A stretch of DNA of 64,000 nucleotides from Bacteroidota bacterium (GCA_030680835.1 JAUXUD010000027.1:1-64000); one strand, 5' to 3'. Positions 1 to 64,000 are shown, numbered from the stretch's first letter. Translations and numbers: made by a program. The notes: generated by a model not told the origin, from the sequence alone.

Positions 1-774
1 CCAATAGCTGCGTGTGGTATTGGTGCTGGTTGAAACCAGGTTATAGGGGCTGTTTATCCAAACCGTATCGCTGGGTACTGAGGATGTGGTTGCCTGACTT
101 GGGAAAAAATTTGCTATCGGGGGCAGAATGTTTACTCCACCCGTAGCGGGAACAATATCAATTCCAAAATCAGGCGTATTCCCATCTGCACCACTTGGAG
201 TGCTGCTTGCCTGCATGCCATAAGAGCGCCCCGGATTTAAAGCGGCAATAGGTTGTTGATTAATAGCAAACCCACCTGCACTTGTGCCGCTTGAAGAAAA
301 ATCAATAATCAGGTATTTGGTATTATCATAGTAAAATGGGGTTGTTAAAATTAACTGACACCACCCATTTGTAGTAGTATTGATGGTGTAACTGGGGCTA
401 TTTACAACAGTAGTAGTTGGAAACCATGCAGAGGCACTTATTGGATTTGAAATTGATGTGGCTAATCCAATAATGCAGTTGGTAAATACAGAACTGGTAG
501 TAGAAGTTGCGTAAAAATACACTTTGGTAATATTTCCGGAAAAACTACCGGGAAAACTGGCAGGATTCCAAACAAATTGGGCCCTTTGAAAAGTAGTAGA
601 AATATTGGGATTAAACGGAATGGAGTTTGCACCCCCAACATAGGTACTGTTATAAAACATGGGCGTTTGCCCAAACGACATAAAAGAAAAGAGTAGCAGA
701 ACAATAGTAGTCTTCAATTTTTTACCTAAATCAAAGCACAGAGAAACACATTTTTGTAAAAATAGTCTATTCAT
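1..774 (-). CDS. secreted surface protein, PKD-type, partial (C-terminus outside window)
   Basis: This minus-strand frame is open from an ATG at 774 to the window edge (258 codons) and is cut there. After a short basic start it has a hydrophobic stretch (TTIVLLLFSFMSFG) followed by Q, a typical Bacteroidota signal peptide. An in-frame TTG about 18 codons later (KLKTTIVLL) would give a more compact signal peptide, so the start is uncertain. The mature part is rich in Ser, Thr, Asn and Gly. It contains a jelly-roll-like stretch (FYYDNTKYLIIDFSSSG), then PPIANFFPSQ near residue 222, which resembles the opening of a PKD domain. Such proteins usually end in a T9SS sorting domain, but that end is not visible. 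Function unknown; adhesin or matrix protein is only a guess. Confidence 0.75.
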   Translation of the reverse strand, partial: MNRLFLQKCVSLCFDLGKKLKTTIVLLLFSFMSFGQTPMFYNSTYVGGANSIPFNPNISTTFQRAQFVWNPASFPGSFSGNITKVYFYATSTTSSVFTNCIIGLATSISNPISASAWFPTTTVVNSPSYTINTTTNGWCQLILTTPFYYDNTKYLIIDFSSSGTSAGGFAINQQPIAALNPGRSYGMQASSTPSGADGNTPDFGIDIVPATGGVNILPPIANFFPSQATTSSVPSDTVWINSPYNLVSTSTNTTRSYW

Positions 775-1082
775 AATAGTTATTAATTTAATATTTAAAA
801 ACCCTTATCAGTATAGAAAATGTATATGTTTTGTAAAATATCTATTATTCACTTTTTATTTAAAATACCAGAACGTAATTTGAGAATCCCATACTATTTC
901 TTAAAATATAATTTGCACGCTTCCTCTTTTAAAAAGCCCATACAGATTTATAAATTTAGCTATCGCTTTTTTCAAATCTTTTACTAAGGTAGAAATTTTT
1001 AAACTTCTGTTTCTCAATTTTTTCTTAATATTTACATTTGCTAATAAAATCAATGGTATTTTCGAAAAAATAAACGTAACAA

Positions 1083-1112
1083 GGCCGGAAAATCTCATTT
1101 AGTTTTCCGGCC
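1083..1112 (-). terminator. intrinsic terminator-like hairpin downstream of metH
   Basis: GGCCGGAAAA at 1083-1092 pairs perfectly with TTTTCCGGCC at 1103-1112 across a 10-nt loop. Read on the minus strand, the 3' arm is followed by a T-rich stretch. It lies 74 nt past the metH stop and is the likely end of the metH transcript. Confidence 0.65.
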
Positions 1113-1143
1113 CTTTCGGTTTAGTTTTGTTGTAATTTAGATA

Positions 1144-1162
1144 GGGCGAATGCGATTCGCCC
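1144..1162. repeat. GGGCGAA hairpin
   Basis: GGGCGAA (1144-1150) and TTCGCCC (1156-1162) form a perfect 7-bp stem with a 5-nt loop, 24 nt from the metH stop codon. GC-rich hairpins of this GGGCGAAT type are, from memory, a recurrent intergenic motif in many bacterial genomes. Its role here is unknown; it may act with the hairpin at 1083-1112 in termination. Confidence 0.5.
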
Positions 1163-1185
1163 GTACCCGGTGAAAATTAAAAGAT

Positions 1186-3912
1186 TTAGTTGTCGTAACC
1201 GAGATTCGGCGCCATCCATTTTTCCACCCATTCAATGCTTTCACCTTTGCGGCTGGCATAATCCTCCACCTGGTCTTTGGCAATTTTACCTACTGCAAAA
1301 TATTTGCTTTGGGCATTTGCAAAATAAAATCCACTTACTGCAGCTGTTGGGTACATGGCAAAATTTTCGGTTAAACTGATTCCTGCTAATTTTTCAGCGT
1401 TCAGAATTTCAAATAATTTTCCTTTTTCGGTATGGTCGGGACAAGCCGGATAACCCGGAGCCGGACGAATTCCATCATATTTTTCCTTGATGATTTCCTC
1501 TTCTGTTAAGTTTTCTCCTTTGGCATAGCCCCAATATTCGGTTCTTACCAATTCGTGCATTTTCTCTGCAAACGCCTCTGCAAGTCGGTCGGCAAGCGCT
1601 TTAATCATTATGCTGTTATAATCATCATGGTTTTTCTCAAACGCTTCAATTATTGGTTCAATACCAATACCTGCAGTGACTGCAAACATGCCAATATAAT
1701 CCTGGATGCCGCTTGTTTTAGGGGCAATAAAATCGGCTAAACAAAAGTAAGGCTGATCGGCTGCTTTTTCATTTTGCTGACGCAGGAAATGGAATGTTTG
1801 TGTTTTGGTTGCAGCAGTTTTTTGGGACTTTGGGGACAGGTGGGACTCTGGGGACGGATTATCGAAGGTTTCGATAATGATATCGTCGCCAACTGCGTTG
1901 GCCTTGTAAAAACCTATTACTCCTTTGGCTTTTAATAATTTTTCTTTGATTACTTTATCCAATAATTGGTTGGCATCAATAAATAATTTTTTGGCTTCAA
2001 CACCTATTATTTTATCTTCTAAAATTGCCGGATATTTACCTGCCAGTTCCCATGTTGAAAAGAAAGGCGTCCAATCTATTCTTTTGCGCAATTCTTCCAG
2101 AGGGTAATCTTCCAGTACTTTATTTCCTAAAAATGCAGGTTCAACAATATTGTTAAATGTTGCTTTAAATTTATTCTCTCTTGCTTTTCTTAAGTCAACA
2201 AAGTTTTTATCTTTTCTTCTGTTTTTATAGTCAATTCTAAATTGTTCGTATTCGGCTTTAAATCTTTTTTTGGTGTCTTCTCTCAACTCCGGGCTTACCA
2301 AACTTTGAACCACCGGAACACCTTTACTTGCATCCAGTACATGCACCACCGCACCGCTGTATACGGGATCAATCTTCACTGCGGTATGGGCACGCGAAGT
2401 GGTAGCACCGCCAATCAACAAAGGAATGGTCATACCCAAACGCTCCATCTCTTTTGCTACATGCACCATTTCATCCAAACTGGGGGTAATCAATCCGCTT
2501 AATCCAATCACATCCACTTTTTCGCGAACAGCAGTTTCCAATATTTTTTCAGCGGGTACCATCACCCCGATATCAATAATTTCATAATTGTTACAGGCCA
2601 AAACAACACCCACAATATTCTTTCCAATATCATGCACATCGCCTTTAACCGTGGCCATTAAAATCTTACCCTGAGAAGTTGAATGATCGCCGGATTTTCT
2701 TTTCTCCTCCTCCATAAAAGGCATTAAATAAGCCACCGATTTTTTCATAACCCGTGCACTTTTTACTACCTGCGGTAAAAACATTTTTCCTGAACCAAAT
2801 AAATCGCCCACAACGTTCATTCCGGCCATCAGCGGCCCTTCTATGACTTCAAGTGGCTTTGCATATTTCTGCCTGGCTTCTTCTGTATCTGCCTCAACAA
2901 ATTCAACAATGCCTTTTATCAGTGCATGACTTAAACGCTCTTCAACCGGCTTCTTGCGCCACTCATCATCAATAACTTTTTCCTTGCCTTTGCCTTTAAC
3001 TTTTTCGGCATATTCCAGTAAACGTTCCGTTGCATCTTCCCTCCTGTCTAATAATACATCTTCTACATGTTCCAGTAAATCCTTGTCAATTTCATCATAT
3101 ACTTCCAACTGACTCGGGTTCACAATACCCATGTCCATTCCGTTTTTTATGGCATGATATAAGAAAGCCGAATGCATGGCTTCACGCACTTTATCGTTGC
3201 CTCTGAATGAGAATGACACGTTAGAAACACCACCACTAATTTTTGCTCCCGGTAAATTGTCCTTAATCCATTTTGTACCTTCAAAGAAATCAATTGCATT
3301 TCTCCGGTGCTCTTCCATACCTGTTGCAACCGGAAAAATATTGGGATCAAAAATGATATCCCCTGCCGGAAAATGTACTTTCTCTGTAAGTATCCTATAA
3401 GCACGCTCAGCAATTTCAATCCTGCGTTCAAAATTATCTGCCTGTCCTACTTCATCAAATAACATCACGATAACCGCAGCACCAAAACGTTTTACAATTT
3501 TTGCCTGGCGTACAAATTCTTCTTCCCCTGCTTTCAGCGAAATGGAGTTCACTACGCATTTACCCTGCACACATTTTAATCCGGCTTCTATAATTTCCCA
3601 ACGTGATGAATCAATCATAACTGGCACTTTAGAGATGTCGGGTTCTGAACCGATTAAATGCAGGAACCGCACCATCGATTCCACCCCATCAATCATGCCT
3701 TCATCCATGTTGATATCAATAATCTGCGCACCTCCTTCAACTTGTTGACGTGCCACTGCCAGTGCCTCCTCAAAATTGCCTTCACGGATCAATCGCAAAA
3801 ACATTTTTGAACCTGTAACATTGGTTCGTTCGCCAACATTTACAAAGTTGGTTTCTTTTGTAATAACTAATGGCTCGAGTCCTGATAATCTTAGTGTATA
3901 GTCTTTGTTCAT
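1186..3912 (-). CDS. metH: cobalamin-dependent methionine synthase, folate/B12/reactivation half (split MetH)
   Basis: This is the second half of a split cytoplasmic MetH, which transfers a methyl group from methyl-tetrahydrofolate via cobalamin to homocysteine. In 908 residues I see the pterin-binding domain (about 1-270; [10 protein letters not shown], then [10 protein letters not shown]), the helical cap (about 320-400), the B12-binding domain with DVHDIG at 425-430 (His427 is the expected lower cobalt ligand), and the AdoMet-binding reactivation domain with [12 protein letters not shown] at 816-827. The homocysteine-binding domain is absent here and is encoded by the gene just upstream (3994-4992). 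MetH split at this junction is known in other Bacteroidota. Odd feature: a low-complexity insertion at residues 686-704 between B12 and reactivation domains, encoded by a GGGAC-word repeat. Expression should follow the upstream SAM-I riboswitch. Confidence 0.95.
1822..1856. repeat. GGGAC-word repeat inside metH coding sequence
   Basis: The plus strand shows TTGGGACTTTGGGGACAGG followed by TGGGACTCTGGGGACGG: two near-copies of a GGGACTnTGGGGACnGG unit. It is in frame within metH and encodes roughly [11 protein letters not shown] in an interdomain linker. It looks like the word-type intergenic repeats elsewhere in the window rather than like coding sequence. Confidence 0.6.
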
Positions 3913-3932
3913 TTGTTAATTAGTGTTTTTTG

Positions 3933-3983
3933 CTACAAAGAAACAAAGGAACAAAGGCTTTTTGTTTCTTTGTTTCTTTGTAG
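3933..3983. repeat. 23-bp inverted repeat, CTACAAAG type, between the metH halves
   Basis: The arms at 3933-3955 and 3961-3983 are 23 nt each and complementary except for one position, which can form a G-T wobble; the loop is 5 nt. The arms are built of AAAGAAAC/AAAGGAAC words. The hairpin fills most of the 81-nt gap between the two metH genes, so it may tune the relative expression or mRNA stability of the two halves. A diverged second copy lies at 24141-24201. Confidence 0.8.
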
Positions 3984-3993
3984 CTATAAAAAA

Positions 3994-4992
3994 TCAAGCT
4001 GTAACTGAAATCATTCTCGGTTTATAGTTTTTAGCCATATCAGCAATTGCCTTAATATGATCGGGTGTCGTTCCACAACATCCGCCAAGTATATTTACAA
4101 GGCCTTCCTTGCAAAACTCTTCCACCTGCTTTGCCATTGCATGCGGACTTTCATCATATTGCCCGAACTCGTTGGGCAAACCGGCATTTGGATATGCACT
4201 CACAAAATAGGGAGAATTCGCTGCCATTATTTGCAGATACGGACGTAAGGCACTTGCACCCAATGCACAGTTTAATCCGATACTCAGCAAAGGAGCATGC
4301 TGCATACTGATTAAAAATGCTTCGGTAGTTTGACCCGATAAGGTTCTTCCTGAGGCATCGGTGATGGTGCCTGAAATCATAACAGGATAATGTTTACCCA
4401 ATTCTTCAAACAATAAATCAACTGCATACAATGCTGCTTTCGCATTCAATGTATCAAAAATAGTTTCAATCAATAATACATCAACCCCACCTTCAATAAG
4501 TTTTGCTGCCTGTTGTTTGTAGGCTGCCACCAATTGATCAAAGGTTACAGCCCGGTAACCGGGGTCATTCACATCCGGACTTAAAGAAGCGGTTCTGTTG
4601 GTAGGACCCATGGCGCCTGCAACAAAACGGGGTTTATGCGGTTCTTTGGCAGTCATTTCATCCGCTACTTCGCGGGCAATTTTGGCGGAGTAATAGTTAA
4701 TATCATCAACCAGATGTTCAAGATGATAATCAGCCTGAGCGATTGTGGTGCCGCTAAAGGTATTGGTTTCAACAATGTCTGCCCCTGCCTCAAAATACTG
4801 GCGGTGAATGTCTTTGATAATATCCGGCCGGGTTATCGACAATAAATCGTTATCCCCTTTTAATGGATGCGGATGATCTTTCAAAGCCTCATTCCTAAAA
4901 TCAGCTTCTTCCAAAGTATGGCGCTGTATCATGGTTCCCATTGCTCCGTCGAGTATAACAATGCGTTGTTTTAAAATGTCTGTTAGGTTCAT
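3994..4992 (-). CDS. metH: homocysteine S-methyltransferase half of split MetH
   Basis: A 332-residue protein of the BHMT/homocysteine-binding fold, matching residues 1 to about 330 of full-length MetH. It binds homocysteine through a zinc ion held by three cysteines. I see these as NCALG (Cys242) and GGCCG (Cys305, Cys306). N-terminal DGAMGTMIQ and GPTNRT are also typical. A Shine-Dalgarno-like AAAGGAG sits just upstream of the ATG at 4992. It is the first gene after the SAM-I riboswitch and is followed after 81 nt by the folate/B12 half, so both halves should be co-transcribed and act together. A stand-alone homocysteine methyltransferase (MmuM-like) is less likely given this neighbour. Confidence 0.93.
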
Positions 4993-5017
4993 AATCGTTC
5001 TCCTTTCAAAAATATAT

Positions 5018-5119
5018 GGCCCTTAGCTTTTAGCCTTTAGCTATTAGCAAAAACCTGCGTAAAAAAATTTAACGGCTATTAGAAATCAGCTAAGGGCTAA
5101 AGGCCAATGGCTAAGAGCT
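5018..5119 (-). promoter_or_regulatory. TTAGC-word inverted repeat in the metH leader, possible expression platform
   Basis: The arms 5018-5048 and 5089-5119 (31 nt each) match as an inverted repeat at 25 positions, with a 40-nt loop. Both are made of TTAGC/TTTAGC words. The element lies between the riboswitch aptamer and the metH ribosome binding site. On the transcript, a weaker alternative stem (5097-5105 with 5074-5082) is followed by a T7 run at 5067-5061, as a conditional terminator would be. The regulatory role is inferred. Confidence 0.5.
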
Positions 5120-5186
5120 AAAAAGCATCATCCAAAAAGATTTTCTGAAGTGTTTGAGAGCTTGTTTGAATTGAAGCATTCATTCA

Positions 5187-5290
5187 CTTATCAGCTTTCG
5201 ATTTTCATCGAAATAGGTATTAGCACTATTGCAAAAGCTGCAACTTGCCAAGACATCATAGGGCCTAATCCCTCCGTCTTTCTGGATAAG
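5187..5290 (-). promoter_or_regulatory. SAM-I (S-box) riboswitch aptamer upstream of metH
   Basis: Read on the minus strand, the block opens with CTTATCCAGA and closes with GATAAG, forming P1 (5290-5285 with 5192-5187). Inside are the S-box landmarks in the right order: GGAGGGA, then GGCCCTATGA, a GGCAA-type stretch, and GTGCTAAT before a last hairpin. SAM-I riboswitches bind S-adenosylmethionine and turn off methionine genes. The position, 195 nt upstream of the metH start on the same strand, fits. Two small reading frames overlapping this block are shadows of the RNA. Confidence 0.88.
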
Positions 5291-5295
5291 TAGTG

Positions 5296-5328
5296 CAAAT
5301 ATAGCAAAATGCTGTGCTGGAATGCAAA
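5296..5328 (-). promoter_or_regulatory. Bacteroidota-type promoter for the metH riboswitch transcript
   Basis: On the minus strand TATATTTG (5303-5296) matches the -7 consensus TAnnTTTG exactly, with TTTG (5328-5325) about 21 nt upstream as the -33 element. The predicted start falls near 5290, the first base of the riboswitch P1 stem. Confidence 0.7.
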
Positions 5329-5346
5329 TTTTTTTTGCTCCTTGAC

Positions 5347-5424
5347 TCTGGCCTCTGGCAGAATGCAATCATAGGTAATAAATTTATCCATTAAACTAAT
5401 ATGCCAAGGGCCAGAGGCTAAGAG
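5347..5424. repeat. GGCCAGAGGC-word inverted repeat
   Basis: CTCTGGCCTCTGGC at 5346-5359 is the approximate reverse complement of GGCCAGAGGCTAAGAG at 5409-5424. It lies upstream of the metH promoter, between the divergent metH and hicB units. Another word-type element without obvious function. Confidence 0.5.
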
Positions 5425-5445
5425 CCAGAAGCCTTACACCAACTG

Positions 5446-5478
5446 AAACCAACAATAATTCAGCACTTTAGCAATTAT
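5446..5478. repeat. 33-nt direct repeat, copy 1 (upstream of hicBA)
   Basis: A 33-nt stretch starting AAACCAACAATAATTCAGCA recurs at 6105-6137 with one mismatch. The two copies bracket hicBA exactly. A third, partial copy (11 nt) begins at 6038. The repeat ends with TTAGCAATTAT, which would supply the -33 region of the promoters of hicBA and of the helicase gene. Confidence 0.85.
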
Positions 5479-5555
5479 CCAAGATATTTTACTTGCATCG
5501 TTAGCAAAATTTTGATAATGAGATCGTTTTGATTAATTTTGATTAAAATCTTATA

Positions 5556-5777
5556 ATGCAATTTAAAATTTTAATACAGAAAGAGCCCGAAGGTGCTTAT
5601 ACTGCTTTGGTTCCCCGCTTACCCGGTTGTATCACTTATGGTGAAACCATTGATGAAGCTTTAGCTATGTCGAAAGAAGCTATTGGTTTGTATATTGAAG
5701 AATTAAAAAGTCGGGGTGAAGGTATTCCTGATGATTCTGAAACTTTGGAATACAATCTCACGTTGGAAGAAGTATGA
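5556..5777 (+). CDS. hicB: HicB-family antitoxin
   Basis: A 73-residue protein with the HicB partial RNase H-like fold. It opens FKILIQKEPEGAYTALVP and continues with LPGCITYGET and DEALAMSKEAIGLYIEEL, all standard for the family. HicB neutralises the HicA mRNA-cleaving toxin and often represses its own operon. No C-terminal DNA-binding domain is present, as in many short HicB proteins. It overlaps the start of hicA by ATGA (5774-5777), the usual coupling although the gene order (antitoxin first) is the reverse of E. coli. Because the hicA frame is broken (next entry), this antitoxin may be a remnant or may guard against a toxin restored by slippage. Confidence 0.85.
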   Translation: MQFKILIQKEPEGAYTALVPRLPGCITYGETIDEALAMSKEAIGLYIEELKSRGEGIPDDSETLEYNLTLEEV

Positions 5778-5964
5778 GCTATTCTCCAAAAGAATTGATC
5801 CGGGTTCTCGAATCCAATGGATTTTTTTCAAGCGTTCAAAAGGTTCTCATCAAATCTACTTCAATTCAATTACCAATAAAACTGTTGTTGTACCTGTTCA
5901 TGGCAACAGAGATATGCCGAAAGGCACTTATTTGGCTATTCTAAAGCAGGCCGGAGTGGAATAG
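5774..5964 (+). pseudogene. hicA: HicA-family toxin, frameshifted at a T7 run
   Basis: HicA is a small double-stranded-RNA-binding-fold mRNA interferase. The ATG at 5774 overlaps the hicB stop and reads MSYSPKELIRVLESNGFF, a normal HicA start. The rest (FKRSKGSHQIYFN, with the catalytic-type GSH, then PVHGNRDMPKGTYLAILKQA) is in the next frame. The switch occurs at seven T at 5822-5828. An eighth T would restore NGFFFKRSKGSH with the family spacing. So the gene is one base short of intact. The causes may be true inactivation, phase-variable slippage, or a homopolymer sequencing error. Confidence 0.8.
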
Positions 5965-5968
5965 TGTC

Positions 5969-6095
5969 AATAGACCATGGTCAATAGTCTATAACATTTG
6001 GTTATGGTCTATGGACTATCGATTATCGACTCACCCCAAAACCAACAATTTTTCAAGTAGATTTTGCTATGGTCTATGGACTATCGACCATGGTC
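5969..6095. repeat. GGTCTATGGACTATCGA word repeats
   Basis: A 20-nt stretch with core GGTCTATGGACTATCGA occurs at 6003-6022 and again at 6068-6087. An inverted relative (AGACCATGGTCAATAGTCTA) occupies 5972-5991. The cluster lies between hicA and the helicase promoter and can form alternative hairpins. No coding or promoter role is seen. Confidence 0.75.
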
Positions 6096-6104
6096 TTGCT
6101 CACA

Positions 6105-6137
6105 AAACCAACAATAATTCAGCACGTTAGCAATTAT
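6105..6137. repeat. 33-nt direct repeat, copy 2 (upstream of the helicase)
   Basis: This is the partner of 5446-5478, differing at one position (G for T). It lies directly upstream of the helicase -7 box and supplies its expected -33 region. This copy is probably the original promoter sequence, and the hicBA-side copy the duplicate, but the direction of copying is inferred. Confidence 0.8.
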
Positions 6138-6152
6138 TCGAAAACTAATCCG

Positions 6153-6160
6153 TACCTTTG
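6153..6160 (+). promoter_or_regulatory. -7 promoter element of the DEAD-box helicase gene
   Basis: TACCTTTG matches TAnnTTTG exactly. A TTAGC -33-like element lies at 6127-6131, inside the 33-nt repeat. The transcript would start near 6167, leaving a leader of under 20 nt before the TTG start at 6184. Confidence 0.6.
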
Positions 6161-6183
6161 CGCCTCAATTTTAATAATGTACT

Positions 6184-8172
6184 TTGAAAAATTTTAGTGA
6201 TCTAGGCGTAGAACAGTCCATCTTGAATGCGATTCAAGAACTGGGTTTTGAGAACCCAACGCCGATACAGGAACAGACGATTCCTGTTTTTTTAGAAAAT
6301 GGACGCGACATTTTAGGTCTAGCCCAGACGGGAACCGGAAAAACAGCAGCTTTTGGCCTGCCTATTTTACAGTTGCTTGAAACCAGTGCACGGCACATTC
6401 AAGCCCTGATTATTTGTCCAACCCGCGAACTTTGCATGCAAATTTCCCGAGATTTAGTCACCTACAGCAAAAATAAACCAGGCATTAATATTGTCTCCGT
6501 TTATGGTGGCGCCAGTATTGACCGTCAGATTAGCGAAATTAAACGCGGAGCACACATTATTGTGGCTACGCCGGGTCGTTTAATGGACTTGATGAGTCGT
6601 AAGGCAATCAACATTAACAATGTAAATTTTGTGGTGCTTGATGAAGCCGATGAAATGTTAAACATGGGCTTTGAAGAAGATGTAGAATACATTCTTTCTC
6701 ATACCCCTGAGCAAAAACGTGTTTGTTTGTTTAGTGCTACCATGCCTAAATCTATTCGCTCCATAGCTAACCGCTATATGAAGGATGCAGTAGAAATTTC
6801 GGTAGGTAAATCCAATTCGGGCAATGTTAATATTACCCATCAGTATGCCGTTGTGCATGCCCGGGATAAGTATGCAGCATTAAAACGTTTTGTTGATTTC
6901 AATTCCGACAATATTTATTGCATTATCTTCTGTACCACCAAAAACGAAACACAGGATATCAGCGATAAATTAATTAAAGACGGTTACAATGCCGATTGTT
7001 TGCATGGCGATTTAAGCCAGGGTCAGCGCGAAAAGGTAATGGGTCGTTTCCGCCATCATGCCATTAAAATTTTACTGGCAACCGATGTGGCAGCACGTGG
7101 TATTGATGTAAGTGGTTTAACCCACGTAATCCATTACCATTTGCCCGATGATATCGAAAACTATGTACACCGCAGCGGACGTACAGGCAGGGCTGGAAAA
7201 TTAGGAGTTTCCTTTACCTTACTGCATATGCGCGAAGGGGGCAGGTTAAAAGATATTGAACGCATGAGCAGTGTAAAATTTGAAAAAGTTTTGATACCCA
7301 GTGCTCAGGATGTACGCGATAAAAAGCTGATTGCTTTTACCGATACCATCATCAATACCGAAATTGAGGAATCTATTTTTGATGCGCATGTAATGGAAGG
7401 TATTAAGCCATTAATGGAATTAGAAAAAGAAGAGTTATTGCAAAAATTCCTTTCTCTGGAATTACGCAGATTTTCTGTTGATTTTGCCAACGAACCCGAT
7501 TTAAATATCGGTGCCGGTGGAGAACGCGGCGGAGAGCGTAGCAGTAGAGATTCTGCCAGCAGAGGCGGTTCACGCGGTGGTACCAGAATATTTGTAAGCC
7601 TGGGTAAAAAAGATGGTTTTGATATCCGCAGTTTTAAAGACTGGGTAGCCGATTCCTCTAACGTATCCTGGAAAGATTTACATGTGGATGTGAGTGGCGT
7701 TTACAGTTTTGTAGATGCAAAAACAGAGCATGTGGATTCGATATTAAAAGCATTGAATGGCACTACTTATAAAGATCGTCCCGTACGTGCAGAAGTATCG
7801 GGCGACAGAAGCAATGCAGGCGAAAGTGCCGGCGGAAGCGGCGGTGGAAGTCCAAGACGCAGCTACGGCGGTGGTGGTGGTTATAGCGGAGGCAGAAGCA
7901 GCGGTGGCGGTGGAGACCGGCGCAGAAATGATTCCGGAAGAGGTTTTGGCGGTGAAAGAAGAAACAGCAGTGAAGGCGGTGACCGTTTTGGTTCAGAAAG
8001 AAGAAGCAGCGGAAACAGTGAAAGCGGTAGCGGTTTTGGTGGCGAACGCAGAAGCAGCGGCGGCGAAGGCGGCAGCAGCTTTGGCGGCGAAAGACGCAGA
8101 AACAGCGGCGGTACCGGCGAAAGAAGAACGGGCGGCAGCTTTGGCGGCGAAAGACGCAGAAGGAAGGAATAA
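6184..8172 (+). CDS. deaD: DEAD-box ATP-dependent RNA helicase, DeaD/CsdA type, with RGG-rich tail
   Basis: A cytoplasmic helicase of 662 residues that remodels RNA in ribosome assembly and mRNA turnover. Motifs in order: Q motif (PTPIQEQ, 26-32), Walker A AQTGTGKT (47-54), PTRELCMQ, ATPGRLMD, DEAD at 153-156, SAT at 184-186, ATDVAARGID and HRSGRTGRAG (329-338). Residues about 466-540 form a DbpA-type RNA-binding domain, followed by about 120 residues of Gly/Ser/Arg repeats (FGGERR units). The start is TTG at 6184: homologues begin at this residue and there is no suitable in-frame ATG. A tiny ATG frame at 6178 is out of frame. It has its own promoter (6153-6160) and terminator (8247-8290). 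Long open frames over the tail on both strands are artefacts of its repetitive codons. Confidence 0.95.
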   Translation: MKNFSDLGVEQSILNAIQELGFENPTPIQEQTIPVFLENGRDILGLAQTGTGKTAAFGLPILQLLETSARHIQALIICPTRELCMQISRDLVTYSKNKPGINIVSVYGGASIDRQISEIKRGAHIIVATPGRLMDLMSRKAININNVNFVVLDEADEMLNMGFEEDVEYILSHTPEQKRVCLFSATMPKSIRSIANRYMKDAVEISVGKSNSGNVNITHQYAVVHARDKYAALKRFVDFNSDNIYCIIFCTTKNETQDISDKLIKDGYNADCLHGDLSQGQREKVMGRFRHHAIKILLATDVAARGIDVSGLTHVIHYHLPDDIENYVHRSGRTGRAGKLGVSFTLLHMREGGRLKDIERMSSVKFEKVLIPSAQDVRDKKLIAFTDTIINTEIEESIFDAHVMEGIKPLMELEKEELLQKFLSLELRRFSVDFANEPDLNIGAGGERGGERSSRDSASRGGSRGGTRIFVSLGKKDGFDIRSFKDWVADSSNVSWKDLHVDVSGVYSFVDAKTEHVDSILKALNGTTYKDRPVRAEVSGDRSNAGESAGGSGGGSPRRSYGGGGGYSGGRSSGGGGDRRRNDSGRGFGGERRNSSEGGDRFGSERRSSGNSESGSGFGGERRSSGGEGGSSFGGERRRNSGGTGERRTGGSFGGERRRRKE

Positions 8173-8246
8173 GAGGTCGTTGGCTTTTAGCTATAAGCAG
8201 TTCTGTGCAAGTGAAAATTTGCATTTAAAAATAAAATAAATTTATC

Positions 8247-8290
8247 AAGGGTAATAAAGATTTCACAAGAAGCTTTGTTACCCTTTTTTT
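8247..8290 (+). terminator. intrinsic terminator of the helicase gene
   Basis: AAGGGTAA (8247-8254) pairs with TTACCCTT (8278-8285), extended inwards by AAAG/CTTT. A T7 run (8284-8290) overlaps the end of the stem. This is a classical Rho-independent terminator, 75 nt after the stop codon. Confidence 0.85.
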
Positions 8291-8390
8291 ATGCCTGTCT
8301 GTTCGGGTAAACAATTTTTGCGCCACAAACCAATTTCTTTGATTGAAATTATCCTGTAATACACTATCAAATAAATCTGGTGTATTCCTA

Positions 8391-8457
8391 ACCGCGTCAG
8401 CGGTGTCATCTCAGTAGCAAATACATTTGCAATATTAAAATTGAACAGCGTAGCTGT
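8391..8457. repeat. two REP-like palindromes with a shared tail
   Basis: ACCGCGTCAGCGGT (8391-8404) and ACAGCGTAGCTGT (8445-8457) are small hairpins in the same orientation. Their 3' tails are similar (GTCATCT and GGCATCT). Hairpin plus conserved tail is the build of REP elements mobilised by RAYT transposases. No RAYT gene is present in this window. Confidence 0.5.
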
Positions 8458-8531
8458 GGCATCTTTCTTCTTGAGAATGAAAGCAAAATTTATTTTTTGT
8501 AGGAAACAGAGAACACCTCAATAAATTAATA

Positions 8532-8969
8532 TTAAGGGTTTTTAACCCCTTCAATTACGTGAAAAATCCTTCCAAGAAATCCTTCTTCTGTTTTGATATA
8601 AATAGAATCTTTGCCAAAAAAAGATACATGAATATTTCTATACAATCCACTAATATAACGAGCACTTCCTTGAAAAGCTAAACTTGAATCAGGTGAGCAA
8701 GGAATATTTTCATAATGGAAACCCGATAAATAAATTGCATCATTATTTGCGTCATATTTTTTCCTGAAAACGTTACAATTAATGGTATCTTCAGGAACTA
8801 AAGTAATAGAATGAAGACTATCATTCATAAAGCTCACACTATATTTAATACATGAATAAGTTCCTAAATATTTATCTGCAATACTGGGTAGGTACGGATT
8901 TGATGCTTCCTTTTTACAAGCAATGGATATTGTTAATAAAAATATAATAATATAAATCCGCTTCATCAT
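8532..8969 (-). CDS. small lipoprotein of unknown function
   Basis: A 145-residue protein with a lipoprotein signal: basic start, hydrophobic IYIIIFLLTISIAC with the lipobox Cys at residue 18, then KKEASN. Lipid attachment should place it in the outer or inner membrane. The mature part is short and mixed beta-like (YLGTYSCIKYSV, SARYISGLYRNIHVSFFGKDSIYI), which recalls small lipocalin-like domains of Bacteroidota, but I do not recognise the family. The start could be either of two adjacent ATGs. It is a single gene converging on the helicase. Confidence 0.7.
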   Translation of the reverse strand: MMKRIYIIIFLLTISIACKKEASNPYLPSIADKYLGTYSCIKYSVSFMNDSLHSITLVPEDTINCNVFRKKYDANNDAIYLSGFHYENIPCSPDSSLAFQGSARYISGLYRNIHVSFFGKDSIYIKTEEGFLGRIFHVIEGVKNP

Positions 8970-9220
8970 GATTCAAATTATGATATTAAATAACTTTCTG
9001 TAAATTCAATTTTCATATACAATTTATTAATAAAATTCAGGAACAACATTAAAAATCAATATTCCGCTTGGTTCCTTCCTAAAAAATACCCTTGAGAATA
9101 TGTATAAAACGGATGAAAAATATTTTGTTTTCATCATAAGTTTACTAATTATTCCTAAAACGAACCTAGCTCTAATTTATTATGCCATTGGTAACATGGT
9201 TCAACATAAAAAATTAACCT

Positions 9221-9228
9221 TATATTTG
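9221..9228 (+). promoter_or_regulatory. -7 promoter element of the PaaD-like gene
   Basis: TATATTTG is an exact TAnnTTTG match, 18 nt upstream of the ATG at 9247. It shows that the longer open frame starting at 9100 is not the true start. Confidence 0.7.
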
Positions 9229-9246
9229 TATGTTAGGAACACAATA

Positions 9247-9735
9247 ATGATCAGTGAAAAAAACATCTGGGATGCTTTAGAAACCGTGATGGATCCGGAA
9301 ATCCCAACCATTTCGATGGTGGATATGGGTATTATTACCGGTGTAATTTTAGCATCCGATAACAGCAAGGTATTTGTTGAAATGACCCCCACATTTTCGG
9401 GTTGCCCTGCTATCAGACAAATGGAACAAATGGTGCATACCCGATTAATCGAACTTGGAATTAAAGAAGTAGAAGTGCGCACAACTTTTAACAAACCCTG
9501 GAACAGCAATTTAATTACCGAACGCGGACGGCAGCATTTGTTAAAACACGGTCTGGCGCCTCCACCCAAACATCACGGAGAAATTACAAGTGAACTTCTT
9601 GAAAATATTGTTTGTCCGTTTTGCGGCAGCCATAATGTAGAAATGAAAACGCCTTTCGGTGCAACGCTTTGCAGAAGCATTCACTATTGCAATAATTGCC
9701 TGCAGGGGTTTGAGCAGTTTAAGCCCGTGGTATGA
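9247..9735 (+). CDS. PaaD/PaaJ-like MIP18-family protein with zinc-binding tail
   Basis: 162 residues, with a MIP18-type domain (VMDPEIPTISMVDMGI near the start, then TPTFSGCPAI) followed by a cysteine-rich tail (CPFCGS ... C ... CNNC). This matches PaaD, the protein thought to help mature or supply Fe-S clusters to the PaaABC(E) phenylacetyl-CoA epoxidase. The symbol is withheld because no other paa gene lies in the window. A general Fe-S maturation role, as for SufT/MIP18 proteins, is an alternative, though the C-terminal zinc motif favours PaaD. The start is chosen because a promoter sits at 9221-9228. The gene ends 43 nt before the rhomboid gene on the same strand. Confidence 0.85.
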   Translation: MISEKNIWDALETVMDPEIPTISMVDMGIITGVILASDNSKVFVEMTPTFSGCPAIRQMEQMVHTRLIELGIKEVEVRTTFNKPWNSNLITERGRQHLLKHGLAPPPKHHGEITSELLENIVCPFCGSHNVEMKTPFGATLCRSIHYCNNCLQGFEQFKPVV

Positions 9736-9745
9736 AAAGCAGAGG

Positions 9746-9760
9746 GCATGGGGCAGAGGG
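9746..9760. repeat. GCATGGGGCAGAGGG word, left of rhomboid gene
   Basis: A 15-nt word, part of a longer AGAGGGCATGGGGCAGAGGG tract, lies between the PaaD-like and rhomboid genes. Its exact reverse complement lies at 10867-10881, on the other side of the rhomboid gene. Confidence 0.8.
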
Positions 9761-9778
9761 TATGGAGGAGAAGTGATC

Positions 9779-10795
9779 ATGGTATTTACCGATAAACATG
9801 TTGAAGATTTTCCGCTGATTAATTTTAGCCGTGAAGAATTTCTGGTAATCGCATTTTTGGCAAGCAGGAAACTAAATTGGGAAATAATTCATATCAGCTC
9901 CAACGGGATTATTGCTCTGGCCGGAGAAGCCGGTGAGCATGGGCGTGCAGAGATTAAAATCAAAATTGAAAAAGGCCATGCCATTCTAAGCAGCTCTTCA
10001 AATATTGACAAGTCTGCAAGGAATAAACAAAATATTCATGATTTTCTATCGGCCGTTGAGGAAACAAATCCGTCCCTGACAGTGGAGCATGTGATATCCG
10101 TTTACCAGCAACTGCAGCCAAACTTTGTTTATGGCAAAGAAGATCTCCTCCAAACCCAACCTTTGTCAGTTAGCGCGCAATTGCGCGGTCTGTTTGCTAT
10201 TTTTATCCCCAAAGCAGGCTTTACCATTACTCCTTTATTGCTTGATTTAAATTTGTTTATTTTCATCATGATGGGTATAGGTGGTGTAAACATGATAAGC
10301 CCTGATCAGGAAAGTCTGCTGCATTGGGGTGCCAACTTTCGACCTCTAACCATGGAGGGGCAATGGTGGCGACTTCTAACCTGCTGCTTCCTGCATATTG
10401 GCATTGTTCATCTCCTCCTCAACATGTATGCGTTGCTTTTTATCGGCTATTTACTGGAACCTCTCTTAGGGAGTTTGAAGTTTATTGTTGCCTATCTGCT
10501 TAGCGGAATAATGGCAAGTATCACCAGCTTATGGTGGCATAACTTAAGCATTAGCGCTGGCGCATCGGGTGCTATTTTTGGAATGTATGGTGTTTATCTG
10601 GCCTTGCTTACTACCAATTTGATTGAAAAATCGGAACGCAAAACATTGTTAATAAGCATTGGAATTTTTGTAACCTATAATTTACTGAATGGCTTAAATG
10701 GTGCTGTAGATAATGCTGCACATTTAGGTGGTTTGCTTAGTGGGTTTATTATCGGTTATGCGTTTGTTCCTGCATTAAAGCAAGGGAAACGTTGA
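9779..10795 (+). CDS. rhomboid-family intramembrane serine protease
   Basis: A 338-residue protein. Residues 1 to about 145 are a soluble N-terminal domain, and the rest is six or more membrane segments. The active-site pieces are clear: GASGAIFGMYG with Ser263, and AAHLGGLLSG with His315, plus the oxyanion-side HIGIVHLLLNMYAL (His206, His211, Asn215). Rhomboids cleave membrane proteins within or near their transmembrane helices; the substrate here is unknown. The open frame extends upstream through the PaaD-like gene, but GGAGGAG 9 nt before the ATG at 9779 marks the start. The gene is flanked by inverted 15-nt words. Confidence 0.9.
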   Translation: MVFTDKHVEDFPLINFSREEFLVIAFLASRKLNWEIIHISSNGIIALAGEAGEHGRAEIKIKIEKGHAILSSSSNIDKSARNKQNIHDFLSAVEETNPSLTVEHVISVYQQLQPNFVYGKEDLLQTQPLSVSAQLRGLFAIFIPKAGFTITPLLLDLNLFIFIMMGIGGVNMISPDQESLLHWGANFRPLTMEGQWWRLLTCCFLHIGIVHLLLNMYALLFIGYLLEPLLGSLKFIVAYLLSGIMASITSLWWHNLSISAGASGAIFGMYGVYLALLTTNLIEKSERKTLLISIGIFVTYNLLNGLNGAVDNAAHLGGLLSGFIIGYAFVPALKQGKR

Positions 10796-10866
10796 TTAGT
10801 AAATCAACTTCTATTTGTTAAAATCAATTACTTTAACATGTGTCCCTACGCTCTATGTCCCAAAGG

Positions 10867-10881
10867 CCCTCTGCCCCATGC
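10867..10881. repeat. CCCTCTGCCCCATGC word, right of rhomboid gene
   Basis: Exact reverse complement of 9746-9760, 1.1 kb away. It starts 71 nt past the rhomboid stop and ends 4 nt before the stop of the convergent FGE-like gene. Confidence 0.8.
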
Positions 10882-10885
10882 TTCC

Positions 10886-11788
10886 CTACCTTTCAACCAC
10901 AAACATAAACGGTCTGAACCCAATGAAAGGTCCGCCCAAAATTTCTTCTTTAAACTCCGGTTCATCGGTATCAATTAACAGGTAATAACCCGGACTGATA
11001 TAACTTCCTCCTTTTGTTTTACCTTCTTCCAATATCAATTCGCTAACATTGCCGGCCATATGATATAACCCGTATTCATTTGGTTTGTACACATTTTTGG
11101 GGTTTTTAGTACAAGGTGCCTGATATATAAAACCGTCAATTCCAATGGCTGAAAAATGTATGGAGTCAACCACTTTTAAGTAGTAGTTGTCGTCTCTTTT
11201 TATAGCATTATCCAATAATGGTGCATAATTAGCCAGGTAGTTTCCTTTTTTATCTCTAAACCGTAAACCATCCCAGGGTAAAATTCTCTTTTCAAACGGA
11301 TAGGCATTTTTGGGCATAATTCCTTTGGCTGCAAATTTCCACTCATCGGCATCAGGCAACCTGAAAACAACTTTTTTAAATTTTCTGTTGCTGCTGGAAT
11401 TATATTTTAAAGTGAGCCAATCACAATATGCAATTGCACTGTAAAATGAAATATTTACAACAGGATAATTTGCATATTTCTGATGCCAGCCATAAACTGC
11501 TGCAATGGGTTCATTAAAACTCTGACTTTTTGGAAAAATCATTCTGAAATTCCATTTCGTTGAGTCGGGTCGGTGGGTTAAATAATTTATTTTATCCCCC
11601 TTTTCGAGAAACGAGTTTAAGAATAAACGGTATTGAGAATTTGAGCATTCGCACATGCTTGCAAATACCGAATCACCCTTGATGGGTTTGTATTGGGATT
11701 CAATTTGCTTCGCGAAATTTTTCGGATCCTGGGAATAGCAAAATGAATAATGAAATATTAAAAACAGGAATATTATTTGTGGTTTCAT
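10886..11788 (-). CDS. secreted FGE/SUMF1-fold protein
   Basis: 300 residues, with a signal peptide (MKPQIIFLFLIFHYSFCYS). The body has the formylglycine-generating-enzyme fold hallmarks: YPVVNISFYSAIAYCDWL, FRLPDADEWKFAA, EYGLYHMAGNVSELI, GGSYISPG and GFRPFM. In Bacteroidota such domains occur in real sulfatase activators and in structural proteins such as GldJ/GldK of the gliding/T9SS machinery. I do not see the paired active-site cysteines of true FGE near the end, so a non-catalytic role is more likely. The ATG at 11788 is chosen over an upstream TTG because that TTG overlaps the -7 box at 11807-11814. Confidence 0.8.
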   Translation of the reverse strand: MKPQIIFLFLIFHYSFCYSQDPKNFAKQIESQYKPIKGDSVFASMCECSNSQYRLFLNSFLEKGDKINYLTHRPDSTKWNFRMIFPKSQSFNEPIAAVYGWHQKYANYPVVNISFYSAIAYCDWLTLKYNSSSNRKFKKVVFRLPDADEWKFAAKGIMPKNAYPFEKRILPWDGLRFRDKKGNYLANYAPLLDNAIKRDDNYYLKVVDSIHFSAIGIDGFIYQAPCTKNPKNVYKPNEYGLYHMAGNVSELILEEGKTKGGSYISPGYYLLIDTDEPEFKEEILGGPFIGFRPFMFVVER

Positions 11789-11806
11789 GGCGGTTATAAA
11801 TGAAAA

Positions 11807-11814
11807 CAAATATA
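11807..11814 (-). promoter_or_regulatory. -7 promoter element of the FGE-like gene
   Basis: TATATTTG read on the minus strand, an exact consensus match 19 nt before the ATG at 11788. Its first base touches the end of the 68-nt palindrome. Confidence 0.65.
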
Positions 11815-11881
11815 ATAAAAATTCCTGTCGCGTGTAGGGACAGGTCGCGACCTGTCCCTACACGCGACGGGAATTTTTATT
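11814..11881. repeat. 68-nt near-perfect palindrome spanning a stop codon
   Basis: The centre is GGTCGCGACC at 11843-11852. Each arm is 34 nt, and pairing fails at only one position (11826/11869, a possible G-T wobble). The left end touches the -7 box of the FGE-like gene. The right end includes the TAA stop (11877-11879) of the preceding gene. It can act as a bidirectional terminator between the two tandem genes. The core words GTAGGGACAGG/CCTGTCCCTAC are, from memory, a common intergenic motif in environmental genomes. Confidence 0.9.
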
Positions 11882-14414
11882 TCCGAACAATCCGTTGGCT
11901 GATAATGTCTCCTTTATCGCTTTCGATAACCAGCAAATAAATACCGGGGGCAAGGTCGTTGATACGGGTTGCATGTTTATTTGAACCGCTTTCAAAAACC
12001 TTTTGATTCAAAATACTTTTTACCAATTGCCCGTTTACGGTATATAAATTTGCAGAGATTAATCGTGCATCGCTGAGTGTAAATTCTATCTGCAAATCAT
12101 CATCGGTTGGGTTTGGAAAAATATTATACGATTCAATTGCCCCTGGTTTATTTTTACAGGCTTCGAAGAATTTGCAGTTTGCACCATTGCTTTCTTTTTG
12201 CACAAAGATGCTTTGATACTCGGCGCGTAATTCATTTGCAATGCGGGGTGGTAAGGTCTTAAATAATAATTCTGTGGGTTCATACCAGATGATGATATCG
12301 GCTCGCCACAAGTTGTTTTTGTCATCATCTTTGTTATTTATATCTCCCGATCTTACCAGTATAGGAATATATCCACCGAGATTCGCTATTAATTTTCTTT
12401 CTCCTTCTTTCATGCCATTTGCCGATTTCTCCCAAGTAAGCGGGTTCAATTGATTTTTACGCATATATTCCCAGTCCTCTTTTGTAAGACCATCATCAAC
12501 CTCGTACATACGCCATTTTTGGCCAAGATCATCTGTGATAAGACTATAATGAGGGAGTTCAAAAGTGGAATCCGGAGCATCATTAAAATCACTGTAATCA
12601 ATAGTGTTAAAAGAATCTGAAGCCAATTTTATTTTGAACTGATTTTTAATTGACGAATTGTCATCAGGTTTCAAGTTAAAAGTAAACGATGATCCTTCCT
12701 TATTGTAGTTCGAATAAAATGGTTTTAATTTAACGCCTGGGATTGCATGTCCCCCTGATAACAAATGCACTGCTTTATCTGAAACCGTAATTCCAAACTT
12801 TTTAAGTTCAGCCGGTGTTAACTCAATCACTTTAATATTCCTTAAATCAATACTTCTATCAACTACTTCAGGCAATTTAGGTTCAGCCTTTACCAGCGGT
12901 AATTTATCTTTAGGCAAAGCCGCTAAAAATTCCGGAGTGGGTTCAAACCAAAATATTTTGGTAATAGGATTTGGTTTGGCCTTGGGTAAATGAATCTGTA
13001 CCGGAATTAATTTTTCCCTCATCCTATAAAAATAATGTTTTGCCTGATCATAATGATTAAAGCCCCTTATGTCCTCAGGTAAATTGATTTCTTTTATAAA
13101 CATTTCAATGCTTTGAATTTTTAAATCGGTAGCAAACATGGGAGAAAAACTTAAGCTTGTATATTTTCTTCTCTCATAAAAAGGAACATGATCCAAATAA
13201 GCAACAGAAATATAATATTCATTTCTTAGATCCATTTTTAAATATTTTTTTTCATCATATTTATTGGCATAATGCATGCTTTTTCCTTTACTCGAAAACC
13301 CTAGATTTTTAAGTTCCTTATTTGTGCATACCAATGTTCTTTGTAATATTTGTTTTGCCTGAATTGAATCAATATCAATGGATTTATTTATTTGCTTTCT
13401 TTCCTGAATCAATCTGGCTATAGTCGTTTCATAGATTGCCGCATCAAATTTACCATAGTATCTTGTAACCCAGTCTCGTTTATCAATGGGAAGTGCTTTT
13501 AAAAACTCCTCAGTTGGTTTGAACCAAAAAATCAAGTCATGATCTGTCCTTCCATAAATACTCTCTCGTCCAATCAAACTTATCTTTATAGGAATTAAAA
13601 ATGTTTTTGCTTCGGAAATATAGTGCTCACGCACACATCTATTTGCATTATTATCACAAAAATAAATCACATTTTCTCCAACTTTATGATATTTTTCTTT
13701 TTTCTCCGAAACATAAGTAATAATTCTTTCAACCATGGATGGTTGTACTTCCAATAATCTTTGATCTTTTATACTTGTATCCAACGATGCGCTTGTATAA
13801 GTAACACTTCCTCCTTCATAAGTCATTTTCAAATAAAAATAATGTGGAACCGTACTTAATTTCTTACGTTCAAATAATGTGGAATCCTTAGTGTTAATAT
13901 ACATCAACACATTCCCATCCGTATAAATATGCAAACCTCTTAGCTCTTCATTAGTTAAAATCAAATAAGGCTTTTCACCTTCCTGATCAACTTTAGGTTC
14001 AGTAAATGCAATAGAAAACTGCGTTGGAAACAATTGAGGATCGGAAGATGCAAACGGGTTTGTGAAAGAGTTATTTGCATCTGGTTTGGCTGCAACAAAG
14101 TTTGTTGCCTTCTTAACATTTACTGCTGCTAATATCGGATCAGCAATAATTTTCTTATCAGTTAATTTTTCAATTTGTTTTACAGGTTCAAAAACCTGTT
14201 CAGTTTTATGTAAGGGTAGCCAAAAAAATAAACTACTAAAAAATACAATTAATATGCTCATGATCAATACAGTTTTTAGGTTAAATAAATTAAATCTTTT
14301 GGGTGTATGAATCCCTTTAACCTTTAGCTGTAACTCAATATCCTCGCTCGATAACAGCGGTTCTGCATGGCGCGCAGTCTCAAACAATTTGTTTAAGTAT
14401 TGTTCTGTGCTCAT
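11877..14414 (-). CDS. membrane-anchored putative anti-sigma protein with three repeats and a T9SS sorting domain
   Basis: 845 residues. Residues 1-46 are hydrophilic with no signal peptide, followed by one membrane segment (about 47-67, TVLIMSILIVFFSSLFFW). Three related units follow: about 150-320, 360-502 and 532-723. Each opens with a T-x-x-EL-x-x-(L/F)G-type stretch and closes with (F/Y)xPTEEFLKALP-like motifs at 298-309, 490-501 and 711-722. The C-terminal about 80 residues (YNIFPNPTDDDLQ ... LAPGIYLLVIESDKG) are a type A T9SS sorting domain. The start overlaps the stop of the ECF sigma gene by ATGA, the coupling usual for sigma/anti-sigma pairs. A cytosolic tail, one membrane span and an outer domain fit an anti-sigma factor; no known anti-sigma domain is recognised. 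The sorting domain on such a protein is odd. Confidence 0.8.
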   Translation of the reverse strand: MSTEQYLNKLFETARHAEPLLSSEDIELQLKVKGIHTPKRFNLFNLKTVLIMSILIVFFSSLFFWLPLHKTEQVFEPVKQIEKLTDKKIIADPILAAVNVKKATNFVAAKPDANNSFTNPFASSDPQLFPTQFSIAFTEPKVDQEGEKPYLILTNEELRGLHIYTDGNVLMYINTKDSTLFERKKLSTVPHYFYLKMTYEGGSVTYTSASLDTSIKDQRLLEVQPSMVERIITYVSEKKEKYHKVGENVIYFCDNNANRCVREHYISEAKTFLIPIKISLIGRESIYGRTDHDLIFWFKPTEEFLKALPIDKRDWVTRYYGKFDAAIYETTIARLIQERKQINKSIDIDSIQAKQILQRTLVCTNKELKNLGFSSKGKSMHYANKYDEKKYLKMDLRNEYYISVAYLDHVPFYERRKYTSLSFSPMFATDLKIQSIEMFIKEINLPEDIRGFNHYDQAKHYFYRMREKLIPVQIHLPKAKPNPITKIFWFEPTPEFLAALPKDKLPLVKAEPKLPEVVDRSIDLRNIKVIELTPAELKKFGITVSDKAVHLLSGGHAIPGVKLKPFYSNYNKEGSSFTFNLKPDDNSSIKNQFKIKLASDSFNTIDYSDFNDAPDSTFELPHYSLITDDLGQKWRMYEVDDGLTKEDWEYMRKNQLNPLTWEKSANGMKEGERKLIANLGGYIPILVRSGDINNKDDDKNNLWRADIIIWYEPTELLFKTLPPRIANELRAEYQSIFVQKESNGANCKFFEACKNKPGAIESYNIFPNPTDDDLQIEFTLSDARLISANLYTVNGQLVKSILNQKVFESGSNKHATRINDLAPGIYLLVIESDKGDIISQRIVRK

Positions 14415-14971
14415 AACATTTCTCCTATTTTTATGTCGCTGCCCTGCCCCATTTTTTCTGCTTTTTGTAGTCGCATTACATCTTTTTCCAGCAAGGCTTT
14501 TAACGATTGTCTTGCTTTAAATATGTGCGACTTTACATTACTCAAATTTGTTTGTTGTATGCCTGCTATTTCTTCATAGCTAAATCCTGCCACTTCATAT
14601 AAGGTGATGGCTTCCTGTTGGGCAGGTTTTAATTTGCTTAACAGAGTTGCTAACTCACGTTTCTGTAAGGTTTCATCTGCCTCAATGGATCCCTTTATCT
14701 CCTCCATGCTATCCGCATTCCAGGGAAGCTGGAATTTTTGCCTACGCAGTTTTTTTAAATACAAATTGCGGGCAATGCCAAATAAATAATAAACAAAGTG
14801 ATCGGCTTGTTTCAGGCGTTCAAAATTTTCAAACGCATTCAGGGTAATATCACTGATTAAATCTTTTGCATCATCGGGCTGCCAAACCAGCGATTGCACA
14901 TACCTGCACAACCTTGCATGCACAGGTTTATACAGATTCATGAATTGCTCGTTTTTATCTAAAGGCACCAA
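14411..14971 (-). CDS. ECF RNA polymerase sigma factor
   Basis: A 186-residue sigma-70 family factor with only regions 2 and 4. Region 2 is visible as MNLYKPVHARLCRYV through DDAKDLISDITLNAF and YYLFGIARNLYLKKLRR. Region 4 is KLKPAQQEAITLYEVAGFSY then EEIAGIQQTNLSNVKSHIFK, the helix-turn-helix that reads the -35 element. It directs RNA polymerase to a small regulon, probably including its own operon. Its stop overlaps the start of the 845-residue membrane protein (14411-14414), which is the likely partner that holds it inactive. No target promoter can be defined from the window. Confidence 0.93.
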   Translation of the reverse strand: MVPLDKNEQFMNLYKPVHARLCRYVQSLVWQPDDAKDLISDITLNAFENFERLKQADHFVYYLFGIARNLYLKKLRRQKFQLPWNADSMEEIKGSIEADETLQKRELATLLSKLKPAQQEAITLYEVAGFSYEEIAGIQQTNLSNVKSHIFKARQSLKALLEKDVMRLQKAEKMGQGSDIKIGEML

Positions 14972-15162
14972 AACACGTTCAGGTTAAAGGGCTCATACAT
15001 CAGTAAGTTCCACGGGAAGGTATAAAAGTTATCGGATGAAAGATAAATAATTACAGTTAATTGACTATCAGTTCATAAAAAACATTTCCTGCTTTTCATT
15101 GTATTGCTGCCAAAAGTCAAAAGATAGCTGTAACCAAACCTTGTTGCTTTTAGGGAAGCTTT

Positions 15163-15708
15163 TTACAAATTGTTTTTCCTGAACCCAATTAATTTACGGT
15201 TTTTATCATTTTCATGAATAAACTGGTTCAGGTAATCAAAAACCAACTGGATATTCTTATCCTGCTTGCCAATCTTCTTGTTCATTTCTTCCATCTTCAA
15301 TAATATATCTTTATGGGTATAAAGCATTTCACGTAAACGTGTATAAATACGCATAATTTGAATATTTACCTGTATTGCACTTTGGCTGTTTAAAACACTT
15401 GAAAGCATAAGCACTCCATGCTCAGTGAAAACAAGCGGAGCTTTCCTCATACCCATATTTATGGAATTGGATATCACAAATTGTGATTTCCAATTTTTGA
15501 ATTCTTTGTCTGATAGTTGAAACATAAAATCCCCAGGAAACCTGTCCGGGTTTCTCCTTACTGCCTGATTCAAAACCCTTGTTTCCACACCATATAGTTC
15601 AGCCAGATCCCGGTCTATCATTACCTTTTGTTTTCTGATCAGGTAAATCTTGTTCATTACAATTTCATCAGGATGTGTAACCTGATTGTTCCTTTTTCTG
15701 TTTGCCAT
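15163..15708 (-). CDS. ORF6N-domain DNA-binding protein
   Basis: 181 residues. The N-terminal ORF6N domain (KIYLIRKQKVMIDRDLAELY, then RRNPDRFPGDFMFQLSDKEF and PLVFTEHGVLMLSSVLNS) is a KilA-N-like DNA-binding module first known from phages and large DNA viruses. It is common as a chromosomal stray gene in Bacteroidota. The C-terminal third is a coiled-coil-like KMEEMNKKIGKQDKNIQLVF. Function is unknown; phage-derived regulation or a mobile-element remnant are the usual guesses. There is no phage gene nearby. A 34-nt stretch of its coding sequence (15465-15498) recurs beyond the uvrA stop at 15909-15942. Confidence 0.85.
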   Translation of the reverse strand: MANRKRNNQVTHPDEIVMNKIYLIRKQKVMIDRDLAELYGVETRVLNQAVRRNPDRFPGDFMFQLSDKEFKNWKSQFVISNSINMGMRKAPLVFTEHGVLMLSSVLNSQSAIQVNIQIMRIYTRLREMLYTHKDILLKMEEMNKKIGKQDKNIQLVFDYLNQFIHENDKNRKLIGFRKNNL

Positions 15709-15908
15709 CCAACGAATCTACTCTTCACTTTACTAATGGCATATATGCTTGACCCTCTATTGAGAGTCATCAGTATCATTTTCTGTGAAATAAAAAGTGA
15801 TTTCCCCAATGGTTAAACAGGCTAACAACCATTGAAACTTTTTCCTATTTATAGGATTTTATTTTAGAGTGTAACTGTAAACATATGCTGGATTGCCGGC
15901 ATTTACAA

Positions 15909-15942
15909 AATTGGATATCACAAATTGTGACCTCCAATTTTA
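15909..15942 (-). terminator. hairpin after uvrA, shared with ORF6N coding sequence
   Basis: On the minus strand AAAATTGGA ... TCACAA / TTGTGA ... TCCAATTTT forms an interrupted hairpin 2 nt past the uvrA stop and ends in a short T run, fitting a terminator. The same 34 nt, with two changes, occurs at 15465-15498 within the ORF6N gene in the same orientation. One is probably copied from the other. Confidence 0.55.
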
Positions 15943-15944
15943 AA

Positions 15945-18818
15945 TTATACGATCCCAAGTTCCTTCTTCAAAAACATCCCTGTATAGCTCCGTTTCTCTT
16001 TGCAAATTTCTTCCGGGGTTCCTTCGCATAATATTTCGCCTCCGTATTTGCCCCCTTCCGGTCCAATATCTATCACATGATCGGCTACTTTAACAATGTC
16101 TAAATTGTGTTCAATTACCAAAACGGTATTGCCTTTATCAACCAGCTTTTGAAGTACGCCCAGCAATACATGAACATCTTCAAAATGTAAACCTGTGGTG
16201 GGTTCATCTAAAATATAAAAAGTATTGCCTGTATCGCGCTTGCTGAGCTCGGTGGCAAGCTTTACACGCTGCGCTTCTCCCCCGCTTAAGGTAGTGCTTT
16301 GCTGACCCAGGGTAATATATCCCAGACCCACATCATTTAATGCCTCAATTTTGCGGAGAATCTGCGGGGTATGTTCAAAAAACTTAACGGCATCTTCAAT
16401 AGCCATATCCAACACATCATTGATGGACTTTCCTTTAAAACGAATTTCAAGAGTTTCGCGGTTATAACGCTTGCCATTGCAGGTTTCACATTTAACATAC
16501 ACATCGGGAAGGAAATTCATTTCAATGGTACACATGCCTGCGCCCTGACAGGTTTCGCATCTGCCTCCTTTTACATTAAATGAAAATCTGCCGGGTTTAT
16601 ATCCTCTTATTTTCGATTCGGGCAAACCCACAAAAAGATTCCTGATATCGCTGAAAACTTCTACATAGGTGGCTGGATTGCTGCGTGGGGTGCGGCCTAT
16701 CGGACTTTGATCAATTTCTATCACTTTGTCAACATGCTCCAATCCTTTTATTTCTTTATATGATAATGGCTTTTGAATGGAATGATAAAAATGCTGCCGC
16801 AAAATCGGATACAAAGTCTCATTGATTAATGAGGATTTACCGCTTCCGCTTACACCGGTAACACAAATAAATTTTCCCAGGGGAAAGTTTACCGAAAGGT
16901 TTTTTAAATTATTTCCACTGGCACCTTTCAGACTTAATTTTTTTCCATTGCCTTTTCTTCGAACTTTTGGCACTTCAATTTCTTTGGTGCCATTGAGGTA
17001 TTGGGCAGTAACTGAATCGGAGCGAAGTATATCATCCAGGGTTCCTTCTGCCGATATATGTCCGCCATGCACGCCTGCACCATAGCCAATATCGAGTATC
17101 CAGTCGCTTTCGGCCATCATGTCTTTATCGTGTTCAACTACAATCACGCTGTTCCCAACATCTCTTAATGTTTTCAGCGAATCAATCAAACGGTGGTTAT
17201 CTCGCTGATGCAAACCAATGCTGGGCTCATCTAAAATGTATAATACACCCACCAGTTGTGAACCAATTTGAGTAGCCAGACGAATCCTTTGTGCTTCTCC
17301 GCCGCTTAATGTTTTTGCCGGAGAATTCAAGGTTAAATAATCAATTCCTACCCCCTGCAAAAATTGAATCCTGCTTCTGATTTCTTTTAATATTTCGGTC
17401 GCAATAATATTTTGCTTTTCATCCAGATGTTTTTCAATATCCCTGAACCAATCGCCCAATGCGCTTATTTCCAATTGGGCCAGATCGGCAATATTCTGAC
17501 CTCCGATTTTATAATGAAGCGATTCTTTTTTGAGTCGGGCTCCATTGCATTCGGGGCAAGGCAAAACCTGCATAAATTCTTCTGCCCAGCGGTATATGGC
17601 ATCATAACTGCGTTCGTGATAATGACGTGTGATAATAGGTATCACACCTTCCCAGGTTGAATTGTAATTTTGTGTATAACCACTGCTGTATTGATAGGGA
17701 ATCACCAGAGGTTCATCATGTCCGTGTAGGATGGCCTGCAATGCTTCATCCGATAATTTCTCTATAGGATCTGCAAAACTGAATTTGAAAATTTTACCAA
17801 TTTCACGCAATTGTAAAAAGGTCCAGTTGTCTCTAACCTCACCTAAGGGAACAATGGCACCTTTGTTAATGTTTAATTTTTTGTCGGGTATAACAGCATC
17901 TTCATCAATAATACTTTTTACCCCCAAACCGTCGCATGCCGGACAGGCACCGTATGGCGAATTAAATGAAAAACTATTCGGCTGCGGTTCATCATAGCTG
18001 ATGCCGCTTTTGGGGTCCATTAAAAACTTGCTGAAATGAAATGCCTTATTTGTATCATTCTCTAATAAAACCAATGTGCCTTTTCCCATTTTAAGTGCAT
18101 TTTTTACACTTTCGGCAATCCGGAAGCGCGCATCTTTTTTAGGTTCAATGCGATCAATCAATACCTCTATATCATGGATTTTATAACGATCCGCCTGCAT
18201 TTTGGCGGTTATTTCTTTAATCTCACCATCCAGACGAATTTTGGTATATCCCTGTTTCCGAACCTGCTCAAACAATTCACGGTAATGTCCTTTTCTCCCT
18301 TTAATTAAAGGAGCAAGAATTGAAATTTTCTTATTTTCAAATTGCGAAATGATGGTAGAAATAATTTGCTCTTCCGAAAATTTAACCATTTTATTTCCGT
18401 TCACATAACTATAAGCATCTGCAGCCCGTGCAAATAACAAGCGCATAAAATCATAAATCTCGGTAATGGTACCAACGGTAGAACGTGGGTTTTTATTTAC
18501 GGTTTTCTGCTCAATAGCAATTACCGGAGAAAGGCCATTGATTTTGTCCACATCGGGCCGCTCCATATTGCCTATGAATTGCCGGGCATAAGCCGAAAAA
18601 CTTTCCATATAGCGGCGTTGCCCTTCCGCAAAAATAGTATCAAATGCAAGTGAAGATTTTCCGCTGCCACTCAATCCGGTAATGGTAACGAGCTTGTTTC
18701 TCGGTATTTTTACATCAATGTTTTTGAGGTTGTGTTCGCGTGCCCCCAATATCTCTATATATTCATCTTCGGCCGATGTTTGAGTTTCCTTAATTTTCTC
18801 TGATTGTATTTGTGACAT
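15945..18818 (-). CDS. uvrA: excinuclease ABC subunit A
   Basis: A 957-residue ABC ATPase that recognises DNA damage in nucleotide excision repair together with UvrB. It has two ABC modules: GLSGSGKSS at 48-56 and a second [13 protein letters not shown], each with its LSGGEAQR signature and a DEPSIGLH or DEPTTGLH Walker B region. The C-terminal zinc hook is intact (CETCQGAG ... [10 protein letters not shown]). In the first zinc module only the second pair is seen ([10 protein letters not shown]). The place of the first CxxC reads [13 protein letters not shown] with no Cys. An exact TAnnTTTG lies on the minus strand at 18916-18909. Length is normal for the family. Confidence 0.97.
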
Positions 18819-18908
18819 ATCCGGCTTTTAGCTATCAAATGCAGACCTTTCGCAACTGGAATTCCCAAAAGCAATGTGGAACAGCAAATAACATTTTTTC
18901 TTATTTCG

Positions 18909-18916
18909 CAAAAATA
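18909..18916 (-). promoter_or_regulatory. -7 promoter element of uvrA
   Basis: TATTTTTG on the minus strand matches TAnnTTTG, about 90 nt upstream of the uvrA ATG. The leader between them carries the word GGCTTTTAGCTAT (18823-18835), also seen at 8182. No SOS-type box was recognised. Confidence 0.5.
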
Positions 18917-18937
18917 CGTTCTTTGAATTAAAAAATT

Positions 18938-19621
18938 ATGGAAACTTTACCTTTAAGTCTGACGGTATTATTTATTTTAACAATAATAATTACTGTAGCG
19001 ATCTTCTATAAAGCCTGTAATCAGTCAAAAGTTTTTTTGATATTCATTATAGGATGGCTTGTTATACAATCCCTTATTTCGTTAAGTGGTTTTTATACAG
19101 TAACCGACAATTTGCCACCCCGTTTTGTTTTGGTTCCTATTCCATTATTTATCTGCATTCTTTTGCTGTTTTTCACTCAACCGGGTCAAAAGTTTTTAGA
19201 CAGCTTAAACATAAAAATACTTACGCTTATACATGTAATCCGGATTCCTGTAGAGCTTTGTTTATTCTGGTTATTCACCTATAAAACAATCCCGCAGTTA
19301 ATGACATTTGAAGGTCGTAATTTTGATATTATCTCAGGAATTTCAGCTCCCTTCATTTATTATTTCGGTTTTGTAAAACCTTCCATCAGCAGAAATATAA
19401 TATTGCTTTGGAATTTTATTTGTTTGGGATTACTTTTAAATATAGTAATTCATGCAGCCCTTTCGGCTCCATTTCCCCTCCAGCAATTTGCATTCGATCA
19501 ACCCAATATTGCTGTCCTCTATTTTCCCTTTGTATTTTTACCCGGATGCATTGTCCCACTGATATTACTCTCTCATCTTGCATCCATCAGGCAATTACTG
19601 AAAAAAGAAACGTTGCAGTAA
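18938..19621 (+). CDS. multi-pass membrane protein of unknown function
   Basis: 227 residues with about seven hydrophobic segments, from LSLTVLFILTIIITVAIFY at the N-terminus to FVFLPGCIVPLILLSHLASI near the C-terminus. The loop TFEGRNFDIISGISAPF and the motif GFVKPSISRNIILLWN resemble a family of small Bacteroidota integral membrane proteins, but I cannot name it. There are no catalytic motifs. It is divergent from uvrA and ends 3 nt before the stop of the convergent DUF218 gene. The inner membrane is the likely location. Confidence 0.7.
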   Translation: METLPLSLTVLFILTIIITVAIFYKACNQSKVFLIFIIGWLVIQSLISLSGFYTVTDNLPPRFVLVPIPLFICILLLFFTQPGQKFLDSLNIKILTLIHVIRIPVELCLFWLFTYKTIPQLMTFEGRNFDIISGISAPFIYYFGFVKPSISRNIILLWNFICLGLLLNIVIHAALSAPFPLQQFAFDQPNIAVLYFPFVFLPGCIVPLILLSHLASIRQLLKKETLQ

Positions 19622-19624
19622 ATT

Positions 19625-20389
19625 TTAGATATATCCTTTTATTTTATATACCGCCAGTCCTATTAGCTCCTTTAATAAATAAGTCCAGTTTTGTACGCCT
19701 CCAAAACCCGGTAAAAAAGTATTAATCACATGGTCTTTACTTCGTATTGAACGCAAATCAGTTGAGTAAGGATATACCTGAATTCCCGCTTTGGTAAAGC
19801 ACGCCAAAGCCCTCCGCATATGAAAGCCCGAGGTTACCAATAAGTATTTTTTTGATTTCCAGGCCGGATCTTTCATGTCAAGCATTTTAGCAGTAAAGGA
19901 AGCGTTTTGGTATGTGTTAACAGATGCCTTTTCAATCCAGATACATGAATCGGGAATGCAGCATTTAAGCAAAAACATCCGGCCCAGTTCTGCCTCAGCT
20001 TTATAGGTTCCAAAAACGGTATCGGCACCTGCTGTATAAATAATCCGGTTTGAAACACCCCTTTTAAACAAGTCGATGGCCTGCATCATTCGGTCGTTTC
20101 CATCCGAAAAATTAACACGCAGCTGTCCATCAATCGTGTAATTGGTAACAAAACCTCCGGGAATTATGATTCCGTTAAATTTTTCATTTTTCTTAACGGC
20201 TACAGGGGCTACTTCATACCAGCCCATTGCCAGCTGACTGATATACGGATTCGAAAAAAATATCAGAAGACCCATACCCCACCATAAATATTTCTTTATT
20301 TTGGTAATGGAATACAACACCAGAAGTATAATAATCATACTAACGGGTGCTACCATTGCATATAATATTTTTGATAATAAATAAAACAT
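19625..20389 (-). CDS. YdcF/DUF218-family membrane protein
   Basis: 254 residues with two N-terminal membrane segments and then a DUF218 domain. The domain shows FNGIIIPGGFVTNY, DLFKRGVSNRIIYTAGAD, EASVNTYQNA-type ENTxxNA (as KASVNTYQNASF) and LLVTSGFHMRRALACFTKAG. Relatives include E. coli ElyC and SanA, linked with envelope integrity and peptidoglycan or polysaccharide precursor lipid metabolism. The reaction is unknown. It starts 2 nt after the stop of the DUF6427-like gene and is last in a three-gene minus-strand operon. Confidence 0.88.
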   Translation of the reverse strand: MFYLLSKILYAMVAPVSMIIILLVLYSITKIKKYLWWGMGLLIFFSNPYISQLAMGWYEVAPVAVKKNEKFNGIIIPGGFVTNYTIDGQLRVNFSDGNDRMMQAIDLFKRGVSNRIIYTAGADTVFGTYKAEAELGRMFLLKCCIPDSCIWIEKASVNTYQNASFTAKMLDMKDPAWKSKKYLLVTSGFHMRRALACFTKAGIQVYPYSTDLRSIRSKDHVINTFLPGFGGVQNWTYLLKELIGLAVYKIKGYI

Positions 20390-20391
20390 AT

Positions 20392-21378
20392 TTAATGGTT
20401 AAAATATTGATAATATACTGCACATAATAGTAATCCGTAAAAAGTAATTTCTTTCAGTATCCATCTTTTTTCACTTATAAAAAAGTTAGCCATCACAAAA
20501 GAAAGGGAAACCGACAGAAAACACAAGCCATACATAAAACTCTGATTCTCGGCAAACACAGAAATGATACCAAATAACAACATGATTAACAGGACGAGCT
20601 GAATGCGCCGGGTTTTTACTTTATGCCGGTAAAAGTTTAATTGAATATCGATAAAAGAAAAAACAAAAACAGGAATAATCAATATCCAGATAACACCCTG
20701 CTGAAACTGAATTCCGATTGGATTAAAATAACTTTTATTAAACGAATACTGAAATGAAAATATAAAATCATTAAGATGATTTGTTAAAAAAAATATGACA
20801 CCCAGAAAATAAACCGGAAGTACAATACCAAAAATGGCAACCATCCAGTAACGTAAATTAAAGGAAGTCATGTAAAGTACGCTTATCAGTATAAATGGAA
20901 GGTAAATAATGAGATCGTAACTGAATAATAATCCCAAACCCAACAGCATTCCTGCGTCAAACACCAGCAATAAAGGTAATTTTGATTCGTATAAATAACA
21001 CAAGCGGTATAACAATAAAATAATAAATGTATTGGCCAATATTTGAGGAGATAATACAAGTTGCTGGGGATAAAGACTGTTTAATAAAACAAAAAACAAG
21101 GCCGGTAAAAGATTATCCTTATACAATATGGAATGGGAGGAGCTGATATAATTTACCAGCAATGCCTGAAAAAAAATAAATACAGACGCAATCAGGTATG
21201 ATTTAAATTCATAGCCGCCAAATGACCGGATCCAGTCAAAAACCAATTGTGCAAAAGGAGTATTTATATTTGGTTCAACAGGGCTTGAATAAAATATTGT
21301 TGATAAACGAATGAGAATGGTAAATGCCAGCAGGCATATTATGGAAAAAATAGATTTGGATCTGAATATACTTAGCAA
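20392..21378 (-). CDS. DUF6427-like polytopic membrane protein
   Basis: 328 residues, nearly all hydrophobic, with about nine to ten membrane segments and the topology of a GT-C-like or flippase-like protein. Pieces such as FDAGMLLGLGLLFSYDLIIY and FNLRYWMVAIFGIVLPVYFL resemble DUF6427, a family restricted to Bacteroidota. No function is known. It lacks the acidic first-loop motif expected of an active GT-C glycosyltransferase. It sits 10 nt after a secreted-protein gene and 2 nt before the DUF218 gene, so a shared envelope task is likely. Confidence 0.65.
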   Translation of the reverse strand: MLSIFRSKSIFSIICLLAFTILIRLSTIFYSSPVEPNINTPFAQLVFDWIRSFGGYEFKSYLIASVFIFFQALLVNYISSSHSILYKDNLLPALFFVLLNSLYPQQLVLSPQILANTFIILLLYRLCYLYESKLPLLLVFDAGMLLGLGLLFSYDLIIYLPFILISVLYMTSFNLRYWMVAIFGIVLPVYFLGVIFFLTNHLNDFIFSFQYSFNKSYFNPIGIQFQQGVIWILIIPVFVFSFIDIQLNFYRHKVKTRRIQLVLLIMLLFGIISVFAENQSFMYGLCFLSVSLSFVMANFFISEKRWILKEITFYGLLLCAVYYQYFNH

Positions 21379-21388
21379 AACTTAACGA

Positions 21389-22861
21389 TTAAAAGGTAAC
21401 ACGCATCAGGGTAAATTGTTTATCACGAATGGTACTGAATATTGCCGAGTTTGCAGAAATTTGTTTGAACTCTCCCGGTATAATTGCAGCATTAAAGTTA
21501 TTTGATTTGATTAAAATTTTACCATCCGATTTCCCCTGATAATTCGTGTAATTCAGCATAATATCACTCTCTTTATCCAGATCGCTGTTGTATAAAATAT
21601 AAATAAAATCGGTTGTTATTACCGGAACAACAGAGGATAAATAACCGCCGTCTCCCACCGAATTCTGACGTTTTTTAATGAGTTCTGTAAAATGAATTTC
21701 CCCTTCTTTATTTAGAGAAATCAATCCTACCTCATCATAATTATAAACTATACGCGTTGCTGTTTGCGGAAAATTATTTACATAATAGGTATAGGTTTGC
21801 TTGGTTTGATAAAATTTTTCCGCTATCAAAAAAATGCCGCCATCGCTTCTCGGGATCAACTTCCGGATATAATAATCATTCAAGTCCTGCTTGCCCCGTT
21901 CCAATCGGGTAGAGGTGAGTTTTTGGATAACACCGCCATCAAAATTCGAGATGTAATTAAGTTCTTCCGTGCGGGTATTAAAACCAAAGCGCCTAAAAAA
22001 GTAACCGTTAACATCATTGTTTTTATTCTGAGAATAAAATCCAACAACCGTAATGGTATGGTTAAAATTATTCACCGCCATGGCCAGTTCTTCAATAAAA
22101 ACAGAATCATTATCCAACTGATATTCCAGTATTTTGTCACTATTCTGGTAATAACCGTAAAGGAAAAATTTCCTGGGATCAGCACTTTCATCTTTCTCCT
22201 GAACTTTGGGATAATCGATCAGTAAGAATATATCTCCTCCATTATTTAAATCAAAAGCCGTTACAAAAACCGATTGTTGCCTGTATGCAAGATTAAACTG
22301 CTTTCCATAAATTTGTTGAAGCTGGTTGTTGAAACAATATAAATTCAGGCTTGAGGAGTTTTTATCGTTCCCCAATGTAAAATACATAATCCCAACATTG
22401 GTTTTTTCGGCATTGGTTTTTATCTGTATTTTTCTTTTTTCAATAAACCTGCCCTTTTCTATGGTACAAATCACAAATGGTGAGCCGCTTACTTTAAGGT
22501 TTTCATCCAATTTCTGAACCAATAAATCAACTTTTCCCGTATTGGTATTTCGCGCGCTGATAAAAATAAAGAGCGCATTATCAACCAGCAATACCCGTTC
22601 AACCAACCCATTTATGCTAAGTGGCAAAGGAACACTTGACTCAAGCGACAGGTTCTGTTTGTATTTTTCAATAATTACATCCGCAGCAAAATCATTGTCT
22701 TTACAGCGCAATAAATAAATCCCGGATGGGGTTTCACCTATAATCTGCGTATACAAATTTTTCTGTTTTATTTTTTGCGGATTCCCCCATTCCACATTTT
22801 GCGCACGGGCCTGTATCCCCAGCACACATAAAACAATTACTAAAAGCTTGATAAATGGCAT
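21389..22861 (-). CDS. secreted protein of unknown function
   Basis: 490 residues from the ATG at 22861, with the signal peptide MPFIKLLVIVLCVLGIQARA before Q. A GTG 60 nt upstream keeps the frame open, but a TTATTTGC promoter-like box lies between the two starts. The mature part is a run of short beta strands with repeated patterns (GIYLLRCKDN, DIFLLIDYPK, GIFLIAEKFY), which suggests a beta-propeller. There is no sorting domain at the C-terminus (ends FTLMRVTF), so it may stay periplasmic. First gene of the operon with DUF6427-like and DUF218 genes. Confidence 0.7.
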   Translation of the reverse strand: MPFIKLLVIVLCVLGIQARAQNVEWGNPQKIKQKNLYTQIIGETPSGIYLLRCKDNDFAADVIIEKYKQNLSLESSVPLPLSINGLVERVLLVDNALFIFISARNTNTGKVDLLVQKLDENLKVSGSPFVICTIEKGRFIEKRKIQIKTNAEKTNVGIMYFTLGNDKNSSSLNLYCFNNQLQQIYGKQFNLAYRQQSVFVTAFDLNNGGDIFLLIDYPKVQEKDESADPRKFFLYGYYQNSDKILEYQLDNDSVFIEELAMAVNNFNHTITVVGFYSQNKNNDVNGYFFRRFGFNTRTEELNYISNFDGGVIQKLTSTRLERGKQDLNDYYIRKLIPRSDGGIFLIAEKFYQTKQTYTYYVNNFPQTATRIVYNYDEVGLISLNKEGEIHFTELIKKRQNSVGDGGYLSSVVPVITTDFIYILYNSDLDKESDIMLNYTNYQGKSDGKILIKSNNFNAAIIPGEFKQISANSAIFSTIRDKQFTLMRVTF

Positions 22862-22932
22862 TAACTTGCAAATAATTTTAAAAAAACGAAGATACTTTTT
22901 TCGAAGTATTTGTTTGAACACAATTTTAAGTA

Positions 22933-24126
22933 ATGACCCGATTTAAACTTTTAGAAACAGCAAAAAAGCAGGAAACCGCAGTGATGGTGGCCGTTATTAC
23001 TCAAAACCAGCGCCCCGAACAGGCCGAAGAATATTTGGATGAACTGGCATTTTTAGCCCATACCGCCGGGGCAAAAGTGCTTAAACGATTCACTCAAAAG
23101 CTCACCTACCCCAACCCGAGAACCTTTATCGGCGAAGGAAAACTCGAAGAAATTTCGGAATACGTTGTTGCACACGAAATTGATATTGTAATTTTTGATG
23201 ATGAACTCAGTCCCTCACAAATCAGAAATTTAGAGGGTACCCTCAAATGCAAAATACTCGACCGGAGCAATATGATTCTGGATATTTTTGCAAGCAGAGC
23301 CAAAACTGCCCAGGCAAAATTTCAGGTAGAACTGGCTCAGGCCCAATATATGCTGCCCCGCTTAACCCGCATGTGGACGCACCTGAGTAAACACAAAGGC
23401 GGCATCGGAATGAAAGGTCCGGGAGAAACGGAAATTGAAACCGACCGCAGGGTACTGAGAGAGAAAATTACGAAACTGAAAGAACGCCTGGACCTGATTA
23501 ACAAACAAGCCGATACCCGCAGAAGAAACCGCGATGAAAAAGTAAGGGTTGCCCTGGTGGGTTATACCAATGTGGGCAAATCAACCTTGATGAATGTATT
23601 AACCAAAAGCGATGTTTTTGCAGAAGACAAATTATTTGCCACCCTCGATAGTACAGTAAGAAAAGTAGACTGGGCCGGCTGTAGTTTTTTATTGAGTGAT
23701 ACCGTTGGGTTTATCCGTAAATTACCCCATCAACTCATCGAATGTTTTAAATCAACACTGGATGAAATAAGGGAGGCCGATATTTTATTGCATATTGTTG
23801 ATATCAGTCATGCCAATTTTGAAGAACAGATCCATGTGGTAAGCGAAACCCTGAAGGAAATTAAAGCCCACGACAAAAGGGTATTACTGGTTTTTAATAA
23901 AATTGATAAATTAAAGGAGCCCTTTATTTTGGATGAGGAAACCATTGAAAGCAAACAGGCTTATATCGAACAATTAAAAAACACATGGATGGCAAAAGAA
24001 AACTTGCAGGTGGTATTTATTTCCGCCGGCAAAAAGATCAATATAGATGAGTTAAGAGAGCTGCTTTCAGAGCAGGTAAAGGAAGTGGTAAAGGAGTATA
24101 AAAAGAGTTTGCCTGTTTTTGAATAA
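22933..24126 (+). CDS. hflX: ribosome-associated GTPase HflX
   Basis: A 397-residue GTPase that splits and rescues stalled 70S ribosomes. The N-terminal domain shows TFIGEGKLEEI and IVIFDDELSPSQIRNLE. The central glycine-rich loop shows GGIGMKGPGETEIETDRR, and the G domain carries GYTNVGKST (G1), DTVGFI (G3) and NKID (G4). A short C-terminal domain follows. Length is normal. It is divergent from the secreted-protein operon, with 71 nt between starts. The hairpin at 24141-24201 just past its stop may terminate the transcript. Confidence 0.95.
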   Translation: MTRFKLLETAKKQETAVMVAVITQNQRPEQAEEYLDELAFLAHTAGAKVLKRFTQKLTYPNPRTFIGEGKLEEISEYVVAHEIDIVIFDDELSPSQIRNLEGTLKCKILDRSNMILDIFASRAKTAQAKFQVELAQAQYMLPRLTRMWTHLSKHKGGIGMKGPGETEIETDRRVLREKITKLKERLDLINKQADTRRRNRDEKVRVALVGYTNVGKSTLMNVLTKSDVFAEDKLFATLDSTVRKVDWAGCSFLLSDTVGFIRKLPHQLIECFKSTLDEIREADILLHIVDISHANFEEQIHVVSETLKEIKAHDKRVLLVFNKIDKLKEPFILDEETIESKQAYIEQLKNTWMAKENLQVVFISAGKKINIDELRELLSEQVKEVVKEYKKSLPVFE

Positions 24127-24140
24127 AATTAATTTGCCCT

Positions 24141-24201
24141 TTTGTTCCTTAGTTCCTTTGTAGCCTAAAATATTTATTGCTACAAAGAAACGAACAACAA
24201 A
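24141..24201. repeat. CTACAAAG-type inverted repeat after hflX
   Basis: The left arm 24141-24164 and right arm 24179-24201 are imperfect inverted copies built of the same CTACAAAGAAAC/GGAAC words as the 3933-3983 hairpin. It starts 15 nt after the hflX stop and could serve as its terminator, although no long T run follows. Confidence 0.7.
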
Positions 24202-24313
24202 ATTTTAACTGCTCCTTTCAACAAAACTGTCAAAAAAAAACAAAATTATAACACCAATTTTCCATAAAATTAGGCGAAGCCGGATAATTCATTATTTTCG
24301 CAGTTACCCAAAA

Positions 24314-25480
24314 ATGAAGTCGGAAGAAACCAATATAGAATTAAGCATTGTAATGCCCTGTTTAAACGAGGCAGAGACCATTGAAACCTGCATAAAAAAA
24401 GCATTTCATTGGCTAAAAACCAACGGGGTTTCGGGTGAAGTGGTAATTGGAGATAATGGCAGTACCGATGGTTCCCAAAAAATGGCTGAGGCCCTGGGTG
24501 CCCGCGTTATCGCCATTCCCCGCAAAGGTTACGGATCAGCCCTGATGGGTGCCATTGAAGCCTCCAAAGGAAAATATGTAATCATGGGCGACAGTGATGA
24601 TAGTTACGATTTTAGCAACTTAACCCTGTTTGTAGAAGCGCTCAGAAAAGGCAATGATTTGGTTATGGGAAACCGTTTTCTGGGTGGCATTGAAAAAGGT
24701 GCAATGCCTTTTATTCACCGATATTTAGGCAATCCGGTGTTGTCGTTTATTGGCCGCTTATTTTTTCATTGTCCGGCCGGCGATTTTCATTGCGGATTGC
24801 GTGGGTTCAGACAAGATATTGTGAGCCTGCTCGATTTAAAAACCACCGGTATGGAGTTTGCCAGCGAAATGGTAGTTAAAGCCACTATTTTTAAACTGAA
24901 AATAACTGAAGTTCCAACAACTCTTGCCAAAGATGGCAGAACCCGTCCACCCCATTTGCGCACCTGGCGCGATGGTTGGCGTCATCTGCGCTTCCTGCTA
25001 ATTTATAGTCCGCGCTGGTTGTTTGTAATTCCCGGTTTAATATTAATACTTGCCGGTATGATATTAGGGTTAATGATTATCCAGGGTCCTGTAGGTTTGT
25101 TTAATCAGGTTTATTTTGATACCAATACGTTATTATATGCAGGAGCCTTTGTAATCGTTGGTTTTCAGGCAGTAAGTTTCGGCATTTTTACACGGGCCTA
25201 TGCGGTGCAGGCCGGATTTTTACCCGCTAAAGATTCACTAACCAAATTGTTTGAATTTATTACTTTGGAGGCCGGACTGTTAATTGGCCTGGGATTTTTT
25301 CTGGCTGGTTTGGGAGGTACCTTTTATTCGCTGCATATCTGGGATTTAAGTAATTTTGGTCAGTTGGATTACCCCCGAATTTTAAGAATTGTAATACCCA
25401 GTGTGGTTGCGCTGATTATCGGACTTCAAACCATGTTATCAAGTTTCTTTTTAAGCGTTTTGGGAGTGAATAAAAAATAG
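24314..25480 (+). CDS. family 2 glycosyltransferase with C-terminal membrane domain
   Basis: 388 residues. The GT-A domain (1 to about 235) opens ELSIVMPCLNEAETIETCI and has the metal-binding GDSDDSYDF motif plus GNRFLGGIEKGAMP. It resembles dolichyl-phosphate mannose/glucose synthases (DPM1, GtrB). About four membrane segments follow (from WLFVIPGLILILAG). Such enzymes transfer a sugar from a nucleotide donor to polyprenyl phosphate on the cytoplasmic face. The product would feed a GT-C transferase, which fits the gene 1.8 kb downstream (26093). A TATTTTCG box, one base off the -7 consensus, lies at 24293-24300. Confidence 0.9.
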   Translation: MKSEETNIELSIVMPCLNEAETIETCIKKAFHWLKTNGVSGEVVIGDNGSTDGSQKMAEALGARVIAIPRKGYGSALMGAIEASKGKYVIMGDSDDSYDFSNLTLFVEALRKGNDLVMGNRFLGGIEKGAMPFIHRYLGNPVLSFIGRLFFHCPAGDFHCGLRGFRQDIVSLLDLKTTGMEFASEMVVKATIFKLKITEVPTTLAKDGRTRPPHLRTWRDGWRHLRFLLIYSPRWLFVIPGLILILAGMILGLMIIQGPVGLFNQVYFDTNTLLYAGAFVIVGFQAVSFGIFTRAYAVQAGFLPAKDSLTKLFEFITLEAGLLIGLGFFLAGLGGTFYSLHIWDLSNFGQLDYPRILRIVIPSVVALIIGLQTMLSSFFLSVLGVNKK

Positions 25481-25522
25481 ATTTTTAATTAATAATATAT
25501 TGAATGCATTTGCATTTGTTCA

Positions 25523-26089
25523 ATGAAAGGATTAGACAGGTACCTGCAAAATGTAAGGATAAAAAAAGCCGCAAGCTTTATTAAAAAAAACGATACCGTT
25601 TTGGATATTGGAAGTGTTGATGGGGTAATGTTTGAAAAGTGGCGGGGCATAATTGGTAAAAGCATTGGCATTGATCCAACTCTGAAATCAAAAATTGAAA
25701 CGGATTTGTATACTTTGTATCCCGGGTATTTCCCCGAGGCATGTCCGCAAAATCAAACGTTTGATGCAATTACTTTACTTGCGGTATTGGAACATATCCC
25801 AACAAATGCACAGGCTCAACTGGCACTTGACTGTCACAAATTCCTTAAACCCGGTGGAAGGCTGATTATCACGGTTCCCTCTCCGCAGGTTGATACGGTT
25901 TTGGCTATTTTATTGAAGCTTAAATTAATTGAAGGGATGAGTTTGGAAGAGCATTATGGATATAAACCCGAACATACTGAAAAGATTTTCACCAAGCCCG
26001 AATTCAAACTCCTGCACAAGGAAACTTTTCAATTTGGACTGAATAATTTATTTGTTTTTGAACGCGTTGAACCCAACATGAATAATTGA
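25523..26089 (+). CDS. class I SAM-dependent methyltransferase
   Basis: 188 residues, with motif I as NDTVLDIGSVDGVMF, an acidic residue after the second strand (GIDPTLK), TFDAITLLAVLEHIP as motif II, and HKFLKPGGRLIITVPSPQV as the post-motif. This is a small-molecule or lipid/sugar methyltransferase of the Methyltransf_11/23 type; the substrate is unknown. It sits 42 nt after the GT2 gene and 3 nt before the GT-C/TPR gene, so it probably modifies the glycan or lipid carrier made by this cassette. Confidence 0.88.
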   Translation: MKGLDRYLQNVRIKKAASFIKKNDTVLDIGSVDGVMFEKWRGIIGKSIGIDPTLKSKIETDLYTLYPGYFPEACPQNQTFDAITLLAVLEHIPTNAQAQLALDCHKFLKPGGRLIITVPSPQVDTVLAILLKLKLIEGMSLEEHYGYKPEHTEKIFTKPEFKLLHKETFQFGLNNLFVFERVEPNMNN

Positions 26090-26092
26090 AAT

Positions 26093-29026
26093 ATGGATAT
26101 TAACACTTTAGTGGAAACAAAAATCAGTGTGCTTATTGATGCACGTGAAGCCAATAAAACTTTTTGGGATGCTATTACACAATACTTGCTTAAAACCAAA
26201 ACCGATACAGAAATTATTTGTCTGGTTAAGCAGCTTTATACAGATAAAATTGTGCAGGACTGGACACAAAAAAATAAAATTCAGCAGCATGTTTTCGATT
26301 CGGGTTTAAGTATGGCCAAAAATTTTGCAAGCCTGGCAGATAAAGCAAGCGGTTCTAATTGTATTCTGTTATTCAATGTTCTGATTCCTGTTGGCAATTT
26401 GGTTCAGGTTTTACAAACCAATAAAAAATTAATAGTAAGCGATACTCTGGTAATTGGCAACCAAAACAATAAACCCAAAGGAAGCAAAGTAAAAATACCT
26501 TTTGGGGTAAAAGCATTTAATTCATTAACCCGTTTGTTTACCCCTATCAATTTAAGGGATGCAAATAGCGGCGTTGTTTTTGCAAAAACACAAACTGCAT
26601 TGAATTTGCTTAATGATACGCTTTCGGGTGCACATAATTTTACGCAGGTATTATACCTTAGTGAAGCCTATAAAATACCGGTATTGGAACTCCCCATTTC
26701 TGCCGAAAAAAGAGTACCCGTAAATTTGGGAAAAGCGTTTTCTCAAATATTCAGTTTACGGTTCAACTATTTTGTAAAAGATGCTTTGTGGCAAATCAAA
26801 CAAGGCAAAACTAGTTTATCGGATGGAAATAATCCGATTTACAGAATGGCCTATTTTGTTTGTTTTTTGTTGGCTATATTTTTTATGCCTGTGATAAGTC
26901 AGGATTACGGGAGTACCTGGGATGAAAAAGCACACAACGAATATGCGCAATTATCCTATAATTACTTAACCAGTTTTGGAAGCGATACGGCCGCGTTGGC
27001 TGAATCGACCAGTGGTAGTGATTATGTGCGGCAGGCATACCGTTTTTATGGGGAACAATTAAACACCATTGCTGCATTTGTATACAATTGGGCAGGAACC
27101 GGAGTTTATGAAACCCGGCATTTTATCAATTCAATTTATGGATTAATCGGTTTGATATTTGCGTCGCTGATTGCATTTGAACTGGCAGGTTGGAGAGCGG
27201 CAACCCTTGCCATATTGTTTATGTTTTTTAATCCGGGCTGGCTGGGGCACAGCATGAACAATCCAACAGATATTCCGTTTGCTACCGGCTTTGCCTTTGC
27301 AGGTTATTTTATGATAAAGGTGATGAAGACCCTGCCCAAACCAAAATTCAGCCATGTACTTTGGATGGCAGTTGGTTTGGGAATTGGAATTGCCTCAAGG
27401 GTGGGTGCCTTTTTAATTGTTGCTTATTTTGGTTTGTTTTTAGGTGTAAACTGGCTTGCCAAATTTAAAGACAAACAAAAGAACCTGGGTAAATTAATTA
27501 TGCCTTATGCAAAACTGCTGTTAATAGTTACGGTTATTGGTTTTATACTCGGAATCCTACTCTGGCCCTATGCTTTAAACAGTCCGATTAAACACACAAT
27601 TGACTCTTTTTCAAAAGCATCATCTAATGCATTTTATACCAATAATGTGGAGTTGTTTGAAGGAAAAAGAATGTATATGCTTACGGATGCACCCTGGTAT
27701 TATGTTTTTAAATTTTTGGGTATTGGAAATCCCATCTATGTTTTATTGGGTGTTTTATTATCTCTGTTATTGATTAAACCTTTGAGCAAAAAAGTTGGAT
27801 TGGGGAATTTATGCATGTTACTGTTTATGGTTTTTTTCCCGATACTATACGCCGAATACAGCAACCTCAATTATTATAACGGATGGCGTCATTATCTTTT
27901 TATTTTACCTTTTGCCATCCCATTGGGTGCAATCAGTTATGATTATCTGTTATCTCAAAAAAAGTTTATTGCAATCGGTTCAGCATGTATACTTTTGGTA
28001 TTATTTGCCAAACCTACCTATTGGCTCATAAAAAACCACCCCAATGAGTATGTTTATTTTAACGAATTTACCGGTGGTTTGGCTGGAGCTTACGGAAATT
28101 ACGAAACCGATTATTACAGCAATTCATGCAGGGAAGCTGCAGAATGGATTGCCAACAAACATCCCAACGACAGCCTGGTAATTGGAATTAATAATGAAGT
28201 TACAACTGCTGCTTATTGGGCTCATCAAATAAATCCGCGTTTAAATTTTGTGTGGACACGTGAAAGTGAAGAACAAAAGTTAGGCTGGGATTATTTGATA
28301 TTAACCAGCAGAACCTTTTCAAAGAATGAATTGGTTAATGGGTCCTTCCCCCCAAAGGGAACCGTTTATACCGTTGAGGCCGATGGTATTCCACTGGCAG
28401 CTGTGGTTAAAAGAGAAGATTGGAATATGCCCAGAGGCTATAATGCCCTGGACCGGCAAAATTTTGATTCGGCAATTGTTTACTTTGAAAACGCCACAAG
28501 ATACGCCCCCAAAGATGAAGAAACCTGGCGCATGCTCGGCTTCACGCTAATCAACAGGGGAAGACTGGACAGTGCTGAAAAAATGCTGAAGAAATCCATT
28601 GAAATTTATCCTGAAAATTTTTCGGCATATAGTAACCTGGGATTGGTTTATTTCAACAATAAGGAATTCAAGAAAGCCACCGAAGCATTTGCACATTCAA
28701 CCACCTATAAGGAAAACATGACTGAAAGCTGGTATTACAGTGCCCTGGCTTATCTCAATCTGGGTGATTATCCGAATGCAATTAAACAACTGGAAATGGC
28801 TGTTAAACACAATGCAAGCATTCCCGAAGTTTACTATTACCTGGGTAAAGCGTATGATGCGGTTAATAACCCGCAAAAAGCAGTTGATAATTATCAGATC
28901 GCAGTTTCTATCAACCCAAATATGGTACAGGCATGGGGTGATATGGCAGCAACTTTTAACAAGCTCGGAAAAAAGGAAGAAGCAAACTTTTGCATGGGCA
29001 AGTATACTGCATTGGGTGGGAAATAA
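26093..29026 (+). CDS. three-module protein: degenerate GT2-like domain, GT-C glycosyltransferase, TPR
   Basis: 977 residues. Residues 1 to about 235 look like a worn glycosyltransferase-2-like domain (KISVLIDAREANKTFWDAI; FNVLIPVGNLVQVL in the place of the usual DD/DxD region; no metal motif). Residues about 250-680 hold about ten membrane segments. The first outer loop has the acidic WDEK motif (276-279) of GT-C transferases, and HSMNNPTDIPF follows. GT-C enzymes use polyprenyl-phosphate sugars on the outer face. Residues about 782-977 are five to six TPR units (YSNLGLVYFNNKEFKKATEAF) that should lie in the periplasm. Last gene of the GT2-methyltransferase cassette. The acceptor may be protein or lipid; the TPRs could recruit a protein. 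Confidence 0.82.
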   Translation: MDINTLVETKISVLIDAREANKTFWDAITQYLLKTKTDTEIICLVKQLYTDKIVQDWTQKNKIQQHVFDSGLSMAKNFASLADKASGSNCILLFNVLIPVGNLVQVLQTNKKLIVSDTLVIGNQNNKPKGSKVKIPFGVKAFNSLTRLFTPINLRDANSGVVFAKTQTALNLLNDTLSGAHNFTQVLYLSEAYKIPVLELPISAEKRVPVNLGKAFSQIFSLRFNYFVKDALWQIKQGKTSLSDGNNPIYRMAYFVCFLLAIFFMPVISQDYGSTWDEKAHNEYAQLSYNYLTSFGSDTAALAESTSGSDYVRQAYRFYGEQLNTIAAFVYNWAGTGVYETRHFINSIYGLIGLIFASLIAFELAGWRAATLAILFMFFNPGWLGHSMNNPTDIPFATGFAFAGYFMIKVMKTLPKPKFSHVLWMAVGLGIGIASRVGAFLIVAYFGLFLGVNWLAKFKDKQKNLGKLIMPYAKLLLIVTVIGFILGILLWPYALNSPIKHTIDSFSKASSNAFYTNNVELFEGKRMYMLTDAPWYYVFKFLGIGNPIYVLLGVLLSLLLIKPLSKKVGLGNLCMLLFMVFFPILYAEYSNLNYYNGWRHYLFILPFAIPLGAISYDYLLSQKKFIAIGSACILLVLFAKPTYWLIKNHPNEYVYFNEFTGGLAGAYGNYETDYYSNSCREAAEWIANKHPNDSLVIGINNEVTTAAYWAHQINPRLNFVWTRESEEQKLGWDYLILTSRTFSKNELVNGSFPPKGTVYTVEADGIPLAAVVKREDWNMPRGYNALDRQNFDSAIVYFENATRYAPKDEETWRMLGFTLINRGRLDSAEKMLKKSIEIYPENFSAYSNLGLVYFNNKEFKKATEAFAHSTTYKENMTESWYYSALAYLNLGDYPNAIKQLEMAVKHNASIPEVYYYLGKAYDAVNNPQKAVDNYQIAVSINPNMVQAWGDMAATFNKLGKKEEANFCMGKYTALGGK

Positions 29027-29223
29027 ACAATTAACCGCACGGATTTAAGCATTTATTAACAGCCTTTTTCAGGTCTGTCTATTTTTATCAAAAAGCCAGG
29101 TTCCTTTAGTAATAAGCCCTGCGGCAGTTTTATTAATCTCATTGCATACATATTACACGTAATCCACCACCTTCAATTGAAGCAGCACTGAAAAGGCAGC
29201 CCAAATACATTGTAGTTTCGTAC

Positions 29224-30399
29224 TTGATGATATTGATTAACAAATACGAACCCATCATTTCAATTGACGAAGCATTTATACAATGTGTGCATGACCATGT
29301 TGAGCTTTGTAAAATATATGAGTTTATTGATTTACCCGATCAAATCAGAATCATTGAACAACAGAACAGCAGCATCCTTCGCAATTATTATGCAAATGCA
29401 CTGGATAATAATTTACTTGAAATAAAAACGGTAAAATATTTAATCAACAAAAATTTAAGGCCTGCCACACTCCAGGAAAAAGCAGTAGAACAATATCAAA
29501 AAGCCGAACAATTTATAAATGAGCAGTTACACGAACAACTAAGCCTTCCATTTTTATACCAGCTCCAAAAAATCATCATAGAAGATTTATACCAAAACAA
29601 TGGTGAAATCAATTTATTCTCTGCACAACCTGCAAGAATGCCTGAAAGATTGAGCATGGAAACAGAAATTGAGCTGGATGGCTTGTTTGAATTTTTAAAT
29701 AACGACAACGAATTTCATCCGATTATTCAATCGTGGATGTTGCATTTTCGCTTGATTACATTGCCCCTCTTCAGTGAATCGAAAAGTAAATTTGCAAACC
29801 TGATGCAATACTTCTGGCTGCGAAAACATAAAATGGAAATGTTTGGCCTCTTAAGTATTGAACACGAAATCTATATCAACAAACCAGAATATGAAGAGTT
29901 GATTAACAAAGTTGAAAAAGGTTCTGAGGTAAGTTTGAATGACCAGATTGCATTTGGTTTGCAATTACACAGAATTCAGTTAAGCCGGCTCAAAGACCTG
30001 TTTAAATCTTACTTTAGAAAACAGGTTGATTTCGAAAAACTGAATGCCCGCCAAAAAAACATCATGAATTATGTTTTTGAAAGGGGCTATAAGTTAAAAG
30101 AAATTGATGACAGTATCTTAAACAAACGTCAGAAGCTCATCATGTATATTATCCAGCATCGCGGCTTTATATCAACCAAAGAACTGGTTAATGAATTTGA
30201 TTGCAACAGAAAAACCATTCAACGCGATTTTACCCTTTTGCTTGAACTGGAGCTGGTACGTTCCATTGGAGCCGGTGCAGGTTTGCGCTATTGCATTAAC
30301 CTGCATGAAAAAGGAAATCCGCAACTGGAAAAGTACCAGGCGGATTTCGTGAAGATTGACAATTCCTTTACCGAAGAAAACTTCGAAGATGAATTATAA
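29224..30399 (+). CDS. degenerate Fic-fold protein with C-terminal winged HTH
   Basis: 391 residues. The middle has the helical layout of a Fic domain. HFRLITLPLFSESKSKFANL (174-193) stands in the place of the AMPylation motif HPFxDGNGR, with the His, Asp and Gly-Asn-Gly-Arg all changed. So it should not transfer AMP. Residues about 305-355 form a DeoR-like winged helix (GFISTKELVNEFDCNRKTIQ, then RDFTLLLELELVRSIGA). Fic-HTH fusions are known in bacteria as regulators. This one may have kept only sensing and DNA binding. A near-consensus -7 box (TAGTTTCG, 29212-29219) precedes it. Its end overlaps the convergent DUF2795 gene by 6 nt. Confidence 0.75.
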   Translation: MMILINKYEPIISIDEAFIQCVHDHVELCKIYEFIDLPDQIRIIEQQNSSILRNYYANALDNNLLEIKTVKYLINKNLRPATLQEKAVEQYQKAEQFINEQLHEQLSLPFLYQLQKIIIEDLYQNNGEINLFSAQPARMPERLSMETEIELDGLFEFLNNDNEFHPIIQSWMLHFRLITLPLFSESKSKFANLMQYFWLRKHKMEMFGLLSIEHEIYINKPEYEELINKVEKGSEVSLNDQIAFGLQLHRIQLSRLKDLFKSYFRKQVDFEKLNARQKNIMNYVFERGYKLKEIDDSILNKRQKLIMYIIQHRGFISTKELVNEFDCNRKTIQRDFTLLLELELVRSIGAGAGLRYCINLHEKGNPQLEKYQADFVKIDNSFTEENFEDEL

Positions 30400-30615
30400 C
30401 TCGTCTTCGTTGTAAAAATAATCTTCATTGGTGGGATAATCGGGCCATATTTCATCAATGGTTTCAAATGGCTCTCCATCATCTTCAAGTTCCTGTAAGT
30501 TTTCTATCACTTCCAAAGGTGCTCCCGAACGGATCGCATAATCTATTAACTCATCTTTGGTTGCAGGCCACGGGGCGTCATCTAAATAAGATGCAAGTTC
30601 TAAGGTCCAGTACAT
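30394..30615 (-). CDS. DUF2795-family small protein
   Basis: 73 residues, very acidic, opening MYWTLELASYLDDAPWPATK and then DELIDYAIRSGAPLEVIENL, the signature of DUF2795 in Bacteroidota, where the protein is short and highly conserved. Its function is unknown; a small cytoplasmic regulatory protein is plausible. It converges with the Fic-like gene and overlaps its last 6 nt. Confidence 0.88.
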   Translation of the reverse strand: MYWTLELASYLDDAPWPATKDELIDYAIRSGAPLEVIENLQELEDDGEPFETIDEIWPDYPTNEDYFYNEDEL

Positions 30616-30695
30616 ATGTAAACATTTAAATTTACGCGAATTTAAAAAAAGCTAACACTAAATAACGAAGTTTTTATAAAAGTTCAAACATATAA

Positions 30696-31766
30696 TCAAA
30701 TTGACTGATTATCAATCAATTCCTTTATTGCTTTTCGATTCGTTTTGCCATTTTCGGTAAATTTCCATGTATTTAAATGAACCATTTCCCTGGGAATTTG
30801 ATATTTCATTAATTTCTGACTCAACAATTCCTGCAATTTCTGAAATTGTTTTTCATCTGTTTTCTGACTTACAACACAAACACATTTTTCACCCCAAACA
30901 ATATCTTTCATCGAAGAAATTATAAAATCTCCATGTATAAATTTTTCATTTTCATTTAGTTCCTCTATCACTTTTTCTATCTGCTCAGGATGAATTTTAT
31001 AGGCTCCGCTATTGATTACAAAATCGGTTCTGCCTAAAATTTTAAAACTTCCATCATTCAATAATTCTGCCATATCGTGGGTATTAACCCAGGCACTGTT
31101 GAATACGGTTTTTATACAAATGCAACCCGCCTCATTTATTTTCAATTCGGTTTGCGGTAAAAGTTTAAATGCGTTTTCTGTTCCTATCCTCCGCAATGCA
31201 ACATGCGAAAGGGTTTCGGTCATGCCATAGGTATGATAACATTGTGGTGCAACATGCTCAAGCTGCATTTCCAAAGCCCTGCTCACATGAGCTCCCCCAA
31301 TTAAAACATGTTTGAACCGGTTAAATTTATTTGTATCGAAACCTGGGGATAATAACTGGGCAGGAACAAAAGAAGCAAAAGTATATGAATGATCCGGTTC
31401 GAGTAATTCGATTATTTTAATGTTGGGTTCCAGCAATGTAATTTCACAATCCAGCTCAAAAGCCCTGGCCAGCATCATGGCCCCGCCCACAAACTTAGGA
31501 TTCAGACACAACAGAATATGCTGGTTTTTATTTCGCAATCCCAGTGCATCAATAGTTAATTGTGCACCTGACTGCAATTGTTCTTTTTTAAACTGAAACG
31601 ATTTGGGCTCACCCGTACTGCCTGAAGATAAAAAAGCAAAAGGCAAATCATAAATCCACTGCTTTATAAAATCAGAGGCATTTATAGCATATTCGTGGTT
31701 TAAAGGCAATTGGGTGAATTCATTTGCCGTATACGAATGCTTGTTATAATGAATGATAAAACTCAC
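30696..31766 (-). CDS. menE: o-succinylbenzoate-CoA ligase-like AMP-binding protein
   Basis: 356 residues, a short member of the acyl-CoA synthetase superfamily. P-loop-like FLSSGSTGEPKSFQF, the YHTYGMTETLSHVALR core, LGRTDFVINSGAYKIHPEQI and the C-terminal Lys motif NGKTNRKAIKEL are all present. MenE activates o-succinylbenzoate with CoA and ATP in menaquinone synthesis. The reduced length (usual about 350-490) is typical for Bacteroidota MenE. menC and menA lie 23 kb away in this window, so the pathway is scattered. It has no close operon partner. Confidence 0.88.
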   Translation of the reverse strand: MSFIIHYNKHSYTANEFTQLPLNHEYAINASDFIKQWIYDLPFAFLSSGSTGEPKSFQFKKEQLQSGAQLTIDALGLRNKNQHILLCLNPKFVGGAMMLARAFELDCEITLLEPNIKIIELLEPDHSYTFASFVPAQLLSPGFDTNKFNRFKHVLIGGAHVSRALEMQLEHVAPQCYHTYGMTETLSHVALRRIGTENAFKLLPQTELKINEAGCICIKTVFNSAWVNTHDMAELLNDGSFKILGRTDFVINSGAYKIHPEQIEKVIEELNENEKFIHGDFIISSMKDIVWGEKCVCVVSQKTDEKQFQKLQELLSQKLMKYQIPREMVHLNTWKFTENGKTNRKAIKELIDNQSI

Positions 31767-31807
31767 GACGCAAAGGTGCTCAATTCAAACACAAATGTTG
31801 TACTTTA

Positions 31808-32605
31808 TTACTGAACCCACATTTTTTTATGAACCACCTGATCTTCTGTTTCAATTCTTAAAATATAGATCCCTTTGGTTAAATCGGGCAGTATATGGCT
31901 TTTGATGTGTATCCCTTCAGTTAAAAACTCATTCCCAAGCTCTGTTATATCTCCGCTTTTTATCTCTGTTAATTTAAGGTTTACCTGCGATGGTTTTTTT
32001 AAATTAATTTCCAGGTTAATCATTTGTGAACTCACTGGATTGGGGTAAACGCTTAATAAGTCCGATGAATTAATTTCCTTAATGCCAGTAAAGTTGTTTT
32101 CAGCAATGGTTATTTTTTCGGTATAGGTTGTTTCCCGGGTTACAGCAAAGGCTCCGTAAAAATCAACCGGACCCGAGCCTGCGGGAGGAGCAATCCATTG
32201 AAAGTTCCAAACACCCGGATTTGCAATTTTAGGAGAGGTATGTGTAACATATTTAACATTGGTAACTGCATTTCCACTTCCGTTAATCAGGCTTCCCATT
32301 AAGGTACCATCTGCTTTTTGCGGGGAAATGCAAAATCCCTTTTTATTTGAATAAGGCAGACTTACTGTTACCGTATAAGTAACACCACCAATATATCCAC
32401 CATCGGGTACATTTGTTGTAATTACACCGCTGATGGCGGTGGGTGCTCCCGAATGACAACCATAGTTATAACAGGTTTTGCCACCATCGCCCGGTGAACC
32501 GGTTCTGCCATCAGAGGGTGCTCCCATAGGTGTGGAATTCAATGACCGGGTACCTATTAATAACATGCTTGCAATCACAAAAACAAAGAGGTAAATTCTT
32601 TTCAT
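31808..32605 (-). CDS. choice-of-anchor V domain protein with T9SS sorting domain
   Basis: 265 residues. A signal peptide (IYLFVFVIASMLLIGTRSL) is followed by the reeler-like domain with GRTGSPGDGGKTC and a C-x4-CH motif (CYNYGCHSG), reminiscent of a haem c attachment site. The C-terminal about 80 residues (LLSVYPNPVSSQ ... LTKGIYILRIET) are a T9SS type A sorting domain. The protein should reach the cell surface through T9SS. Proteins of this layout are frequent in Bacteroidota and their function is unknown. Whether haem is bound cannot be told: the spacing is C-x4-CH, not the classical C-x2-CH. Confidence 0.87.
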   Translation of the reverse strand: MKRIYLFVFVIASMLLIGTRSLNSTPMGAPSDGRTGSPGDGGKTCYNYGCHSGAPTAISGVITTNVPDGGYIGGVTYTVTVSLPYSNKKGFCISPQKADGTLMGSLINGSGNAVTNVKYVTHTSPKIANPGVWNFQWIAPPAGSGPVDFYGAFAVTRETTYTEKITIAENNFTGIKEINSSDLLSVYPNPVSSQMINLEINLKKPSQVNLKLTEIKSGDITELGNEFLTEGIHIKSHILPDLTKGIYILRIETEDQVVHKKMWVQ

Positions 32606-32674
32606 ATATGAATGGTAAATACATTAAGACGGTAAAAGAACAAAAAAGGTTTGCTTTGTCCTAATTAAAAATCT

Positions 32675-34000
32675 TTAAAGCCCTTTTTTGATCCATATCT
32701 GGGGATTTTGCAAAATCCTTTGTTTATAGATTTCAAAATGTAAACGATTGCTGCCGTCTTCTGCATTTGTTGCAACATTACCTAATAGTTGTCCGGTTTC
32801 TATTTGCTGCCCAATCTTAACATTAACTGTAGAAAGCCTCGCGTAAACCGAAAAATATTCACCATGGTTTACCAATACAACCCGATCCATTCCAGGTATT
32901 GAAAAGGTTGCCTTAACGGTTCCTTTAAATACCGCTGTAACCTGTGAGTTGGGTCGAACCGAAATATCAATACCATTGTTGTTGGTGAAAACCCCTTTAA
33001 GAGTGGGATGCGCATGTTCCCCAAAGGTCCCGCTTATGGTTCCGTTATCGAGCGGCCAGGGCAATCTGCCTTTATTGGATTCAAAATCATTGCCTAGTTT
33101 TAATGCTTCAGGCGTCAGGTAACTGTTGGATGTCCGGTTATCCTTTTCTGCAGGCTTCGGTCTGTTTTTAGAAATTGCATCTTTCTCCGCTTTTCTTGCC
33201 GCTGCACGCATTTTTATTTCTTCCGCTTTCCGGGCCTCTTCAATTTCTTTTGCAATTAAATCTTCAATTGCTTTATTGAGCCGTTTTGCGGCTTTCTCCT
33301 GCTCTATTATCTGTTTTTTCAGGTCACTCACTTTTTGCTGTAATTTGGTAAGCAAAACAGCCTCTTCTTTTTTATCGGTTTCAAGTTCGAGCTTCTCTTT
33401 TTCTTTCTCGCTCATCAGCATTACCTTTTTTTGCTTGATGCTGATCATTTCATTGATCTCTGCATTGATTGCCTTTTGGGTATTTAATATCAGCAGGCTT
33501 TGCCGTTGCCTGAACTGCCCATACTGATTTAAATACCGTATGCGGTTAAAGGCTTCATTAAAATTTTTAGAATCAAAAATAAACAGGAGTCCATCATTTA
33601 CATTCCGCTTTTTGTAAGTTGCAACGATACTTTGCGCATAATCCTGCTTCAATTTCAACAGGTCGTTTTCAAGCGTTTGTATCGACTTGCGCTGACCTTC
33701 AATTTCAAGACTCAATTCAAAAGACTCCTGCCCTATATTGTCAATAATTTTTACGCGGGTAGTAATCTGACCTGAAATAGCTTTTAAATGGGTAAGGGAA
33801 TTGCTTTCCTTTATTTTGGTCTGTTCGAGAATTTTTTTGCTTTCTATTATTTGTTTTTGCAGTGCCTTGCGTTTTGCTTCCAGGTCTTTCCTTTTGGGAT
33901 TTGCTTTCTGAGCATATACAATACTGATGCAAAATACGGCAATAACACCTATTATAATAAGTTTAAAATACCTGAACTTTATATGATTTTGGAACAACAA
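32675..34000 (-). CDS. EnvC-like peptidoglycan hydrolase activator (LytM/M23 domain)
   Basis: 441 residues: signal-anchor-like start (YFKLIIIGVIAVFCISIVYA), a long coiled coil (about 30-290, rich in K/E/Q) and a C-terminal LytM fold (about 335-441). Of the zinc ligands of active M23 enzymes, the first His is replaced (NNNGIDIS) and the HxH pair reads YARL in the place of YAHL; LHFEI is kept. This matches EnvC-type activators, which switch on amidases at the division septum rather than cut peptidoglycan. It overlaps the upstream DUF4292 gene by 38 nt and ends the conserved envelope operon. Confidence 0.88.
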   Translation of the reverse strand: MLFQNHIKFRYFKLIIIGVIAVFCISIVYAQKANPKRKDLEAKRKALQKQIIESKKILEQTKIKESNSLTHLKAISGQITTRVKIIDNIGQESFELSLEIEGQRKSIQTLENDLLKLKQDYAQSIVATYKKRNVNDGLLFIFDSKNFNEAFNRIRYLNQYGQFRQRQSLLILNTQKAINAEINEMISIKQKKVMLMSEKEKEKLELETDKKEEAVLLTKLQQKVSDLKKQIIEQEKAAKRLNKAIEDLIAKEIEEARKAEEIKMRAAARKAEKDAISKNRPKPAEKDNRTSNSYLTPEALKLGNDFESNKGRLPWPLDNGTISGTFGEHAHPTLKGVFTNNNGIDISVRPNSQVTAVFKGTVKATFSIPGMDRVVLVNHGEYFSVYARLSTVNVKIGQQIETGQLLGNVATNAEDGSNRLHFEIYKQRILQNPQIWIKKGL

Positions 34001-34760
34001 ATTGTGGATCGCGCTTTAATTCGGTTGCAAAGTTGTTCAGGGTAAATTTACAATCAACTTTTTTTTCACCCTGAATGTTAATTACAATCTGTTGTGGAAA
34101 TGAATTATTCCCCTGAATTAAAAAATTTCCATAATTTACAGTCATCTTCTGGTTTTTTCCCTGTTCAGTTAAGGATACAGTTTGGGTTTTAAATAAATTA
34201 TTATGTGCACTTATTTGTTGGGTTGAACCCAGATTCAGCAAAATGGTAATCATGCGGTTCAGCGAATCCAGAGTTGCATTCGGTGCCTTAGGATCAAATG
34301 TTGCATTTCCCCAGGCCATGTTTTGCAATTGCTCAAATTGTATGGGCGCCTTTGTAAACGACTGCATAAAATTATAAGAAGCCGAAATATAAATTTTCCG
34401 CTGCAAATCCAAAATCCTGATTGAATCCGGTTTGATGAGAACCCGGGCAACATTTAAAAAGCCCAGTGCCTTTGCATTGATCCATATATACTGATTGTGC
34501 AATGCCTGCACTTCAAGGTCCAATGTGATTTCATAATTATTGTCTTTATAGTCGGCATCAGCCTTAAAATAAATGGCATTTGAATAATTTTTGCTGTTGT
34601 TAACATGATCTAATAAGAGTTCCAGAGAATTTGATTTTTCTTTCGTATCACCTGCCTTTTCAGCTTCCTTTACGTTCAGTTTTTTTGTTTTACAAGCCGG
34701 TAAAAACAATCCGCTTATTAAAACAAATAATACCCATTTAAAAAGAAGCTGCATGTTCAT
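33963..34760 (-). CDS. DUF4292 lipoprotein (LolB/LppM-like fold)
   Basis: 265 residues with the lipobox FLPAC (Cys23) after a hydrophobic LFKWVLFVLISGLF. The mature part is a set of amphipathic beta strands (NYEITLDLEVQALHNQYIWI, ISASYNFMQSFTKAPIQFEQ, KMTVNYGNFLIQGNN) typical of DUF4292, which resembles outer-membrane lipoprotein carriers. Function unproven; lipoprotein or LPS transport is a guess. The neighbour order TPR - DUF4292 - EnvC is, as far as I know, conserved in Bacteroidota. Confidence 0.87.
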   Translation of the reverse strand: MNMQLLFKWVLFVLISGLFLPACKTKKLNVKEAEKAGDTKEKSNSLELLLDHVNNSKNYSNAIYFKADADYKDNNYEITLDLEVQALHNQYIWINAKALGFLNVARVLIKPDSIRILDLQRKIYISASYNFMQSFTKAPIQFEQLQNMAWGNATFDPKAPNATLDSLNRMITILLNLGSTQQISAHNNLFKTQTVSLTEQGKNQKMTVNYGNFLIQGNNSFPQQIVINIQGEKKVDCKFTLNNFATELKRDPQFVVPKSYKVQVF

Positions 34761-34806
34761 TTTTTATTTTCAGTTTTCAAAATTATTCCGGTATGAATAG
34801 CTGCTT

Positions 34807-36567
34807 TTACAACTTTTTATTATTAATTTTCCTTAGTAGTTCTTCGCTGTCGGCGCCCAGCGATTTGGCCTTCTGCCAGTGTTCTACTGCCTTTTCATAT
34901 TGTCCAAGCATATACAATACGTCGCCCATATGCTCTACAACTTCGGCATTTTGAGGCAAAATTTTCAATGATTTCTCAATATAAATATACGCCTTTTCAT
35001 ATTCTTTCTTTTGAAATAAAATCCATCCATAAGTATCCAGGTTCGATGGGTTTTCCGGATCGAGTTCAATGGAACGCAAACTCATACTGTCTGCCTTATC
35101 CAAACGGGTTTTTCTCAGACTCAGAAAATAGGCATAATTATTCAATGCATTGGAGTTATCGGGCTCTAATTGTAAGGCCGCTTCATAGGCCGAATCGGAT
35201 AATACATATTGTTTAGCATAATGGGCAATATCTCCCAGATTGTTTAACATCTGCACCATCATTTCTACATTTTGAGAAAAATTTAAACCTTCCCTTGCAA
35301 TAGATAGGGCCTTGTCATATTGCTTTAAATGCTTGCTCGCCATACTAAAGTAAAAATAGCCTTCATAATTTTCCGGGAACAACTCAATCAGCCTCAAACA
35401 ATCGCTTTGCATCAAATCATAGCGCGCCAATTGCTGATCACAAAAGAGAATCTGCTCCCACGTTGATACAGAAGTTTCATTTCTTTGTGTTGCCTGTAAA
35501 TAATAGTTCCGGGCTTCTTCAAAATTTCTTTCCTGGATATACATATCCCCCATAAACAAATAAGGGGTTTCTATATCCGGGTTTGTTTGTATAAACGCTT
35601 TAATCAGGTATTTGCATTTCTCTTTATGGCTTGAACCAAAATCGTTTGAAGGAATCAGTTTTGACAGCATCTCTACTTTTATTTTCGGATCTGCATTGCT
35701 CAAAAAACCCTTTTCAAGAAACTCGAAATATTTTTCGGTGTTGTTTTTTATTTTGTAATATTCCGAAAGAGAAAAAGCGGCATAACCGTTTTGGGGGTCT
35801 TTTTTAATGATGTTGTTATAAATTTCCAGAGCTTCCTTTTCATTTCCATCAGCCAGAATTAAATCGGCCAGCATACCCTGATAGGATAATTCGAGCGGAA
35901 AAGCTTTGCATAATTTTTTAATTTCTTTTATCGCCTTTTTAAGCTTGCGTTGCGACAAATAAAGTTGCTCCTTTTGTCGGCTCAACTGCTCATTCACACC
36001 TACCTTTTTCTCGATTTCATTATATATTTTTATTGCATTTGCAGGTTTGTTTAAAGCCAGCTCCAAACCGGCTTGTTCATATAAAAATTTTATATCACCC
36101 GAAATTTTATAATAATCTTTGCAAAGCCTGGATGCCGGTTCATATTGCTGCTGCTTTTTATAAAGTTCTATTAATAGTTTTGTATACCACTCATTGGCAG
36201 CATCCAGTTTTACAGCCCGCTCGGCTTCAAACATGGCTTCCTGATTCTTTTTTTGTGAATATAAAACCGTTGCAAGCTGAAAATGTGCATTGGCATTCTG
36301 GTCGTCTATTTGTAACGCTTTCCTGAATCCAGTCTCTGCATCCTGATAATTATTAATAATTTTTTCTTTCATCCCTGCAAAAAACTGCAGGTCGAATTCC
36401 TTTCGTTGTTCTTCAGTTAATTTATCGGGTTTGCGCTGCGCCATTGCACAAAACGAAACAAACAATCCAAATAAAAGAAAGAAAATTTTATGCGTTTTCA
36501 AATTAAAATATTTTTTACTTAACGTAAACCAAAAGTCTGCATTATAAATTAGTAGTATAATCGCCAA
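34807..36567 (-). CDS. secreted TPR-repeat protein of the envelope operon
   Basis: 586 residues in the full frame. The likely start is the TTG at 36501, which gives a clean signal peptide (KTHKIFFLLFGLFVSFCAMA) and a 564-residue protein; the ATG at 36567 would overlap the upstream gene by 26 nt. About ten TPR units fill the rest (NAHFQLATVLYSQKKNQEAM, NNYAYFLSLRKTRLDKADSM, EHMGDVLYMLGQYEKAVEHW). A periplasmic scaffold, possibly for LPS or lipoprotein transport given the DUF4292 neighbour. No sorting domain at the end. Confidence 0.85.
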   Translation of the reverse strand: MAIILLIYNADFWFTLSKKYFNLKTHKIFFLLFGLFVSFCAMAQRKPDKLTEEQRKEFDLQFFAGMKEKIINNYQDAETGFRKALQIDDQNANAHFQLATVLYSQKKNQEAMFEAERAVKLDAANEWYTKLLIELYKKQQQYEPASRLCKDYYKISGDIKFLYEQAGLELALNKPANAIKIYNEIEKKVGVNEQLSRQKEQLYLSQRKLKKAIKEIKKLCKAFPLELSYQGMLADLILADGNEKEALEIYNNIIKKDPQNGYAAFSLSEYYKIKNNTEKYFEFLEKGFLSNADPKIKVEMLSKLIPSNDFGSSHKEKCKYLIKAFIQTNPDIETPYLFMGDMYIQERNFEEARNYYLQATQRNETSVSTWEQILFCDQQLARYDLMQSDCLRLIELFPENYEGYFYFSMASKHLKQYDKALSIAREGLNFSQNVEMMVQMLNNLGDIAHYAKQYVLSDSAYEAALQLEPDNSNALNNYAYFLSLRKTRLDKADSMSLRSIELDPENPSNLDTYGWILFQKKEYEKAYIYIEKSLKILPQNAEVVEHMGDVLYMLGQYEKAVEHWQKAKSLGADSEELLRKINNKKL

Positions 36568-37552
36568 TACTCAGATCTTTCACTTCACCACTATAATGAA
36601 CGTGACTTCCTATCATGGCATTGTCAATAACGGCATTTTTAATGTGGGTATGCGTTTGAATCATGCAGTTGCCTATTACCGAATTTTCTACTGTGCTATC
36701 GTCTCCAATGCTCACAAAGGGTCCCACAACGCTGCGTTTCATTTTAACATTTTTGCCGATAAAACAAGGCGGAATAATGGTAACCTGATCCAGTTTTACC
36801 GAATCATCAATTAATTTTTCATTAGCATCATGCATAAACTGAAGAATTCGTGAATTTGTAAAAACGGTGGAATTTTTATTTCCGCAATCGAGCCATTCGG
36901 TAACCTGTCCGGGTTCAAATTTCAAACCCTTTGCCTTCATGTTTTCCAGGGCATTTGTTAACTGATATTCTCCTTTATCACGTACATCGTTATCCAGTAA
37001 ATATTGCAACTCCTTGCGTAGGTTCAAACCATCCCTGAAATAATAAATGCCAATAATCGCCAGATCCGATACAAAGTGTTCGGGTTTTTCAACAAAATCA
37101 GTAATAATATTATCCGAATTTACTTTAACTACCCCAAAAGGCTTTGGGTCTTCAACTTTTTGAACCCAGATAATTCCATCTTTGCTGCGGTCGAGTGTAA
37201 AATCAGCTTTAAACAAGGTGTCGGCAAAAACTACCAAAACATTTCCATCCAGACTCTCGCGGGCACACATAATTGCATGGGCAGTTCCAAGCGGCTCCTC
37301 CTGGTAATATATACTTCCTTTGGCTCCGAGCTTTTTGGCTACAGCAATTAATTCTTTTTCTACCGCGGCACCAAATGATGGGCCAATAATAAATGCAACT
37401 TCTTCAATTCCGGTTCCACAAACTTTAGCAAGGTCTTCAATAATTTTTTGAACAATGGGCTTTCCGGCAACCGGAATAAGTGGCTTGGGTACGGTTAAAG
37501 TATGTGGACGCATGCGTTTTCCCATACCGGCCATAGGAACAATAATTTTCAT
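36542..37552 (-). CDS. sugar-1-phosphate nucleotidyltransferase
   Basis: 336 residues. The N-terminal domain opens KIIVPMAGMGKRMRPHTLT with VPKPLIPVAGKP, the nucleotide-binding signature of glucose-1-phosphate thymidylyl/uridylyltransferases. The C-terminal part (about 245-336) is a left-handed beta-helix of hexapeptides (SVVGPFVSIGDDSTVENSVI). It makes an NDP-sugar for envelope glycans; the sugar is not defined by sequence. It starts the TPR - DUF4292 - EnvC run, with dut and a flippase gene upstream on the same strand. Confidence 0.92.
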   Translation of the reverse strand: MKIIVPMAGMGKRMRPHTLTVPKPLIPVAGKPIVQKIIEDLAKVCGTGIEEVAFIIGPSFGAAVEKELIAVAKKLGAKGSIYYQEEPLGTAHAIMCARESLDGNVLVVFADTLFKADFTLDRSKDGIIWVQKVEDPKPFGVVKVNSDNIITDFVEKPEHFVSDLAIIGIYYFRDGLNLRKELQYLLDNDVRDKGEYQLTNALENMKAKGLKFEPGQVTEWLDCGNKNSTVFTNSRILQFMHDANEKLIDDSVKLDQVTIIPPCFIGKNVKMKRSVVGPFVSIGDDSTVENSVIGNCMIQTHTHIKNAVIDNAMIGSHVHYSGEVKDLSIGDYTTNL

Positions 37553-37695
37553 GTATAATTTTTTAATTTTTCAAGGTTTGGGGAGATTTACACAACTTAT
37601 ATTTTACTATGGTTCGTCATTCGCCCCCGTTATTTGTCTAAATTAGTGAACTTAGGGGTTGCAACCTAATACAATGCCATAAATTTTCAAAACAT

Positions 37696-38130
37696 TTACT
37701 TTCCGGTGCTGCCATAGCCGCCTTCACCCCGGTTGCTTGGAGCTAAATCCGCAACCGGTTTCCACAAAATGGTTTCATGCCTGCTTACCACCATTTGGGC
37801 AATGCGTTCTCCATTACTAATTATAAAAGATTCCTCACCAAAATTAATCAGGAGTACCTTAACCTCACCCCGGTAATCTGCGTCAATGGTTCCTGGAGAA
37901 TTAAGCACCGTAATGCCATGCTTTAATGCCAAACCACTTCTGGGTCTGATCTGGGCTTCGTAATCTGGTGGAATTTCAATGAACAATCCGGTAGGTATCA
38001 AGGCTCTTTGCATGGGTTCAAGCACTATGGGTTCAGGCAAAAATGCCATTAAATCAATCCCCGCTGCATGTTCGGTTTGATGCAGTGGCAGCGGGTTCGG
38101 CGATTGGTTTACAATTTTAATTTCTATCAC
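37696..38130 (-). CDS. dut: dUTP diphosphatase
   Basis: 144 residues with all five trimeric dUTPase motifs: [37 protein letters not shown] and [10 protein letters not shown]. It hydrolyses dUTP to dUMP, keeping uracil out of DNA and feeding dTMP synthesis. Its start overlaps the end of the flippase gene by 4 nt (38127-38130), so the two are translationally coupled. The gene order flippase-dut-nucleotidyltransferase is common in Bacteroidota. Confidence 0.96.
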
Positions 38131-39596
38131 TTTATAAATACGCTTAAATTTTTTCTTTCTGTTAAAAACCCGGTCAGGATAAATCCGGCTAATAAAACCG
38201 TATTCAGCAAAACCCCTGTTATTGAGATCGGATCAACCCACTTTTTGAGATATAAACTGCCGGCATAAATAACAATGGATAAAAGTCCGTACGCAATTAA
38301 TTTTGTGGTTTTATAGGGAATGGGGTACACTTTTTGACCCCATACATAGCCAATTACCAGCATGGAAAAGTAACAAATTAATGTGGCATACGCACAACCC
38401 AGATAACCCATTTGCGGTATCAACAAGATGTTTAATACAATGGTAATCACGGCCCCAATCACCGAAATGATAGCTCCCTTATTGGTTTGATCCGATAATT
38501 TATACCAAATGGAAATATTATAATAAACGCCCAAAAATATATTGGCCCAAAGTAAAATAGGTACAACAACCAATCCTTCATAAAAATCTTCCCCGATAAA
38601 GTGTTTAAAAAAATCAAGAAAGAGGGTGACCATTAAAAAAATAGAAAGACAAATCAGCACAAAATAATTCATCACATCGGCGTATATTTCGCGTTTGTCG
38701 CTGGTTTTGGCATGTGCAAAAAAGAAGGGTTCGGCAGCATATTTAAAAGCCTGAATAAACAAAGTAATTAAAATTGACAACTTATAATTGGCTCCATAAA
38801 TTCCATTCATGGCTTTTGCTTCTTCTGCATTTGGCCATATATATCTCAATAACGCCCGGTCTAACGTTTCATTGATCATGCCGGCAAAACCAACAAATAA
38901 CATAGGCAATGCATACAAAAACATTTTTTTCCAAAGTGCCTGATCCAATCCCAGTTTAATTTTTAACAGCTCTGCACTCAGCATAAAGGCAGTAATTATA
39001 CTTGCGCATAAATTGGCAATAAACACATACGATATGCCCAGGTTTTCAAAGTAAAAAGGTAAAATCAGGTTATTGTTTGATTTTAAATATGGACATAAAA
39101 CCAAAAAATACAGATTTAAAGAAATGTTTATCAGGATATTCAGATTTTTAATGACGGCAAAGCGAAGAGCCTTGTTTTGCTGGCGTAACAAGGCAAAAGG
39201 AATGGCCGAAATGGCATCAAAGGCCAAAATAAAAACGGCATACCACAAATACTCCGGATGATTGCCATACCCGATTGCATTTGAAATGGGATTGCCTGCA
39301 AAAAACATGATAAACAGGAATAGGAAAGAAGCTCCTATTACCGAAATTAATGCATTGGCAAAAACCTGCATGCTGCTTTCTTTTTGGGCAAACCTAAAGA
39401 AAGCCGTTTCCATGCCATGGGTAAGTATGATATTAAAAAATGAGATATATGCGTAAAACTCAACATTAATCCCATATTCGGTTTGCGTAAAAACCCGCGT
39501 AAAAATGGGGACCAGTAAATAGTTTAAAAACCTTCCGGCTATGCTGCTTAATCCATATACCGCGGTTTCACCTGCTAATTTTTTAATCTGACTCAT
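38127..39596 (-). CDS. oligosaccharide flippase (Wzx/MATE-like)
   Basis: 489 residues from the ATG at 39596 ([20 protein letters not shown]), with about fourteen membrane segments. The opening plus [20 protein letters not shown] is the signature of the polysaccharide biosynthesis/flippase family. It should move lipid-linked sugars or a lipid across the inner membrane. An in-frame ATG 60 nt upstream adds a stretch with no family match and is rejected. Whether it works with the nucleotidyltransferase product is inferred from the neighbourhood only. The short length of the upstream gap (114 nt to the divergent TPR gene) must hold both promoters. Confidence 0.9.
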
Positions 39597-39710
39597 TGAT
39601 AATTTGCATCTGCAAAAAACAAAAAAAACAAATGATAATGCTTTTAGGTTATTCACAATACCACTAATAAGCTTATTTTCGTTAACTATTTTAACTCAGA
39701 CTAAATAAAA

Positions 39711-41522
39711 ATGTTGCGAAACAGAAAAATATTTTTCCTCTTTTTTGCCCTTTTTGGGGCATTTCATTTATATGCCCAATTGCCCGATGAAGAACTGGCA
39801 GCACAATTTCTTGGTAACCAGGAATTTAACAAAGCAGCGGATATGTATGAGAAACTGCTCTCTAAAAATCCGCGTTCGTTTTATTATTACGACAATTTAT
39901 TGCGCTGCTATATAGGTATGAAAGATTTGGAGTCGGCTCAGAAAATGGTTAAAAAGCAAAGCCGGAAATTTGATTATAACTATTACTATCAGGTAGATTT
40001 GGGCTATATCAGTAAATTGCAGAATCAGGAAGAAAAAGCCATTGCCATTTTTGATAATTTAATTCAAAAGCTTCGTCCGGATGAGATACAGATAAACGAG
40101 TTATCAATGGCATTTCAAAAAAGAAATGAGAAACAATACGCCATAGAAACCTATTTAAAAGGAAGAAAATTGTTTAAAAATGAGGAAGTGTTTGCCGGGG
40201 AACTGGGGGGTTTGTATGCCGAAACCCATCAAACCAAAAACATGATTGACGAGTATTTAAATGTATTGGTAATGGACGAATCGCAGGCAAGCGAAGTACA
40301 AGGCTTTTTACAAAACAACTTAAAAGACAATGGCGAGTTTGAATTGTTAAGACTGGCTTTAAATAAAAAAAGCAGGCAATATCCTGAGCGGGCAACTTTT
40401 CCCGAAATGTTGATCTGGTTGCACGTTCAAAAAAACGAGTACGACAATGCATTAATTTATGCACGGGGATTAGATAAAAAACATAAAGAAGAAGGCAGGC
40501 GCATGCTTGAACTGGGCTTTTTAGCCATTTCAAATGGGAAATACGATGCCGCCATAAATATATTTAAACAGATTCAGATTCTGGGTAAAGACAAGCCCTA
40601 TTATTCACTGTCAAAAAGTTCGGAAGTGGAAGCAAGGGCAAAAAAATTACTCACCGGAAATTATACCCCGGCTGATTTAAAAGCTTTGGAAAATGAATAC
40701 CTATTAATACTTCTGGAATTTGGAAGAAATGAGCTCATGGCAAAAACCATGAAAGACCTGGCCCATTTACTGGCTTTTTATGAAAACAACTTCGAGCAGG
40801 CCATACAGCAATATGAAGAAATTATTAATTTACCCAGGGTTGACCGGTATTTTAAAGCCCAATGCAAACTTGAGTTGGGTGATTTATATGTACTCAAAAA
40901 TGAGGTTTGGGAGGCTATGTTATTATACGGACAGGTAGATAAAGATTTTTTGGAAGAACCCATTGGCCAGGAAGCCAAATACAGAAACGCGCAGCTTAGC
41001 TATTATATTGGAGAATTTGAATGGGCCAAAGCCCAGTTGGATGTGTTAAAAACTGCCACCACACAATTAATTGCCAATAATGCGCTGGAACTTTCCTTGC
41101 TCATTCAGGATAACACAGTTGACAGTATTGAGGATGCATTATTGCTTTTTTCGAAAGCCGATTTAAACTACCATCAAAACAAAACAGATAAAGCTTTGGA
41201 GTTGCTGGATAGTATTCAATTGCTCTTTCCAAAACATGCTTTAAGTGATGATATCGCATTTAAAAAAGCTGAGATTTATTATAAGCAAAAGGATTTTGCA
41301 AAGTCGGCCTATTATTATCAAATTGTAGTAAACGAATACGGCAGCGATATTTTGGGTGACAATGCACTGTACCAACTAGCCCGCCTGAACCAATACCAGT
41401 TAAACAATTTAGATGAAGCCAAAAAACTATACGAAAAGTTCATACTCGAATATCCGGGAAGTTTCTTTTTAACCGATTGCCGCAAGCAGTTCCGACTGTT
41501 AAGAGGCGACCAGATGAATTAG
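39711..41522 (+). CDS. secreted TPR-repeat protein
   Basis: 603 residues with a signal peptide (KIFFLFFALFGAFHLYAQ). TPR-like helical pairs run throughout (FNKAADMYEKLLSKNPRSFY, EQAIQQYEEIINLPRVDRYF, DEAKKLYEKFILEYPGSFFL), much like BamD or YbgF-type periplasmic TPR proteins. It probably scaffolds an envelope complex. A TATTTTCG box (39674-39681), one base off consensus, lies 30 nt upstream. The DUF4286 gene follows after 13 nt, a pairing I recall from other Bacteroidota. Confidence 0.85.
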   Translation: MLRNRKIFFLFFALFGAFHLYAQLPDEELAAQFLGNQEFNKAADMYEKLLSKNPRSFYYYDNLLRCYIGMKDLESAQKMVKKQSRKFDYNYYYQVDLGYISKLQNQEEKAIAIFDNLIQKLRPDEIQINELSMAFQKRNEKQYAIETYLKGRKLFKNEEVFAGELGGLYAETHQTKNMIDEYLNVLVMDESQASEVQGFLQNNLKDNGEFELLRLALNKKSRQYPERATFPEMLIWLHVQKNEYDNALIYARGLDKKHKEEGRRMLELGFLAISNGKYDAAINIFKQIQILGKDKPYYSLSKSSEVEARAKKLLTGNYTPADLKALENEYLLILLEFGRNELMAKTMKDLAHLLAFYENNFEQAIQQYEEIINLPRVDRYFKAQCKLELGDLYVLKNEVWEAMLLYGQVDKDFLEEPIGQEAKYRNAQLSYYIGEFEWAKAQLDVLKTATTQLIANNALELSLLIQDNTVDSIEDALLLFSKADLNYHQNKTDKALELLDSIQLLFPKHALSDDIAFKKAEIYYKQKDFAKSAYYYQIVVNEYGSDILGDNALYQLARLNQYQLNNLDEAKKLYEKFILEYPGSFFLTDCRKQFRLLRGDQMN

Positions 41523-41535
41523 TAATCTAAAATCA

Positions 41536-41847
41536 ATGATCATATACAACGTAACCATCAATATTGATGAAGAAGCACATGAACAGTGGCTAAACTGGAT
41601 GAAACAAAAACATATTCCAGATGTAATGGCCACAGGTTTGTTTGTTTCCTCAAAAATATTACGTGTGCTCAGCAAGCAGGAAGACGAATCGGGATTTACC
41701 TATGCCATTCAATATACCTGTGCGGATATGGAAACTTATGAGCGTTACCAAAAAGAATTTGCGCACGCATTACAAGCCGAAACGCAGCAATTGTTCGGCG
41801 GCAAATTTGCTGCGTTCAGAACCCTTTTGGAAGAAGTTTTAGTATAG
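41536..41847 (+). CDS. DUF4286 family protein
   Basis: 103 residues, opening MIIYNVTINIDEEAHEQWLN and then MKQKHIPDVMATGLF, matching DUF4286, a ferredoxin-like (dimeric alpha-beta barrel) family of Bacteroidota. No signal peptide; cytoplasmic. The fold resembles antibiotic-biosynthesis monooxygenases, but a reaction is not known. It follows the TPR gene by 13 nt in one operon. In other genomes rsmA often follows; here it does not. Confidence 0.88.
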   Translation: MIIYNVTINIDEEAHEQWLNWMKQKHIPDVMATGLFVSSKILRVLSKQEDESGFTYAIQYTCADMETYERYQKEFAHALQAETQQLFGGKFAAFRTLLEEVLV

Positions 41848-41971
41848 ACATTTAGGTAATAGCGATCACAAAATCGATGTTATTACTTTCCAAAATATCA
41901 GGATTTCCTTATACCGGAATTCGGTTAAAAGCATCTTCTAACTTATCCACATTTATCACTTCATGATATTA

Positions 41972-42233
41972 CAGCTTAAATAAAAATACAACAGTTTAAA
42001 TAAATTTTATTCCTTTGGTTTTATTTCTATCACGCCGTTCACATAAATATACAGCAATTTAAACGTGCTTTAAATGTCTTAAAATTTCGGATTTTCGCTA
42101 TTTAAACGGTTTTTTACTCCATTTAGATAAAATATTTTGTCGCATTTCAAAATTAATTCTCCTTATAATCAGCTATTTACCTTTTTAATGTCGCACTTCG
42201 CTACTTAAACAGTTTTTTACGCCATTTAAATAA
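41972..42233 (+). promoter_or_regulatory. paired (C)NNTTTAAA motifs, candidate operator array
   Basis: Related motifs occur at 41972 (CAGCTTAAATAAA), 41992 (CAGTTTAAATAAA), 42053 (AGCAATTTAAACG), 42096 (CGCTATTTAAACGG), 42117 (CTCCATTTAGATAAA), 42199 (CGCTACTTAAACAG) and 42220 (CGCCATTTAAATAAA). Three pairs are spaced 20-21 nt start to start, about two helix turns. The blocks 42096-42139 and 42199-42242 are direct repeats with about 8 differences in 44 nt. A protein binding in pairs is inferred. A similar set lies at 57875-57928. Confidence 0.5.
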
Positions 42234-42234
42234 A

Positions 42235-42242
42235 TATCTTTG
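42235..42242 (+). promoter_or_regulatory. -7 promoter element of the 42.3-kb two-gene unit
   Basis: TATCTTTG is an exact TAnnTTTG match, 59 nt before the ATG at 42302. It ends the second 44-nt repeat block. The first block ends in a weaker version (AATATTTTG), so there may be two tandem start sites. Confidence 0.65.
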
Positions 42243-42301
42243 AGTGTGGATAAGCAAAGATAAGCGTCCAAAATAATAACCTTTATTTAAACAAGAAGAT
42301 C

Positions 42302-42583
42302 ATGAAAGCTACTTTACATTTGGAAAAATCCCCATCAGGATTGTTTCACAATTACCCAACTTTTACATCTAAGGATAGAATTACACACCACTTATTGCAA
42401 AGCAAAAAACAAATCGTTGAATTTGCAAAATTCAGTTATCTGGCAATTGTTTTAATTTTATTGCTTTGTGCCGTGGTTGAACTCAAGCATATTTATAATG
42501 TAGATATTTTCCCTGGCATTGATACTCCATTTGATAATGCGTATTTTGCAGGAAAAGGTGCCATAGATAATAGTCTGTTATAA
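42302..42583 (+). CDS. small single-span membrane protein, unknown
   Basis: 93 residues: a polar N-terminal half (MKATLHLEKSPSGLFHN), one membrane segment (about 45-63, YLAIVLILLLCAVVEL) and a short outer tail (IYNVDIFPGIDTPFDNAY). No family recognised. A clear promoter and the motif array lie upstream, and a second unknown gene follows after 29 nt. It may be a membrane partner of that protein. Confidence 0.65.
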   Translation: MKATLHLEKSPSGLFHNYPTFTSKDRITHHLLQSKKQIVEFAKFSYLAIVLILLLCAVVELKHIYNVDIFPGIDTPFDNAYFAGKGAIDNSLL

Positions 42584-42612
42584 AATTTATAGTCTCATTC
42601 TAATCTTCAACT

Positions 42613-43257
42613 ATGACCAGTCTGACCTTAATCTCCGTTCAGTTAGTATTTGCTTGTTTCCTTGCAGGTATAATTTACCTGTCAGTACGTTTTTTATTGA
42701 AAAACTTCAGCGGGAAAAGCGGTACTGCAACAAATATCAAATCGTCGGATAATCTTCATTTCGCGGTAATTTTTAACGATTTTATCAGCGAAAAGCATTT
42801 GATACATCAGATTCAATTTCTCACTAACCAGGGCTACCCGAATTTTACAGCTTATTTTTTTATTGATACCCCCTATGTGGCAGTAAATAATTTGCAAAAT
42901 ATCCGTATCATTCGTCCTTCACAGGAACAGTTCAGCAGATATGGAGTATTGAATTTATGTAAAAAGCATTTTCACATTAACCATAAGGCTGTTTTGGTTG
43001 TGGAACCCAGTGTAAATCTCGGTGCCAACTATTTTCACGAAATGAATGATTATTTATGCAAAGGTTACAAGAATTCAAATCAACTTCCTTTGTTTTATTT
43101 GCTTGCTAAAACCAAAAATCCGATCTCATACTTTAACACATTTAAAGCCTGGCTAATGTCTTTTATTACTATAAATAGAAATCAGAATCTCAGGCATCCA
43201 TCCATAAGTAAAGGGGGTCTGGATTCTTGTAATAATACTTCATTAACTAGTTATTAG
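42613..43257 (+). CDS. membrane-anchored protein resembling a truncated GT2 glycosyltransferase
   Basis: 214 residues: an N-terminal membrane segment (LISVQLVFACFLAGIIYLSV), then a domain with the layout of a GT2 N-terminal half: HFAVIFNDFISEKHLIHQIQ, FLTNQGYPNFTAYFFID, and AVLVVEPSVNLGANYFHEMN where a real transferase has its DxD and following helix. The acidic residues are missing at both positions, and the acceptor-binding half is absent. So it is probably a non-catalytic relative; the GT2 assignment is a fold guess. It ends 33 nt from the convergent rpoN gene. Confidence 0.6.
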   Translation: MTSLTLISVQLVFACFLAGIIYLSVRFLLKNFSGKSGTATNIKSSDNLHFAVIFNDFISEKHLIHQIQFLTNQGYPNFTAYFFIDTPYVAVNNLQNIRIIRPSQEQFSRYGVLNLCKKHFHINHKAVLVVEPSVNLGANYFHEMNDYLCKGYKNSNQLPLFYLLAKTKNPISYFNTFKAWLMSFITINRNQNLRHPSISKGGLDSCNNTSLTSY

Positions 43258-43290
43258 GCAGGTATTCAACCTGATCCTAACTCAAAAACA

Positions 43291-44769
43291 CTATATTTCT
43301 TTCCTGAGTCTGGCAACCGGAATGTTCATCTGTTCCCTGTATTTTGCAACCGTTCTGCGGGCAATATTGTATCCCTTTTCTTTTAAGATATCCATCAGCT
43401 TTTCATCGGGTAATGGTTTGTTTTTTTCTTCCGCTTCTATTGCTTCTTTCAGAATTTTCTTTACTTCCCTGCTGCTTACCTCTTCCCCATCGTCGGTTTG
43501 AATGCCTTCGCTGAAAAAATATTTTAAGGGATAAGTGCCCCATTCGGTTTGTACATATTTACTGTTGGCAACCCGGCTGATGGTTGAAATATCCAGCTTG
43601 GTAATTTCGGCTATATCTTTTAAAATCATTGGCCTTAAAAAAGATTCATCTCCCTCCACAAAAAAACGATATTGAAACTTAAGGATTGCATTCATGGTTA
43701 CCAATAACGTATTGTGACGTTGTTTGATACTGTCAATAAACCATCTGGCTCCATCTAATTTTTGTTTGATAAACTGGGCCGTTTCTTTTTGTTCCCGCGT
43801 GGGTGCTTTTGCCTCATCATAACCTTTTAGTGTTTCCAGGTAACTCCTGCTTATGCGTAAATCGGGTGCGTTTCTGGAGTTTAAATGTACCACCAGTTTG
43901 CCCATTTCCTCTATCAAAATAAAATCGGCGGTAATATATTGTGTAGCTGTATTGTCAATGGCCTCGCCGGGTTTGGGGTTTAACTTGGTTATTACATATA
44001 TAATATCCTTTAAATCGGCTTCTGTAATTTTTAGCTGCTTGATTAGCTTGTCGTAATGCTTTTTGGTAAAATCATCAAAGTAATCTTCAATAATACTGGT
44101 TGCATATTTAACAAAAGTATTGTGCTGGTCTTTACGTTTGAGCTGCAACAGCAAACACTCCTGCAATGATGTAGCTCCAATGCCGGCAGGTTCCAGATTT
44201 TGGATTTTATGGAGAACCTTTTTCATTTCTTCCATACTGGTTTCCACATTTATAGAAAAAGCCAGGTCGTTAGAAATGGCTTCCAGTGGGCGGCGTAAAT
44301 AACCATCGTCATCAATGGTTCCAATAATCTGGTTTCCTACAATCAACTCTTTCTCCGATTCGGCAATGGCACTATATTGTTCCATCAGCTCTTCATGGAA
44401 ACTATGCGACTCTGCCAAGGGTCTTTCTTTTTTCTCTTCGTCGCCTTCGTCACTTAAATGAAATCCTTCCGGATCATATTCATCATTCACATAATCCTTC
44501 ACATCAAACGACTCGTCGCTCAAATAATCATCTACCGAAAGGTCTTTGGGTTCTTCATCAGCAGCGGTTGTGTCTGTTTCTTTCTGCTCACCACTTTCAT
44601 CGGGTGCCGCGTCACTGTCTGCTGCCTTTAATAAAGCCGGATTTTCAATTAATTCCTGGTCTATTCTTTGCAAAATATCTACAGAATTCAATTGCAATAA
44701 TTTTATGAATTGAATTTGCTGCGGTGATAACTTTTGAAGCTGACTTTGTTGTAATCCCTGTTTTAACAT
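43291..44769 (-). CDS. rpoN: RNA polymerase sigma-54 factor
   Basis: 492 residues. The N-terminal activator-interacting region is Gln/Leu-rich (KLSPQQIQFIKLLQLNSVDI), followed by an acidic linker (about 48-115, many D/E), the core-binding domain (NLEPAGIGATSLQECLLLQL) and the RpoN box ARRTVAKYREQM near the C-terminus, which reads the -24 element. It needs an enhancer-binding ATPase, none of which is in this window. All domains are intact. Genes controlled by it here were not identified. Confidence 0.96.
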   Translation of the reverse strand: MLKQGLQQSQLQKLSPQQIQFIKLLQLNSVDILQRIDQELIENPALLKAADSDAAPDESGEQKETDTTAADEEPKDLSVDDYLSDESFDVKDYVNDEYDPEGFHLSDEGDEEKKERPLAESHSFHEELMEQYSAIAESEKELIVGNQIIGTIDDDGYLRRPLEAISNDLAFSINVETSMEEMKKVLHKIQNLEPAGIGATSLQECLLLQLKRKDQHNTFVKYATSIIEDYFDDFTKKHYDKLIKQLKITEADLKDIIYVITKLNPKPGEAIDNTATQYITADFILIEEMGKLVVHLNSRNAPDLRISRSYLETLKGYDEAKAPTREQKETAQFIKQKLDGARWFIDSIKQRHNTLLVTMNAILKFQYRFFVEGDESFLRPMILKDIAEITKLDISTISRVANSKYVQTEWGTYPLKYFFSEGIQTDDGEEVSSREVKKILKEAIEAEEKNKPLPDEKLMDILKEKGYNIARRTVAKYREQMNIPVARLRKEI

Positions 44770-44840
44770 TTTTTATACATTGCGAATTTATATTAATTTA
44801 AACGCTTTGTATAAAAGGTTTTTAATCCTTGCGGTTTTTA

Positions 44841-45362
44841 TTATTCATCCTCCTCAGTATTACGAGGTTTATATACAGGGATTACCTCCTCACCGGTCCG
44901 GTTAATCATCCCCTCTAATCTTTTGATTCGAACTTTAGCCAGTCCTTTGCTGTTGAATTCACCAATGGCGTCATAGATCGGGATTACAATTTCAGCTCCG
45001 GTATTATCAATTATACCTACTTTTCCTTCTAAAGTTACAATGGCAAATCCATTTTTAAACGGACCAATATAATCATACTTAATCGGGATCAAAATTTCAT
45101 CTGTTATACTGATATATCCATACTTTTTTTGAATAGAAACTTTGGCTGAACCATTTACAAATTCGCCAATATAATCGTATCTGCATGCAATCACTTCTTC
45201 CCCTTTTTCATTAATAAAGCCCACCTTTTGATGATTGTAAACTTTAGCCATTCCATTTTTATAGGGATCAATCCGGTCGTAACCTTTTTGCCCGTAACAA
45301 GTGCTTATGGCAACATATACCATGATTATCGGAAGGCAATATTTTTTATAATTCAGAACCAT
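44841..45362 (-). CDS. WG-repeat secreted protein
   Basis: 173 residues, with a signal-peptide-like start (YCLPIIMVYVAISTCYG before Q) and about four WG-type repeats: KVGFINEKGEEVIACRYD, KYGYISITDEILIPIKYD, KVGIIDNTGAEIVIPIYD. Each repeat is a short beta meander. WG proteins are abundant in Bacteroidota; no function is established. It ends in an acidic tail (NTEEDE). Single gene downstream of rpoN's start side on the same strand. Confidence 0.85.
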   Translation of the reverse strand: MVLNYKKYCLPIIMVYVAISTCYGQKGYDRIDPYKNGMAKVYNHQKVGFINEKGEEVIACRYDYIGEFVNGSAKVSIQKKYGYISITDEILIPIKYDYIGPFKNGFAIVTLEGKVGIIDNTGAEIVIPIYDAIGEFNSKGLAKVRIKRLEGMINRTGEEVIPVYKPRNTEEDE

Positions 45363-45452
45363 TATTCTTCAATATCAATTTATTATAATTAATATCTAGT
45401 CTAATTTAACGCCTCAGTGCTTCTTTTTAGCAAACACAACCGGGATAATACA

Positions 45453-45492
45453 AATTTGGTTGTAGTTTCTATTTGAAGTGTAACCAAATTTA
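45453..45492. repeat. 10-bp inverted repeat AAATTTGGTT
   Basis: The arms 45453-45462 and 45483-45492 are perfectly complementary, with a 20-nt loop. It lies about 90 nt upstream of the WG gene start on the other strand and could be an operator or a leader hairpin. Confidence 0.5.
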
Positions 45493-45654
45493 CCACTTGT
45501 CCACAAAAAAAACAAGAAAATGTCCAAAAAACTGTCAATTACATAATTTTTTTACATTATTGTGTAAATTCAGTATTAAATTTAATTTAATGTAACATTT
45601 ACATGGTTTTGCAGGTGAACGCAGCATGAATCGTTGATTTATATAAAATACTGA

Positions 45655-45668
45655 TTATCTGCAGATAA
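45655..45668. promoter_or_regulatory. 14-nt perfect palindrome, possible operator of the M6 protease gene
   Basis: TTATCTGCAGATAA is a perfect palindrome centred about 40 nt upstream of the putative -7 box (45700-45707), a usual place for a dimeric regulator. Confidence 0.45.
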
Positions 45669-45738
45669 CTTTAAATATTGAAAATTGGTTTACATTTTTT
45701 ATCTTGCGTCATTTAAAACCAGTTATAATTTAAATTTA

Positions 45739-48084
45739 ATGAAATATTTATACTTCTTATTATTGGCTCAGCTGTTATGCCTTCCGGGTAAAGCACAAAC
45801 CTATCGTTCCAATTGTCCGGCATTTCCACTGGCAAATACCCGTCAGTTTCCCGATGGCAGTTCACTTACCCTTACTGCAACAGGTAATGAAATGGTAAAT
45901 TACCTGGAAACCATGGATGGGTATACAGTTTTGGAAAACAAGGAAGGTTATTTTGAGTATGCAACCCTCAGCAATGAGGGTCATTTGGTAAGTTCAGGAA
46001 TTATTGCAAAAAACGGAAATGCAAATCTTCAAAAAAACGGAATTCCTCATTTAAGATACAGTGAAATGCAGTTAAATATATTGGCGCAAAATTTTAACGA
46101 ACAAACCCCTTTTTCAGGCAAAAAAGCAGGAGGCAAACCATTCCCATCAAAAGGCGTACGCAACGTATTAACACTTTTGATCCAATATCCGAATTTAATG
46201 GCTACATTTCCAAAAGCCAATTTCGATTCATTAATGGTTAAACCCAATAATACGGGAACAGGTTCTTTTAAAGATTATTACTTAAAAACTTCATACGGAC
46301 AGTTAACCTTAAATTCGGATGTTTACGGCTGGTACACCGCTGATAGTGGTTACATGTATTATGCTAAATCAAACAGCAATTATATGTCGAATGTAGGGAA
46401 ATTGGTTAAAAAGGCAATATTATCTGCTGATGCCGCAGGAGTTGATTTCAGCAAATACGACAATGATAATGATGGGTATGTAGATGGGCTGATTGTAATG
46501 CATGCAGGTATTGGTGCAGAAGAGGTTAGCGCTCCGAATTCGGTTAATAATATTTGGTCGCATCGTTATAATATTTCCTATACCGTTGGAGCTGTTTCTG
46601 TAGATGGGGTATTGGTTGATGCATACGGTATTTTTCCGGAGAAAAGGTATAATGGTGGTTCTTACTCACAGGTTGGAATTGGCGTACTTACCCATGAATT
46701 TGGACACTTATTGGATTTACCCGATTTATATGCCACCAACCAAAATAGTGAAGGCTCAGGGAATTATGCGAACATGGCCGGTGGCGCATGGTTAAACGGA
46801 GAAAGAACTCCCTGTTTACACGATGCATGGACCCGAGTGAGTATGGGCTGGTTAACGCCGGTTGTTATTAATTCAATTGGAACATTTACCATCCCTAAAA
46901 CTTTGGCTGACAGCAATTTTTGTTACCGGATCAACACGCCCGTTACCAATGAATATTTTTTACTTGAAAACAGGCAAAAAAGAGGATTTGATCTTTACCT
47001 GCCTTCAAAGGGCCTGGCTGTTTGGCATATTAACAGTAATAAGGCCAGGCTGCTGAGCCAATCGAGCGGCAATAATGTAAATAACGATACCAGTAATTAT
47101 GGGGTTGGCTTGATACAGGCAGATGGAAAAAGGGATCTGGAAAAAGGAAATAACCGGGGTGATGGGGGCGATTTGTATCCGGGAAGTACTGTTAACAGAA
47201 ATCTGACACCTTTTAGCAATCCGGCGACTACCCTGTATTATAAAGTAAGTGGAATTAAACAGCCTTCAAATATTACCATTTCAAATATCAGTCAAAACCC
47301 CGATAGCTCAGTAATTTTCACAGTAGGAAATAAACCCAGTGCAGGTTTTGACCCGTCGGTAAACAAAGGTTGTGCGCCTTTAACGGTTTACTTTAATAAT
47401 GGTTCAGCATTTTCAAATAAATATTTATGGAAATTTCATGATGGAACCAGTTCCGACAGTGAAAATGTAACGCGTACTTTTACGGTGGCAGGTAATTTTC
47501 CGGTCACTTTGTTTATTTTCGATTCCATAAATAACCCGATTGATTCGGTTACTCAAGTGATAACTGTTGAAGAATCACCCATAGCAAACTACCAATTGGT
47601 TAGAGATGATAGTAACAATTTTGCCTTAACCAATTTATCAAAAAATTATCTTTACGTTATATGGAAATTCGGAACCAACCAATCATCAACAGCACCCAAT
47701 CCTACATATAAGTTAACTACACCTGGCAAATTACCCTTTATGCTCATCGCATATTCTCAAAATATGTGCACAGATACCGCATTTGGAGAGATGGATTATT
47801 GGCCTACCGGGGTTCAGGAAACAGGAAACCTGATTCGCTCAAACTGCTACCCGAATCCATTCCTCAATGAAATAAAACTGCAGATTTTCCTTGCCAGAAA
47901 CGAAGAAGTTGAAATTGCTTTATATAATTTATTAGGTTCAAAAATAGAAAGTTACCCAATAAGCAGGCTCGAATCAGGAGAAAACAATATATCGCTGATT
48001 CCGAAAATTCAGGCTCAGGGCGTTTATTTTCTGGAATTGAAAGGAAATGATTTTAAGAAAATATTAAGGTTAATTCGTCAGTAG
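45739..48084 (+). CDS. M6-family secreted metalloprotease with PKD and T9SS sorting domains
   Basis: 781 residues from the ATG at 45739 (signal peptide YLYFLLLAQLLCLPGKA). The catalytic domain carries the zinc motif HEFGHLLDLPDLY (His319, Glu320, His323) and an NDNDGYVDG calcium-like loop. A PKD-like domain follows (GCAPLTVYFNNGS ... YLWKFHDGTSSD), and the last about 75 residues (SNCYPNPFLNE ... AQGVYFLELKGN) are a T9SS sorting domain. It should be a cell-surface or released immune-inhibitor-A-like protease. An in-frame ATG at 45685 lies upstream of the promoter-like box and is rejected. Confidence 0.93.
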   Translation: MKYLYFLLLAQLLCLPGKAQTYRSNCPAFPLANTRQFPDGSSLTLTATGNEMVNYLETMDGYTVLENKEGYFEYATLSNEGHLVSSGIIAKNGNANLQKNGIPHLRYSEMQLNILAQNFNEQTPFSGKKAGGKPFPSKGVRNVLTLLIQYPNLMATFPKANFDSLMVKPNNTGTGSFKDYYLKTSYGQLTLNSDVYGWYTADSGYMYYAKSNSNYMSNVGKLVKKAILSADAAGVDFSKYDNDNDGYVDGLIVMHAGIGAEEVSAPNSVNNIWSHRYNISYTVGAVSVDGVLVDAYGIFPEKRYNGGSYSQVGIGVLTHEFGHLLDLPDLYATNQNSEGSGNYANMAGGAWLNGERTPCLHDAWTRVSMGWLTPVVINSIGTFTIPKTLADSNFCYRINTPVTNEYFLLENRQKRGFDLYLPSKGLAVWHINSNKARLLSQSSGNNVNNDTSNYGVGLIQADGKRDLEKGNNRGDGGDLYPGSTVNRNLTPFSNPATTLYYKVSGIKQPSNITISNISQNPDSSVIFTVGNKPSAGFDPSVNKGCAPLTVYFNNGSAFSNKYLWKFHDGTSSDSENVTRTFTVAGNFPVTLFIFDSINNPIDSVTQVITVEESPIANYQLVRDDSNNFALTNLSKNYLYVIWKFGTNQSSTAPNPTYKLTTPGKLPFMLIAYSQNMCTDTAFGEMDYWPTGVQETGNLIRSNCYPNPFLNEIKLQIFLARNEEVEIALYNLLGSKIESYPISRLESGENNISLIPKIQAQGVYFLELKGNDFKKILRLIRQ

Positions 48085-48105
48085 TTTTCTTAATTTGCGA
48101 TTTGA

Positions 48106-48786
48106 ATGTTTCAAAGTTTATTGCATTTATTTTATCCCAACCTATGCGTTACCTGCAATAAAAGCTTAGTGGGTGCTGAGAAGCATATTTGTTTGGGTTG
48201 CAGGCTGAAACTGCCCGAAACCAATTTTCATCTGGAAATAGAAAACAAAGTAGAAAAAACCTTTTGGGGAAGAATACCTGTGGAGCGTGCATTTGCGTTC
48301 TTATATTTTAACAAAGCAGGTCTTACCCAACAATTACTGCATCAGTTAAAATATAAAGGAAATGAAGAACTGGCTGATTTTTTAGGGGTAATTTATGGCG
48401 AAAGACTCCTAAAAACTGTTGAAAATCATAAAATTGATGCAATTGTTGCAGTACCTTTGCATAGTAGTAAGCAGCGAAAACGCGGTTATAATCAAAGTTT
48501 GGCATTTGCAAACGGATTGGCCAAAACCTTAAAACTGGAAAATTACAGCAATGTAATTGTTAGAAAAAAGGCAACTGAAACCCAAACCAAAAAGACGCGT
48601 TTGGAAAGATGGCAAAATGTGAATTCGATATTTGAGGTTTTAGAACCTGAACGATTGAAAAATAAACATCTTTTGCTGGTAGATGATGTGATTACTACAG
48701 GTGCTACTCTTGAAAGCTGTGCAAAAGCAATTCAGTACCAGAGCAATTGTTTGGTAAGTATTGCGAGTATTGCCTATGCTAATTGA
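48106..48786 (+). CDS. comF: ComF-family phosphoribosyltransferase-like protein
   Basis: 226 residues. The N-terminal zinc-finger-like part (CVTCNKS ... CLGCRLKL) and the PRPP-type motif VDDVITTGATLESC identify ComF/GntX. KYKGNEELADFLG and VPLHSSKQRKRGYNQSLAFA are also standard. ComF proteins are needed for DNA uptake in competent bacteria, where they help handle incoming single-stranded DNA; the reaction is not known. It follows the M6 protease by 21 nt. No other competence gene is in the window. Confidence 0.92.
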   Translation: MFQSLLHLFYPNLCVTCNKSLVGAEKHICLGCRLKLPETNFHLEIENKVEKTFWGRIPVERAFAFLYFNKAGLTQQLLHQLKYKGNEELADFLGVIYGERLLKTVENHKIDAIVAVPLHSSKQRKRGYNQSLAFANGLAKTLKLENYSNVIVRKKATETQTKKTRLERWQNVNSIFEVLEPERLKNKHLLLVDDVITTGATLESCAKAIQYQSNCLVSIASIAYAN

Positions 48787-48822
48787 AATAAAAATTAAAG
48801 TACCCCAACTTTAAAAATAAAA

Positions 48823-50298
48823 ATGAAAAAACAGATATTATTACTTGTTACATTATTGGTGATGTTGGGGACGCATTTGGTTTATGGCCAGTTTCAAAAC
48901 GGAATTTTTAGCAGCAGCAATTCGGGCGTATTAGGCGTTACCATAAACCCGGCAAACTCAAACCTGCTAAGTAATGGTACCGATTTCATGCCTTTTTTCT
49001 TCACGACTTCTGTATTAAACAATGACTTTTACTTACCTCCAAAGCCAATAACCAGTGTATTAAAACCTGAAATTTTTACCGCGTTTCAGGAAAACGAAAC
49101 TCTGGGTGGTGAAACAATCAACCAAAAATTCGACCGGCTATTCGATTTACAAAGATCATTAAAACCAAAAGGATATATTTTTGCTGATTTTACCATTTAC
49201 GGCCCCTCTTTTTTAACCAATATCGGAAGACATTCATTCGGAATTCAAACCTCTTTTAAAGCAGCAGAATCAACTGTGAATTTGCCAAAAGAATTAGCCA
49301 CTTTCCTGCAAAAAGGTTTGTCAACAACAGAATTGGTACACAAAACATTTTCCTTAAATAAGGTACAGGCAGCAACAATTGCTTACAGAGACATTGCATT
49401 TAATTATTCTTACAATATTTATGAGTCATACACTTCAATGCAAAGACTTGGAATTACTTTACAGTATTTAAGCGGTGTAAATTCCATGATTTTTCAGGAT
49501 AATGGAGGCACTACCTGGGATGTAGGGTCCGATTCCTCACTGGTAATGTATCGTGGAGATTTTCAATATAATTATGCAGCTGTAAATTCAAAAGATTTTG
49601 GCACATTAATGCAAAAAAGAGGCACAGGATTTGGAGTTGATTTGGGTTATATTTATGTTAGAAAAAAAACGAGCAGGCCTACACGCACCACGTATTGCCC
49701 AAATATAAGGGGCGGTGGTAAAGTTCGTGAATACCAAACTTTCAAATGGAAATTAGGTGTAGCTGTTATGGACATAGGTTCAATATATTTTGACAAGGAA
49801 ACAGTTGCCAATCACTATACAAATGCCCTGGGACGGCTAAAAGATTTGGATGCAGAATTTTATAAAGGGGTATTTGCTTTAAACCGGGCCTTTGCTGCCG
49901 GACTCATTCAAATTGGCACCAAAAATGATTTAAAAACCAGTTACGTGCATTATCTGCCAACACGTGTAAATCTGCAGTTTGATTATTTCTATAAGAACTA
50001 CTGGTACTTTAGTCTGGCACTTAGCCAACGTACTCCTTTAAGTAATAATGTAACTATGCTTGCTCCGAACATTGTTAGTTTACAAGCCCGTTACGAAAAA
50101 CTGAGATATGAAATCGGGGTTCCAATAAGCCTGGTCGAGTATCAGTATCCGGTACTCGGTTTAAACTTTCGTTACGGCCCTTTTGTAATTGGTTCAAACC
50201 AAATACTTGAAATGGTTGGCTTACGCAAAATTTTCGGTGTTGATATGTATCTGGGACTGAAGTTTAATATTTCAAATATCGGAATGAAAGGGATTTAG
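48823..50298 (+). CDS. DUF5723-like outer-membrane beta-barrel protein
   Basis: 491 residues with a signal peptide (ILLLVTLLVMLGTHLVYG). It then shows the N-terminal GVTINPANSNLLSNGTDF stretch of DUF5723, and alternating strands typical of a barrel (YWYFSLALSQRTPL, LRYEIGVPISLVEYQYPVLG, FGVDMYLGLKFNISNI). DUF5723 proteins are predicted outer-membrane barrels of Bacteroidota with no known job. The end is 1 nt from the stop of the convergent glutathione peroxidase gene. Confidence 0.8.
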   Translation: MKKQILLLVTLLVMLGTHLVYGQFQNGIFSSSNSGVLGVTINPANSNLLSNGTDFMPFFFTTSVLNNDFYLPPKPITSVLKPEIFTAFQENETLGGETINQKFDRLFDLQRSLKPKGYIFADFTIYGPSFLTNIGRHSFGIQTSFKAAESTVNLPKELATFLQKGLSTTELVHKTFSLNKVQAATIAYRDIAFNYSYNIYESYTSMQRLGITLQYLSGVNSMIFQDNGGTTWDVGSDSSLVMYRGDFQYNYAAVNSKDFGTLMQKRGTGFGVDLGYIYVRKKTSRPTRTTYCPNIRGGGKVREYQTFKWKLGVAVMDIGSIYFDKETVANHYTNALGRLKDLDAEFYKGVFALNRAFAAGLIQIGTKNDLKTSYVHYLPTRVNLQFDYFYKNYWYFSLALSQRTPLSNNVTMLAPNIVSLQARYEKLRYEIGVPISLVEYQYPVLGLNFRYGPFVIGSNQILEMVGLRKIFGVDMYLGLKFNISNIGMKGI

Positions 50299-50299
50299 T

Positions 50300-50908
50300 T
50301 TATTCGGCAGTACCCTGGGCATTTAATAAAGAAGTTATTTCTTGTCCCATCGGCTCAATAGCTGAAGCAAAATGTGCAACCCAATTGCCGTTTTCATCAA
50401 TTAAAAACTTATTGAAATTCCATTTAACTTCTGCATCCGATTTGCCGTTTACGGCTTTATGCGTGAGCCATTCATATACCTGATTCTGGTCCTTTCCCTT
50501 CACATCAATCTTTTCGGTTAAAATAAATGTAATCCCATATTTTTGCCTGCAAAATTCGGCTATTTCACCTGCAGCACCTGGCTCCTGTCCCCCAAACTGA
50601 TTACAGGGAAAACCAATAACCACCAGTTTATCTTTATAAGTATCTGCGAGTTTTTGCAGTCCTTCATATTGCTTGGTATATCCACATTCACTGGCAACGT
50701 TTACACAAAGTATTTTTTTTCCTTTAAAATCACTCATTTTAATAATTCGACTTCCATCCAAACTCTTAATATTTAAACTATAAAAGGATTTTGCTGTCTT
50801 TAATAATAAATTCTTTTTGGCAGTAGCTTCCGAAAAACTATAAATATAAACCCCTGTAAATACAAGCAGAAATATTGAGTAAAAGTATTTTTTCATTGAG
50901 TTTCTCAT
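50300..50908 (-). CDS. glutathione peroxidase-like thiol peroxidase, exported
   Basis: 202 residues. An N-terminal hydrophobic segment (YFYSIFLLVFTGVYIYSF) suggests export or membrane anchoring. The catalytic block NVASECGYTKQYEGL has Cys instead of selenocysteine, followed by GFPCNQFGGQEPG and the tail Trp motif (KWNFNKFLID). Bacterial Cys-type enzymes usually use thioredoxin and reduce hydroperoxides. The start is the ATG at 50908 or the ATG at 50896. GCAATTTAAAC at 50998-51008 upstream resembles the motif of the 42-kb and 58-kb leaders. Confidence 0.9.
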   Translation of the reverse strand: MRNSMKKYFYSIFLLVFTGVYIYSFSEATAKKNLLLKTAKSFYSLNIKSLDGSRIIKMSDFKGKKILCVNVASECGYTKQYEGLQKLADTYKDKLVVIGFPCNQFGGQEPGAAGEIAEFCRQKYGITFILTEKIDVKGKDQNQVYEWLTHKAVNGKSDAEVKWNFNKFLIDENGNWVAHFASAIEPMGQEITSLLNAQGTAE

Positions 50909-51038
50909 TTTTTACTGATTTGAATTGAACTGCTAATAAAACAAAAAAATAGTTAAAAAGGAAATTAAATTTTCACCAATTTTCATTTATTTTAACGCAA
51001 TTTAAACCTGCAATATCAGAATTTTGTAAAAGGAAAAC

Positions 51039-51881
51039 TCAAAGCGCTTCAATAGCCCTTTTTACCTCTTCCATTTGCCATTGTGGGGTTGAAGTTGCAC
51101 CACAAATTCCAATCAGGTCGTTTTCTTTAAACCAATCCCTGTTTATTTCGTTTTTTGAACTCACAAAAAAAGTATGTGGGTTATTTTCTTTGCAAACATC
51201 AAAAAGTACTTTTCCGTTGGACGATTTTAAACCTGCTACAAAAACTACCTTATCAAATTTTTTTACAAAATCCCGTAGTTGTATATCCCGGTTACTCACC
51301 TGACGGCAAAGGGTATCATTAAAATCAACCGTTACACCTCTTTTTTCCAGTTTATCTTTGAGGGCATAGAGGTTTTTGGTACGTTTGGTAGTTTGACTGA
51401 ATAATTGCACTTTTTGGGGCAATTCATGCTGATCCAATTCTTCAAACGATTCAACCACAATGGCTTCACCATTGGTTTGACCCACCAGGCCTTTTACCTC
51501 CGCATGCCCGTGCTTACCGTAAATAAGGATCTTTTCCTGATCATTAAATGCATCCCGCACCCGGTTTTGAAGCTTTAATACCACGGGACAACTTGCATCT
51601 ACCAGTTCAATATTATTTTCAAGCGCCAGTTTATACGTTTCAGGAGGTTCACCGTGTGCCCGTATCAATACTTTGGCATTCCGTAGTTTTTTAAACTGTT
51701 CATGGTTAATAATTTCCAGCCCTTTGGCATTCAAGCGGGCAACCTCTTCATCGTTATGTACAATGTCTCCCAAACAGTACAAATGCTGTTCATCATTTAA
51801 AATATCTTCGGCCATCTGAATGGCAAAAACCACTCCAAAGCAAAAGCCCGAATTATCATCTATTTCTACTTTTAAATTCAT
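51039..51881 (-). CDS. ispH: 4-hydroxy-3-methylbut-2-enyl diphosphate reductase
   Basis: 280 residues. IspH reduces HMBPP to IPP and DMAPP, the last step of the MEP pathway, with a [4Fe-4S] cluster. The three cluster cysteines are seen in SGFCFGVV (Cys14), DASCPVV and GICGATSTP, with the substrate His in RAHGEPP and the TLCRQVSNR stretch. Cytoplasmic. It would supply isoprenoid for menaquinone (menA lies 3 kb away). It is divergent from pgk, with 83 nt between starts. Confidence 0.96.
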   Translation of the reverse strand: MNLKVEIDDNSGFCFGVVFAIQMAEDILNDEQHLYCLGDIVHNDEEVARLNAKGLEIINHEQFKKLRNAKVLIRAHGEPPETYKLALENNIELVDASCPVVLKLQNRVRDAFNDQEKILIYGKHGHAEVKGLVGQTNGEAIVVESFEELDQHELPQKVQLFSQTTKRTKNLYALKDKLEKRGVTVDFNDTLCRQVSNRDIQLRDFVKKFDKVVFVAGLKSSNGKVLFDVCKENNPHTFFVSSKNEINRDWFKENDLIGICGATSTPQWQMEEVKRAIEAL

Positions 51882-51964
51882 TGCTATGCAAACTTAACTC
51901 TTTTTTATGAATTAGGTTTTGAATCAGGTAAAATTGGGTTTATTTTGCGGCAAATTTTTTAATC

Positions 51965-53179
51965 ATGACAACAGTTGACAACCTGAATTTTGCCGGTAAA
52001 AAGGCATTGGTACGTGTTGATTTTAATGTACCCATTGATAGCAAAACTTCCATGATAACTGACGATGCCCGGATAAGAGCAACGATTCCAACACTGAAAA
52101 AGATATTAAATGATGGGGGTGCATGTATATTAATGAGTCATTTGGGCCGGCCCTTAAAAAAATTAAAGGAAGATGGTACGGTTGATATTGAAAAAAACAC
52201 GTTAAAAAAAACGATCACAACCATCAGTGAGTTATTAGGAGTATCCGTAAAATTTGCACCGGATTGTATTGGTACTGAGGCTTTGCAAATGGCGGCTGAA
52301 TTAAAACCCGGTGAAGTATTATTACTTGAAAACCTGCGCTTCTATAAAGAAGAAGAAAAAGGAGATGAGGCTTTTGCCGGTAAATTATCAAAACTGGGTG
52401 ACATATATGTGAATGATGCTTTTGGAACGGCACACAGGGCACATGCATCCACTTCGGTTATTGCAAAATTTTTTCCTGAAGCAAAATGTTTTGGTTATGT
52501 AATGGCAAAGGAAATAGCCAATGCCGATAAGGTTATTAAACATGCAGAACGACCATTTACCGCAATTACGGGAGGCGCCAAAGTGTCTGATAAATTGTTG
52601 ATTTTAGAAAATCTGATTGATAAAGTAGACAACCTGATCATTGGCGGTGGAATGGCCTACACGTTTTTAAAAGCACAGGGTTACGAAGTTGGTTCAAGCC
52701 TTTGCGAAGCGGATCGTTTGGACTTATGCCTGGCTTTACTCAAAAAAGCAACAGACCGTGGTGTTAAAATGTTTTTGCCGGAAGATTCGATTGTTGCCGA
52801 TGCATTTTCAAATGATGCCAATAGCAAAGAATGCGACAACAAGCATATTGACAAAGGATGGATGGGGCTGGACATTGGGCCGAAAGCTGCTGCTGAATTT
52901 GCTGCAGTAATAAAGAATTCCAAAACCATTTTATGGAATGGACCCATGGGTGTTTTTGAAATGCCAAAATTTGAAAATGGCACCAAAACTACTGCCATGG
53001 CGGTAGCTGAGGCAACCAAAAACGGAGCATTTAGTTTAATAGGTGGTGGAGATAGTGCAGCGGCAGTTGCAAAATTTGGTTTTGAAAATAATGTTAGCTA
53101 TGTAAGTACTGGCGGTGGTGCTTTACTGGAATATTTTGAAGGAAAAACACTCCCCGGAATTGCCGCAATGCTGTCATGA
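51965..53179 (+). CDS. pgk: phosphoglycerate kinase
   Basis: 404 residues, the normal length. Signatures: [10 protein letters not shown] (N-terminal), [39 protein letters not shown] and [10 protein letters not shown] for the nucleotide domain. It makes ATP from 1,3-bisphosphoglycerate in glycolysis. Its stop overlaps the start of the VanZ-like gene by ATGA (53176-53179), so the two are coupled. Confidence 0.97.
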
Positions 53180-53544
53180 TAAAAACGTATCGGTTTGCTA
53201 TTTTATGGGCGCTATTTGTATTGTTTTTATGCGGAATTAATGGTTCCAATTTACCCGATCTGCATTTTGATTTTGTATTGGGAATTGATAAAATAGCGCA
53301 TATGTTTTTGTTTGGATTACAGGCCTGGTTCATTTTAAAGGCATCCTATAAAAACCATGATAAATCGTATTTCGTTTATGCTGTTACTGCAACTGTAATA
53401 AGTTCTCTTTATGGTATTTTGATAGAAGTATTGCAGGGTGTATTATTTATTAACCGAACATTTGATTATGCCGATATGCTTGCGAATGCAATGGGTGCAT
53501 TCCTGTCCATCCCATTTGGTTATTTATTGTTAAAAAAAAGGTAA
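53176..53544 (+). CDS. VanZ-like small membrane protein
   Basis: 122 residues with four hydrophobic segments. [20 protein letters not shown] (the usual DKxxHxxxF VanZ motif) and [20 protein letters not shown] (usual ExxQ..xxRxxDxxD) identify the family. VanZ proteins are linked with low-level teicoplanin resistance in enterococci. The role in Gram-negative bacteria is unknown. It overlaps pgk at its start (4 nt) and convergent menC at its end (15 nt). Confidence 0.88.
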
Positions 53545-54576
53545 TTCCCAATTATTTCGAGGGGTGTAAATTAACCTGCCACGATGAACGCTAAGGGGTG
53601 ATTTGATATTGTTTGTGTATAATGAACCGGTACCTAAACCCTGAGGCAATTTAATGTTTTTTGTTGAACACCATTGTGCAATGGCATTCAGCCCGATATT
53701 TGATTCCAATGCAGAGGTTGCCCACCAACCAATGTGATTTTGAGTAGCTAATTCCAGCCATTTGTCAGCCAATGAAAAACCGCCCAGCAATGTGGGCTTA
53801 ATAATAATAAATGCGGGCTTAATACATTGCAGTAATTTTTTCCCCTCTTTCAACACGTCAACACCTATTAATTCTTCGTCCAAAACAATTTTAATACTGC
53901 TTTTTGCACAAATTTCCTGCATCCAATCGGCTTGCCCGGGTGCAACAGGTTGTTCTACAGAATGGATATTAAATTTGAGCAGCTCTTTTAATTGGTTCAG
54001 GGCTTCATTATTTTTCAAAGAACCATTTGCATCCAAACGAATTTCAAGATTATTTAAAGAATATTTCTTTCTCACATGTTCCAGCATCCTGCATTCTTCG
54101 TCAAAATCATGTGCTCCGATTTTAAATTTAAGACAGGTAAATCCTTCAGCTATTTTTTTGTCCACTTCTTTGAGCATGGTTTCAATATCCGACATCCAGA
54201 TTAAACCATTTATTTCAATGGGCATCGATTTTATAAAAGGGGAATCGAATAATTCCCTTTTGCCGCCATTTGTTAAATCGAGCAGCGCCATTTCAAGTCC
54301 AAAATGAAGCGCAGGGTATTTTATTAAATCCATTTGCTCAGTACTTTCACCCACGTTTAAGGCTTCGAGTACCTGAATCAAAATGTGCTCAAAATTTTCA
54401 TCTCCGTCAACACTCAGTCCTTTGAGTGGCGACGCTTCACCCCACCCTGTAATTGCAGGATTAACATGGTCATACACCTTTATAAAATAAGCATCATGTG
54501 ATTCCAATGTGCCTCTGGATGTACGTGCGTTAAAGGCAAGTTGCAGGCTATACTTTAAATATGAGAATTTTAGCAT
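53530..54576 (-). CDS. menC: o-succinylbenzoate synthase
   Basis: 348 residues of the enolase superfamily. Catalytic pieces in order: CLKFKIGAHDFDEECRM (the KxK base pair), IRLDANGSL (metal Asp), SVEQPVAP (metal Glu), VLDEELIG (third metal acid) and KPTLLGGF (second Lys). MenC dehydrates SHCHC to o-succinylbenzoate in menaquinone synthesis. It starts with TAATG on the menA stop, a 1-nt overlap, so menA and menC are coupled. An N-succinylamino acid racemase is a sequence alternative, but the menA neighbour settles it. Confidence 0.94.
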   Translation of the reverse strand: MLKFSYLKYSLQLAFNARTSRGTLESHDAYFIKVYDHVNPAITGWGEASPLKGLSVDGDENFEHILIQVLEALNVGESTEQMDLIKYPALHFGLEMALLDLTNGGKRELFDSPFIKSMPIEINGLIWMSDIETMLKEVDKKIAEGFTCLKFKIGAHDFDEECRMLEHVRKKYSLNNLEIRLDANGSLKNNEALNQLKELLKFNIHSVEQPVAPGQADWMQEICAKSSIKIVLDEELIGVDVLKEGKKLLQCIKPAFIIIKPTLLGGFSLADKWLELATQNHIGWWATSALESNIGLNAIAQWCSTKNIKLPQGLGTGSLYTNNIKSPLSVHRGRLIYTPRNNWELPFF

Positions 54577-55469
54577 TAAATATAAAGCGTGAAATAAAAT
54601 AATATCGTGATGAGAAAAGTGCTGAAGGAAAGAAACTTAAGCAAAGGGTCAAAATCTGCAGGCGTATTTGCATCAAAAACAGCCTTAATATTTAAATACA
54701 ATAATGAATAAACGGGAAGTAAAAAAAGCCAGTTCAAATCCATTTTCAACGTATAAACAGTAAAACAAATAGCTGCGCCCAGCAACAATGAATAATGATA
54801 TATTTTGGCTTTCTCCAATCCAAGTCTAACCGGTATGCTGTTTTTACCTGCTGTTTGATCCGATTCTATATCACGCATATTGTTGAGGTTTAAAACGCCC
54901 ACCGATAACAATCCATAGGCTATTGCCGGAATAATACAAACTATATTTGAATAGCCGGTTTGCAGATAATAGGTGCCCATAACCCCCAGTAAGCCAAAGA
55001 AAATAAACACAGACAAATCACCCAAACCCATGTAACCATAAGGCCTGCTGCCATTGGTATAAGCGATGGCTGCAACAATACAAAGTAACCCAAAAATAAA
55101 AAGAATCCCAGCTCCCAACATACCAATTGTTTCAATAGCACAATACAATAAAAGCAAGCCTGATAACAAGGAAAGACCACTGCAGATAATAATTCCGGTT
55201 TTCATTTGTTCTTTGGTAATTACACCCGATTGGACCGAACGAAGCGGACCTTTTCTTCCACTATGGTCGGCTCCATGAATACTATCCCCGTAATCATTTG
55301 CAATATTGGATAGTATTTGCAAAAACAAACAGGTTAGCAGCGTAACCATTGCCAGCAGCGGGTTATTGTATCCATCAATCATTGCACAAATTAATCCCCC
55401 ACCAATACAGGAAAGGGAAAGAAAAAGCGTTCGTAAACGAAATGTACGGATCCAGTTACGATAATTCAT
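54576..55469 (-). CDS. menA: 1,4-dihydroxy-2-naphthoate polyprenyltransferase
   Basis: 297 residues from the ATG at 55469 (NYRNWIRTFRLRTLFLSLS), with about eight membrane segments. The two Asp-rich prenyl-diphosphate sites are NIANDYGDSIHGAD and NNMRDIESDQTAGK. MenA joins a polyprenyl chain to DHNA, giving demethylmenaquinone, in the inner membrane. An in-frame ATG at 55616 would overlap the divergent ClC gene and adds residues with no match; it is rejected. menC follows by 1-nt overlap. Confidence 0.95.
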   Translation of the reverse strand: MNYRNWIRTFRLRTLFLSLSCIGGGLICAMIDGYNNPLLAMVTLLTCLFLQILSNIANDYGDSIHGADHSGRKGPLRSVQSGVITKEQMKTGIIICSGLSLLSGLLLLYCAIETIGMLGAGILFIFGLLCIVAAIAYTNGSRPYGYMGLGDLSVFIFFGLLGVMGTYYLQTGYSNIVCIIPAIAYGLLSVGVLNLNNMRDIESDQTAGKNSIPVRLGLEKAKIYHYSLLLGAAICFTVYTLKMDLNWLFLLPVYSLLYLNIKAVFDANTPADFDPLLKFLSFSTFLITILFYFTLYI

Positions 55470-55551
55470 TATCTTTGGTTTTGAATGATTCAGCAAATTA
55501 AGTAATTTGATATCTGTTAAAGCATTCTGTGTATAAATATTTAGATTGTCA

Positions 55552-57333
55552 ATGAAATATAAATCAATTGCTTTATTGGAATCGATTATAAAGTGGATAC
55601 AATTGCGTTTAACCAAAAAGCAATTTATTTTACTTTCAAGTATTCTTATTGGATTTACCGTAGGATTGGCAGCTATTACATTAAAAACCTTTGTTCATTA
55701 TATTTTTATTACCGTTACGTATAAAGAATTTAACAGTTTTAATTATTTGGTGCTTTTCTTACCGCTTACAGGAATATTTTTAACTGTATTAGCTGTAAAA
55801 AAAATATTAAAGGGAAAACCGTATAAAGGGTTATCGCAAATTCATTATGCAATTGCAAAAAGATCAAGTAATGTTCCGAAAGATCAAATGTATGCGCAGA
55901 TAGTAACCAGTTCTTTAACGGTTGGTTTTGGCGGTTCTGCCGGACTTGAGGCACCGATAATAATTACAGGTGCAGCATTTGGAGCAAACTATTCAAAGAC
56001 CTATCATTTAACATACAAAGAAAGGACTTTACTTTTAGCCTGCGGAATTGCAGCCGGTATTGCAGCCGTTTTTAATGCCCCGATAGCCGGTGTATTGTTT
56101 GCATTAGAGGTTTTGCTCATTGATATCAGTATTACTGCATTTACACCGCTTATTATAGCAGCAGCAACAGGTGCATTAATTTCGAAAATAATTCTTGAAG
56201 ATGATATCCTGTTATCATTCAGGTTACAACAACCATTTAATTACAACAACGTTCCCTTTTACATACTCCTGGGATTAGCAGCAGGAATCGTTTCCGTTTA
56301 CCATTCGCGCGTGTTTAATAAAATTGAAGAACTTTTCAGCAAGTCTGCAAACAAGATTTATTTTAATGTGATGGTAGGTGGTGCAATACTTGCGGTACTT
56401 ATTTTTATTTTCCCTTCACTATTCGGTGAAGGCTACCAAAGCATTAAAACACTGTCAACACTACAACCCGAAATTTTGCTCGACAACAGTCTTTTTCAAA
56501 ATTATAAAAGCAACGAATGGTTTGTACTTGCTTTTATCGGCGTTCTGATATTTATCAAAGCTATAGCCACTGCAATTACTTTAGGTAGCGGTGGAAATGG
56601 GGGAAACTTTGCTCCGGCTCTTTTTGTAGGTTCATACCTTGGATTTTTTATGTCGAGGGGATTAAACATGCTCAGCCTTACCAACTTACCGGTCAGTAAT
56701 TTTACAATAGTAGGTATGGCAGGGATATTAAGCGGACTTTATCATGCACCATTAACAGCAATATTCCTTATTGCTGAAATTACAGGCGGCTACACTTTAA
56801 TGATTCCTTTGATGATTGTGTCATCAATTAGTTACGCCATTTCAAAACACTTTGAACCCTTTTCAATGGACACTAAAAAGCTTATTCAAAGCGGAAAGGT
56901 TTATACATCTGACAAAGACCTTAATATTTTGGCAACAATAAAAACTTCCAATTTAATAGAAACAAATTTCCAAAAGATTTCACCTGACGACAAATTGGGG
57001 AAAATCGTTGAAATAATATCCAAATCCAGACGGAATATTTTCCCGGTAACCGATTCAGATAATAAATTACTGGGTATTATTGTTCTTGACAATATCCGGG
57101 AAATTATCTTTAAAAGAGATTTGTACGATAAAATAATTGCCCATGAATTAATAACAAATTCACCTGCCACCATTTTGTCAAGTGAAACGATGGAAGAGGT
57201 AATGAAAAAATTTGAGGAAACCGGAGCCTGGAATTTGCCTGTGGTTGAGAATGAGAAATACCTTGGATTTATTTCAAAGTCGAGTATCTTTTCAAGCTAT
57301 CGAAATAAATTAAAAGCAACCAGCATTGGATAG
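55552..57333 (+). CDS. ClC-family chloride channel/antiporter with CBS pair
   Basis: 593 residues from the ATG at 55552 (a TTG two codons earlier is possible). The membrane part has the chloride filter motifs GGSAGLEAP (with the gating Glu) and GGNGGNFAPALFVGSYLG. The C-terminal about 130 residues hold a CBS pair (DKLGKIVEIISKSRRNIFPV and EVMKKFEETGAWNLPV), which usually senses adenosyl ligands. The Glu typical of proton-coupled antiporters cannot be placed with certainty, so channel or exchanger is open. It ends 1 nt before the stop of the convergent response regulator gene. Confidence 0.93.
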   Translation: MKYKSIALLESIIKWIQLRLTKKQFILLSSILIGFTVGLAAITLKTFVHYIFITVTYKEFNSFNYLVLFLPLTGIFLTVLAVKKILKGKPYKGLSQIHYAIAKRSSNVPKDQMYAQIVTSSLTVGFGGSAGLEAPIIITGAAFGANYSKTYHLTYKERTLLLACGIAAGIAAVFNAPIAGVLFALEVLLIDISITAFTPLIIAAATGALISKIILEDDILLSFRLQQPFNYNNVPFYILLGLAAGIVSVYHSRVFNKIEELFSKSANKIYFNVMVGGAILAVLIFIFPSLFGEGYQSIKTLSTLQPEILLDNSLFQNYKSNEWFVLAFIGVLIFIKAIATAITLGSGGNGGNFAPALFVGSYLGFFMSRGLNMLSLTNLPVSNFTIVGMAGILSGLYHAPLTAIFLIAEITGGYTLMIPLMIVSSISYAISKHFEPFSMDTKKLIQSGKVYTSDKDLNILATIKTSNLIETNFQKISPDDKLGKIVEIISKSRRNIFPVTDSDNKLLGIIVLDNIREIIFKRDLYDKIIAHELITNSPATILSSETMEEVMKKFEETGAWNLPVVENEKYLGFISKSSIFSSYRNKLKATSIG

Positions 57334-57334
57334 T

Positions 57335-57730
57335 TTAACCCGCTTTTATTGGGGGCTGGATTTTGCATAATTCAAAAACTTCGTTCATCATTTCTTTAGA
57401 AAGCGGTTTGATAAAAAATCCGGAAAGCAATTTGTTATTATTCGCCCTTTTTTGATCATTTGGATCTAAAGAAGACGTTAACATTACGATAGGCATGTCA
57501 CGGTTTAATTCCTTGTACTGATCCAGAAACTCCCATCCGCTGATACGAGGCATGTTAATATCAAGCAACATCAGATCGTAATTATCTTTGGTTTCAGCTA
57601 AATGGCGCAATGCTTCTGTCGGGTCAAGAAAACTTTGTACATCGTATGCAATACCCATTTTTTTTAACAGGCGTTCATTAGCCATATTATTTATAAAATC
57701 ATCATCAATTTGAATTATTTTCAAGTTCAT
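57335..57730 (-). CDS. single-domain response regulator
   Basis: 131 residues, only a receiver domain. Acidic pocket IIQIDDDFIN (Asp9-Asp11), phospho-acceptor LLDINMPR (Asp57), MLTSSLDP and the conserved Lys in FFIKPLSK are all in place. No output domain is attached, so it works by protein contact. No histidine kinase gene is adjacent. The long leader region 57731-58152 separates it from a divergent gene. Confidence 0.95.
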   Translation of the reverse strand: MNLKIIQIDDDFINNMANERLLKKMGIAYDVQSFLDPTEALRHLAETKDNYDLMLLDINMPRISGWEFLDQYKELNRDMPIVMLTSSLDPNDQKRANNNKLLSGFFIKPLSKEMMNEVFELCKIQPPIKAG

Positions 57731-57874
57731 ATAAAGGTTAAATTAAATTGTTTATCTTTTTATTTTGACTATTTAATAATTTCAATTGCACATTTATCAC
57801 AGCGATTATGATGTAAATATAGCATGTTATAATTTTTACAAATATTCTATTAGGTTCAAAAAAAGGTAAATTAA

Positions 57875-57928
57875 GCCATTTAAACAAATATAGTGCAATT
57901 TATATTAAAATAATGCCACTTAAACATC
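57875..57928 (+). promoter_or_regulatory. spaced GCCA(T/C)TTAAAC motifs, candidate operators
   Basis: GCCATTTAAACAAA at 57875, GTGCAATTTATATT at 57893 and GCCACTTAAACATC at 57915 are 18 and 22 nt apart, the same about two-turn spacing as in the 42-kb array. Placed between two divergent genes, they could serve either one. Confidence 0.5.
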
Positions 57929-58122
57929 AATATAAAAATATTGCAAACCTTTAACATTAAACCAAAACAGCGGACTGTTATAAAGAATACAGCATAATTT
58001 ACCCCTTTATGTGAGTAAATACAAAACACGACAAAATCCTTTAAAACCTCTAATAATGCGATAGTTACTTATGATCAGGTCAGGTTATTTTAAGATAAAT
58101 GCTTTTTACAGGTTAAAAGATA

Positions 58123-58130
58123 TAATTTTG
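58123..58130 (+). promoter_or_regulatory. -7 promoter element of the 58.15-kb gene
   Basis: TAATTTTG matches TAnnTTTG, 22 nt before the ATG at 58153, preceded by a T-run about 22 nt upstream as a -33-like element. Confidence 0.6.
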
Positions 58131-58152
58131 CAGCCTTATCAAAAATAAAAAT

Positions 58153-58491
58153 ATGAAGCAAATAACCGATAAAATTAAAGCCAAATTAAAGAAAGATGGT
58201 TTTAATGCAGAAGCTGTCGTTAAATTACTCAAGGAATTGCGTGAATACTTTAAGGCTAATTTAAATGAACCGGGTCTGGTTCGCATGATCAGGCTAGCTT
58301 ATGAAGATATTGAAGCCAACGGCTCTTATACCTTTTTATATCTTGAAGAAGAGGACGGAAAGGCCAATCTAGAATATTTAATAGATTGTTTGGCTGACTT
58401 TAACAATAAATACAACCGCGAAGAATTACAGGATATTCGCAACCTGATGGAAGGGATTATCCCGGAACCAGAAGAAGGAACTGCCGAGTAA
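58153..58491 (+). CDS. small all-helical cytoplasmic protein, unknown
   Basis: 112 residues, charged, without signal peptide or membrane segment. Predicted helices include VVKLLKELREYFKANLNEPG and NREELQDIRNLMEGI, with a Tyr-rich turn (GSYTFLYLEEEDG) between. I recall similar short proteins from other Bacteroidota but no named family. It has its own promoter and the spaced motifs upstream. A second frame continues open past its stop to 58617 but has no good start codon. Confidence 0.7.
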   Translation: MKQITDKIKAKLKKDGFNAEAVVKLLKELREYFKANLNEPGLVRMIRLAYEDIEANGSYTFLYLEEEDGKANLEYLIDCLADFNNKYNREELQDIRNLMEGIIPEPEEGTAE

Positions 58492-58607
58492 TAAAAAACA
58501 GTTCACATTACAGGCCGGGGATGACTGCATAAATTTTCAACCTGAACCTGTTGAACAAACCGTTTGCCTTATTCATGCCGGGCTAAATGATAGTAATAAT
58601 ATAACGT

Positions 58608-59123
58608 ATGGAAATTAAAAAGGTAGGTATCATCATGGGATCAGACAGTGATCTTGAGATTATGAAAGAAGCGGCAAAAGTGATGGAAGAATTTAAAATT
58701 GAATTCGAAATTACCGTTGTTTCGGCACACCGCACACCTGATCGCATGTTTGATTATGCCAAAAATGCAAAATCCCGGGGGATACAGGTTATCATTGCCG
58801 GAGCGGGTGGAGCAGCTCACTTACCGGGCATGGTTGCCTCAATTACAACGCTTCCGGTTATTGGTGTTCCGGTTCAGTTAAAGACGTTATCTGGCCTGGA
58901 TTCTTTACTTTCAATTGTGCAAATGCCGGGAGGGGTTCCAGTTGCAACGGTAGCCATAAACAATGCCAAAAATGCCGGCCTGCTGGCTGTTCAAATTCTT
59001 GCACTTGCTGAACCAAAATTAAGTGATGCCTTACAAACATATAAAGACAAAATGCGGGATGAGGTTTTTGTAAAAGCCGAAAAAGTAGAAAAAGGAAGAA
59101 ACAGCATTGGTTTCAGAGGATAA
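58608..59123 (+). CDS. purE: N5-carboxyaminoimidazole ribonucleotide mutase
   Basis: 171 residues, class I Pur[18 protein letters not shown] at the start, [12 protein letters not shown] with the catalytic His, [14 protein letters not shown] and [20 protein letters not shown] are all standard. It converts N5-CAIR to CAIR in purine synthesis, after PurK. No purK is in the window. Complete at normal length. Confidence 0.97.
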
Positions 59124-59231
59124 GCTAATTGCTTTACTGCTAGTATTTTGGTTAAAATAATAAATTTCTGAGGCGCAACATTTGATAATTAACCAAAAAA
59201 GCACTAATTCGTACGAATAATAATTAAGCAG

Positions 59232-59876
59232 TTGGATAGTATTTGGGATTTATTTAAGCCGGAAGAATTGATTCGTTATGGGGGACTATTTTTGCTCCTG
59301 GTGATTATCTTCCTTGAAAATGGCGTTTTTTTTGGCTTTTTTTTGCCGGGTGATTCATTGCTTTTTACTGCGGGTCTTCTTTGTAATCTGGGCGTACTGG
59401 ATGTTGAATTATCTCATTTGATTTTGTATATCGGTTTTGCAGCTATAGCCGGGTATTATGCGGGATACTGGTTTGGTTATAAAACCGGGGAAGCTCTTTA
59501 TAAAAGAAAAGATTCGCTCTTTTTTAAAAAGAAATACATCACTACAGCAGAGAATTTTTATAAGAAATATGGTGGAGCTGCTTTAATTCTTGGAAGGTAT
59601 CTTCCCATCATCAGAACTTTTGCGCCCATTTTAGCCGGTGTGGTAAAAGTTAAACCCCTTGTATTTTTTGTTTATAATATTATTGGTGCTTTTGTTTGGC
59701 CCGCGGTTATTGTAACTGCCGGTTTTTACGTAGGCGAAATATTTCCCCAGGCACTCGATTATTTAACCTGGATGATTGTAGGGTTTATCCTGGTAACTTC
59801 ATTGCCCATCATTAATTCGCTGCGAAGGGATAAAAAGCGAAGAGACGCTGAAGAATCAACTATAACTGATGTTTGA
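59232..59876 (+). CDS. DedA-family membrane protein
   Basis: 214 residues, starting at a TTG (59232). It has about five hydrophobic segments and the family motifs FLENGVFFGFFLPGDSLLF (ending in the usual F/GEN..PGE-like turn), AGYYAGYWFGYKTGEAL, and FYKKYGGAALILGRYLPIIR then TFAPILAGV. DedA proteins include undecaprenyl-phosphate and phosphatidylethanolamine flippases. The C-terminal tail is charged (RRDKKRRDAEE). A 12-nt palindrome ATTCGTACGAAT (59207-59218) lies just upstream. It overlaps the convergent FkbM gene by 17 nt. Confidence 0.9.
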   Translation: MDSIWDLFKPEELIRYGGLFLLLVIIFLENGVFFGFFLPGDSLLFTAGLLCNLGVLDVELSHLILYIGFAAIAGYYAGYWFGYKTGEALYKRKDSLFFKKKYITTAENFYKKYGGAALILGRYLPIIRTFAPILAGVVKVKPLVFFVYNIIGAFVWPAVIVTAGFYVGEIFPQALDYLTWMIVGFILVTSLPIINSLRRDKKRRDAEESTITDV

Positions 59877-60648
59877 CTACCTTTTTTGCATAAATGTTGA
59901 ACTTGTCAACGCTTCCATATTCAAAATCACATATCTGGTTTAGTGAGTTAACAATTTCAGATTCTCCGCTCAATTTTTCCTCAATAATCAGTGTGATGTT
60001 TTTGTAGTATTGAAAGAATTTTTTAGCCCCTTTAATCATTTCAACTTCCATTCCTTCTACATCAATTTTCATTAATATTTTTGTGTTCTGATGCAAGCCG
60101 AATGTTTCATAAACATCATCCAATGCATTAATTTCAAATTTTTGCGTATTGCCATTTCCTTTTTCAACACGCTTGCTTGCTCCCGGATTTATTTTATTGA
60201 GTTGGAAATGCTCAATGGAATGTTTACTCCCCAATCCATAATTATAAGCCGAAACCTTGTCCTTAACATTGTTTAATATAATGTTCTTATTAATCATGTG
60301 GTAACTTTCATGAACCGGTTCAAAAGCCAGACATCGATACCCTTTATGTGCAAGCCAAATACAGTATTCACCCAGGCAAGCACCAATATCAAAGAATACT
60401 TCAAAATCCTGTTTTTCGATAAAATGCTTTATTTCAATTTCGTATGCATAATTAATATACTGAAAATCGAGCGTTCCCTGGCGTGTATCAAATACTCCCA
60501 TACTCGTTGTAATTCTGTTGCCAGCAGAATATGACTTGCGTGTGAGCATGTATAAAACAGCATTAATTGCTGCATTAAATTCTCCATAGCGTATATACTC
60601 GTAAAAGTAAAGCGTGTATACTTTTATCCTGTTAAAAATGTAATTCAT
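59860..60648 (-). CDS. FkbM-family methyltransferase
   Basis: 262 residues. The FkbM motifs are FEVFFDIGACLGEYCIWLA (SAM binding), CLAFEPVHESYHMINKNI, YNYGLGSKHSIEHF, and ILMKIDVEGMEVEMIKGAKK (the IDVEG signature). It is a SAM-dependent O-methyltransferase, often acting on sugars of surface glycans in this phylum; the substrate is not known. It overlaps the convergent DedA gene by 17 nt and is not part of a glycan cluster. Confidence 0.92.
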   Translation of the reverse strand: MNYIFNRIKVYTLYFYEYIRYGEFNAAINAVLYMLTRKSYSAGNRITTSMGVFDTRQGTLDFQYINYAYEIEIKHFIEKQDFEVFFDIGACLGEYCIWLAHKGYRCLAFEPVHESYHMINKNIILNNVKDKVSAYNYGLGSKHSIEHFQLNKINPGASKRVEKGNGNTQKFEINALDDVYETFGLHQNTKILMKIDVEGMEVEMIKGAKKFFQYYKNITLIIEEKLSGESEIVNSLNQICDFEYGSVDKFNIYAKKVVKHQL

Positions 60649-60745
60649 GGTTAGGTCTTAGTACACAAATAAAATATATTTTATGTTAGTTTTCGACGAA
60701 TACTAAAAAATTAACCCTGCAGGGTGTTAATTTGTAGTCTCAAGT

Positions 60746-61423
60746 ATGCAATCCGGTAAATTAATAATAGTACCTACTCCCATTGGAAATTTGGAGGATA
60801 TCACTTTAAGGGCTTTAAAAGTGCTTAAAGAAGTTGATGCAATTTTGGCCGAAGATACCCGCCAGAGTAGCAAGTTATTGCAGCATTATCAAATAAATAA
60901 ACCCCTTTGGGCATACCACCAGCACAACGAACACAAGAATTTAACCCATTTGGTGGAGGAATTAAAAGGCGGCAAAAAACTGGCTCTGATTAGCGATGCG
61001 GGTACTCCGGCAATCAGTGATCCCGGGTTTTTACTGGTTCGTGAGTGTTTGCGAAATGATATTCCGGTTGAATGCCTGCCCGGCGCAACTGCCTTTGTAC
61101 CGGCTCTTGTAAAAAGCGGTTTATCTGCCGATTCATTTATTTTTATGGGCTTTTTACCTGAAAAAAAAGGAAGGCAAACCGCTTTTCAGAAATTAAAAGA
61201 CATTGAATATACCATGATATTTTATGAAAGTCCGCACAGGTTGCTTAAAACGCTGGGGCAGCTTGCCGAAACATTAGGTTCAGACCGGCCCTGCAGTATA
61301 AGCCGGGAACTTACCAAAATGTTTGAGGAAACCGTAAATGGAACCCTTGCTGAAGCCATTAACCATTTTAACCAAAAACCCATAAAAGGAGAATTTGTAC
61401 TTGTTATTTCAGGGAAAAAATAA
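60746..61423 (+). CDS. rsmI: 16S rRNA (cytidine1402-2'-O)-methyltransferase
   Basis: 225 residues of the tetrapyrrole-methylase fold. It opens KLIIVPTPIGNLEDITLRAL and has AILAEDTRQSSKLLQHY, LISDAGTPAISDPG and SRELTKMFEETVNG, all RsmI signatures. It 2'-O-methylates C1402 in the ribosomal P site with SAM. The promoter region (60711-60731) carries CCCTGCAGGG palindrome and a TTAATTTG box. Its end overlaps the lnt frame by 29 nt. Confidence 0.95.
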   Translation: MQSGKLIIVPTPIGNLEDITLRALKVLKEVDAILAEDTRQSSKLLQHYQINKPLWAYHQHNEHKNLTHLVEELKGGKKLALISDAGTPAISDPGFLLVRECLRNDIPVECLPGATAFVPALVKSGLSADSFIFMGFLPEKKGRQTAFQKLKDIEYTMIFYESPHRLLKTLGQLAETLGSDRPCSISRELTKMFEETVNGTLAEAINHFNQKPIKGEFVLVISGKK

Positions 61424-63017
61424 ACACTTCGCTTACCTCTTGTTAAGCCTTTTGAGTGCATTGTTGTTAACAATGGCATGGCAGCCTTTTAAAATTTTGC
61501 CACTGGCATTTTTGGGTTTTGTTCCATTGCTGATCCTTGAAAAAAGGATTAGAAAAGAGCAGGAAAATTCACATGCCTGGGTATTTATTTATGTTTGGTT
61601 ATCATTTTTAACCTGGAACATAGGAACTGTTTGGTGGGTATGGAACTCGAGCGCCGGAGGAGCAATGGCTGCATTTGTTATTAACAGTTTGCCCATGGTA
61701 TTGCCCTTTACTTTTTATCATCTCAAAAATTTGCGCAATGGCAAAGAAAACTTCATCCTGCTGGTATCCTTTTGGATTGCGATGGAATTATTGCAGTTTC
61801 ACTGGGATCTTGCATTCCCATGGCTACTGTTGGGGAATGTATTCAGCTATTTACCGGCCAGCGTTCAATGGTACGAATATACAGGCGTCTTGGGGGGTAG
61901 CTTATGGATATTAATATTTAATATTCAGGTTTTTGGTTTGATGGAGAAATGGCATCTGCAAACCAGGCAGGCAAATATAAACAAGCTGCTTAATAAAATA
62001 TTTTTTTACTTTCTGACGCCCTTGTTTTTATCTGTATATATCCTTTATAATCGTCCGCAAACAGATAAAAACAATGCTGTTTATGCAGATATGGTTTTGG
62101 TTCAACCCAACCTCGATCCATACAGCGACAAGTTTGGGGGTATGAGTGGTGATGAGCAGTTAAGAAAAATGTTGTTGATGGCAGAATCGAAAATGGATAG
62201 CTTAACACAGTTTATTTTACTACCCGAAACTGCGCTGCAAGGTGGTATTGCAGAAAACAACCTGCCTGAAGAACCCCTGATTCAGTTACTGAAATACTTT
62301 TTAAGTACGCATCCCGAAGTAAGTATTTTAAGCGGAATGGATTCGTACCGCTTGTATGATGCTAAGGAACCCAGGCCCATTACAGCAAGGCAGGTAAGAA
62401 AAGAACCCCGGTATTACGATTCTTATAATGCGGCTCTGTTCATAAACAAATACGATTCGTTGCAGGTTTATCACAAAAACAAACTGGTACCCGGTGTTGA
62501 AAAAATGCCCTATCCTCAGGTATTTGGATTTCTTGAAAAATATGCCATTAATTTAGGAGGCACATCGGGCAGTTTGGGGAGCGATGGCGTAAGCAAGGTG
62601 TTTAACAATTACCATAAAATCGGACTCGCTCCAATTATTTGTTATGAAAGTGTGTTTGCAGAATTTACAGCCTCTTATGTAAAACAGGGAGCCAAAATTT
62701 TATGTGTAATTACCAACGATGGCTGGTGGGGAAACACACCGGGTTACCATCAGCATTTTGATTATGCACGCCTGAGAGCCATTGAAAACCGGCGCTTTAT
62801 AGCCAGGGCTGCCAATACCGGTTTAAGCGGATTTATTGACGCTGAAGGTAATATTATACAGCAAAGTGAATGGTGGAAAGAAAGCGTTTTAAGAATGAAG
62901 GTTCCGGTTTTAAATGAACAAACTTTTTACACCGAACATGGGGATTGGATTGCATACCTGCTTTTGTTTGTACTGGGTTTTGAACTGATGGGTTTGTGGA
63001 GAATGAAAATGAATTGA
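61395..63017 (+). CDS. lnt: apolipoprotein N-acyltransferase
   Basis: 540 residues: about seven N-terminal membrane segments (AYLLLSLLSALLLTMAWQP onwards) and a periplasmic nitrilase-like domain with the Glu-Lys-Cys triad: LLPETALQGG, VYHKNKLVPGVEKMP and PIICYESVFAEF. NDGWWGNTPGYHQHF is also typical. Lnt adds the third acyl chain to lipoproteins. The start is a TTG near 61395 or a close downstream TTG, within the rsmI end; no ATG fits. It should be coupled to rsmI translation. It ends 4 nt before the stop of a convergent secreted-protein gene. Confidence 0.94.
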   Translation: MYLLFQGKNKHFAYLLLSLLSALLLTMAWQPFKILPLAFLGFVPLLILEKRIRKEQENSHAWVFIYVWLSFLTWNIGTVWWVWNSSAGGAMAAFVINSLPMVLPFTFYHLKNLRNGKENFILLVSFWIAMELLQFHWDLAFPWLLLGNVFSYLPASVQWYEYTGVLGGSLWILIFNIQVFGLMEKWHLQTRQANINKLLNKIFFYFLTPLFLSVYILYNRPQTDKNNAVYADMVLVQPNLDPYSDKFGGMSGDEQLRKMLLMAESKMDSLTQFILLPETALQGGIAENNLPEEPLIQLLKYFLSTHPEVSILSGMDSYRLYDAKEPRPITARQVRKEPRYYDSYNAALFINKYDSLQVYHKNKLVPGVEKMPYPQVFGFLEKYAINLGGTSGSLGSDGVSKVFNNYHKIGLAPIICYESVFAEFTASYVKQGAKILCVITNDGWWGNTPGYHQHFDYARLRAIENRRFIARAANTGLSGFIDAEGNIIQQSEWWKESVLRMKVPVLNEQTFYTEHGDWIAYLLLFVLGFELMGLWRMKMN

Positions 63018-63021
63018 TGCA

Positions 63022-64000
63022 TTAATTCCCACCCACAACAAATGTTTTCTGAAACCGGTAAGTTTCACCTTGTAAATTAAAGACTTCAAAATGGGCAATA
63101 TAAACTCCTGTCAATGCTTTTGCCCCATTATCGGTGATGCCATTCCAGCTGATTTCGCCTTGGGTACCCAGGTAATAATTATTGCAAACAAGTTTAACCC
63201 TATTGCCACTGCTGTTATAAATTTCAATCTTGCCCAAATTGCTATTGCTTCCCAGTTTATAAGTAAAGGTAAGTATATCTTTATATCCATCTCCATCCGG
63301 ACTAAAAACTTCAGGGTCGATATTAAATGAACCTTGTGGTTTTGTTACGGTAAATTGTGAATTGCGATATGCGGGTGTGGCATAAGCATTATTGCTGCTT
63401 GCTGATGCCCAATTGGTAGGATCGTTGCTGTTGCGAAACGGATTGATGCGCTCCAAACTCACACCTTCAGTATTGGTAAGCAATTCAAAATGCATTTTTT
63501 CTGAATAAATGAACTGATCATATATTTTACCTGAACTATTTATTAATATTATGGAGCCGGCATCATCATTCATAGGAGGAAGTTTATTTTCCAGTATCTG
63601 GTTTCTATTAGGAGTTGGGTATATCTTTAATAAGTCGGGAATATTTTCTGTGATTGCGAGGTATTGTTTGGGGCCTATTATCCATCCTTTACCACCCAAA
63701 TGCACCGACTCGGCTACCTGAAAATTTTCGTCAAACCGGGCTAATAAAAAGGGATTCACGTCAATATATTTTTCACTTCGGTTAAACAGTTCCACAAAAT
63801 CATATCCATTTAAATACGGGTTAAACAACACTTCATTGATAATGACATCGCCACTATCCGCTTTATGTGGCATCCCAAAGTCTGCGTTGTTTTCATCGCT
63901 GACTAAATTTCCTGCACAATCCACAATACTATCCATTCGTATGTGATAGATTGAGAAGGTATCAAATGCTTTTGTAAAAATAAATTCAATTTGGTTCAGC
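63022..64000 (-). CDS. secreted protein with lamin-tail and FlgD-Ig-like domains, partial
   Basis: The frame is open from the window edge to the stop at 63022 (326 codons), so the true N-terminus is outside; the ATG at 63936 is internal. A lamin-tail domain is seen (DVIINEVLFNPYLNGYDFVE, GVSLERINPFRNSNDPTNWA). The C-terminus (FNIDPEVFSPDGDGYKDILT ... GEISWNGITDNGAKALTGVY) is a FlgD-Ig/CHU-C-like domain that often serves as the T9SS type B-like or structural end. A large surface protein is likely. No enzymatic motif is visible in this part. Confidence 0.87.
   Translation of the reverse strand, partial: LNQIEFIFTKAFDTFSIYHIRMDSIVDCAGNLVSDENNADFGMPHKADSGDVIINEVLFNPYLNGYDFVELFNRSEKYIDVNPFLLARFDENFQVAESVHLGGKGWIIGPKQYLAITENIPDLLKIYPTPNRNQILENKLPPMNDDAGSIILINSSGKIYDQFIYSEKMHFELLTNTEGVSLERINPFRNSNDPTNWASASSNNAYATPAYRNSQFTVTKPQGSFNIDPEVFSPDGDGYKDILTFTYKLGSNSNLGKIEIYNSSGNRVKLVCNNYYLGTQGEISWNGITDNGAKALTGVYIAHFEVFNLQGETYRFQKTFVVGGN

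Follow-up and report, generated by a model that had tools for sequence, protein, structure and literature searches.

A membrane-anchored partner of an ECF sigma factor that ends in a type IX secretion sorting domain: a candidate anti-sigma factor found across families of Bacteroidota

Introduction

A class I anti-sigma domain is found nearby in only ~6% of Bacteroidetes ECF sigma factors (PMC7406223), and how most of these sigma factors are controlled is, therefore, an open question. We analysed a 64,000-nucleotide stretch of a Bacteroidota genome (GCA_030680835.1, JAUXUD010000027.1:1-64000), hereafter the window, in which an ECF sigma gene overlaps the gene of a membrane protein that ends in a type IX secretion system (T9SS) sorting domain. 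An initial annotation had proposed that this protein is an anti-sigma factor and, at the same time, a T9SS client that reports on secretion. Does the partner regulate the sigma factor, is it retained in the membrane, and what would a sorting domain do at the far end of a regulator?

The sigma gene and its putative promoter

The first gene of the pair (14411..14971, minus strand) encodes 186 residues from a TTG start; residue 11 is encoded by a further ATG. Its product matches Pfam Sigma70_r2 and Sigma70_r4_2 (PF04542 and PF08281, over the cut-off) and, thus, contains regions 2 and 4 but lacks region 3, the layout of an ECF sigma factor. The second gene, on the same strand (11877..14414), encodes the partner, a candidate anti-sigma factor of 845 residues whose architecture is conserved. 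The sigma stop and the partner start have an ATGA in common, an overlap that was already annotated and that held when the reading frames and coordinates were re-checked.

A putative sigma-dependent, auto-regulatory promoter, AACTTTTATACCTTCCCGTGGAACTT(ACTG), lies 5' of the sigma gene (15005..15030, minus strand). In the window, as in three relatives (G018, G007 and G014A), the sigma gene has the pattern AACTTT[TA]-N11/12-GGAACTTACTG on its 5' side; G008, G001 and G385 have variants of it. This recurrence suggests autoregulation, with the sigma factor driving its own operon from the putative promoter. A genome-wide regulon search with the pattern retrieved 7 matches, compared with 7 in a reversed-pattern control; apart from the sigma factor's own promoter, the other six lie inside genes and none is in a promoter, and no T9SS gene in the genome was linked to the pattern.

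Architecture of the partner

The partner was initially described as a cytosolic tail of 46 residues, one membrane span, three repeats and a terminal T9SS sorting domain. This plan is confirmed, with a tail of 45 residues. The tail (residues 1-45; 14280..14414, this and all following partner features being on the minus strand) is predicted to form two helices, at residues 3-15 and 23-32 of a low-confidence AF2 model, and is a candidate sigma-binding module. The only hydrophobic segment starts at approximately residue 47 and corresponds to a single membrane helix (residues 46-66; 14217..14279), with a Kyte-Doolittle peak of 2.43 and an AF2 helix at 46-65. In many partners, a K-x(3-5)-M-[ST] motif occurs at the start of this helix (residues 47-53 in the window, at ~14259), a possible intramembrane cleavage site. 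Between the helix and the repeats runs a variable tether of ~80 residues (67-147; 13974..14216), which is probably disordered, with pLDDT values mostly of 20-25 and ~15% identity to other genera.

The three repeats are real, as all fit one profile. R1 covers residues 150-310 (13485..13967; R profile match and alignment A8), R2 residues 363-510 (12885..13328; R profile match) and R3 residues 526-738 (12201..12839; alignments A7 and A8). AF2 modelled the full-length partner poorly (mean pLDDT 52), whereas a model of residues 357-512, comprising R2, reached a pLDDT of 87 and a pTM of 0.83. Neither Foldseek nor a second aligner returned a convincing PDB match for the R domain, nor did sequence profiles, a result that argues for neither a novel fold nor a familiar one.

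Just N-terminal of the sorting domain, a C-x5-C junction (CKFFEAC, residues 747-753; 12156..12176) contains two cysteines that are invariant, together with E751 and the PNP at 767-769, in ten proteins from five families. The type A sorting domain itself occupies residues 765-845 (11880..12122). Por_Secre_tail (PF18962) matches residues 765-843 with 43.6 bits (cut-off 27) and is the sole Pfam match in the partner; the NCBIfam profile TIGR04183 is also over its cut-off, with 39.4 bits. The domain is modelled as an Ig-like sandwich, for which the PorU C-terminus scores a Z of 8.5, tied with many Ig folds.

Membrane retention and the sigma-linked tail

A sorting domain would be expected on a protein with a cleavable signal peptide, which, together with loss from the membrane, the initial annotation had named as incompatible with its proposal. 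We located the most hydrophobic 12-mer in 37 partners and found that it starts at residue 45-79. Among 21 ordinary sorting-domain proteins with a complete start, encoded in the same genome as the window pair, the median start is residue 6, with one outlier at 49 whose start codon looks misplaced. This difference argues for an N-terminus that is an anchor with a cytosolic tail, not a signal peptide, and the partner is thus predicted to be retained in the membrane, so that the sequence speaks against the incompatible case.

A profile of tail and helix (70 positions, without R or sorting domains) was searched against the class. All 29 of the fetched loci (E up to 2e-4) lie directly 3' of an ECF gene, while their ectodomains differ and many lack R or sorting domains. 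The common tail pattern consists of two short amphipathic stretches, roughly LxxLFxxAR...PLLsxxEIxxLL, followed by K-rich residues and the helix. No curated anti-sigma profile of Pfam or NCBIfam (class I, FecR, RskA) matched the tail, whereas FecR and RskA_C do match other ECF partners in the same genome. Measured against other genera of the family, the tail shows ~26-31% identity and the sorting domain 28-32%, with R3 at 27-30% and the tether at ~15%. These values indicate that the tail and the sorting domain are constrained while the tether is not, the sorting domain being conserved as well as R3.

Conservation of the pair beyond chance adjacency

Adjacency in a single genome carries little weight here. 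The genome encodes at least 150 proteins with PF18962 matches over the cut-off and 14 ECF genes (15 region-2 matches including the primary sigma factor) so that, assuming ~3,700 genes, ~0.6 to 1 ECF gene would adjoin a sorting-domain gene by chance. We, therefore, rejected any significance drawn from this one adjacency, which is near the expectation, and the case rests on conservation.

Within the genus (19 genomes), an orthologous sigma factor (E<1e-36) is found only in the six genomes that have the partner, which contain seven pairs, and in several of them shared neighbours, PaaD-like, PAP2-like or glycosyltransferase genes, flank the pair. The full form, with R1, R2, R3 and sorting domain, occurs at 24-29% identity in three genomes of two other genera. 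Farther away, a partner profile without the sorting domain had matches in 14 out of 395 genomes of the class, and an R3 profile ending before the sorting domain had matches in 17 out of 395 genomes of the phylum. Of the matching loci, 31 were fetched and examined with profiles for sigma, R and sorting domains; since the sorting domain had been left out of the search profiles, its presence at these loci is an independent result. Pooling the genus, the family and the fetched loci, some of them from Bacteroidota MAGs, we count 28 pairs in which the partner has a terminal sorting domain. They represent ten GTDB families (f1, f38, f53, f56, f89, f91, f94, f99, f103 and f114), and the genes overlap or nearly overlap in most pairs. 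The count of ECF genes next to a one-span protein with a T9SS domain, which the initial annotation had proposed as a check, thus gives the arrangement in at least ten families.

Some partners (G014B, G008 and G032) have only R1 and R2, without R3 and sorting domain, and keep the tail, the helix and the sigma factor; the sorting domain is, therefore, not needed for pairing. Conversely, in G571 (L199:2250-3125) the start of an R and sorting-domain protein resembles a signal peptide, and the 6 kb fetched contain no ECF gene, so that R domains also occur outside anti-sigma partners. Three of the loci are affected by assembly: the G372 contig looks rearranged or misassembled, and the G018 and G392 loci are cut by contig ends.

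The T9SS itself is present in the organism, as indicated by a full-length SprA (TIGR04189). All 37 genomes screened contain SprA, both those with the pair, without exception, and the controls that lack the pair, so its presence is consistent with the proposal and does not discriminate.

One genome (G014) carries two tandem pairs (L062:9222-14207), one partner having R3 and the sorting domain and the other R1-R2 without them. The sigma and partner copies cluster alike, each with the other's relatives, in line with co-inheritance, although several forks are weakly supported. From pairwise matches we had suspected that the window gene was a fusion of a type B-like and a type A-like half, such as those of the G014 pairs, and this idea was dropped. 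Because the full form with R1, R2, R3 and sorting domain exists in other genera (G072, G067 and G079), losses explain G014 better than a fusion, and its halves are apparently reciprocal losses from a full-length ancestor.

A second ECF pair with a type B signal

The genome of the window contains another, independent ECF pair, on contig 30 (G000:C30, ~119.9-121.5 kb; L056:4390-5973). The 306-residue partner begins with a tail unlike that of the window protein, followed by one helix and ~130 variable residues, and ends in a type B T9SS signal (CHU_C, E 8e-16), the only domain recognised in it. Among the neighbours of the pair are two genes of the PorP/SprF kind, the second of them PorP/SprF-like, and a GldK-like FGE gene. 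An ECF gene lies directly 5' in 24 of the 25 fetched loci of its homologues in the family, the remaining locus being cut by a contig end, and CHU_C is present in all six homologues tested.

Four further ECF partners of the genome (at L048, L049, L052 and L055) have C-terminal stretches that resemble outer-membrane beta-barrels (PF13568/PF13505), one of them over the Pfam cut-off. By this resemblance, they may be similar to the dual membrane-spanning (Dma) anti-sigma factors discussed below.

Surroundings of the locus

Just 3' of the partner stop codon there is a terminator-like, 20-pair perfect inverted repeat around GTAGGGACAGGTCGCGACCTGTCCCTAC (11824..11871, both strands), which occurs once in the window and is possibly a dispersed repeat. 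Directly 3' of the partner, an FGE-sulfatase protein like GldK/PorK is encoded (10886-11809, minus strand), with 113 bits to TIGR03525, below the cut-off of 350; the gene is absent from the equivalent place in G018. A rhomboid intramembrane protease gene (9659-10795, plus strand) lies ~1 kb from the 3' end of the partner, a place that it does not occupy in G018, G007 or G014. A role for either neighbour was considered and rejected, given that neither stands between the pair and the conserved neighbour in these three genomes. On the other side, just 5' of the sigma operon, is an ORF6N-domain (phage antirepressor-like) gene (15163-15708, minus strand), which was not seen at the equivalent place in G018.

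In several loci outside Bacteroidia, the partner is followed by a VIT domain protein (L180 and L181, and probably L183, L196, L198 and L199). The domain is Pfam-confirmed in L180 and L181 only, L180 also having a VWA domain. This protein may be a target of the system or act as one of its co-components.

Proposed mechanism and rival readings

Judging from the conserved pairing and the predicted anchor, the partner is very probably the regulator of the sigma factor, retained in the membrane and bearing a real, conserved sorting domain. To this extent, the initial proposal stands; that the protein reports on secretion is one of two live readings, the other being that it senses events at the surface. 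The model we favour, to which we assign a probability of roughly one half as a whole, is that of an anti-sigma factor anchored in the inner membrane whose C-terminus is handled by the T9SS and for which an event at that end frees the sigma factor. The short two-helix tail would keep the ECF sigma factor at the inner membrane, the hydrophobic helix would act as an uncleaved anchor, and the disordered tether would cross the periplasm. The R domains and the sorting domain would be taken up by the T9SS, through the SprA translocon and the PorV shuttle, and would end up either lodged in the outer membrane or exposed beyond it. There, the trigger could be a ligand on the R domains, an envelope disturbance, or the T9SS engaging and processing the sorting domain. 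Release would probably proceed by regulated proteolysis, after which the sigma factor would transcribe its own operon and further targets. Sigma binding, T9SS engagement, the spanning of both membranes, the release mechanism and the regulon are steps that we infer.

What the event at the C-terminal end would be is where the two live readings part. The partner may be a tethered decoy client, its sorting domain sampling the translocon or shuttle, so that the sigma factor would respond to the activity or capacity of the T9SS and not to a ligand; the fate of the anti-sigma factor would then change when the sorting domain is pulled, jams or is processed by PorU. The strongest argument for this interpretation comes from the type B partner, as the lack of a recognised domain between helix and sorting domain leaves the latter as the sole candidate input, and its pair sits beside PorP/SprF and GldK-like genes. 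There is also a precedent in PorA, a sorting-domain protein upstream of PorXY-SigP (PMC7712824). However, the three conserved R domains of the window protein exceed the needs of a decoy, and the sigma promoter pattern, with as many matches as its control, is linked to no T9SS gene, which makes secretion reporting a possibility that we hold with some doubt. Surface sensing would fit equally well, considering the R domains, the Dma precedent and the cell-surface location of PorA.

Two further readings dispense with the T9SS as part of the signal. Were the partner an ordinary one-span anti-sigma factor that stays in the periplasm, its R domains would sense a periplasmic signal and the sorting domain would be an incidental, folded end piece. 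This would agree with the relatives that stay paired with a sigma factor without the sorting domain and with the non-sorting-domain ectodomains of tail-sharing partners elsewhere. We consider it unlikely, however, as the sorting domain is kept with all its motifs in ten families, as well conserved as R3, and a type B domain occurs independently on another ECF partner. Far less probable still is that an ordinary T9SS cargo came to lie after a sigma gene by chance, with a long N-terminal extension, a helix cleaved as a signal peptide and an exported product. The at least 150 sorting-domain proteins of the genome make a chance neighbour likely, and the G571 protein combines R and sorting domains with a conventional start. 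Against this, the tail and helix are conserved and linked to an ECF gene in 29 out of 29 loci, the hydrophobic segment starts at 45-79 instead of a median of 6, and most pairs overlap or nearly so.

On our preferred reading, the sigma-partner pair would be one concrete, phylum-wide module of ECF control and a testable direct link between type IX secretion and transcription, through which the cell may read outer-surface events, or the secretion machine itself, with one envelope-spanning molecule. A more speculative extension, which we advance only tentatively, is that Bacteroidota possess a class of anti-sigma factors that are tethered T9SS clients, of types A and B, for which engagement of the translocon is the signal. 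If true, each such sigma factor would sense directly what state the secretion machine or shuttle is in, via one protein reaching from the cytosol to the cell surface.

Comparison with known systems

In a literature search covering few subscription papers, we found no anti-sigma factor with a T9SS sorting domain described. The partner shares the sorting domain, with all its motifs, with ordinary type A cargo (Por_Secre_tail), which begins with a cleavable signal peptide (PMC9143113), but differs from it in having an anchor after a 45-residue tail. The characterised sorting-domain proteins in PMC9143113 and PMC12618676 all have a cleavable signal peptide, and uptake of an anchored protein by the T9SS is, accordingly, a putative step. 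At the cytosolic end, the tail is comparable to CnrY (PMC4598750), which also has a very short cytosolic part with two helices, those of the partner being a low-confidence prediction. CnrY, however, belongs to a metal-sensing system of Proteobacteria, and the likeness, which is one of size and not of demonstrated sequence relation, makes the tail at most a candidate class II domain.

In Porphyromonas gingivalis, T9SS genes are controlled by PorXY-SigP, upstream of which acts PorA, a sorting-domain protein that binds PorV (PMC7712824). In both systems a T9SS sorting-domain protein is placed upstream of an ECF sigma factor, by prediction in the case of the partner. PorA differs in having a signal peptide and in being a separate cell-surface protein that signals through a two-component route, whereas here the sorting domain is on the sigma factor's own membrane partner.

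The closest plan is that of the Dma anti-sigma factors, in which a membrane helix and a disordered tether connect an anti-sigma tail to an outer-membrane barrel; when Dma1 or Dma2 is lost, the cognate sigma factor becomes active (PMC13088901). A pair similar to Dma has been reported in P. vulgatus (PMC9308784). The partner shares with the Dma proteins a cytosolic end, one helix, a long disordered tether, a C-terminus that is, or here would be, bound for the outer membrane, and a gene 3' of an ECF sigma gene. It differs in ending in a T9SS sorting domain behind R domains where Dma ends in a beta-barrel; its route would be the T9SS, while that of Dma would be the barrel-assembly machinery, and the likeness is one of plan. 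With a T9SS address in the place of the barrel, this shared plan suggests, by analogy, that the T9SS would handle the C-terminus. Based on its domain content, the partner is thus Dma-like and not a Dma member, since its C-terminus is PF18962 and not a barrel. Two-membrane anti-sigma factors may, then, have three outer-membrane addresses: the beta-barrel known from Dma, the type A sorting domain and the type B sorting domain.
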